A program made the translations under genes and the position numbers. DNA of 35,918 nt, taken from contig JAGSHF010000007.1 in the NCBI GenBank assembly GCA_023954685.1, positions 1 to 35,918 of the forward strand, in the 5' to 3' direction. Shown here one piece after another: positions 1 to 35,918 of this stretch. Within the stretch, counting starts at the first letter, position 1, and every line of letters begins with the position of its first letter. The notes under the pieces are model-generated. The model made no database searches, was not told the DNA's origin, and saw only the letters and a program-made list of their open reading frames with translations. The DNA is from Flavobacteriaceae bacterium. GTDB taxonomy: Bacteria > Bacteroidota > Bacteroidia > Flavobacteriales > Flavobacteriaceae.

Positions 1-204
1 GAAGAAGAAACAGAAACTGATATGAGGAAAGGAAAAGAGCTTGATGAATTGCCTGAAGATTTTCAATCTGGATCTGGAGAAATTCCCAAGAACATACTCA
101 TGCGGAAAGTAGATGATGACCCCTCTTTGTTTTTAACGAAGAAATTCAGGTACCAAATAAAGAAAAAACAAGTAACAGCAGAAAAAACACAAACAGATTG
201 GTAA
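1..204 (+). CDS. C-terminal end of a BatB/BatC-like VWA-TPR protein (partial)
   Basis: The frame is open from the first base, so the gene begins outside the window and the ATG listed at 22 is internal. Only about 67 residues remain. They are polar and end in a pattern (EIPKNILMRKVDDDPSLFL then TKKFRYQ) that I associate with the C-termini of VWA/TPR proteins of the Bat (aerotolerance) operons. Its stop codon overlaps the start of the BatD-like gene by a few bases, so the two are translated as an operon. In this family the VWA protein sits in the inner membrane and is thought to work with BatD in envelope stress or oxygen tolerance. The assignment rests on the short tail and on the neighbour. 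Confidence 0.6.
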   Translation, partial: EEETETDMRKGKELDELPEDFQSGSGEIPKNILMRKVDDDPSLFLTKKFRYQIKKKQVTAEKTQTDW

Positions 205-1547
205 GTAAATTTGGAAAAATAGTATTAGTCGTTTTTATATGCAGCTTCCATAGTTATGGACAGCAATTGATAAGCTATGTTTCTTTAAATCATGAAACGG
301 CATACATTGGTCAACCCGTGCAATTAACGGTTTCGGTTTATACAAATACGTGGTTTACAACTGGTATTGATGTTGGAAATATTCAAGTTGAAGGGGCGCT
401 AACAGTGTATTTTCGATCCGTTTCGAATACTAGAGAATTTAGTGGTAAAAAGTTTGCGGGTGTTGACTTTATTTATAATTTATTTCCAACAAAATCTGGA
501 GAAATATTTGTGCCAGAACTTAAGATAAATGTTGAATCTCCAAAACCTGGTGGTTATAAGGGAATCAAACATGTAGTAAATACAAAAGTAAAAACATTAA
601 ATGTCAACGATGTTCCTACGGGCTATGATCCAAACAATTGGTTGGTGTCTAGTTCCTTGAATATTACAGAACAATGGAATACTACATTGAATACTGTAAA
701 AGTTGGAGATGTGCTACAGCGCAGTATAACAAGATCAGCCGGAGGTACACTCTCTGAATTTATACCCGCGCAACAATGGGATTCTGTAATTGGAGTAAGT
801 ATCTATAATACAAGACCTAAAGTAAATACATTCAAGTCAAAAACCGCGGTATCTGCCAAACGAACCGAAACTGTAAACTATCTTTTTGAAAAGGAAGGTG
901 AAATTGTTTTGCCACAAATTGAATTTATATATTGGAATTATAACAATAAAAGATTCTTTAAAAAAGTAATTGACTCTACGGTTATTACGGTTGCTCCAAA
1001 TGCTGATTTAGAAATGTTGGCTAGTATTAAGAAACGATTAGAAAAAGAGAATCAAGAAACTGAACTCGTTAAAGACCAACCTCTTTTAATTTTAGGGATG
1101 ACACCTAAGCGTTTTGTTATTTGGGTTGTTTTAGGGGTGTTAGGCATTTTTATTTTATTTAAAATCTTAAAATGGATGTACTTTTTTTGTGTAAAAAAGT
1201 ACTCTACCTATATCAATTCAGAATATTACCAATTTAAGAAAGTCCTTCAGGCCATAAAACAAGACAATAACAAAGTGTTTATTGAACAACTTACATTATG
1301 GATGTTGCGTTTAGAATTAAGCGAACAAAGCTTTGATTTTTTCTTAAAAACATATGGTACTGAAAATTTGAAAAGAGAATATAATAGATGTATTGAATTG
1401 ATGTTTAAATCAGAGTCTGGGGATCGCTTTGAAAATAGTAAAGTACTGATGGACGCATTAAAAATTTCTAGGAAATCATATTATCATAATATTCAAAATA
1501 AAGCGATTGAAGTGTTAAAAACAGATTGGTTGAACCCAACTAATTAA
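198..1547 (+). CDS. batD: BatD-like protein (oxygen tolerance / Bat operon)
   Basis: A 449-residue protein with an N-terminal signal peptide (KIVLVVFICSFHSYGQ), a long periplasmic beta-rich region with Ig-like segments (for example VYTNTWFTTGIDVGN), one membrane segment near residues 304-325 (RFVIWVVLGVLGIFILF) and a cytoplasmic helical tail. This order matches the BatD family. The start codon is TTG at 198, overlapping the upstream stop codon by 7 bp; a start there is needed to keep the signal peptide. The downstream gene is convergent and only 6 bp away. BatD proteins are anchored in the inner membrane and are associated with VWA partners and oxidative-stress tolerance, but their biochemical role is not settled. 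At 449 residues it is somewhat shorter than many BatD proteins. Confidence 0.75.
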   Translation: MVSKFGKIVLVVFICSFHSYGQQLISYVSLNHETAYIGQPVQLTVSVYTNTWFTTGIDVGNIQVEGALTVYFRSVSNTREFSGKKFAGVDFIYNLFPTKSGEIFVPELKINVESPKPGGYKGIKHVVNTKVKTLNVNDVPTGYDPNNWLVSSSLNITEQWNTTLNTVKVGDVLQRSITRSAGGTLSEFIPAQQWDSVIGVSIYNTRPKVNTFKSKTAVSAKRTETVNYLFEKEGEIVLPQIEFIYWNYNNKRFFKKVIDSTVITVAPNADLEMLASIKKRLEKENQETELVKDQPLLILGMTPKRFVIWVVLGVLGIFILFKILKWMYFFCVKKYSTYINSEYYQFKKVLQAIKQDNNKVFIEQLTLWMLRLELSEQSFDFFLKTYGTENLKREYNRCIELMFKSESGDRFENSKVLMDALKISRKSYYHNIQNKAIEVLKTDWLNPTN

Positions 1548-1553
1548 TTGATT

Positions 1554-2624
1554 TTAAAAAACTTCTCCTATTCTAAAATAGACACCCCAATCTCCCTTGC
1601 CAACAGCAGCTTCAAGCCCAACATTCATTTTGTTTTTTGGAAAAGCTGCGTATCTGAATCCGGCACCGATACTAGGTAAGATAACCCCATTGTCTGACGT
1701 ATTATCACCATTAAACACTGTTGCAAGTCCAGTGAATCCTACTAGGCCCATTTTCTTCCAAGGATTATATCGATACTCGCCTTGCAAAGCCACAATTTGT
1801 TTACCTCGGTAACGTCCTTGTGTATAGCCTCTTATATCGGTTCCACTCACCACAAACTGTTGGTTAAAGCTCAAATCTCCTAGGCCAACACCAGTATATA
1901 TTCTTGCGGCAATAAGGTCTCTATTATTCTTTAATGAAATATATTTATTATAGTTAAATGTGAACTTATTGAAATTTTCATCATTGCCAAAAAATTCTGG
2001 TGCTGAATCTATTTTTAATTCAGATAGAAAACCGGTTGTAGGATAATAAACACTATCTCTTGTGTCATATGAGAAAATAAGGCCTAAGATATTTAATCTG
2101 TCAATTTGTGTAGTTGCCCCCTCATAATCAACAATGGTCGATCTGTCTAAAAATTGATAGTTGATACCGCCGTAAAAATGTTTAATTATTAGACGTTGCA
2201 ATTCAAATTTAAAATAGAAGGTATCAGAGTTATAATCTAAATACGAATTAATTTCTTCTGAAAAGAGTTGAGAGTTGAAATTTCCTTTACCGCCTACTAA
2301 AATCAAACGGTATTTATCTTCTTTAAAATAGAGTTTATTGAATGCAAAACCACCCCAAGATTCGTTGGTAGTATAAACAGCAGCCATACCTGAAATTGAT
2401 TTTGGCGAAATTGTGTCATTTGCATTGGTTTTATACATGATCATGGGTAATGCACCAAAGACGCCTCCCATTGTACGGTCATAACTAATATAAGGAATTG
2501 GTGAAAATTCTATTTTTTTGACTTTCGTCGTATCCTTTTTTTGTTGACTCTTTTGGGCGTTAACAACATTAGTACTCGTTATTAAGCAAAGTAGCAATAT
2601 TACTAGCGGTTGGAAGTATTTCAT
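1554..2624 (-). CDS. BamA/TamA-family outer-membrane beta-barrel protein without POTRA domains
   Basis: 356 residues with a signal peptide (VILLLCLITSTNVVNAQ), a short basic linker, then an Omp85-type surface-antigen barrel to a C-terminal phenylalanine (RIGEVF). Family marks are the YDTRDSVYYPTTGF strand and the loop-6-like element DIRGYTQGRYRG, where RGY replaces the more usual RGF. There is no room for POTRA repeats between the signal peptide and the barrel, so it is a stand-alone barrel like the BamA/TamA-family proteins common in Bacteroidota rather than the essential BamA. It is expected in the outer membrane; its substrate is unknown. It is convergent with the BatD-like gene (6 bp apart) with no clear terminator between them. 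Confidence 0.8.
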   Translation of the reverse strand: MKYFQPLVILLLCLITSTNVVNAQKSQQKKDTTKVKKIEFSPIPYISYDRTMGGVFGALPMIMYKTNANDTISPKSISGMAAVYTTNESWGGFAFNKLYFKEDKYRLILVGGKGNFNSQLFSEEINSYLDYNSDTFYFKFELQRLIIKHFYGGINYQFLDRSTIVDYEGATTQIDRLNILGLIFSYDTRDSVYYPTTGFLSELKIDSAPEFFGNDENFNKFTFNYNKYISLKNNRDLIAARIYTGVGLGDLSFNQQFVVSGTDIRGYTQGRYRGKQIVALQGEYRYNPWKKMGLVGFTGLATVFNGDNTSDNGVILPSIGAGFRYAAFPKNKMNVGLEAAVGKGDWGVYFRIGEVF

Positions 2625-2798
2625 AGTTCAAAAATACTGTTTTTTATAATATTACAATGTGATATTTCTTTTGAGCAACATTTATTAAAATGGCTCAATT
2701 GCTCTAAAGTAAATATCTTAATCCCCAATGCTTATGGAACCTTCTTGGTCTATTGCATTAGATGCTATGTGTGTTGATGGTAAATACCTGTATAGAGA

Positions 2799-3230
2799 TT
2801 AGCTAGCCTCTACTTTAAAGATTTGCATACCTTCTACCCAATAAATCGAGGACTCATAAAATATTAGTGCTGTTTTAACGATGCGATCTGATTTGTCACG
2901 CGGGGATTTAAATTTAAAACGAGCAACCGAGTTGTTGAAGTTTAAGGTGTGATTGTCGTCTAAATCAAAAGTGTTTGAAGTGAAATAAACCTGATTATTT
3001 TTTATGGTCCAAGTGCCTTTTCCATATTTATTTTCTTCAGGATTTTTCGCCAGCTTTCTGTAAAAATGAAAATTAAAAGTACCATCAGATTTCAAAGAGA
3101 GCTCATACTTAATCTTGCCCCATTCAGAATTAGCGCCTAAATTTAGTTCATATTTGCCTTGTAAACTGGGCGTTTGCGCTATAATAATATGACTTATAGC
3201 GATTGTTGCCATTAAAATTAGTGATTTCAT
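2799..3230 (-). CDS. Small secreted protein of unknown function, lipocalin-like
   Basis: The ORF track starts at 3284, but the first 18 residues do not look like a leader. The internal Met at 3230 gives MKSLILMATIAISHIIIAQ, a typical signal peptide, so I use that start (143 residues). The mature part is beta-rich (QGKYELNLG, SLKSDGTFNFHFY, GKGTWTIKNNQVYF) with repeated G-x-W/K strands, the pattern of small secreted lipocalin-like or copper-resistance NlpE-like domains, but I recognise no family with confidence. It is transcribed divergently from the aminotransferase-like gene, and the 112 bp between them must hold both promoters. Confidence 0.55.
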   Translation of the reverse strand: MKSLILMATIAISHIIIAQTPSLQGKYELNLGANSEWGKIKYELSLKSDGTFNFHFYRKLAKNPEENKYGKGTWTIKNNQVYFTSNTFDLDDNHTLNFNNSVARFKFKSPRDKSDRIVKTALIFYESSIYWVEGMQIFKVEAS

Positions 3231-3342
3231 TTTTTGATTGAATTGTGTTTCATGAATTAGCCACATGAATTGTGCCATAATCATAAAAAAGTGTTAATTA
3301 TCAAATAAATAATTCTGTATCTTTATTCAAACTCCAACCAAA

Positions 3343-4605
3343 ATGAAAAAAAGAACTTTTATCAAAAAATTATCGTTGGCAACGCTAGGAACCCCACTTT
3401 ATGCAAGTGCACTAGCTTCGAGTATTGCAGCAGCTTCAAAAACAACCCCTAAACTACTAGCTGCTGATGATGAGTTTTGGGCCAAAATACGTATGGATTA
3501 CAAGCTAAAACCAGAATATATAAATTTAGAAAGTGGATACTACAATATTATACCCACTCCAACACTGGAAGCCTTACATGAACATATAAATAGGGTTAAT
3601 TATCAAGGGTCTTATTATATGCGCACCGAACAATGGGATAATAAAGATAGAATGGCAAACAAATTAGCCATGCTTCTAGGTAGTACCAAGAAGAATGTGA
3701 TTATTACTCGAAATACTACGGAATCTTTAGACATGGTTATAAAAGGGATGGATTGGTCCCATGGGGATGAAGCGGTTTATGCCGATCAAGATTACGGCGC
3801 AATGAAAATGATGTTTGAGCAAGTAGCACATCGTTATGGAGTAATTAATAAAGTTGTATCGGTGCCCAACCATCCGAAATCTGATGAAGAAATTGTACAA
3901 GTATATGCGGAAGCTATAACTGAAAGGACTAAGTTATTAATGGTGTGTCACATGATAAACATTACTGGCCATATTTTGCCAATAAAAAAAATATGTAAAA
4001 TGGCACATGAAAGAGGTGTTCAGGTCATGGTAGATGGAGCGCACTGCGTTGGTCATTTTCAGTTTAATATTGAAGAGTTAGATTGTGATTATTATGGCTC
4101 TAGTTTGCATAAATGGCTTGCTGTGCCGCTTGGCACTGGAATGCTCTATGTTAATGATAAACATATTGATACGTTATGGCCCGTATTTGCGGAGCATCAG
4201 CGGGAACCTGGAGATATATCTAGGTTGAATCATACAGGAACCTTACCTGTTTATCATGACTTGACGATAGAAAATGCGATTGATTATTATAATATGTTGG
4301 GAGGGGAGCGAAAAGAAGAACGATTGAGGTATTTGCAAGAGTACTGGACAAAACAAGTTAGAGATGTGCCTAATATTATTGTAAATACTCCTGTTGAATC
4401 GGAACGTGCTTGTGGTATTGCTAATGTAGGGATTACCACAATGCAACCAGCAGAGCTAGCAAAACGTTTAATGGATGACTATAAAGTATTTACAGTAGCT
4501 ATAGATTATGCAAATGTAAAAGGATGTAGGATAACGCCGAATGTGTTTACAACCATCGCTGAATTGGACGTATTTGCAAATGCTTTAAAAGAAATGGCAG
4601 CATAA
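3343..4605 (+). CDS. Exported class V aminotransferase-fold PLP enzyme (isopenicillin-N-epimerase-like)
   Basis: 420 residues. The PLP-dependent class V fold is clear: NTTESLDMV near residue 125, the PLP-binding aspartate in VDGAH at 230-234 and the Schiff-base lysine in SSLHKW (Lys257). The N-terminus KKRTFIKKLSLATLG followed by an Ala/Ser-rich hydrophobic stretch resembles a Tat leader with KR in place of RR, so the enzyme probably folds with its cofactor in the cytoplasm and is then exported to the periplasm. The family includes cysteine desulfurases, kynureninases and epimerases; this one is closest in style to the exported isopenicillin-N-epimerase-like group, whose substrates are mostly unknown. 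No partner gene suggests the reaction. A hydrophobic-rich stretch near residue 200 (LLMVCHMINITGH) is part of the fold. Confidence 0.8.
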   Translation: MKKRTFIKKLSLATLGTPLYASALASSIAAASKTTPKLLAADDEFWAKIRMDYKLKPEYINLESGYYNIIPTPTLEALHEHINRVNYQGSYYMRTEQWDNKDRMANKLAMLLGSTKKNVIITRNTTESLDMVIKGMDWSHGDEAVYADQDYGAMKMMFEQVAHRYGVINKVVSVPNHPKSDEEIVQVYAEAITERTKLLMVCHMINITGHILPIKKICKMAHERGVQVMVDGAHCVGHFQFNIEELDCDYYGSSLHKWLAVPLGTGMLYVNDKHIDTLWPVFAEHQREPGDISRLNHTGTLPVYHDLTIENAIDYYNMLGGERKEERLRYLQEYWTKQVRDVPNIIVNTPVESERACGIANVGITTMQPAELAKRLMDDYKVFTVAIDYANVKGCRITPNVFTTIAELDVFANALKEMAA

Positions 4606-4761
4606 GACGAATTGAACACATTGATTTTTCCATTAAACGCAGTAAAAACCCTCTTGATATCTATACAAGATAGCCATGTGGGTTAATTGGAGCAGGCAGC
4701 ATGTGGTAATCTAAAATTTAAGTATTGCGTATTTTAAAAAAACTAACAGTAAAAGCAAAGT

Positions 4762-5238
4762 CTAATTGGCAAAAGGAGGTAATAGGGTATAATGGCCATG
4801 AATACAAAGCCATTTATTTTTGTCTTTCACAAAAATACGAGTCGATTTTCCTTTAGAGGCAAATGGAATACCTTCTGTTGTACCATGATCTGACCAATAA
4901 TAGGTAATCCATGCCACGTCATCTTTTATAGTTACAATGGGGTCAATCATTTCGGTGTGAATATTTTCAGATGTTTTAACCCAATTAGCTACACCTTCAA
5001 TTTCCAGTTTTTTTCCTAGTGTGATCTCGGCGTCATACTCTCCAAATTGAGAAAAATCTGGATGAATATACTGAGCATATGCTTCAATATCTTCATTTTC
5101 TATCGCCGCCCACATCTTATTTAGAGTTGTTTTAATAGCTTCCTTTTCAACCTCTAACTGTTCATTTGTGAGTTGTTGATTCTTGGTTGTACAACTCATA
5201 AAAATCAATAAAAAAAGAAAAGGGAAAATGTGTTTCAT
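4762..5238 (-). CDS. NTF2/SnoaL-like (DUF4440-type) lipoprotein
   Basis: The annotated ORF begins at 5274, overlapping the end of rodA. The internal Met at 5238 gives MKHIFPFLFLLIFMSC, a lipoprotein signal with lipobox FMSC, so I choose it (158 residues). The mature protein starts with a helix (EKEAIKTTLNKMWAAIENEDIEAY) followed by HPDF and strands ending HGHYTLLPP, the cone-shaped SnoaL/NTF2-like arrangement found in DUF4440 proteins. These often bind small ligands or act as accessory domains, and no catalytic set can be assigned here. It follows rodA in the same direction by about 30 bp, so it could be read through from the mre operon, though nothing ties it to cell shape. Confidence 0.7.
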   Translation of the reverse strand: MKHIFPFLFLLIFMSCTTKNQQLTNEQLEVEKEAIKTTLNKMWAAIENEDIEAYAQYIHPDFSQFGEYDAEITLGKKLEIEGVANWVKTSENIHTEMIDPIVTIKDDVAWITYYWSDHGTTEGIPFASKGKSTRIFVKDKNKWLCIHGHYTLLPPFAN

Positions 5239-5267
5239 AAGATTAAAGTGAGATTGCGAAAAAAAAG

Positions 5268-6548
5268 TTACCATTCATTAATTCGGTTAGAATCCAACTT
5301 AACAAAAACAAACAAAAGAATTGTAAAGCCCCAAAGACCGGAACCACCGTAGCTAAAAAAAGGTAACGGAATTCCAATAGTGGGAATTAATCCCATTACC
5401 ATACCAATATTTATCATAAAATGCATGAGAAATATAGAGGCCACACTATATCCATAAACCCTACTGAACTGGGATTTTTGTAATTCAGAAAGGTGTAGAA
5501 TTCTAATAATAAGAAGCACAAAAAGAATCACCACAATACTACTACCAATAAAACCCCATTCTTCTCCAACCGTACTAAAAATGTAATCGGTGTGTTGTTC
5601 CGGTACGAATTTACCAATGGTACGTGTGCCTTCTAAGAACCCTTTTCCAGCAAAACCTCCTGAGCTTATCGCCTTTTCAGATTCATTAAGATTGTATAAT
5701 ATATCGCGCTTCATGGCTTCGAGTTTTGCTGGATCTTTTTCCAATCTTAACCATAAACTAATCCGATCTTGCTGATGTGGTTTCAAAACATTTGAATAGA
5801 AGAAATTAACGCTAAAAGCAAATACAGTTGATATGACTATAATAAAAATCGGCTTTAAAATGTTCTTGTTCTTTTTTTGAATAAAAAAATGGTGAATAAG
5901 AATAAATACGCCAACGATAATAGCTGTGGTAATGACTCCAAATTTCAATGCTGAGATGGATAGTAAAATCACCGCAAATCCTAACAATAAGTATACATGA
6001 GGAATCCCTTCTCTATAAAACACAAAGAAGAACGATGCGTAAACAATGGTACTTCCGGCATCATTTTGAAGTAAAATTAAAAATGCTGGTACAAAAATTA
6101 TTAATGCAGTTTTAATTTGATCATTTACAGATTTAATATTGGTTTGTAGATCGCTAATATATTTTGCTACCGCCAGAGCCGTCGCCATCTTAGCAAATTC
6201 ACTAGGCTGTAAAGTCATACCTCCGATGGCGTACCAGGAAGTGGCACCATTAACAGTTTTACCTATTACAAATAAACCAAGTAAGGACAGAATAGAGGCT
6301 AGGTAAATAACACTAGCGAAGCGTTCGTAAAATTTGGCTTCAATACTTAAAATGAGGATGATTAAAACAAGCGTAAAAAGTATGAATATGAGTTGTTTAC
6401 CAAATGGTTGACTCATATCAAAATAACTGCTTATTTCTCCTGTTGCGGAAGCTGAAAAAATATTAACCCACCCAAAACCAACTAAGAGTAGAAAAAGTAG
6501 TATGGTTATCCAATCAAATTTTAAATTATGGTTACGATCAAGACTCAT
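5268..6548 (-). CDS. rodA: RodA, SEDS-family peptidoglycan glycosyltransferase
   Basis: 426 residues with about ten membrane segments. RodA/FtsW/SpoVE hallmarks are visible: TSWYAIGGMTLQPSEFAK (the W-x-x-x-G-x-x-x-Q-PSE-x-K signature), the extracytoplasmic region with FVPEQHTDYIFSTVGEEWGF, and IPLPFFSYGGSG near the end. RodA polymerises lipid II into glycan strands of the lateral wall and works with the class B transpeptidase PBP2, which is encoded immediately upstream with a 4-bp overlap (stop and start sharing ATGA). It is the last gene of the mreBCD-mrdA-rodA operon. A conserved acidic residue of the family lies in the FVPEQHTD loop region. Confidence 0.95.
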   Translation of the reverse strand: MSLDRNHNLKFDWITILLFLLLVGFGWVNIFSASATGEISSYFDMSQPFGKQLIFILFTLVLIILILSIEAKFYERFASVIYLASILSLLGLFVIGKTVNGATSWYAIGGMTLQPSEFAKMATALAVAKYISDLQTNIKSVNDQIKTALIIFVPAFLILLQNDAGSTIVYASFFFVFYREGIPHVYLLLGFAVILLSISALKFGVITTAIIVGVFILIHHFFIQKKNKNILKPIFIIVISTVFAFSVNFFYSNVLKPHQQDRISLWLRLEKDPAKLEAMKRDILYNLNESEKAISSGGFAGKGFLEGTRTIGKFVPEQHTDYIFSTVGEEWGFIGSSIVVILFVLLIIRILHLSELQKSQFSRVYGYSVASIFLMHFMINIGMVMGLIPTIGIPLPFFSYGGSGLWGFTILLFVFVKLDSNRINEW

Positions 6549-8479
6549 TCTAACTTGTTTAAGGATTGTTTGGCCTTTTTCTCACGTTCATAATCTTCCA
6601 CAAGCAATACCCTTGAATTCGCATTTATGCCAAAGGGTTCTCCGCTAAAGGGTTTCTCATATTCATGCTCCAAAGTACGACTTGTGACCCAAGTCTCAAG
6701 ATCGGTTCGAGTTATGTTACCTTTTATGTATTTTTCAATCATAAGACTTGCAATACGTCCAGCAAATCTAGCACCGAAGTACCCGTTTTCTACGAGGACG
6801 GCAATGGCTATTTTTGGGTTGTCTTTAGGGGCAAAAGCAATGAAAATAGAGTGATCTGTAAGTTGAGTTCTTACACTATCAATTTTGGTGAAGTTTTCTG
6901 CTGTTCCCGTTTTACCACAAATTTCAATCCCCGGGATTTGTAAAAAAGCGGCAGTACCTTTATTGTAAACATCAAAAAGGCCTTGAATAACAGGTTCAAA
7001 ATGACGCTTTTCTATTGTTGTATTGTGAACCGTTGTATACTTTTTATCTAGATTTTGGCCTTCAATGGATTTGATAATATGTGGTGTTAAATAATATCCT
7101 CTATTAGCGATTGCAGCAGTCATATTTGCTAGCTGAATTGGTGTGACCAAAACTTCCCCTTGTCCAATAGCATTAGATAAGGTGGTTGTTGCCTGCCATT
7201 TAAAATCAGGATACCATTTGTCATAATAGGCGCCATCAGGTATATTCCCTTTTTTACCTATGGTTAAATCATAACCTAAATAATTTCCGAGTCCAAAACT
7301 TCTAATATGATTACTCCAAACATCCATAGCATGACTTGCATCATCATATTTTTCTATTGTTTTTCGATATGCCGTGGCAAAATAGGCGTTACAAGATTTT
7401 GAAATTCCTGTATTTAAAACCCGAACACCACCACCACAGTGGCATCCCATTTTTCGACCATTTCTTCCGTAAACATAACCGTGATAACAGGTCACTTTAG
7501 TATTAACATCCAAAACGCCTTCTTGAAGTGCAGTTAACGCTATTAACGCTTTAAAGGGAGATCCTGGTTCATGCATCCGCAAGAGACCTTTATCAATTAA
7601 TGGTAAATGTATGGAGTCGTTATTAAGTTTTGTATAGTTACGGGACCTGGATCTACCTACTAATAAATTTGGATTATATGAAGGGGCAGAAATAAGGCTT
7701 AAAATTTCGCCGCTGGCAGGTTCTATAGCTACGATTCCTCCCACTTTATTTTGCATTAGCAGTTCGCCATATTCTTGTAATTCTGCATCAATAGTAACCG
7801 TTACATCTTTTCCTGCAGTAGGAATGGTGTCAAAAGCACCATTTTTATACGGGCCTAAATCGCGATTAAATCTGTCTTTTTGAATGAATTTAACCCCTTT
7901 TACACCGCGTAATTCGTTTTCGTATGACAACTCAATACCTTGCTTGCCAATTAAATCTCCCATACGGTAATAAGGATCGGCATTAATTTCTTTCTGATTG
8001 GCTTCGGCGATATAACCTAAAACATTAGCTCCAATGGTAGTTTGATAATCTCTAAGGGATCTTTTTTGAATATAGAAGCCTTCAAATTTGTGCATCTTTT
8101 CAGATAAAACAGCGTAATTTTCTTTAGATAAATGCGCTAAGAAAACTTGTGCTATTCTAGGAGAGTACCGGTAATTTCTGTTGTATTTTTTTATAAAATC
8201 TTCTTTGCTGATTTTTAGTAATCCGCAAAACTCCAAAGTATCTAAAGGTTTTACTTCACGCGGAATTATCATCACATCATAGGAAGGTTGATTGGCGACT
8301 AATAGTTTTCCTTTTCTATCATAAACATAGCCTCGTTTAGGATAATGAAAGACTTTTCTAATGGCATTGTCTTCGTATATGTTATAAGCTTCACTGCTAT
8401 AAACTTGAAGATAAAACAATCGAATTATAAATACGATACCAACTAAAAGCACTACTGAAAAGAGTAGAAGTTTTCTCAT
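6545..8479 (-). CDS. mrdA: Penicillin-binding protein 2 (class B transpeptidase of elongation)
   Basis: 644 residues: a membrane anchor (LLLFSVVLLVGIVFIIRLFYLQV), the dimerisation/pedestal region, and a transpeptidase domain with all three motifs: SPFK (catalytic Ser307, Lys310), SCN (362-364) and KTG (523-525). It cross-links lateral-wall peptidoglycan with RodA, encoded next with overlap. Between the first two motifs is a Cys/His cluster (CYHGYVYG at 331 and CHCGGG at 346-351), which resembles the metal-binding site described for some Gram-negative PBP2 proteins. It overlaps mreD by 4 bp. A C-terminal extension of about 60 residues follows the transpeptidase domain and ends in a charged tail. 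Confidence 0.95.
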   Translation of the reverse strand: MRKLLLFSVVLLVGIVFIIRLFYLQVYSSEAYNIYEDNAIRKVFHYPKRGYVYDRKGKLLVANQPSYDVMIIPREVKPLDTLEFCGLLKISKEDFIKKYNRNYRYSPRIAQVFLAHLSKENYAVLSEKMHKFEGFYIQKRSLRDYQTTIGANVLGYIAEANQKEINADPYYRMGDLIGKQGIELSYENELRGVKGVKFIQKDRFNRDLGPYKNGAFDTIPTAGKDVTVTIDAELQEYGELLMQNKVGGIVAIEPASGEILSLISAPSYNPNLLVGRSRSRNYTKLNNDSIHLPLIDKGLLRMHEPGSPFKALIALTALQEGVLDVNTKVTCYHGYVYGRNGRKMGCHCGGGVRVLNTGISKSCNAYFATAYRKTIEKYDDASHAMDVWSNHIRSFGLGNYLGYDLTIGKKGNIPDGAYYDKWYPDFKWQATTTLSNAIGQGEVLVTPIQLANMTAAIANRGYYLTPHIIKSIEGQNLDKKYTTVHNTTIEKRHFEPVIQGLFDVYNKGTAAFLQIPGIEICGKTGTAENFTKIDSVRTQLTDHSIFIAFAPKDNPKIAIAVLVENGYFGARFAGRIASLMIEKYIKGNITRTDLETWVTSRTLEHEYEKPFSGEPFGINANSRVLLVEDYEREKKAKQSLNKLE

Positions 8480-8982
8480 TTATTTTTTCTGCTAAATAAA
8501 ACGGTTATTAAAAGACAAAGTAATAAGGTAAAGACTCCTGAGAATAACGATTTTTTTAGGATCAAAAGTATTTTAGTACTGTTAAAAATTTCAAGACTAA
8601 ACAATATGATATGATGAACAATAATTAAAATAGAAAAATAGGTGAGGCGCTGTCCAAATTCTGTTAAACTAAATTTTATGGTTTGATAATCATAACTAGT
8701 TCCAAATGCAAATTTTAAAACAACAGGTCTCATGTAGGCGATAGTAACACATGCGGCTGCATGTACACCGCCTGAATCTGAAAATAAATCAACCCCTAAT
8801 CCCAGCAAAAAACTTATAAAAATGAAAAGCATTCTGTTATTTTTTGCAGGATAAAGCAAAATGAACAAAATGTATAAATAGGGATTGATGTACCCTAAAA
8901 AGTTAATATTATTGAGTACAATAGCTTGAACTAAAATTAAAACAATGAACCTTACGATATGTAGTGAAATAACATTATTCAT
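8476..8982 (-). CDS. mreD: MreD, rod-shape-determining membrane protein
   Basis: 168 residues, almost wholly hydrophobic, with about five membrane segments. A proline and glycine pattern early in the protein (LGYINPYLYILFILLYPAKNNR) and the LGLGVDLFSDSGGVHAAA segment match MreD. MreD links MreC to the RodA/PBP2 synthase. It sits between mreC (8-bp overlap) and mrdA (4-bp overlap), the standard order. Sequence identity in this family is low, so position in the operon supports the call as much as the sequence does. Confidence 0.9.
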   Translation of the reverse strand: MNNVISLHIVRFIVLILVQAIVLNNINFLGYINPYLYILFILLYPAKNNRMLFIFISFLLGLGVDLFSDSGGVHAAACVTIAYMRPVVLKFAFGTSYDYQTIKFSLTEFGQRLTYFSILIIVHHIILFSLEIFNSTKILLILKKSLFSGVFTLLLCLLITVLFSRKNK

Positions 8983-9796
8983 CGGCAGTACTTAATGTTG
9001 AGATTTCACTAAAGTCTTTGTTTTCAATAATGTAAACATGTCCAATGTTGGTCATGTCATTATATAATTCAATGTCCAATGTAAAGTAATTCTCAGTTTC
9101 GTCAAGTTTAAAATCGACTACAGTGCCAACAGGAATGTTTTTTGGGAATATTGTTGATAATCCACCGGTTACTATTGAATCTCCTATTGCAACTGGTGCT
9201 TGGTTGGGCACATCAATAAGTTGAACAATTTTAGGCGAATTACCATTCCATGTTAGCGTACCAAAATGATTGGTTTTCTTAAGTTTAGCATTCACACGAA
9301 TGTTTGTGTTTAATACTGATATAACTCTTGAATAACCGTTTGATGTGTTATCTATTATGCCCACAATGCCTTTAGAAGAAATAACACCAAAATCTTCGCC
9401 AATACTATCTTGTTGACCCTTATTGATAATAAGATAATTATTGGTTGCAGAATAACTGTTTTTGTAAACTTCCGCAGGTGTTAATTTGTAATGAGATGCT
9501 ACGTGTGTTGAATCTAATATTTCTTTAGATACGGCGTTAACTTCAGAATTATATAATACAGCTTTTAATAGGCTGTTTTCTTCTAGAAGAATTTCATTTT
9601 CCGTTCTTAAATTAAAATATCCATCAATATTATTTAATGAAGCATAAACACCTCCCGTTAAAAAGTTGGCGGAATTAATAAATTTGCTTCTGTGGTAAGA
9701 ATGTGATTGAATGGTAAAAAAAAGCGAAATCGAAAATAGCAATACAAACAAAAGAAATGTTTTGTTTCGTATTAAAAAATTAATGATTTGTTGCAT
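8975..9796 (-). CDS. mreC: MreC, rod-shape-determining periplasmic protein
   Basis: 273 residues: a short cytoplasmic N-terminus, one membrane segment (FLLFVLLFSISLFF, near residues 14-27), a coiled-coil region (LRTENEILLEENSLLKAVL), then the beta-rich MreC core with the family-typical stretches LIINKGQQDSIGEDFGVISSKGIVG and GDSIVTGGLSTIFPKNIPVGTV. MreC forms assemblies in the periplasm that activate PBP2. It starts 12 bp after mreB. Length is normal for Bacteroidota. Confidence 0.95.
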   Translation of the reverse strand: MQQIINFLIRNKTFLLFVLLFSISLFFTIQSHSYHRSKFINSANFLTGGVYASLNNIDGYFNLRTENEILLEENSLLKAVLYNSEVNAVSKEILDSTHVASHYKLTPAEVYKNSYSATNNYLIINKGQQDSIGEDFGVISSKGIVGIIDNTSNGYSRVISVLNTNIRVNAKLKKTNHFGTLTWNGNSPKIVQLIDVPNQAPVAIGDSIVTGGLSTIFPKNIPVGTVVDFKLDETENYFTLDIELYNDMTNIGHVYIIENKDFSEISTLSTADE

Positions 9797-9808
9797 TGCT
9801 TAGTTTTC

Positions 9809-10837
9809 CTATTTAATCAATACGCTTCTGTATTTTGGTAAGTTTTTAAGCACAATACCTGTTCCTCTAACGACGGCACGTAAAGGGTCTTCAGCAATAT
9901 AAACAGGAAGATCTGTTTTTTGCGAGAGTCTTTTGTCTAGGCCTCTTAGCATAGAGCCACCACCAGCCAAATATATTCCAGTATTATAAATATCGGCGGC
10001 TAATTCTGGAGGTGTTTGTGATAAAGTTTCCATCACGGAATCTTCAATTCTTAAAATAGATTTATCCAATGCTTTAGCAATTTCTCTAAAAGAAATTTGA
10101 ACTTGTTTAGGTTTTCCAGTAAGTAAATCTCGTCCTTGAACGCTCATTTCTTCCGGAGGTAATTCTAAATCTTCAGTGGCCGCACCAATTTGAATTTTAA
10201 TTTTTTCAGCAGTGCGATCTCCAACATATAAGTTATGCTGGGTACGCATATAATAAATAATATCATTAGTGAATACATCACCTGCAACTTTAACTGATTT
10301 GTCACATACAATACCACCTAATGCAATTACAGCAATTTCTGTTGTTCCACCGCCTATATCAACAATCATATTCCCTTTAGGTTGCATGATGTCTACACCA
10401 ATACCAATTGCAGCTGCCATTGGTTCGTGAATTAAATAGACTTCTTTTCCATTAACACGTTCCGCAGACTCTTTAACCGCACGCATTTCCACTTCTGTAA
10501 TTCCAGAAGGAATACAAATAACCATACGTAATGCCGGAGCAAATAACTTCTTTTTTAAAGCCGGAATGTTTTTAATGAACATGCTTATCATTTGCTCTGA
10601 GGCATCAAAATCAGCAATTACCCCATCTTTTAGAGGTCTAATGGTTTTGATGTTTTCATGCGTTTTACCTTGCATCATACTGGCTTCTTTGCCAACGGCT
10701 ATGATTTTGCCTGAAATACGGTCTCTTGCTACTATGGATGGACTATCAACCACAACTTTGTCATTGTGGATAATAAGTGTGTTTGCGGTTCCTAAATCTA
10801 TTGCAATTTCTTCGGTTAAGAAATCAAAAAATCCCAT
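9809..10837 (-). CDS. mreB: MreB, bacterial actin
   Basis: 342 residues, full length for MreB. Actin-fold nucleotide-binding motifs are intact: phosphate-1 IAIDLGTANT at the N-terminus, VDIGGGTTEIAV (phosphate-2) and YLAGGGSMLRGLD (adenosine motif). It polymerises at the inner membrane and positions the elongation machinery encoded downstream. The start MGFFDFLTEE is normal for Bacteroidota. It is the first gene of the five-gene shape operon; the 125 bp upstream, up to purH, should hold the promoter. A TACATTTA box on the minus strand there resembles the family -7 element with one mismatch. Confidence 0.97.
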   Translation of the reverse strand: MGFFDFLTEEIAIDLGTANTLIIHNDKVVVDSPSIVARDRISGKIIAVGKEASMMQGKTHENIKTIRPLKDGVIADFDASEQMISMFIKNIPALKKKLFAPALRMVICIPSGITEVEMRAVKESAERVNGKEVYLIHEPMAAAIGIGVDIMQPKGNMIVDIGGGTTEIAVIALGGIVCDKSVKVAGDVFTNDIIYYMRTQHNLYVGDRTAEKIKIQIGAATEDLELPPEEMSVQGRDLLTGKPKQVQISFREIAKALDKSILRIEDSVMETLSQTPPELAADIYNTGIYLAGGGSMLRGLDKRLSQKTDLPVYIAEDPLRAVVRGTGIVLKNLPKYRSVLIK

Positions 10838-10962
10838 GGGCTATAGTTATATTATCTGAGGGTTATTAGTACTTTATTTCGAACAACTGTAAATGTAGTA
10901 AAATATACGTTATAATTAAAGATTTAGACTTTATAAATAATCGACATATTAAGGCGATTATA

Positions 10963-12495
10963 TTAGTGCTTAAAATGACGTGTTCCAGTAAAAACCATAG
11001 CAACATTATTCGTGTTACAATAATCAATACTAAGTTGATCTTTAATAGATCCTCCCGGTTGAATTACAGCTGTTATACCAGCATTATCCGCAATTTCCAC
11101 ACAATCTGGAAATGGAAAAAATGCGTCACTTGCCATAACGGCGCCCTGAAGTTCAAAATTAAATGATTGCGCTTTATGAATCGCTTGATTAAGTGCATCA
11201 ACTCTACTTGTTTGACCTGTGCCACTTGCACAAAGTTGTTTGTTTTTTGCAAGCACTATCGTGTTACTTTTTGTATGCTTGCAAATTTTTGAAGCGAAAA
11301 TAAGATCTTCAATTTCATTACTACTAGGTTTGCCAATTGTAGCATGACTAAGTTGTTCAGCAGCATCTGTTATGTTATCCTTGTCTTGCACTAAAACACC
11401 ATTTAAGCACGTTCTGACCGTAGTTTTTGGTAAGTGAATATCCTTTAGAATAAGGAGGATTCGGTTTTTCTTTCCTTTTAAAATTTCTACAGCATCTTCA
11501 CTAAATGAGGGCGCAATAACAACTTCGCAGAATAAACTATGGATTTCTTCTGAGGTAGCTTTATCAATTTCTGTATTAGAAATTAAAACACCGCCAAAGG
11601 CAGAAACAGGATCTCCTGCTAATGCATCTTTGTAAGCATTAAGAAGTGTGTCACGCTGCGCGATACCACAAGCATTATTGTGTTTTAATATAGCGAAAGT
11701 TGGTGCTTCTCCTTTAAATTCGTTCATTAAATTTACAGCAGCATCAACGTCCAGTAAGTTGTTATAACTTAATTCTTTTCCATGTAACTTGGTAAAGATC
11801 TCGTTGAAATCTCCAAAGAAGAATCCTTTTTGGTGTGGGTTTTCACCATAACGAAGTGCTTGTCCATTAAGCGCACTCAGTTTTAAAACAGTTTCCTCTT
11901 GACTAGAGTTAAAGTAATTAAATATTGCACTATCATAATGTGATGAAACATTGAAAGATTTTAAGGCAAAACGTTTGCGGTCTTCCAATGAAATGTCCCC
12001 ATGATCATTAGAAATTAACTCTAGAAATTCAGCATAATCATTTACTGAAGACACGCAAATGACATCCTTAAAATTTTTCCCTGCAGCACGAATTAAAGAA
12101 ATCCCGCCGATGTCAATTTTTTCAATAATATCTTGTTCGCTTGCACCTGAGGCAACGGTTTTTTCAAAAGGGTATAAATCTACAATAACACAATCAATTT
12201 GTGGAATTTCAAATTCCACCAATTCAGCAACATCTAGAGCGTTGTCTTGTCGGTTTAAAATACCACCAAAAATTTTTGGATGTAACGTTTTTACACGACC
12301 ACCAAGAATTGAAGGATATGAAGTGATATCTTCCGCAGGAACTACATCAATGCCTAAATCATTGATAAATTTTTGTGTTCCACCAGTTGAATAAATGATA
12401 ACACCTTGTTCATTTAGTTTTTTTACAATTGGGGCCAAGCCTTCCTTGCTAAAAACCGAAATTAGTGCTGATTTGATTGTTTTACTGTTGCTCAT
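10963..12495 (-). CDS. purH: Bifunctional AICAR transformylase / IMP cyclohydrolase
   Basis: Catalyses the last two steps of IMP synthesis: formylation of AICAR with 10-formyltetrahydrofolate and ring closure. The MGS-like cyclohydrolase domain is N-terminal (IYSTGGTQKFI, GGRVKTLHPKIFGG) and the transformylase domain follows (YGENPHQKG, the catalytic KHNNACG, ASDAFFPFPD). The ORF track begins at 12522, but I use ATG 12495 (MSNSKTIKSALISVFSKEG, 510 residues), because the longer start falls on a promoter box at 12520-12527. It is encoded upstream of mreB in the same direction but separated by 125 bp, so it is probably a separate transcription unit. Confidence 0.97.
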   Translation of the reverse strand: MSNSKTIKSALISVFSKEGLAPIVKKLNEQGVIIYSTGGTQKFINDLGIDVVPAEDITSYPSILGGRVKTLHPKIFGGILNRQDNALDVAELVEFEIPQIDCVIVDLYPFEKTVASGASEQDIIEKIDIGGISLIRAAGKNFKDVICVSSVNDYAEFLELISNDHGDISLEDRKRFALKSFNVSSHYDSAIFNYFNSSQEETVLKLSALNGQALRYGENPHQKGFFFGDFNEIFTKLHGKELSYNNLLDVDAAVNLMNEFKGEAPTFAILKHNNACGIAQRDTLLNAYKDALAGDPVSAFGGVLISNTEIDKATSEEIHSLFCEVVIAPSFSEDAVEILKGKKNRILLILKDIHLPKTTVRTCLNGVLVQDKDNITDAAEQLSHATIGKPSSNEIEDLIFASKICKHTKSNTIVLAKNKQLCASGTGQTSRVDALNQAIHKAQSFNFELQGAVMASDAFFPFPDCVEIADNAGITAVIQPGGSIKDQLSIDYCNTNNVAMVFTGTRHFKH

Positions 12496-12519
12496 TATAG
12501 TGTGTTGTGGATTGAACCG

Positions 12520-12527
12520 CAAAAGTA
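12520..12527 (-). promoter_or_regulatory. purH promoter -7 box
   Basis: On the minus strand this reads TACTTTTG, a perfect match to the Bacteroidota -7 consensus TAnnTTTG. The predicted transcript start is about 18 bases before ATG 12495. No TTG is found at the ideal -33 spacing; a GTG lies 18 bases upstream. This site decides against the longer ORF start at 12522. Confidence 0.55.
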
Positions 12528-12660
12528 ACGAATTAAGTCAATTTACACTGTGGATTTTAATCAAAATAGCGTGTTTTTTTTCACCAAAGGCAATAGTTAT
12601 TAACAGTGGCGAAGAAGATCTTGCGTTAGAAAAATTAAAAGGAAGTAAGTGCTCTTATTA

Positions 12661-13116
12661 TTAAAGCATTTTAGCGACCTCGCTACAAACAAATTCTAAG
12701 AATTGCTCATCTTCAACTGCAAACGGATCTGGTGTGTTAGAATCAATATCTATTTGTCCAATGTTTTCTCCGTTAATGAATATCGGGACTACAATTTCGG
12801 CTTTAACAGTAATGCTACAGGCTATATAATTATCTTGAGCGGTCACATCTGGGACTACAAAATTTTCATTGCTAACAGCTACTTGCCCACAGATACCTTT
12901 GCCAAAAGGGATAATAGTGTGATCTGTTGGCTCTCCAACATAAGGGCCTAATTTGAGCTCGTTTTTCTCACCATTCTTAAAATAAAACCCTACCCAATTA
13001 TAATAATTGATGTTGGTTTCTAGAAGTTCGCAAATAGATAATAGGCGGTTTTCTTTTGTTTCGTTGTGGTTTGAAACTATTTCAATTACTTTTGGTTTTA
13101 ACGTGCTCAAGACCAT
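12661..13116 (-). CDS. GAF-domain protein, likely free methionine-(R)-sulfoxide reductase
   Basis: A single GAF domain. The stretch NWVGFYF, then LGPYVGEPTDHTIIPFGKGICGQVA, then DNYIACS and AEIVVPIFINGENIGQIDID is characteristic of the fRMsr group, which reduces free methionine-R-sulfoxide. Two cysteines in the positions I expect for the catalytic pair are present (GICG and YIAC; Cys76 and Cys100 in the short form). The ORF track starts at 13176. I prefer Met at 13116 (MVLSTLKPKVIEIVSNH, 151 residues), because the family normally begins with this helix and the extra 20 residues would crowd the divergent xrtF promoter. The protein is cytoplasmic and would help repair oxidised methionine. The longer start cannot be excluded. 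Confidence 0.8.
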   Translation of the reverse strand: MVLSTLKPKVIEIVSNHNETKENRLLSICELLETNINYYNWVGFYFKNGEKNELKLGPYVGEPTDHTIIPFGKGICGQVAVSNENFVVPDVTAQDNYIACSITVKAEIVVPIFINGENIGQIDIDSNTPDPFAVEDEQFLEFVCSEVAKML

Positions 13117-13204
13117 TGGATAAATTTTTTGGTAAAAATATTCAAATTCGAGTGAATTAGATGTGTAGATTAGCATAATTTTAGGAAAATTTCAATCCAA
13201 TTAT

Positions 13205-13756
13205 TTGAAAGCAATACTTAAAAAATATAAAGGCGTAGTTAAATTTGTTCTTACATTTCTAATGGTGTATATATTTCTAGCTATTTGTTATCAGGTGTAT
13301 TTGGATTATTCTAAAGACAGTAAATATTATCCAGATTACTTTACAGAATTGGTAGCGCATCAAACTCAGGAATTGTCTAATGCATTTGGGTATGAAACCT
13401 ACATGTTGGACCATCCCGATGAGCCCTCAATAAAAGTTATTTTTCGAGGTAAATATTTGGCACGAATAATAGAAGGGTGCAATGGTATTAGCATTATTAT
13501 TTTATTCGTTGCTTTTATTGTGGCTTTTGCTGAAAAGTGGAAACCTACACTAATTTACATTTTAGCAGGAAGCGTCTTGATTTATATCGCAAACCTCCTT
13601 CGTATTGTACTGCTTTATTTTGGCATTTACCATTATCCTTGGCATCAAGAATTTTTGCACGGGACTTTATTTCCACTTGCTATTTATGGGATGGTATTTT
13701 TACTTTGGATGTTTTGGGTAAATCGATATTCTAAATTAAAACAAAACGATGGATAG
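13205..13756 (+). CDS. xrtF: Exosortase family protein XrtF
   Basis: 183 residues with several membrane segments and the exosortase catalytic set: EGCNGI (Cys92), NLLRI (Arg133) and FLHGTL (His152). Exosortases are membrane cysteine peptidases/transpeptidases that process proteins carrying a C-terminal sorting tail. The short length, the Bacteroidota background and the partner gene directly downstream fit the XrtF subtype. The start is TTG at 13205; no ATG lies upstream in frame, and this start places the first membrane segment correctly. It overlaps the next gene by 8 bp. No obvious sorting-signal protein is in the window, so its substrate is unknown here. Confidence 0.9.
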   Translation: MKAILKKYKGVVKFVLTFLMVYIFLAICYQVYLDYSKDSKYYPDYFTELVAHQTQELSNAFGYETYMLDHPDEPSIKVIFRGKYLARIIEGCNGISIIILFVAFIVAFAEKWKPTLIYILAGSVLIYIANLLRIVLLYFGIYHYPWHQEFLHGTLFPLAIYGMVFLLWMFWVNRYSKLKQNDG

Positions 13757-14177
13757 GATTTTTAAGTATATTATCGTATCCGTTTTGATTTTGCTGTTGG
13801 TATTGATCCGCTTTTTCGAGAACGATTTGTTTTATGATCCATATTTGACATTTTTTAAAAATGATTACCTCTACCTGGATTCCCCTCGTCGTGAAGTGTT
13901 TAAGTTAACACTATTTACATCTTTGCGTTATGTATTAAATTCAATGATTTCTATGGCAATTTTATTTGTTGTTTTCAGGGATAAGGGGGTCATTAAATTC
14001 TCAGCAGTAGTGTATCTCTTTGCTTATATTATGCTGTTAGTCATCTTTTTATATTTTGTAATTAACCCAAGACAAGAAGATTACTATTTGTTTTTTAATT
14101 TGCGTCGCTTTTTAATTCAACCACTTATTTTATTAATCTTGCTTCCGGCGTTTTATTATAACAAAGTGAAAGTTTAA
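13749..14177 (+). CDS. Exosortase F system-associated membrane protein
   Basis: 142 residues with about four membrane segments (IIVSVLILLLVLIRF, SMAILFVVF, LFAYIMLLVIFLYFV, PLILLILLPAFYY) separated by conserved polar loops (DSPRREVFKLTLFTSLRYVLNS and NPRQEDYYLFFNLRRFLIQP). A protein of this size and topology directly after xrtF is the known XrtF companion. It overlaps xrtF by 8 bp, so the two are translationally coupled and probably form one membrane complex. Its biochemical role is not known. The operon appears to end here, before the metal-related genes. Confidence 0.85.
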   Translation: MDRIFKYIIVSVLILLLVLIRFFENDLFYDPYLTFFKNDYLYLDSPRREVFKLTLFTSLRYVLNSMISMAILFVVFRDKGVIKFSAVVYLFAYIMLLVIFLYFVINPRQEDYYLFFNLRRFLIQPLILLILLPAFYYNKVKV

Positions 14178-14223
14178 GATGTTAATCCTTTGATAAAATA
14201 GAGTGTTATCTTTTTCTTTTTTA

Positions 14224-14231
14224 TAAATTTG
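14224..14231 (+). promoter_or_regulatory. -7 promoter box before the HYC_CC_PP gene
   Basis: TAAATTTG, a perfect TAnnTTTG match, lies 6 bp before ATG 14238, preceded by GTG 18 bases further up rather than the ideal TTG. It overlaps the TTG at 14229 proposed by the ORF track, which supports starting at ATG 14238. The leader would be very short. Confidence 0.45.
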
Positions 14232-14237
14232 CCACTG

Positions 14238-14648
14238 ATGAAACAATTTTTACATAAGCTATTTTCAACAGCTATAGCGCTTTTGGTGTTGTTTTCAACA
14301 GTTTCTTTTACTGTAGAAAAACACTTTTGTGGCGATGTGTTGGTTGATGTTTCTGTGTTTTCTGAAGCTAATAAATGCAAAATGGAGGCTTTAGAATTCG
14401 ATCAAGATACCTTACAAAAAAAGACTTGTTGTAAAGATAAAATTGACGTTGTTGAAGGGCAAGATGAATTAATTGTAAAATCTTTTGATGATCTTAATGT
14501 TGATCAGCAATTGGTTTTGGCATCTTATACCTTTACTTACCTCAATTTATTTGAAGGATTATCGCAGTGCGTTGTACCGGATAAATATTATTCTCCACCT
14601 AATTTGATCATAGACAAACAAGTTTTTGATCAAGTTTTCCTTATTTGA
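14238..14648 (+). CDS. HYC_CC_PP family small secreted protein (metal-associated)
   Basis: 136 residues from ATG 14238, chosen over the TTG at 14229 because MKQFLHKLFSTAIALLVLFS is a clean signal peptide. The mature protein has the three landmarks of the HYC_CC_PP family: H-F/Y-C (HFCGD, Cys31), a cysteine pair (TCCKD, 64-65) and a late proline pair (YSPPN, 119-121), plus two further cysteines (47 and 111). The family is found in Bacteroidota next to TonB-dependent receptors and metal-binding proteins, as here, and is presumed to bind metal in the periplasm or at the surface. The function is not demonstrated. The gene begins the metal cluster; the receptor follows after a 78-bp leader. Confidence 0.75.
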   Translation: MKQFLHKLFSTAIALLVLFSTVSFTVEKHFCGDVLVDVSVFSEANKCKMEALEFDQDTLQKKTCCKDKIDVVEGQDELIVKSFDDLNVDQQLVLASYTFTYLNLFEGLSQCVVPDKYYSPPNLIIDKQVFDQVFLI

Positions 14649-14666
14649 TATTTTTAATTATTTCAC

Positions 14667-14716
14667 ATTGCTTTAGGCACAGTTTAAAGCAATCGGGCAG
14701 GTATAATATTATGCCC
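14667..14716 (+). promoter_or_regulatory. Tandem hairpins in the leader of the TonB receptor gene
   Basis: Two inverted repeats in a row: ATTGCTTTA / TAAAGCAAT (9 bp perfect stem, 9-nt loop, 14667-14693) and GGGCA / TGCCC (5 bp stem, loop rich in TATAATATTA, 14695-14716). They sit 10 bp before the TTG start of the receptor. Neither is followed by a T-run, so they are not simple terminators; an RNA control element or an operator is possible. Confidence 0.45.
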
Positions 14717-14726
14717 AGAAATTGAA

Positions 14727-16988
14727 TTGAAACGATTAAAAATAAACATTTTGAAATACGTATTATATATATTAATAATGCTTCCATGTATTGCAATTGG
14801 TCAAGACCAATTGCAGGGTACTATTCTAGAAGCAAATGATGAAAATGAACCTATTGGCTTAGCTGGGGCTAATGTATATTGGTTAAATACAACAGTTGGT
14901 GCCGTAACCGATATCGATGGGAATTTTAAAATCTCCTATAAAACTGATTACACTAAATTAGTAGTTAGTTATGTTGGGTTTACTACAGATACCATTGCTA
15001 TTTCTGAACCGAAATTCATCAAACATTGGTTGAGCCCAGTTAGTAATTTAGATGAAGTAGTCTTAAAATCAAGAAAGCAAGCAACATCAAAATCATATCT
15101 TCAAGCGGCGAACGTTTTAACCGTGAGTAGCGAGGAATTGTTAAAAGCGGCCTGCTGTAATTTATCTGAGAGTTTTGAAACAAACCCGTCAATTGACGTT
15201 AATTTTGCAGATGCAGTAACAGGAACACGGCAAATTAAAATGTTGGGATTAACTAGCCCATATATTTTAATTGCAACTGAAAACATTCCTGCCATACGTG
15301 GAGCTTCTCAAGCCTATGGTTTAAGTTTTATTCCAGGAACTTGGGTAGAAAGTATTCAAATTACTAAAGGAGCAGGTAGCGTTGTAAACGGATTTGAAAG
15401 TATAGCTGGACAAATCAATGCAGAGCTGCAAAAACCAATGACAGATGCTCGTGTTTTTGTAAATGCCTATGGGGCTGCTAATGGAAGATATGAGTTAAAT
15501 ACACACTTGAATACTGCGTTAAATGACAGGTGGAGTACTGGTTTATATCTTCATGGTAATATGAGGGATAAAAAGTTTGATAATAATGACGACGGATTTT
15601 TAGATATGCCTTTGGCAAAGCAAATTAATGTCATGAATCGTTGGCAATATACCAATCTAGAAAAAGGCATTGTTAGTTTTACCAATATTCGATATTTAAA
15701 TGATAATAAACAGACAGGACAGACCATTTTTAATCCGGATACTGACAAGCTCACGACTAACGCATGGGGAAGTGAAATTGATACAAGACGCTTGGAAGCT
15801 ACAACAAAATTTGGATATGTAAACCCTGAAATTCCGTACCAAAGTATTGGAGCTCAGGTTGCTTACAGTAATCATAAGCAAGAATCTTATTTTGGATTAA
15901 ACACCTATAATATCACGCACAATAGTATATATGCAAATGCTATTTATAATTCGATTATTAGTGATTCAAGACATAAAATAAAGACAGGCATAAGTTTTAC
16001 TTATGACAAATATGAGGAGTTGGTGGTGGATTCTGAATATGAGCGCGCAGAAAATTCGGTTGGTGCATTTTTTGAATATGCTTTTGATAATGTAGACGAT
16101 TTAAATGTAACGGCAGGCATACGTATTGATAGGCATAATTTGCTAGGCACATTTATAACACCACGTTTGCATGCACGATATACGCCATGGGAAAAATCAG
16201 CAATTCGTGGATCCATTGGACGAGGTAAAAGAAGTGCTAATATTTTTACTGAAAACCAAAAAATGTTCGCCACTTCTAGACGTATTAATGTTTTAAACTC
16301 TGGAGGAAAAATCTACGGATTAGATCCAGAAATTGCATGGAATTATGGTGTGTCATTTTTACAAGGGTTTAATTTGTTTGATAGAAAAGCCGATATTACT
16401 TTAGACTTTTACAGAACAAACTTTGAAAACCAAATTGTTGTTGATTATGAAAATCCAACAGAAGTTAATTTTTATAATCTGAATGGAAAAAGTTATGCTA
16501 ATAGTTTTCAGGCGGAGTTTAATTATAATGTTTTTGAAAATTTAGACCTGCGAATGGCTTATAAGATTTATGATGTTAAAACTCAATACCAATCGGGAGA
16601 ACTTGAAAAGGCATTAACACCAAAATATCGTATTTTTGCTAACGTTTCATATGAGACCAAGGTTAAAGAAAATGGAGGTCAATGGAAATTTGATACCACT
16701 TATAATTGGATTAGTGAACAGCGTTTTACCAATACAAGTAGTAATCCAATTCAATATCAATTGCCGGAGTATTCGCCTACAGTCGCTACCTTAAATGCTC
16801 AAGTTACTAAAGTGTTTTCTCCAAAATTTGAATTATATTTAGGAGCTGAAAATTTAACAAATGTAAAACAGGATAATCCTATTTTGGCCAGTGATGATCC
16901 GTTTGGTGCGAATTTTGATACGACATTTGTTTATGGCCCTATATTTGGAGCGAGTTATTATGCGGGTTTAAGATTTAGAATCGAATAA
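14727..16988 (+). CDS. TonB-dependent outer-membrane receptor, probably for a metal
   Basis: 753 residues: a signal peptide (YVLYILIMLPCIAIGQ), an N-terminal carboxypeptidase-regulatory-like domain (GTILEANDENEPIGLAGANVY to YVGF, about 30-100), a plug domain (about 125-240, with IQITKGAGSVVNGFESIAGQIN) and a 22-strand-type barrel ending in YAGLRFRIE. Such receptors import ligands across the outer membrane using TonB energy. The plug carries an adjacent cysteine pair (AACCNLSESF, 143-144), unusual for receptors of sugars or siderophores and in keeping with neighbours that bind metal through Cys/His. The TTG start at 14727 gives the full signal peptide. The gene lies between the HYC_CC_PP and HMA genes and is probably cotranscribed with them. 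Copper or a similar soft metal is my inference. Confidence 0.85.
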   Translation: MKRLKINILKYVLYILIMLPCIAIGQDQLQGTILEANDENEPIGLAGANVYWLNTTVGAVTDIDGNFKISYKTDYTKLVVSYVGFTTDTIAISEPKFIKHWLSPVSNLDEVVLKSRKQATSKSYLQAANVLTVSSEELLKAACCNLSESFETNPSIDVNFADAVTGTRQIKMLGLTSPYILIATENIPAIRGASQAYGLSFIPGTWVESIQITKGAGSVVNGFESIAGQINAELQKPMTDARVFVNAYGAANGRYELNTHLNTALNDRWSTGLYLHGNMRDKKFDNNDDGFLDMPLAKQINVMNRWQYTNLEKGIVSFTNIRYLNDNKQTGQTIFNPDTDKLTTNAWGSEIDTRRLEATTKFGYVNPEIPYQSIGAQVAYSNHKQESYFGLNTYNITHNSIYANAIYNSIISDSRHKIKTGISFTYDKYEELVVDSEYERAENSVGAFFEYAFDNVDDLNVTAGIRIDRHNLLGTFITPRLHARYTPWEKSAIRGSIGRGKRSANIFTENQKMFATSRRINVLNSGGKIYGLDPEIAWNYGVSFLQGFNLFDRKADITLDFYRTNFENQIVVDYENPTEVNFYNLNGKSYANSFQAEFNYNVFENLDLRMAYKIYDVKTQYQSGELEKALTPKYRIFANVSYETKVKENGGQWKFDTTYNWISEQRFTNTSSNPIQYQLPEYSPTVATLNAQVTKVFSPKFELYLGAENLTNVKQDNPILASDDPFGANFDTTFVYGPIFGASYYAGLRFRIE

Positions 16989-16998
16989 AATATATATT

Positions 16999-17352
16999 AT
17001 GAAAAGAATTATTGTATTAGTTTTTATGTGCATGAGCATGCTATCATTTGCACAAAATAAAAACGCAAAAGCAAACATAGAAGTCGATGGTGTTTGCTTA
17101 ATGTGTAAAAAACGTATTGAAAAAGCTGCCATTAAGTCTAAAGGCGTGAAATCGGCAGTTTGGAATGTGAAAACACACGAATTGAAATTAATATTTGATG
17201 AACGCAAGACTGATTTAAACGCAATTCAAGAAAATATTGCTGCGGTTGGACATGATACAAAATTGCTGAAAGCAAAAGATGACGTGTATAACAATATTGA
17301 TCCTTGTTGTAAATACCGAGATAAAGAGGTAGTAGATGCCCATGAAAATTAA
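16999..17352 (+). CDS. Secreted heavy-metal-associated (HMA) domain protein
   Basis: 117 residues with a signal peptide (MKRIIVLVFMCMSMLSFAQ) and an HMA ferredoxin-like domain whose metal site is GVCLMC (Cys33, Cys36), followed by KAAIKSKGVKSAVWN and the usual second half (LNAIQENIAAVGHDT). A second cysteine pair lies near the end (DPCCKYRD, 103-104). HMA domains carry copper(I) or similar ions in MerP, CopZ and P-type ATPases. Here the domain is periplasmic, so it may act as a carrier between the outer-membrane receptor and an exporter or importer encoded elsewhere. It begins 10 bp after the receptor stop codon and is evidently in the same operon. Confidence 0.88.
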   Translation: MKRIIVLVFMCMSMLSFAQNKNAKANIEVDGVCLMCKKRIEKAAIKSKGVKSAVWNVKTHELKLIFDERKTDLNAIQENIAAVGHDTKLLKAKDDVYNNIDPCCKYRDKEVVDAHEN

Positions 17353-17375
17353 ACTAAACCAAAAAAGATAATATA

Positions 17376-17708
17376 ATGAAAAAACTCACTTTTATGTTAA
17401 TGTGTATATGCGCATTAACACTAATAAATTCTTGTAAGGAAGAACATAAAGAAGAAAAGACTGAAGCATCTACTGAAGTACGAGGTGATCATGGCGCAGA
17501 AAAAGCCGATTTAGCAATGAATGATGAATTTCAATGCCCAATGGATTGTGAAGACGGTAAGACTTATGATAAAGCTGGTGCTTGTCCGATTTGCAAAATG
17601 GATTTAAAGAAAATTAAAACTATGGATAGTGATGAGCATGCTCATGATGATGGCGAAACGCATGAGAATCACGATGCTGAAAAAAGCCATGATGAAGATG
17701 GACATTAA
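17376..17708 (+). CDS. Heavy-metal-binding-domain lipoprotein with His-rich tail
   Basis: 110 residues. The lipoprotein signal ends in LINSC (Cys20). The core FQCPMDCEDGKTYDKAGACPICKMDL (Cys54, Cys58, Cys70, Cys73) is a variant of the heavy-metal-binding domain found on copper-efflux proteins (usual pattern CPMHP...CPKCGM); here D-C replaces H-P. The C-terminal 30 residues are a His/Asp/Glu-rich metal sponge (DEHAHDDGETHENHD). It is expected as an outer- or inner-membrane-anchored periplasmic metal buffer. It lies 23 bp after the HMA gene. Confidence 0.85.
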   Translation: MKKLTFMLMCICALTLINSCKEEHKEEKTEASTEVRGDHGAEKADLAMNDEFQCPMDCEDGKTYDKAGACPICKMDLKKIKTMDSDEHAHDDGETHENHDAEKSHDEDGH

Positions 17709-17715
17709 GAATATA

Positions 17716-18462
17716 ATGATAAAAGCCGAAGTTAAACGCTTCGGTTTTTTTATTGGTGTTGCTCTATTGAGTATTTCTTGTAACAATAATACTTTATCAG
17801 GAAATAAAGTGGTTAGAAATTCAATTGAAACGCATGGCGGATATGAACAATGGGAAGCATTAAAACAGTTGAGTTTTAATAAAGAGACTACTTTGTTTTA
17901 TGAAGATGGTTCGGTTGAAACGCATACCAATCAGTACCAGATGTTCAATTTTAAAAATGGGCTTTCGGGAACCATAGTATGGCAAGATTCTGAACAAAAA
18001 AAGCATCAAATTCTTTTTGATGATGGAAACATAACTAAAACTGTAAACGATACAATGGTGACCTCCATTGAGGAGTTGAAACGCGCAGAGAACTCTTTTT
18101 GGGCGGCTTATTATGTTGCGAGTAAACCATTTGATTTGGTTGATCAACCTGTTAATTTGGATCTAATTAGAACCATAGATTATAATGGTAAAAAGTGTTA
18201 TGAAGTCGCGTTAAACTATAAAAATAGCAGCGATGAAAACGGCGATCATTGGTTTTATATTATTGATACTGAGACTTATGAGGTGCTTGCTAATAAGGTG
18301 GTTTTAAAGGATCACACGAGTTGGATTGACAACTTAACATTTGATGAGTCTACCCCCTTTAAATTTAATTCGCATCGCAAAAGTTATCGACTAAATGATG
18401 AAGGAGAAAAGACTTATTTAAGAGCTGAGTATTATTATAAAGATTTTAAAGTGCTATTTTGA
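17716..18462 (+). CDS. DUF6503-like lipoprotein
   Basis: The ORF track starts at 17629, but that extension is the out-of-frame shadow of the His-rich tail. ATG 17716 follows the upstream stop codon by 7 bp and gives KRFGFFIGVALLSISC, a lipoprotein signal (248 residues). The mature part begins IETHGGYEQWEALKQLSF and has the alternating strands and late tryptophan/tyrosine (DHWFYIIDTETYEVL) of LolA/LolB-like or DUF6503 proteins, which carry hydrophobic ligands or lipoproteins. The exact function is unknown. Its first codons hold a terminator-like hairpin (see the separate entry), so its expression may be limited relative to the metal genes. The family name is from memory and is only moderately certain. 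Confidence 0.6.
   Translation: MIKAEVKRFGFFIGVALLSISCNNNTLSGNKVVRNSIETHGGYEQWEALKQLSFNKETTLFYEDGSVETHTNQYQMFNFKNGLSGTIVWQDSEQKKHQILFDDGNITKTVNDTMVTSIEELKRAENSFWAAYYVASKPFDLVDQPVNLDLIRTIDYNGKKCYEVALNYKNSSDENGDHWFYIIDTETYEVLANKVVLKDHTSWIDNLTFDESTPFKFNSHRKSYRLNDEGEKTYLRAEYYYKDFKVLF
17721..17751 (+). terminator. Terminator-like hairpin inside the start of the lipoprotein gene
   Basis: CCGAAG-TTAAACG-CTTCGG followed by TTTTTTT, extended at the base by A-T and one G-U pair. This has the form of an intrinsic terminator for the HMBD lipoprotein gene, but it lies within codons 2-12 of the downstream coding region. It could cause partial termination or attenuation. Confidence 0.5.
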
Positions 18463-18689
18463 ATTGTAGTTGTAATGGCATTACAGCTCTCTAAAGTACC
18501 ACGAATACTAATTATACTATTTTTTAAACGCAGGGAATCATAGTTAATGATTTTGTAAATAGGGTAATGCTTTTCTATGGCTGTTATAACTTTAAAATTA
18601 TGACTGAGCTTGAAATTATCTGAATTAATTTTGTTTGATGCATCTGTATTTAGTTGTGGAAGTATTGCTGAGGTTAATTTTATTTTTGT
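18435..18689 (-). pseudogene. Open 84-codon frame without a start codon (possible gene remnant)
   Basis: This is the only stretch over 300 bases without a called gene (18463-18794). On the minus strand it holds a frame open for 84 codons with no ATG, GTG or TTG near its beginning, just after a TAG stop at 18690-18692. The translation looks protein-like (FKVITAIEKHYPIYKIINYDSL, RLKNSIISIRGTLESC). It runs into the end of the lipoprotein gene in antisense. It is probably a decayed C-terminal fragment, although chance openness cannot be ruled out. The rest of the gap holds only the terminator at 18744-18777. Confidence 0.3.
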
Positions 18690-18743
18690 CTAGGAAGCCA
18701 TTGCAGTTGGTTATTTGCTCATCCTATGGAATATTGTGTAATA

Positions 18744-18777
18744 AAAAAGCGCTTCAATCTAGATTGAAGCGCTTTTT
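18744..18777. terminator. Perfect 34-bp palindromic bidirectional terminator
   Basis: AAAAAGCGCTTCAATCT directly joined to its exact reverse complement. The 12-bp non-A/T-run stem with T-runs on both strands would stop groEL transcripts on the minus strand and anything coming from the metal cluster on the plus strand. It lies 17 bp after the groEL stop codon. Confidence 0.85.
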
Positions 18778-18794
18778 GTTTTATATAATGTAAA

Positions 18795-20474
<1,680 letters not shown>

Positions 20475-20535
20475 TTATTAGTTTTATATTTTAAAAAAGC
20501 GATTGATGAATTCCCAGTTTTATCAGGAATAATAT

Positions 20536-20811
20536 TTATATAATTGCTAGAATGTCACTTTCACGCATCATTAAATAATCTTTGCCATCAAATTTAAGTT
20601 CAGTGCCGCCATATTTTCCATAAAGTACAGTATCGCCAACCTTAACGGTTATAGGCTCGTCTTTTGTGCCTTTTCCTACGGCTACAACATTTCCTTTTTG
20701 TGGTTTTTCTTTAGCGTTATCAGGAATGATAATTCCAGAAGCTGTTGTAGTTTCAGCTGCTACAGGCTCAATAAGAACTCTATCTGCTAATGGCTTAATA
20801 TTTAATCCCAT
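20536..20811 (-). CDS. groES: GroES (Hsp10) co-chaperonin
   Basis: 91 residues with the GroES pattern: [44 protein letters not shown] and the mobile-loop segment, ending [13 protein letters not shown]. It forms the heptameric lid of GroEL. It is first in the groES-groEL operon, downstream of a candidate -24/-12 promoter at 20861-20877. I did not find a CIRCE element upstream. Confidence 0.99.
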
Positions 20812-20860
20812 TTTATATTTTGTTTATTGGTTAATAATTATGTTTAACGCTTAGGCTATA

Positions 20861-20877
20861 AGCTAAAAATGTGCCAG
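20861..20877 (-). promoter_or_regulatory. Sigma-54-like -24/-12 element upstream of groES
   Basis: On the minus strand this reads CTGGCACATTTTTAGCT. It has the GG and GC of the sigma-54 consensus TGGCACGNNNNTTGC at exactly the right spacing (10 bases between), with two mismatches. It would start transcription about 40 bases before groES. It overlaps an imperfect inverted repeat (TGTCAGTT / AACTGGCA), which could be an operator. Confidence 0.4.
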
Positions 20878-20908
20878 TTTAAAAGAACTGACAAACTTTC
20901 AGAAACAA

Positions 20909-20939
20909 AAAAATGCCAACGTATTAGGTTGGCATTTTT
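20909..20939 (-). terminator. Terminator of the miaB-secG operon
   Basis: AAAAATGCCAAC / GTTGGCATTTTT, a perfect 12-bp inverted repeat with a 7-nt loop, followed on the minus strand by a seven-base T-run. It lies about 22 bp after the secG stop codon and separates that operon from groES. Confidence 0.85.
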
Positions 20940-20961
20940 GTAAGTCTAAATGATATTTTTA

Positions 20962-21327
20962 TTAGTTGCTATCATTACTAACGGGGTTAGTAGTTTCTGG
21001 CGTAGCAGCTTCCGTTGGAAGGTTAGTTGCAGGAATAGTCTGCTCTGTTGCGGCATCTTGATCCAATGCTTTTGATTCAATATCACCACCAGCTCTTGGG
21101 ATAGCTACATTAGATAATAATATTAAAGCTAACAACAATGTTGCTAAAGCCCATGTGCTCTTATCTAAAAAATCTGTTGTTTTTTTAACACCACCAATTT
21201 GTTGAGTGCCACCACCACCAAAAGAAGATGATAATCCACCACCTTTAGGGTTTTGCACCATAACGACTACGATTAATAAAAAGGCGACAATTACGATAAG
21301 GATTAAAAATATTGAAAACGTACTCAT
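20962..21327 (-). CDS. secG: SecG, preprotein translocase subunit
   Basis: 121 residues with two membrane segments (FLILIVIVAFLLIVVVMVQ and WALATLLLALILLSNVAI) around the conserved loop QNPKGGGLSSSFGGGGTQQIGG. SecG assists SecYE in moving preproteins through the inner membrane. The tail after the second segment is a roughly 45-residue low-complexity Thr/Ala/Glu/Pro region, usual in Bacteroidota SecG. It is the last gene of the miaB operon, 13 bp after the TPR gene. Confidence 0.95.
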   Translation of the reverse strand: MSTFSIFLILIVIVAFLLIVVVMVQNPKGGGLSSSFGGGGTQQIGGVKKTTDFLDKSTWALATLLLALILLSNVAIPRAGGDIESKALDQDAATEQTIPATNLPTEAATPETTNPVSNDSN

Positions 21328-21340
21328 TATATTATATGTT

Positions 21341-22240
21341 TTATTCTTGTAATTCTTTTATTGCTTGAATTTGGTTTGCAAAGAAACTACTTTTTTCTGG
21401 ATATTTCAAACTTAATATTTTATAAGATTGAATGGCTTTTTTGTAATTTTTTTGCTCCAAATATATACGCGCAAGCGTTTCTGTCATTAACGAATCTGGT
21501 TCCGATTTCGTTGATATAGAAAGGTTGATAGGTTTACTGTCTTTTTTAACAGGTGCAATCTTTGGGTTGCTTGCAATGAATTTATCTATTAACTCTAACT
21601 TTTCTGTGATTGGTTTTTCAACTTCAGTAGAGGTGATTTCTGTATTTTCGTCTCGAATTATTGGTTTGAAACTCGTGATTTTTAACCATTCACCAAATGA
21701 ATGAATCTCATTTTTATTAAACTCAAAGGGCTTACCAATTTGGAGTTTAGTTTCTGGCGACAGTAAAGGTTCGACCATTTTGGTTTCGATGTGTGATCCA
21801 TCAACTTCAATAACATGATTTGAAGGTGTTGGTTTAACTTTAAATAAATCAGGATCTAATAGAGGTTCTGAATCCTTAATTTGCTGTTTTAAAGCGTCGT
21901 CAATAATGACACTTTTTTGAACCGAAATATCTTCAATATTAACATCAATATCTTTAAGGTGTTCTATGTTTTGCTGAATGTGTTTGGAGATTTCATTTTG
22001 CAGAAAAACTTCAGAAGTGATATAATCAAACAAAACACTTCTGTCTGTTGAATAAGCGGCTGTTGATTTTAATTCTTGATTGTATTTAAAACTTCCTTTT
22101 TGTTTTAATGCTTTAAGGTAAACTGCACGACCAGCTTGAAAGTATGGGTATTTATTTATTAATGCTTGAATTTCACTTAGCTGACTTGGATTTATTTTCC
22201 CTGGATGTTGAAGTAGATATGTGAGTTCGGTTGTATTCAT
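21341..22240 (-). CDS. Conserved TPR-containing protein of unknown function
   Basis: About 299 residues. The N-terminus (TELTYLLQHPGKINPSQLSEIQALINKYPYFQAGRAVYLKAL) resembles a helical repeat. The middle is charged and probably disordered, and the C-terminus (SLMTETLARIYLEQKNYKKAIQSYKILSLKYPEKSSFFANQI) is a clear TPR unit. I start at ATG 22240, which overlaps the lptE stop codon as TAATG; the ORF track uses the ATG two codons earlier. There is no signal peptide, so it is cytoplasmic. Its fixed place between lptE and secG hints at a role in envelope biogenesis, but none is demonstrated. Confidence 0.7.
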   Translation of the reverse strand: MNTTELTYLLQHPGKINPSQLSEIQALINKYPYFQAGRAVYLKALKQKGSFKYNQELKSTAAYSTDRSVLFDYITSEVFLQNEISKHIQQNIEHLKDIDVNIEDISVQKSVIIDDALKQQIKDSEPLLDPDLFKVKPTPSNHVIEVDGSHIETKMVEPLLSPETKLQIGKPFEFNKNEIHSFGEWLKITSFKPIIRDENTEITSTEVEKPITEKLELIDKFIASNPKIAPVKKDSKPINLSISTKSEPDSLMTETLARIYLEQKNYKKAIQSYKILSLKYPEKSSFFANQIQAIKELQE

Positions 22241-22746
22241 TACCATTTTGCTAATGATGCATTAAAAATATCTTGAGTTATACGTTCAAAAATTTCGTCA
22301 TAAGCGGTAACTTTTTGCGCGCCAACAAGTAACTCACTGCCTTCGTAATCATAATAAAAAGAAAATCGTGTATCAAACTCGGCATCTGGATCGTTCTTGT
22401 CGAAAAAGCGAACTTGAACACCAATTGTCAATCGGTTTTGTGCTGCTTTATTATCTGAAGTCGCTGTTGTTGGCGAAATTCGATATTCAATAATCTCACC
22501 TTCATAAACTAAGTCACCATTATTTTTCACTAAGTCTAAACTGGTTTGATTTAGTAATAAATCTATTAAAGAATTAGTGAAAGCTCTATCTAATCCAGGT
22601 TCAATTAGTGGTGCGTTATTTTGAAAAAAATTAACTTGAAACGTTTTTGTTTCAGATGAAATCGATGCCCCTGTGAAAGAGTAGGCTCCACAACTTAAAA
22701 TAAGTGTTATTGCAATTAGTGGTAAAATGTATTTAAATACTTTCAT
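22240..22746 (-). CDS. lptE: LptE-family LPS-assembly lipoprotein
   Basis: The Met at 22746 is chosen over 22773 because it gives KVFKYILPLIAITLILSC with lipobox LILSC (Cys19; 168 residues). The mature sequence GAYSFTGASI followed by TFQVNFFQNNAPLIEPGLDRAFTNSLIDLLLNQT, then DLVYEGEIIEYRISP, matches the Bacteroidota LptE-like family. In the family LptE plugs the LptD barrel and helps deliver LPS to the outer surface. It starts 16 bp after the sigma-54 activator gene and its stop codon overlaps the TPR gene start, so the operon is tight. Confidence 0.8.
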   Translation of the reverse strand: MKVFKYILPLIAITLILSCGAYSFTGASISSETKTFQVNFFQNNAPLIEPGLDRAFTNSLIDLLLNQTSLDLVKNNGDLVYEGEIIEYRISPTTATSDNKAAQNRLTIGVQVRFFDKNDPDAEFDTRFSFYYDYEGSELLVGAQKVTAYDEIFERITQDIFNASLAKW

Positions 22747-22762
22747 TAATTCAAATGCTTTT

Positions 22763-24028
22763 TTACAAATCAAATTGTTTGATTTTTCTATATAACGTAC
22801 GCTCGCTAATGCCTAATTCTGCTGCCGCTAATTTACGTTTTCCATTGTGACGTTCAAGAGATTTTTTAATTAATTCTAATTCTTTGTCATGTAAAGATAA
22901 AGTTTCTTCTTCCTCGATCTCTTCAGCGAAATGATATTTATCTTGCGTGTTGTCAATGATTTCAATTTCCGAGCGCTCTATTTCATTGTGAGATGGAATG
23001 GCCAAAACATCTTGATTTTCCTCTTTAGTGTCAGATTCTTCTTCGCCATAAATCTTTTGAATCAGTCCTTCGTTATTTTTTTGAACATCTTGAGCATTGC
23101 CACTTTTCATAAGTTCCATGGTTAGCTTTTTTAAATCGTTAAGATCGCTCTTCATGTCAAACAATACTTTATAGAGTATTTCTCGTTCATTGCTAAAATC
23201 ACTTTCTTTTTTTGACGTATTAATTACAGCTGGTAGATTTTGTCCCATTTCAGGGAGGTACTGTTTTAAAATGTCAGCAGTAATTAAACGATTATGTTCT
23301 AAAACTGAGATTTGCTCGGCAACATTTCGGAGCTGTCTAATATTACCACTCCATTTAAATTTTAATAGTAATGCAATGGCACTATCAGTTAGTTTTACCG
23401 TTGGCATTTTGTATTTTAATGCAAAATCACTTGCGAATTTTCGAAATAGTAAATGAATATCATCTTTTCGTAAACGTAAAGCAGGTAAATGGATTTCAAC
23501 CGTACTCAACCTATAATAAAGATCTTCTCTAAATTTCTCTTTCTCAATGGCATCAAACATATTTATGTTTGTAGCAGCTACAATACGGACATCCGTTTTT
23601 ATCACTTTACTAGATCCTACTTTTATAAATTCACCATTTTCTAAAACACGCAGCAAACGTACCTGTGTGGTTAATGGTAATTCGCCAACTTCATCTAAAA
23701 ATATGGTTCCCCCATCGGCCACTTCAAAATAACCTGATCGTGTTTGTGTAGCACCAGTAAATGCGCCTTTTTCATGTCCAAAAAGCTCACTGTCAATGGT
23801 GCCTTCGGGTATGGCTCCGCAGTTAACGGCAATGTATTTGCCATGTTTGCGATGTGATAATTGATGAATGATTTTTGGAAGACTTTCCTTTCCAACCCCG
23901 CTTTCACCGGTTACTAAAACCGAAATATCCGTTGGTGCAACACGGATAGCCTTTTCTATAGCACGGTTAAGTCCTGTGTCATTTCCAATGATTCCAAACC
24001 TTTGTTTTATTGCTTGAACTGATTCCAT
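22763..24028 (-). CDS. Sigma-54-dependent transcriptional activator without a receiver domain
   Basis: 421 residues. The AAA+ core begins almost at once: Walker A GESGVGKE (41-48), the sigma-54-contact loop GAFTGA (88-93), Walker B GGTIFLDE (106-113), and the arginine-finger region FREDLYYRLSTVEIHLP. A long acidic linker (about 290-375) leads to a Fis-type helix-turn-helix (HNGKRKLAAAELGISERTLYRKIKQ). There is no N-terminal receiver, GAF or PAS domain, so activity must be controlled by level, by a partner, or be constitutive, as in PspF. It lies in the miaB-lptE-secG operon, a location I associate with Bacteroidota. Its targets are unknown. Confidence 0.93.
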   Translation of the reverse strand: MESVQAIKQRFGIIGNDTGLNRAIEKAIRVAPTDISVLVTGESGVGKESLPKIIHQLSHRKHGKYIAVNCGAIPEGTIDSELFGHEKGAFTGATQTRSGYFEVADGGTIFLDEVGELPLTTQVRLLRVLENGEFIKVGSSKVIKTDVRIVAATNINMFDAIEKEKFREDLYYRLSTVEIHLPALRLRKDDIHLLFRKFASDFALKYKMPTVKLTDSAIALLLKFKWSGNIRQLRNVAEQISVLEHNRLITADILKQYLPEMGQNLPAVINTSKKESDFSNEREILYKVLFDMKSDLNDLKKLTMELMKSGNAQDVQKNNEGLIQKIYGEEESDTKEENQDVLAIPSHNEIERSEIEIIDNTQDKYHFAEEIEEEETLSLHDKELELIKKSLERHNGKRKLAAAELGISERTLYRKIKQFDL

Positions 24029-24130
24029 ATGTGTTTCCTGTTTAGACAGGGTTATTTATTTTTAGTGAAACTACTACCATGAGCATGGTCGAGAGATTTT
24101 ATTACGCTCTCAACGACGTTCCACCAGATA

Positions 24131-25582
24131 TTAATTGTTTTCTGAGTACCCAATGGCGTCACCTATAAGTGTAGCACTAGTACAATTTGTTATGTTAACA
24201 TTTACTAAATCTCCAACTTTATACTGTTTTTTAGGAAATACCGCCACAATGTTTTGAGATGTACGTCCTGACCATTGATCATTAGATTTTTTGGATTCAC
24301 GCTCAATAAGTACTTCAACGGTAGTGTTTAAATATGCTTTGGTTTTAATTTCACTATGCTCACGTTGTAATTGTACAATTTCGGCAAGACGACGTTTTTT
24401 AACATCTTCGGGAATATCATCTTCCATTTTGCGCTCAGCCATAGTTCCTGGTCGTTCAGAATAGGTGAACATATAACCAAAATTATACTTAACATATTCC
24501 ATAAGGCTTAATGTGTCTAGATGATCTTGTTCGGTTTCTGTAGGGAAACCAGCAATTAAATCTTGACTAATAGCACTGTTAGGCAAGATGCGTCTTATGT
24601 TATCAATAAGTTCAAAATAGGCTTCACGAGTATGTAAACGATTCATTTCTTTAAGAATGCGATTACTACCACTTTGAACTGGCAAATGAATATGTTTACA
24701 AATGTTATTATACTTTGCCATGGTCTCAATAACATCTAATGTTAAATCCTGAGGATTAGATGTTGAAAAGCGAATTCGCATTTTTGGTTGTGCTTTTGCA
24801 CAAATTTCTAACAACTGTGAAAAGTTAACAGCGGTGGCTTTTTGCATTTCCGTTGCTTTAACAAAATCTTTTTTAAGCCCTCCACCATACCATAAATAGC
24901 TATCTACATTTTGACCCAAAAGTGTAATTTCTTTATAGCCTCTATTCCAAAGATCATTGACTTCTTCAATTATACTGTGAGGATCACGACTTCGTTCACG
25001 TCCACGGGTAAAAGGAACTACACAGAACGTGCACATGTTATCACAGCCTCGAGTAATTGAAACAAAAGCGGTGACGCCGTTTGTATTCAATCTTACGGGT
25101 GCAATGTCACCATATGTTTCTTCTTTGGAAAGAATAACATTAATTGCATCTCTACCTTCATCAACTTCGGCCAAAAGATTTGGTAAATCTTTGTAGGCGT
25201 CTGGACCAACAACAAGGTCTACGATTTTTTCTTCCTCTAAAAATTTAGTTTTTAAACGTTCGGCCATACAACCAAGAACGCCAACTTTCATTTTAGGGTT
25301 AATGCGTTTTACAGCATTGTATTTTTCTAAACGTTTTCTAACAGTTTGTTCTGCTTTGTCCCTAATAGAGCATGTATTTACTAATACCAAATCGGCATCT
25401 TCAAGATTCTGTGTGGTGTTAAATCCCTCATTAGATAAAATTGAAGCTACAATTTCGCTATCGCTAAAATTCATAGCACAGCCGTAACTCTCTATGAAAA
25501 GCTTGCGTGTGTTTTTTTCTTTAGCGTCTAAAATAAGATTTTCACCTTGTTTGCTCTCGTCAATAATCTTCTCCATATTCAT
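24131..25582 (-). CDS. miaB: MiaB, tRNA-2-methylthio-N6-isopentenyladenosine synthase
   Basis: A radical-SAM methylthiotransferase that adds the 2-methylthio group to i6A37 of tRNAs. The N-terminal UPF0004 domain carries three cysteines ([32 protein letters not shown]). The radical-SAM CxxxCxxC is [19 protein letters not shown], and a TRAM domain closes the protein ([12 protein letters not shown] to CTSATLIGD). I start at ATG 25582 (MNMEKII, 483 residues; ATG 25576 is equally possible), because the longer ORF start at 25648 lies upstream of a good promoter. It is the first gene of a five-gene operon; 102 bp separate it from the activator. Confidence 0.95.
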
Positions 25583-25637
25583 TTCCCAAGAAATCGGGAA
25601 TCTTTTTAATTGAAATAGTGATTTGTCAATAAGTGTG

Positions 25638-25669
25638 CAAAGATACAATTAATTTAGCTTTTGTGACAA
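25638..25669 (-). promoter_or_regulatory. Bacteroidota-type promoter of the miaB operon
   Basis: On the minus strand there is a TTG at 25667-25669, 21 bases, then TATCTTTG at 25638-25645, a perfect TAnnTTTG. The predicted transcript start is near 25631, about 50 bases before the miaB start. This rules out the longer miaB ORF start at 25648. Confidence 0.65.
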
Positions 25670-25700
25670 AGTGGCAGTGTGTAAAATTTTTAAGTTTAAT

Positions 25701-25708
25701 TACATTTG
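25701..25708 (+). promoter_or_regulatory. -7 promoter box of the membrane-protein gene
   Basis: TACATTTG, a perfect TAnnTTTG match, 19 bp before ATG 25728. A GTG rather than TTG lies 19 bases upstream. It is divergent from the miaB promoter. Confidence 0.45.
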
Positions 25709-25727
25709 AGGCCTAATTATATTAATA

Positions 25728-26477
25728 ATGACCTTTATAGAAATAGAGAAAAAAATTAAGCAATCTGCATACTTGGATTTTGGAAATGTTTTAGATCAAA
25801 CTTTAAAACTGTTTAAAGAGGTTTGGTTAAAAGGATTTTTAATGATTGCTGTAATACTAGTATTAGGGTTTGGAATAACGCTGCTGTTTACTAATATAGG
25901 ATTGGGATCTAGGTCTTATTTGCTAGATTGGGAAAGTGGAATTAATTTGTATTCGGCATTCACATTAAATTCGTTATACAGTTTACCACAAACTATTTTA
26001 CTTTCCTCAATTATGATAGGTGCCTTGGCAGGTTTTTATCGAAATTGCAGACAGGCAGATTTGAACCAAATTCAGAATGAGGATATGTTCTATTTTTTTA
26101 AAAGTAAATACATAAGTAAGTTGCTTTCTTTGGGAATGATTTATGCCATTTTAGCGGCGGCGGCCCAAGCATTGTTTCTTTTACCTTATATATATGTCTT
26201 TGTGCCACTGTCTTTTTTTTCGGTCATATTTGCATTTAATGAAGACTTGAGTGAAGCTGAAATTGTTAAATTGAGTTTTATATTAGGAACAAAAAAATGG
26301 TTCTTAACGTTTGGTTTGCTATTTATTATGGGTGTTATTGCGTGTCTAGGCTTGGTAGCCTGTGGTGTTGGCGTTTTTTTTACGATGTCAATTGTTTATA
26401 TACCGGTGTACTTTGTTTATCGCGATGTTGTAGGCTTTAGCGACGATGATGATATTATGAAAATAGGAACAGAATAA
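25728..26477 (+). CDS. Polytopic membrane protein of unknown function
   Basis: 249 residues with about five membrane segments (FLMIAVILVLGFGITLLF, TILLSSIMIGALAGFY, LLSLGMIYAILAAAAQALFLLPYIYVFVPLSFFSVIF, TFGLLFIMGVIACLGLVACGVGVFFTMSIVYIPVYFVY) and a soluble N-terminus (YLDFGNVLDQTLKLFKEVWLKG). This resembles the DUF975 / glycerophosphodiester-phosphodiesterase membrane-domain style of integral proteins, in which LDFGxxLxxTxxLF starts the family. No active site is visible. It stands alone between two divergent or well-separated units. Confidence 0.6.
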   Translation: MTFIEIEKKIKQSAYLDFGNVLDQTLKLFKEVWLKGFLMIAVILVLGFGITLLFTNIGLGSRSYLLDWESGINLYSAFTLNSLYSLPQTILLSSIMIGALAGFYRNCRQADLNQIQNEDMFYFFKSKYISKLLSLGMIYAILAAAAQALFLLPYIYVFVPLSFFSVIFAFNEDLSEAEIVKLSFILGTKKWFLTFGLLFIMGVIACLGLVACGVGVFFTMSIVYIPVYFVYRDVVGFSDDDDIMKIGTE

Positions 26478-26598
26478 ATAAGAGGTAAATTAAAAATAAG
26501 TAAGCTTTAATAATTCAACCGATCTATGGTTTTGTTTTTTAAGCATGAAATCTTAAGCATATTAAAATATAAATTAGGATGTTATATTTTTTTTGATA

Positions 26599-26606
26599 TA
26601 CATTTG
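26599..26606 (+). promoter_or_regulatory. -7 promoter box of topA
   Basis: TACATTTG, a perfect TAnnTTTG match, 19 bp before ATG 26626, embedded in a very A/T-rich stretch. No ideal TTG lies upstream. Confidence 0.45.
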
Positions 26607-26625
26607 TAGCGTTAAAAAATGAATA

Positions 26626-29142
26626 ATGGCGAAGAATTTAGTGATAGTTGAGTCACCTGCAAAGGCAAAAACCATAGAAAAATTTCTTGGAAAAGATTTT
26701 ATTGTTGAATCCAGTTTTGGGCATATAGCAGATTTACCTTCAAAGGAGTTAGGTGTTGATGTTGATGGTGATTTTAAACCTAAATATGAGGTTTCACAAG
26801 ACAAAAAAGCGATTGTAAAAAAACTGAAGGAATTAGCGAAAAAAGCAGAAACGGTTTGGCTCGCTAGTGATGAGGATCGTGAAGGAGAGGCTATTGCATG
26901 GCATTTGGCAGAGTCATTAAAATTAGATAAAGATAAGATTAAACGAATTGTTTTTCACGAAATCACTAAAACGGCAATTCAAAAAGCAGTAGAAAACCCA
27001 AGAGATATAGATTATAATTTGGTTGATGCACAGCAAGCACGTCGTGTTTTAGACAGAATTGTTGGGTATGAACTTTCTCCTGTGCTTTGGAGAAAAGTAA
27101 AAGGAGGTTTGTCTGCAGGACGTGTGCAATCGGTTTCGGTGAGGCTAATTGTAGAACGTGAACGTGATATACAGGGGTTTAATCCAGTGGCGTCCTATAG
27201 AATTGATGCAGAATTTTCAAATGAAGCAGGTCAAAGTTTTAAAGCGAAGTTGCCTAAAAATTTCTCAACTAAGAAGGAGGCCTATGCGTTTTTAGAGTCG
27301 AATGCATCTGCAGATTTTAAAGTGTCAAGTTTAGATAAAAAACCAGCTAAAAAATCTCCGGCTGCACCATTTACAACGTCTACATTACAGCAAGAAGCTG
27401 CGAGAAAACTCTATTTTTCGGTAAGTAAAACCATGACCATAGCACAACGATTATATGAGGCGGGTTTAATTACTTATATGAGAACAGATAGTGTAAACTT
27501 ATCTGATGAAGCAAGAAAAGGAGCGCAATCTGAAATTGATTCGGCTTATGGATCTCAATACAGCAAACCAAGAAATTATAAAGGCAAGTCTAAAGGCGCT
27601 CAAGAAGCCCATGAGGCTATTCGTCCAACTGATTTTTCAATTCATAAGGTGGAAATAGATTATGATCAAGCACGACTGTATGAGCTTATATGGAAGCGTG
27701 CTATTTCTTCTCAAATGAGTGATGCCCAATTGGAGCGTACAAATATTAAAATTGGAGCATCTTCACATAATGAAGTGTTTACTGCTAATGGTGAGGTAAT
27801 TACTTTTGACGGCTTTTTAAAAGTGTATTTGGAAAGTACAGATGATGAAAATGAAGAACAAGATGGGATGTTGCCAGCTATGAAGGTGAATGAAACCCTT
27901 CTCAATAAATACATTACAGCAACGGAACGTTATACACGTGCACCTGCAAGATTTACAGAAGCTTCCTTAGTTAAAAAATTGGAAGAACTTGGAATTGGTA
28001 GACCATCGACATATGCGCCTACAATTTCAACAATTCAGAATAGAAATTATGTTGAAAAAGGGACGGTAGAGGGCGAAGCACGTAATTATACACAACTAAC
28101 TCTAGAAAGCGGTATTGTTCAAGATAAATTGTTGTCGGAAAAAGTAGGGTCGGATAAAGGGAAACTAGTCCCAACAGATATTGGAATGATAGTGACCGAT
28201 TTCTTGGTGAATCATTTTGAGAGTATTTTGGACTATAATTTTACGGCGAAAGTTGAGAATCAATTTGATGATATTGCCGATGGTAAGGAGGATTGGACTG
28301 AAATGATGAAGAACTTTTATAAAGATTTTCATCCACAAGTTGAAGATGTTGCGGCCAATGCGAATAGAGAATCTGGAGAGCGCATTTTAGGAACAGATCC
28401 TAAAACGGGAAAACAAGTAAGTGTAAGGCTCGGTAAATTTGGACCAATGGTTCAAGTAGGTACTGTTGATGACGAGGAAAAACCGACATTTGCAAGTTTG
28501 AGTCCAGATCAACAACTTACTACCATTACATTTGAACAAGCAATGGACTTGTTTCAGCTTCCAAAAGATTTGGGGGTTTATGAAGATGAAGATGTACAAG
28601 TTAATAATGGTCGCTTTGGGCCTTATGTGAAATTTGGAAAAACATATGTTTCTTTACCTAAAGGCACAGACCCATTAACGGTTGAAATGGATGATGCTAT
28701 TGTTTTGATAAAAGAGAAACAAAAGGCAGATGCTCCTATATATATGTATGATGATTTACCAGTTCAAAAAGGTAAAGGGCGTTTTGGGCCATTTATAAAG
28801 TGGAACAATATGTTTATTAACGTCAATAAAAAATACGATTGGGATAATTTATCTGATACCGATATCATAACTTTGATTGAGGATAAAATACAAAAAGAAA
28901 AGGATAAATTGATCCACCACTGGGAGGCCGAAGGTATTCGTGTAGAAAAGGCTAGATGGGGCAGGCATAATATCCTAAAAGGGAAACAAAAGGTAGAACT
29001 TGCAAAGACCATTGATGTAAGTGAAATGAGTTTAGAGGAAGCACAAGCTCATCTTGAGAAAAATGCACCCAAAAAGAAAGCGGCTAAAAAGAAAGCACCT
29101 AAAAAGAAAACTACAACAAAAACAACCTCAAAAAAGAAGTAG
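26626..29142 (+). CDS. topA: DNA topoisomerase I (type IA)
   Basis: 838 residues. The Toprim domain opens the protein (NLVIVESPAKAKTIEKFLG) with the acidic DEDREGEAIAWHL near residue 82. The catalytic tyrosine is in GLITYMRTDS (Tyr284). After the core come repeated C-terminal units (GTDPKTGKQVSVRLGKFGPMVQVG, VNNGRFGPYVKFG, KGKGRFGPFIKW) and then a lysine/alanine/threonine tail (KKKAAKKKAPKKKTTTKTTSKKK). The CxxC zinc fingers of the E. coli enzyme are absent, as is usual for Bacteroidota TopA. It relaxes negative supercoils by single-strand passage. The next gene begins 3 bp after the stop codon. Confidence 0.98.
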   Translation: MAKNLVIVESPAKAKTIEKFLGKDFIVESSFGHIADLPSKELGVDVDGDFKPKYEVSQDKKAIVKKLKELAKKAETVWLASDEDREGEAIAWHLAESLKLDKDKIKRIVFHEITKTAIQKAVENPRDIDYNLVDAQQARRVLDRIVGYELSPVLWRKVKGGLSAGRVQSVSVRLIVERERDIQGFNPVASYRIDAEFSNEAGQSFKAKLPKNFSTKKEAYAFLESNASADFKVSSLDKKPAKKSPAAPFTTSTLQQEAARKLYFSVSKTMTIAQRLYEAGLITYMRTDSVNLSDEARKGAQSEIDSAYGSQYSKPRNYKGKSKGAQEAHEAIRPTDFSIHKVEIDYDQARLYELIWKRAISSQMSDAQLERTNIKIGASSHNEVFTANGEVITFDGFLKVYLESTDDENEEQDGMLPAMKVNETLLNKYITATERYTRAPARFTEASLVKKLEELGIGRPSTYAPTISTIQNRNYVEKGTVEGEARNYTQLTLESGIVQDKLLSEKVGSDKGKLVPTDIGMIVTDFLVNHFESILDYNFTAKVENQFDDIADGKEDWTEMMKNFYKDFHPQVEDVAANANRESGERILGTDPKTGKQVSVRLGKFGPMVQVGTVDDEEKPTFASLSPDQQLTTITFEQAMDLFQLPKDLGVYEDEDVQVNNGRFGPYVKFGKTYVSLPKGTDPLTVEMDDAIVLIKEKQKADAPIYMYDDLPVQKGKGRFGPFIKWNNMFINVNKKYDWDNLSDTDIITLIEDKIQKEKDKLIHHWEAEGIRVEKARWGRHNILKGKQKVELAKTIDVSEMSLEEAQAHLEKNAPKKKAAKKKAPKKKTTTKTTSKKK

Positions 29143-29145
29143 CAC

Positions 29146-30312
29146 ATGAATTTTAATTTTCTTACTCCAGTACCAGATTTGGTTTTAGCGCATAATGAGC
29201 TTTTGTCAACTCAAGTGCTCGGAAGGAAATTGAAAATTCATTCAGAGCAACAAGGTTTTCCAGATCTTGATGACGTAAAAATAGCTATTGTAGGTGTGCT
29301 TGAGAACCGGAATGACGTTAATTATATAGGAGAACCTTTTCAGCTTAATGAAATAAGAAAATCATTATATGCGCTATTTCCTGGAAATTGGTATCTCAAT
29401 GCTGCTGATTTAGGTGATATCCAAAGTGGAGAAAGTGTAGAAGATACATATTATGCCTTACGCACCATAATCAATGTCCTTTTAGAAAAAAATATTATTC
29501 CTATTATTATAGGAGGAAGTCAAGACTTAACTTATGCCAATTATAGAGCCTATGATGATTTCATGCCTATGGTTAATATCGTTAATATTGATAGTAATTT
29601 CGATCTTGGTGATTCTGCAAAGCCTATAAAAAATAACAGTTTTTTAGGTAAAATTATTTTGGAGCAACCATATAACTTATTTAACTATTCTACTTTAGGC
29701 TATCAAACCTATTTTAATTCGCAAGAAGAAATAGATTTGATGGATAAATTATATTTTGAAGCCTATAGACTTGGTGAAGTGATAAATAACATTAATTTTG
29801 TAGAACCTATTATGAGGGATGCTAATATAGTTAGTATGGACTTAAGTAGTGTACGCTCCTCTGAGCTCAGTTCAAAACAAAAATATTCTCCCAATGGTTT
29901 TGATGGTAAAGAGATATGTGCAATAGCAAGATATGCTGGAATAAGTAATAAAGTATCATCTTTTGGTGTTTATGAATATAAGCCTTCAAAGGATGACCAA
30001 GCAACATCAATGTTGATGGCGCAAGTTATCTGGTACTTTATTGAAGGCGTCAATTGTAGAATTACAGATGATGATTTTTCAGATGCTGCGAGTTATCAAA
30101 AATTTACAGTATTAATAGATGATGACGAATTGATATTCTATAAAAGCAACAAAACTGGTCGCTGGTGGATTGAGATTCCTTTTTTGCCAAATGTTAATAA
30201 TAAATTAAAGAGACACACGTTATTACCTTGCATGCATGAAGATTATATTGCTGCAACCAAAGGGAAGATCCCAGAGCGTTGGTATAAAGCTTTTAAGAAA
30301 AATAGCATTTAA
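29146..30312 (+). CDS. Arginase/formimidoylglutamase-fold protein with degenerate active site
   Basis: 388 residues of the ureohydrolase (arginase/agmatinase/formimidoylglutamase) fold. The expected metal-binding motifs are recognisable but altered: GGDHS is GGSQD (123-127), DAHxD is NIDSNFD (147-153), and SxDxDxxDP is SMDLSSVRSS (230-239). The metal-binding His and several Asp are therefore gone and the protein is probably not a hydrolase. It starts 3 bp after topA and ends 153 bp before gldK. I recall proteins of this kind next to gldK in other Flavobacteriaceae, often annotated as formimidoylglutamase. A structural or assembly role with the gliding/secretion system is possible but not shown. 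Confidence 0.8.
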   Translation: MNFNFLTPVPDLVLAHNELLSTQVLGRKLKIHSEQQGFPDLDDVKIAIVGVLENRNDVNYIGEPFQLNEIRKSLYALFPGNWYLNAADLGDIQSGESVEDTYYALRTIINVLLEKNIIPIIIGGSQDLTYANYRAYDDFMPMVNIVNIDSNFDLGDSAKPIKNNSFLGKIILEQPYNLFNYSTLGYQTYFNSQEEIDLMDKLYFEAYRLGEVINNINFVEPIMRDANIVSMDLSSVRSSELSSKQKYSPNGFDGKEICAIARYAGISNKVSSFGVYEYKPSKDDQATSMLMAQVIWYFIEGVNCRITDDDFSDAASYQKFTVLIDDDELIFYKSNKTGRWWIEIPFLPNVNNKLKRHTLLPCMHEDYIAATKGKIPERWYKAFKKNSI

Positions 30313-30343
30313 TAGAAGGTAAATCTTGTATAATTCATCGATG

Positions 30344-30377
30344 AAATGCACTTTTTTAGGACAAAATGCATTTTTTT
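30344..30377. repeat. Two copies of AAATGCAYTTTTTT upstream of gldK
   Basis: AAATGCACTTTTTT at 30344-30357 and AAATGCATTTTTTT at 30364-30377, 20 bases apart. The second contains the palindrome AAATGCATTT. They sit just upstream of the gldK promoter candidate and could be operator half-sites. Confidence 0.45.
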
Positions 30378-30388
30378 TGGCTAAAAAG

Positions 30389-30419
30389 TTGTTTTTGTGA
30401 AAATATATAAATATGTTTA
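30389..30419 (+). promoter_or_regulatory. Candidate promoter of the gldKLMN operon
   Basis: TTG at 30389-30391, 20 bases, then TATGTTTA at 30412-30419 (seven of eight positions of TAnnTTTG). This predicts a leader of about 40 bases before gldK. Confidence 0.5.
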
Positions 30420-30465
30420 CCACCTTAAATTTTAATATATAATAATTAACCTCGAGTTTATACTT

Positions 30466-31854
30466 ATGAAGAAACTAGTTTTATTAACCGCGATTTTAGC
30501 TATTGTTACCAGTTGTGGCTCCGGAGATAGGGGTGAATTGGTAGGAGTTAAAGGAAAGAAATGGCATCCAGAGAAACCTTATGGAATGGAGCTTGTTCCT
30601 GGAGGTGCTTATATTATGGGGAAATCAGATGATGATTTGGCCGGCATAAAGAATGCACCTACTAAGACAGTTACCGTAAGATCGTTTTATATGGATGAAA
30701 CTGAAATTACTAACAGTGAGTACCGCCAATTTGTTAATTGGGTAAGAGATTCTATCATTAGAACGAAGTTGGCTATTCTAGCTGATGAAATTGGTGAATC
30801 TGACCCAGAAGCCGGAGGTATCGCTGAATATGCATTTAGAGATGCAGATACAACCGACATGACTGTATATGAAAAGTACATGTTAGACAATTATAGTGGT
30901 CTAGGTGCAACTGGATATGAAGGAAGAAAATTAAACAAAGATGTTGATTTGGTCTTTGATACCGCTGAGTATCCAGATGCAAATTATACTGAAGTTATGG
31001 ATACCATGTATCTTCCCTTAGAAGAATCTTATAATGGACAACGTACTTGGGACGTTACCAAGTTTCAATTCCAATACACTTATATGGACATTAAATCTGC
31101 GGCAAAGTACAAAGAACTAAAGCGTAGTGATGTCATTATTAAGGAAGATATTCAAGTATATCCGGATACTACCGTTTGGATTAGAGATTTTGCTTATTCT
31201 TATAATGAGCCAATGCATAATGATTATTTCTGGCATGAAGCCTATGGAGAATATCCTGTAGTTGGGGTGTCTTGGAAACAAGCAAGAGCATTTTGTCAAT
31301 GGAGAACGTTGTATAAGAATGCTTATCAAAAATCAAAAAGTACGCAATACGTAAATGGCTTTAGATTACCATCTGAAGCAGAATGGGAATATGCTGCTAG
31401 AGGTGGTTTGCAAGGTGCAACTTACCCTTGGGGTGGTCCTTATGTGAAAAATGACAGAGGATGCTTTATGGCAAACTTTAAACCTGTTCGTGGCGATTAT
31501 GCAGCTGATCAAGCATTATATACTGTAGAAGCTGAGTCATACGAACCAAATGATTTCAATCTGTATAATATGGCAGGTAATGTATCAGAATGGGTAATGT
31601 CATCTTATGATCCTGCATCATATGAGTATTCTTCAACAATGAATCCTAGTGTTATTGACGAAGAAAACGAACGTAAAGTAGTTCGTGGAGGCTCATGGAA
31701 AGATGTTGCTTACTTTTTACAAGTGAGTTCACGTGATTATGAGTATGCAGATTCAGCAAGAAGTTATATTGGTTTCCGTACTGTACAAGATTATATGGGT
31801 ACAGATATTACGGCTAATGCAGCTACAAATAGTAAAAAGATTAAAAAAAGATAG
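30466..31854 (+). CDS. gldK: GldK, type IX secretion/gliding lipoprotein
   Basis: 462 residues with lipobox IVTSC (Cys17) and a formylglycine-generating-enzyme-like (FGE-sulfatase) domain: MELVPGGAYIMGKSDDD, DETEITNSEYRQFVNWV, VVGVSWKQARAFCQWR, GFRLPSEAEWEYAARGG, NLYNMAGNVSEWV, and VVRGGSWKDVAYFLQVSSRDY. GldK forms, with GldN, the large ring that lies in the periplasm under the outer membrane in the type IX secretion system. It is first of the gldK-L-M-N operon and has a promoter candidate upstream. The domain is related to FGE, but this family member is structural. Confidence 0.97.
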   Translation: MKKLVLLTAILAIVTSCGSGDRGELVGVKGKKWHPEKPYGMELVPGGAYIMGKSDDDLAGIKNAPTKTVTVRSFYMDETEITNSEYRQFVNWVRDSIIRTKLAILADEIGESDPEAGGIAEYAFRDADTTDMTVYEKYMLDNYSGLGATGYEGRKLNKDVDLVFDTAEYPDANYTEVMDTMYLPLEESYNGQRTWDVTKFQFQYTYMDIKSAAKYKELKRSDVIIKEDIQVYPDTTVWIRDFAYSYNEPMHNDYFWHEAYGEYPVVGVSWKQARAFCQWRTLYKNAYQKSKSTQYVNGFRLPSEAEWEYAARGGLQGATYPWGGPYVKNDRGCFMANFKPVRGDYAADQALYTVEAESYEPNDFNLYNMAGNVSEWVMSSYDPASYEYSSTMNPSVIDEENERKVVRGGSWKDVAYFLQVSSRDYEYADSARSYIGFRTVQDYMGTDITANAATNSKKIKKR

Positions 31855-31874
31855 AAAAATAAACTTATACAAAT

Positions 31875-31893
31875 TTAACTTAACTTAACTTAA
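31875..31893. repeat. TTAAC tandem repeat between gldK and gldL
   Basis: TTAAC repeated almost four times (TTAACTTAACTTAACTTAA) in the 49-bp gap, 10 bp before the gldL leader sequence ends. Slippage could change the spacing before gldL. Confidence 0.5.
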
Positions 31894-31903
31894 AACAGAG
31901 ATT

Positions 31904-32545
31904 ATGGCACAATCAAAAGCAAGTAAAAGGTTCATGAATATGGCCTACGGATTAGGAGCTTCAATTGTAATTGTTGGAGCATTATTTAAAATTATTCACT
32001 TCGAAATCGGACCCCTAACAGGTAACGTAATGTTAACTATTGGTCTAGTAACTGAGGCAATTATTTTCGCGCTTTCAGCGTTCGAACCAGTGGATACTGA
32101 TTTAGACTGGTCACTAGTATATCCAGAATTAACTGGAGCACAAGCCAAAGGTAAAAAGGATGCCCCCAAAGATGCCGAAGGTTTATTATCTAAGAAATTA
32201 GACAGTTTATTAAAAGATGCTAAAATTGATGGCGAACTTATGGCCAGCTTAGGAGATAGTATTAAGAATTTTGAAGGTGCAGCAAAAAATATGGCACCAA
32301 CTGTAGACTCCCTGAATGCTACCAAAAAGTACAGCGAAGAAATGTCTTTAGCTGCAGCACAAATGGAATCATTAAACAGTTTATATAAAGTACAGCTAGA
32401 TAGCGTTAACCGTCAAGCTTCAATTAGTGAAGAGCAAGCGGAAAATGCAGTGAAGCTTAAAGAACAAATGCAATCTTTAGCGTCTAACTTGTCATCATTA
32501 AATGGTGTATATGGAGGAATGTTAACAGCAATGAATAAAAACTAA
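31904..32545 (+). CDS. gldL: GldL, motor subunit of the type IX secretion system
   Basis: 213 residues. Two membrane segments near the N-terminus (AYGLGASIVIVGALFKIIHF, and NVMLTIGLVTEAIIFALSAF) contain charged residues inside the membrane, Lys29 and Glu51, as expected for the proton-conducting GldL. A long cytoplasmic helical part follows (KKLDSLLKDAKIDGEL to LASNLSSLNGVYGGM). GldL pentamers surround a GldM dimer and use the proton-motive force to drive secretion and gliding. It lies between gldK and gldM with short gaps. Confidence 0.96.
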   Translation: MAQSKASKRFMNMAYGLGASIVIVGALFKIIHFEIGPLTGNVMLTIGLVTEAIIFALSAFEPVDTDLDWSLVYPELTGAQAKGKKDAPKDAEGLLSKKLDSLLKDAKIDGELMASLGDSIKNFEGAAKNMAPTVDSLNATKKYSEEMSLAAAQMESLNSLYKVQLDSVNRQASISEEQAENAVKLKEQMQSLASNLSSLNGVYGGMLTAMNKN

Positions 32546-32582
32546 TTAGTCTAACCTATTTATAAACCAAAAACTAATTAGT
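32537..32582. repeat. Repeated palindrome at the gldL-gldM junction
   Basis: AAAAACTAATTAGT occurs at 32537-32550 (covering the gldL stop codon) and 32569-32582 (one base before the gldM start). The core ACTAATTAGT is self-complementary, so the copies can pair with each other in RNA or each act as a DNA site. Confidence 0.6.
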
Positions 32583-32583
32583 T

Positions 32584-34140
32584 ATGGCTGGAGGAAAATT
32601 ATCTGCTAGGCAGAAAATGATTAACCTGATGTATTTAATATTCATCGCTATGTTAGCGTTAAATATGTCTAAAGAAGTGCTATCAGCATTTGGGTTAATG
32701 AACGAAAAGTTGACAGTTGCTAACACATCTGCAACAGATAGAAACATGAGTTTCTTTGCAAACTTAGAGCAACAGGCTGGTGAACAACCAGAGAAGTACA
32801 AGCCTTTACTAGAGCAAGCAAAATCAGTAAAGTTGTTAGCAAATGACTTTGATAGTTATATAGCTGAATTAAAAGGGAATATGACTTCTACGGTTGATGA
32901 TCCATCAGATTATGAAATCATGGATAAAGGAGATTACCTTGATCAAAATTTCTTTAAAGGTGACAACCTAAAAGAAGAAGGACAACGTTTTCTTGATGAA
33001 ATGAACAAGTTTAGAGATGGTATCGTAGATGTTATTGGTACTGATTTCCCTGAAATCGCGGATGACGTGAAGCAAAACTTTTCTACAGATCAAGTGGTTG
33101 ATAGAAACGGTTTGAAACGTGACTGGATTGAGTACAACTATAAAGGATTTCCTTTAGTGGCGTCTTTAACAAAAATGACTCAAATGCAAGCTGATATTAA
33201 GGATACTGAATCAGAAGTGATGTCTGCTATGTTGCAGGGTACTTTGTCAAAAGAGGTATCTATGACTAACTATACGACGTTACTTGAAACATCAAAATCT
33301 GCTTACTTTAATGGCGAGAAATTTGATGGAGAAATTGTATTAGGTCGTAAAGATGCTTCAACAAAGCCAAATAGAGTAGAACTAACTCTTGATGGTAGAG
33401 CTTTAAAAGAAACTGAGTATTCTATTGAAGACGGTAAAGTGAAATTAATTATCAATGCTGGTTCAGCAGGTGAACATAAAATTGAAGGTAAATTAATTTT
33501 TGCTCAAGATGGTGAAGAAATTGAAGTGCCAGTATCGCAAACTTTTGCTACGGTACCTAAGCCAAATGCAGCAACAATTTCAGCTGATAAAATGAATGTG
33601 GTATACCGTGGTGTTAAAAACCCAATGACCATTTCTTTTGCAGGTGTATCTGATAATAAGGTTGTAGCAAATGCTCAAGGTTTATCTAGAGCTAGTGGAA
33701 GTAAGTACGTTATGGATGCAACATCAATTAAGGGTCGTGAAGTGACCATTAATGTAACAGGTACTTTGCCAGATGGACAAAAAGTAAGTGATAATGCTAA
33801 ATTTAGAATTAAAGATTTACCAAAACCAACAGGAACTGTGAGAGGTGAAGACGGTGCAATTAAAATGCAACGTAACAGTCTTGAGATTTCTACAATTGGT
33901 GCTAAATTTGATGATTTTGATTTTGAATTACCACTTAATGTTACAGGATTTAAGTTTAAAGTTCCTGGACAACCAACGATAACCGTTAGTGGAAACAAGT
34001 TAAACTCAAGAGCAAAAGCTGCTTTGCGTAAAGCTAAGCGTGGATCTGGAGTTCAAGTGTTTGATATTCAAGCTAAGGCCAAAGGTGTAAGTGTACTCCT
34101 TAAAAAGGTATCACCTGTATTTGTTGAGCTTACAAACTAA
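32584..34140 (+). CDS. gldM: GldM, motor and periplasmic shaft of the type IX secretion system
   Basis: 518 residues. The N-terminus is cytoplasmic and short (MAGGKLSARQKMINLMYLIFIAMLALNMSKEVLSAFGLM) with one membrane helix, then a long periplasmic part of four domains: helical D1 (about 40-220), then beta domains with ELTLDGRALKETEYSIEDG and VVYRGVKNPMTISFAGV, ending in the conserved GKSFELPLNVTGFKFKVPG-like segment (here FDFELPLNVTGFKFKVPG). It transmits motion from GldL to GldKN. Length and order are typical. Confidence 0.97.
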   Translation: MAGGKLSARQKMINLMYLIFIAMLALNMSKEVLSAFGLMNEKLTVANTSATDRNMSFFANLEQQAGEQPEKYKPLLEQAKSVKLLANDFDSYIAELKGNMTSTVDDPSDYEIMDKGDYLDQNFFKGDNLKEEGQRFLDEMNKFRDGIVDVIGTDFPEIADDVKQNFSTDQVVDRNGLKRDWIEYNYKGFPLVASLTKMTQMQADIKDTESEVMSAMLQGTLSKEVSMTNYTTLLETSKSAYFNGEKFDGEIVLGRKDASTKPNRVELTLDGRALKETEYSIEDGKVKLIINAGSAGEHKIEGKLIFAQDGEEIEVPVSQTFATVPKPNAATISADKMNVVYRGVKNPMTISFAGVSDNKVVANAQGLSRASGSKYVMDATSIKGREVTINVTGTLPDGQKVSDNAKFRIKDLPKPTGTVRGEDGAIKMQRNSLEISTIGAKFDDFDFELPLNVTGFKFKVPGQPTITVSGNKLNSRAKAALRKAKRGSGVQVFDIQAKAKGVSVLLKKVSPVFVELTN

Positions 34141-34188
34141 AACGATAGAAATAAAGAAATCTGTCCCAAACAATTTAAAAATAGTAAG

Positions 34189-35079
34189 ATGAATTTAAAA
34201 AGTTTTGTATTAACCGTTTTGTGTGGGTTTACCTTCGCAGGAGTGTTTGCTCAAGCAAACCTATTGAACGCGAAGTCTCCTGATGATATTGGTATTAGAA
34301 CTGCTGATCAAATTGCACTAGACAATGATAAACCCTTAGAATACGGGTATGTCGATGATAGAGATATATTGTATTCGAGAATGACATGGGAAAGAATTGT
34401 TTTAGACGAGCGTGTTAATTTCCCGTTGTACTATCCAATTGATACAAACAACATTGGAAAGAACCGTAGATCATTGTATGACGTTTTAATGAAAAACGTT
34501 CAAAATGGTAAGATTAAAAACATCTATGATGATTCTTACTTTACAACTAAACGTACCTTAGGAGATATTGAGGATGCATTGAAAATGGTAGATACCACAG
34601 AATTAGGTATTGAACAAATTAATGCAGGTGAAGAATTATCTGCTGAATACATCAATAAAAGAGAAATCACAGCTGCTGATATTGTAGAATATCGCATTAA
34701 AGGATTGTGGTATTTTGACAAACGTATGGGCGAATTGAGATACCGTTTATTAGGTATTGCACCAGTTGCTCCGGATGTTAATTTTATTGATAGTGATGAA
34801 CCAGATTTAGTGCCATTATTTTGGGTGTTTTTCCCAGATGCAAGAGAAGTTTTGCATATGTCAAAAGCATTTAATAATCAAAATAGTGGAGCTCCAATCT
34901 CTTTTGATCATCTATTAAATTCAAGACGTTTTAGCGGCTATATTTATAGAGAAGAAAATGTACAAGGAGACAGAATGATATCTGAATATATTAATAACAA
35001 TGCTTTGATGCAGTTATTAGAATCGGATAGAATTAAAGATAAAATTCGAAATTTCGAAATGGATATGTGGAGTTACTAA
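34189..35079 (+). CDS. gldN: GldN, type IX secretion ring protein
   Basis: 296 residues with a signal peptide (SFVLTVLCGFTFAGVFAQ). Conserved features are DDRDILYSRMTWERIVLDERVNFPLYYP, the EYRIKGLWYFDKRMGELRYRLLGIAPV segment and PLFWVFFPDAREVLH. GldN (PorN) binds GldK in the periplasmic ring. It is the last gene of the operon and is followed by a strong terminator. Confidence 0.97.
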   Translation: MNLKSFVLTVLCGFTFAGVFAQANLLNAKSPDDIGIRTADQIALDNDKPLEYGYVDDRDILYSRMTWERIVLDERVNFPLYYPIDTNNIGKNRRSLYDVLMKNVQNGKIKNIYDDSYFTTKRTLGDIEDALKMVDTTELGIEQINAGEELSAEYINKREITAADIVEYRIKGLWYFDKRMGELRYRLLGIAPVAPDVNFIDSDEPDLVPLFWVFFPDAREVLHMSKAFNNQNSGAPISFDHLLNSRRFSGYIYREENVQGDRMISEYINNNALMQLLESDRIKDKIRNFEMDMWSY

Positions 35080-35100
35080 CGTCATTAATATTCTAAAAAC

Positions 35101-35139
35101 AAAACGCGCATCTCATGGATGTGCGTTTTTTTTTATCTT
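35101..35139 (+). terminator. Terminator of the gldKLMN operon
   Basis: AAAACGCGCATC-TCATG-GATGTGCGTTTT: a 12-bp stem with one G-U pair and a 5-nt loop, then a long T-run, about 22 bp after the gldN stop codon. Confidence 0.85.
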
Positions 35140-35152
35140 GTATCTTCGCAGC

Positions 35153-35918
35153 GTGAAAAATGTAGATTATATAATTGTTGGTTTAGGCCTTGGTGGGGTG
35201 TTGAGTTGTGAACGCTTGAGCGCTTTGGGCAAATCATATGTTGTTATTGATGACAAGTCACAGCAATCTTCAGTAGTTGCTGGGGGTCTGTATAATCCTG
35301 TAGTACTAAAACGATTTACACCAGTTTGGCAAGCAAATAGCCAGTTAGAATTGGCGTTACCAATTTATAAACAATTAGAAAAGCGATTACAAGTACAACT
35401 TGTTCATGAAGTCCCTGTATTAAGATTATTTGCCTCTACTGAGGAGCAAAACAATTGGTTTTTAGCTTGTGATAAACCTCGATTAACAGCATTTTTAGAT
35501 CCCGACGTTGTACATTATAAAAATAGTTGTATTGATGCCGAATATGGATATGGCAAAGTGTTGCATACAGGCAGAGTAGATACACAGGAATTAATTAGGT
35601 GTTACCAAAAAGAATTGCAAAATAATGACTTGTTTTATTCGGAAACTTTTAATTATAAGACGCTCTCAATTTCAGAAGAAAACATAGTATACAAGGATAT
35701 TAACGCTAAGCATATTGTATTTGCAGAGGGCTTTGGTTTGAAACAAAACCCATTCTTTAATGAATTACCACTTAATGGCACAAAAGGAGAATTGATTGTG
35801 ATTCATGCACCAGACCTTCAGATTGATTTCGTTTTAAAATCCGGCGTGTTTTTAATTCCTATTCAAGACGATCATTATATTGTTGGGGCTACATATGAAT
35901 GGGAAGATAAAACCAATA
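35153..35918 (+). CDS. FAD-dependent oxidoreductase, DAO family (partial, runs off the window)
   Basis: Not in the ORF track because it has no stop codon within the window. The GTG start at 35153 is followed by an open frame of 255 codons. The N-terminus VDYIIVGLGLGGVLSCERL is a Rossmann dinucleotide-binding motif (GxGxxG) for FAD, and VAGGLYNPVVLKRFTPVW is typical of the D-amino-acid-oxidase/glycine-oxidase/ThiO or MnmC-like group. Later LHTGRVDTQELI and the FAEGFGL strand fit the same fold. The substrate is not clear. A TATCTTCG box (35141-35148) lies just upstream, so the transcript may be nearly leaderless. The C-terminus is missing. Confidence 0.8.
   Translation, partial: MKNVDYIIVGLGLGGVLSCERLSALGKSYVVIDDKSQQSSVVAGGLYNPVVLKRFTPVWQANSQLELALPIYKQLEKRLQVQLVHEVPVLRLFASTEEQNNWFLACDKPRLTAFLDPDVVHYKNSCIDAEYGYGKVLHTGRVDTQELIRCYQKELQNNDLFYSETFNYKTLSISEENIVYKDINAKHIVFAEGFGLKQNPFFNELPLNGTKGELIVIHAPDLQIDFVLKSGVFLIPIQDDHYIVGATYEWEDKTN

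Follow-up and report, generated by a model that had tools for sequence, protein, structure and literature searches.

What role does a protein with the fold of arginase and an altered metal site play when its gene lies between a DNA topoisomerase gene and an operon of the type IX secretion system (T9SS)? The question arises from an open reading frame for a 388-aa protein, named PSA here, in the genome of Flavobacteriaceae bacterium (GCA_023954685.1). The window, by which we mean the whole stretch of DNA that was analysed, comprises positions 1–35,918 of its contig JAGSHF010000007.1. The topA stop codon is followed after 3 bp by the PSA gene on the same strand, and a further 153 bp separate PSA from gldK, with gldL, gldM and gldN beyond it. 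The genes are as follows.

26626–29142, + strand: topA, DNA topoisomerase I (open reading frame; a topA homologue lies upstream in all examined loci of the same family)
29146–30312, + strand: PSA gene, arginase-fold pseudoenzyme of 388 aa plus stop (open reading frame, Pfam, AlphaFold model, Foldseek)
30466–31854, + strand: gldK (FGE-sulfatase domain, 2.8e-49; order with gldL conserved)
31904–32545, + strand: gldL (GldL_N, 6.1e-28; TIGR03513 match in the same genome)
32584–34140, + strand: gldM (order and homology)
34189–35079, + strand: gldN (order and homology)

Elsewhere in the window, positions 13205–13756 (+) give a weak exosortase match (23.9 bits against a Pfam cut-off of 25.7), followed by a small overlapping open reading frame at 13749–14177. 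Sizeable open reading frames at 17629–18462 (+), 21341–22246 (−) and 25728–26477 (+) have zero Pfam matches.

An arginase fold with a partly dismantled metal site

PSA belongs to the arginase/ureohydrolase superfamily by both profile and fold, in agreement with the earlier note, which had recognized an overall ureohydrolase pattern. The Pfam Arginase model (PF00491) matches with E=4e-15 and 56.5 bits, well above its gathering cut-off of 22. The AlphaFold (AF2) model is confident (pLDDT 92.6, pTM 0.93), and a Foldseek search with it returned 206 matches at E≤0.001, and the 50 matches listed are ureohydrolases without exception. The best match in the PDB is the formiminoglutamase HutG (4mxr, 1.1e-16), and the leading matches include the T. 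cruzi and B. subtilis formiminoglutamases along with metformin hydrolase chains. HutG (TIGR01227; PDB 4mxr, 3m1r) is the closest known protein by sequence model and by fold, sharing the arginase alpha/beta core. However, PSA lacks three of the metal ligands, carries about 80 additional C-terminal residues and does not lie in a histidine-degradation locus. A HutG (formimidoylglutamase) identity was rejected on the lost ligands and on the score against the nearest NCBIfam model, TIGR01227, which at 58.1 bits falls far below the equivalog cut-off of 229.15.

A catalytic dimanganese ureohydrolase requires six ligands, two His and four Asp, which in rat arginase numbering are H101, D124, H126, D128, D232 and D234. 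The earlier note had claimed that all three metal-binding motifs are altered in PSA, and this proved real on alignment with the canonical arginase-fold protein of the same genome, where GGSQ, DSNFD and SMDLSSVRSS occupy the same columns as GGDH, DAHAD and SLDLDALDP. The alteration is partial at the level of single ligands: three of the six are gone (H101 to Gln, H126 to Asn, D234 to Ser), while D124, D128 and D232 remain Asp. The changed motifs and the added C-terminal region are located as follows.

29512–29523, + strand: GGSQ in place of GGDH, residues 123–126 (Gln at the H101 ligand; alignment)
29590–29604, + strand: DSNFD in place of DAHxD, residues 149–153 (D124 and D128 kept, H126 lost; alignment)
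29833–29862, + strand: SMDLSSVRSS in place of SxDxDxxDP, residues 230–239 (D232 kept, Ser at D234; alignment)
30061–30309, + strand: C-terminal extension, residues 306–388, absent from canonical ureohydrolases (W340 and C362 invariant)

The canonical protein used for comparison is the one further arginase-fold protein of this genome (L081, G000:C94:4464-5231); it is encoded on another contig and has its six ligands intact.

Scoring the ligands across homologues, the check that had been proposed, extends the result to the whole family. A pool of about 200 homologues from close relatives and from genomes of the class and phylum provided 95 diverse members for alignment, and none of these keeps all six ligands or even H126 and D234 together. 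Restoration of the metal site is likewise not seen among the approximately 200 homologues. The three Asp are jointly kept in 75 of the 95, with column conservation at the 87th to 90th percentile, whereas the H126 and D234 columns have drifted, their commonest residues reaching only 26% and 41%. Position 101 is Gln in 63% of members. In arginase, H126 and D234 serve the second metal only, and the pattern is thus one of a lost second metal site with a retained Asp cluster, not of uniform decay. By the same alignment procedure, five or six ligands are intact in each of nine canonical relatives, and their ends coincide with the start of the PSA extension.

The retained residues bear on whether any chemistry is left. 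A Glu occupies the E277 position in 53 of the 95 members, and going by these residues some metal or guanidino-ligand chemistry could survive at the conserved Asp triad. The PSA alignment has no column that is mostly His (maximum 45%), an argument against catalysis at a conserved site built on His. In one family (f2) the Asp triad is lost as well, and PSA persists there.

Conservation and distribution of PSA

PSA forms a single clade with respect to the nine canonical relatives (SH-aLRT 100 on a quick tree that has several long branches). Among close relatives, the median dN/dS is 0.038 over 67 pairs, indicating strong purifying selection. That value, together with class-wide conservation, led to rejection of a chance open reading frame or a decaying gene, and a sequencing or frameshift artefact was rejected on the strength of around 200 independent copies. 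Eight residues are invariant in the alignment of 95 members: G90, E220, R224, G251, G265, W296, W340 and C362. The last two fall in the extension, which carries the motifs FYKS..S.RWW and PC..xDY..A...P.RW, with D366/Y367 near-invariant; these stretches match the arginase domain in their level of conservation. The model predicts strands and helices for the extension, mostly at high confidence. One copy, L136 (G446:C1:921217-922263), is in three pieces with a TAG codon and frame shifts and represents either a broken gene or an assembly error.

Of 295 genomes drawn from across the class Bacteroidia, 276 contain a PSA match. Outside the class, matches in the phylum sample end by about residue 321 and so come without the extension. 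A second large sample, from the order of genome G230 (probably Bacteroidales), has PSA in 105 of 149 genomes. When apparently PSA-less genomes were searched by profile for diverged forms, only three sub-domain matches emerged (E 0.002–0.013). PSA appears to be a core protein under strong constraint, present almost throughout a major bacterial class. The class-wide ligand loss, the single clade, the purifying selection and the invariant residues of the extension lend good support to the earlier note's proposal of a pseudoenzyme retained for a different role.

Gene neighborhoods and type IX secretion

The description of the gene as fixed between topA and gldK is accurate for the family of the window and fails for the class. 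Within the family, the order topA–PSA–gldK is seen in 78 of 80 close loci (the remaining two are on short contigs) and in all 29 further loci. A set of 100 diverse loci gives a different picture; it was picked for spread and not at random, includes five loci picked for T9SS absence and has a few cut by contig ends. Here PSA is near topA and T9SS genes at 29 loci, near topA alone at 15, near T9SS genes alone at 5 and near neither at 51. Linkage to gldKLMN, found in all judgeable same-family loci, therefore drops to 34 of 100, against 44 of 100 for topA. Synteny with porP–gldKLMN nevertheless extends over many families in at least two orders, and in many families other than that of the window a PorP/SprF gene sits between PSA and gldK. 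In the order of G230, gldL lies 2.5–3.7 kb downstream on the same strand in 56 of the 105 PSA-positive genomes.

A second recurrent context appears in 12 families with PSA near neither topA nor gldK, where a gene for an extended SDR epimerase is divergent from PSA. The SDR is HpnA-like, scoring below the HpnA cut-off, and is usually within about 200 bp of PSA (about 2 kb in family f4).

L168:4573-5544, − strand: SDR gene divergent from PSA (equivalents at L169–L171, L257, L259, L263, L264, L267, L270–L272, L274 and L279–L286)

The divergent orientation is identical in all loci found, and a quick tree indicates at least seven switches between the topA/gldK and SDR contexts. Genes for a D-Ala-D-Ala carboxypeptidase and an N-acetylmuramic acid 6-phosphate etherase are among the other recurrent neighbors, each confined to one or two families and too narrowly spread to interpret.

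Co-occurrence with T9SS is significant and leaky. In the class sample, PSA and GldL occur together in 268 genomes, PSA alone in 8, GldL alone in 9 and neither in 10 (p 3e-9, uncorrected for shared ancestry). The corresponding numbers in the order of G230 are 105, 0, 31 and 13 (Fisher p ~3e-8, also uncorrected for shared ancestry). Some absences may be assembly gaps, and the key exceptions were for this reason drawn from near-complete genomes. Five 99%-complete genomes of family f3 (G360, G659, G748, G763 and G778) lack GldL and SprA, G360 also lacks GldM, and all five keep a full-length PSA with profile scores of 510–554 bits, like those of T9SS-positive relatives. A further PSA-positive genome without GldL and SprA is G447 (family f69, 95% complete). 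In the other direction stand the 31 genomes in the order of G230 with GldL and no PSA, and others in the class sample. Exceptions in both directions mean that T9SS and PSA can each do without the other. Phylogenetic profiles, drawn up for the class sample as well as for one family and one order, led to rejection of PSA as a dedicated T9SS part. PSA thus has an operon-like neighborhood in common with the GldK/L/M/N–PorP operon in many families, yet differs from that operon in also occupying genomes without T9SS and in missing from some that have it. As a separate observation in family f3, two complete-looking genomes of one genus, G002 and G758, have a GldL-type gene and lack SprA, which suggests that the motor gene can be kept without the T9SS translocon.

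Candidate roles and known arginase-fold pseudoenzymes

The reading we favor, at a probability of roughly 0.58, is that PSA is an ancient, class-wide, non-hydrolytic binding or regulatory protein derived from a ureohydrolase, and that its adjacency to T9SS genes is inherited context. The ancestor would have been a formimidoylglutamase- or agmatinase-like ureohydrolase. Before the family radiated, it would have lost the second metal site (H126 and D234), and with it presumably guanidine hydrolysis, and gained a C-terminal subdomain of about 80 residues. The fold may now act in binding or regulation within the cytosol, a location we infer because no signal or membrane segment is evident in the protein. 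A remodeled pocket, with the Asp triad and a Gln for His, together with a C-terminal cap bearing W340, C362 and D366/Y367, might recognize a ligand or a protein partner. The topA–PSA–gldK placement would then reflect an operon context that some orders inherited, and would not by itself establish a function dedicated to T9SS.

The T9SS scaffold or assembly factor that the earlier note suggested has synteny and co-occurrence on its side and T9SS-less carriers, GldL-positive non-carriers and the many SDR-divergent loci against it. In its more exact form, PSA would assist or regulate the T9SS/gliding motor from the cytosol, for example by acting on the cytosolic portion of GldL or by influencing gldKLMN expression. 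This seems unlikely to us, even though PSA directly precedes gldK or porP–gldK in relatives of the same family and in many families besides, gldK is near PSA without topA at five loci, and all 13 GldL-negative genomes in the order of G230 lack PSA. Undiminished PSA scores in genomes devoid of GldL and SprA are hard to accommodate, as are the 66 of 100 diverse loci away from gldK, and topA is an equally or better conserved neighbor. A broader scheme, which we regard as improbable, is a ligand sensor in which the half-dismantled arginase site and the C-terminal cap would couple a metabolite signal to neighboring envelope or DNA-topology functions, including the T9SS motor operon and not limited to it.

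PSA could also remain an enzyme of a different reaction, using either a mononuclear metal site (D124/D128/D232 with Gln or His at 101) or a new site around Cys362. The strong conservation of the three Asp amid drift at H126 and D234, the invariance of Cys362 and the restriction of two of the three losses to second-metal ligands would all suit such an enzyme; the lack of a conserved His as base or acid and the persistence of PSA in f2, where the Asp triad is gone, do not, and we consider it improbable. Least probable of all is a hetero-oligomer in which PSA would be the non-catalytic partner and a true ureohydrolase the enzyme. The model for such a partner is MetCb, the metal-free arginase-fold subunit of metformin hydrolase, which caps the MetCa active site and has a longer C terminus at the interface (PMC11271267). 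Metformin hydrolase chains rank among the best fold matches, and the genome does encode one canonical arginase-fold protein. However, its gene is on another contig and not adjacent, in contrast to the adjacent metCa–metCb pair, and no ureohydrolase gene is among the recurrent neighbors of PSA.

Apart from this role, PSA falls by sequence and model into the class of arginase-fold pseudoenzymes typified by MetCb and TbARG, in which the fold is conserved and no usable dinuclear center remains. With MetCb/MfmB (8x3g, 8snf, 8ryi) it shares a fold match, the missing metal center and a longer C terminus. Of the six ligands MetCb has lost five, and it functions together with a catalytic subunit encoded next to it, whereas PSA keeps the Asp triad, has no such neighbor and forms its own class-wide clade. 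The second precedent, an arginase-like protein of Trypanosoma brucei (PDB 4rhl/4rhm/4rhq), has an arginase fold that evolved without a dimanganese cluster and is cited in PMC11271267. This eukaryotic protein matches PSA very weakly (E 0.07–0.42), over residues 102–162 only and not in the extension. The Asp triad, the extension and the breadth of distribution set PSA apart from both. In the open-access literature, we found no paper describing the PSA family and none relevantly joining gldK with arginase, formimidoylglutamase or topA.

If confirmed, these findings would extend the short list of known arginase-fold pseudoenzymes by an old and widespread member and would offer a simple genetic test of whether a gldK-adjacent gene matters for secretion. 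They would also correct many genome annotations in which a histidine-degradation step is wrongly listed. Judged from its residues, PSA looks like a protein whose homology scores point to an arginase or formimidoylglutamase, yet which cannot act as either through the known mechanism. A possible instance is the genome paper on Mariniflexile litorale, where the histidine pathway is described as absent "except for formiminoglutamase" (PMC11278836); that enzyme may be a misnamed PSA.
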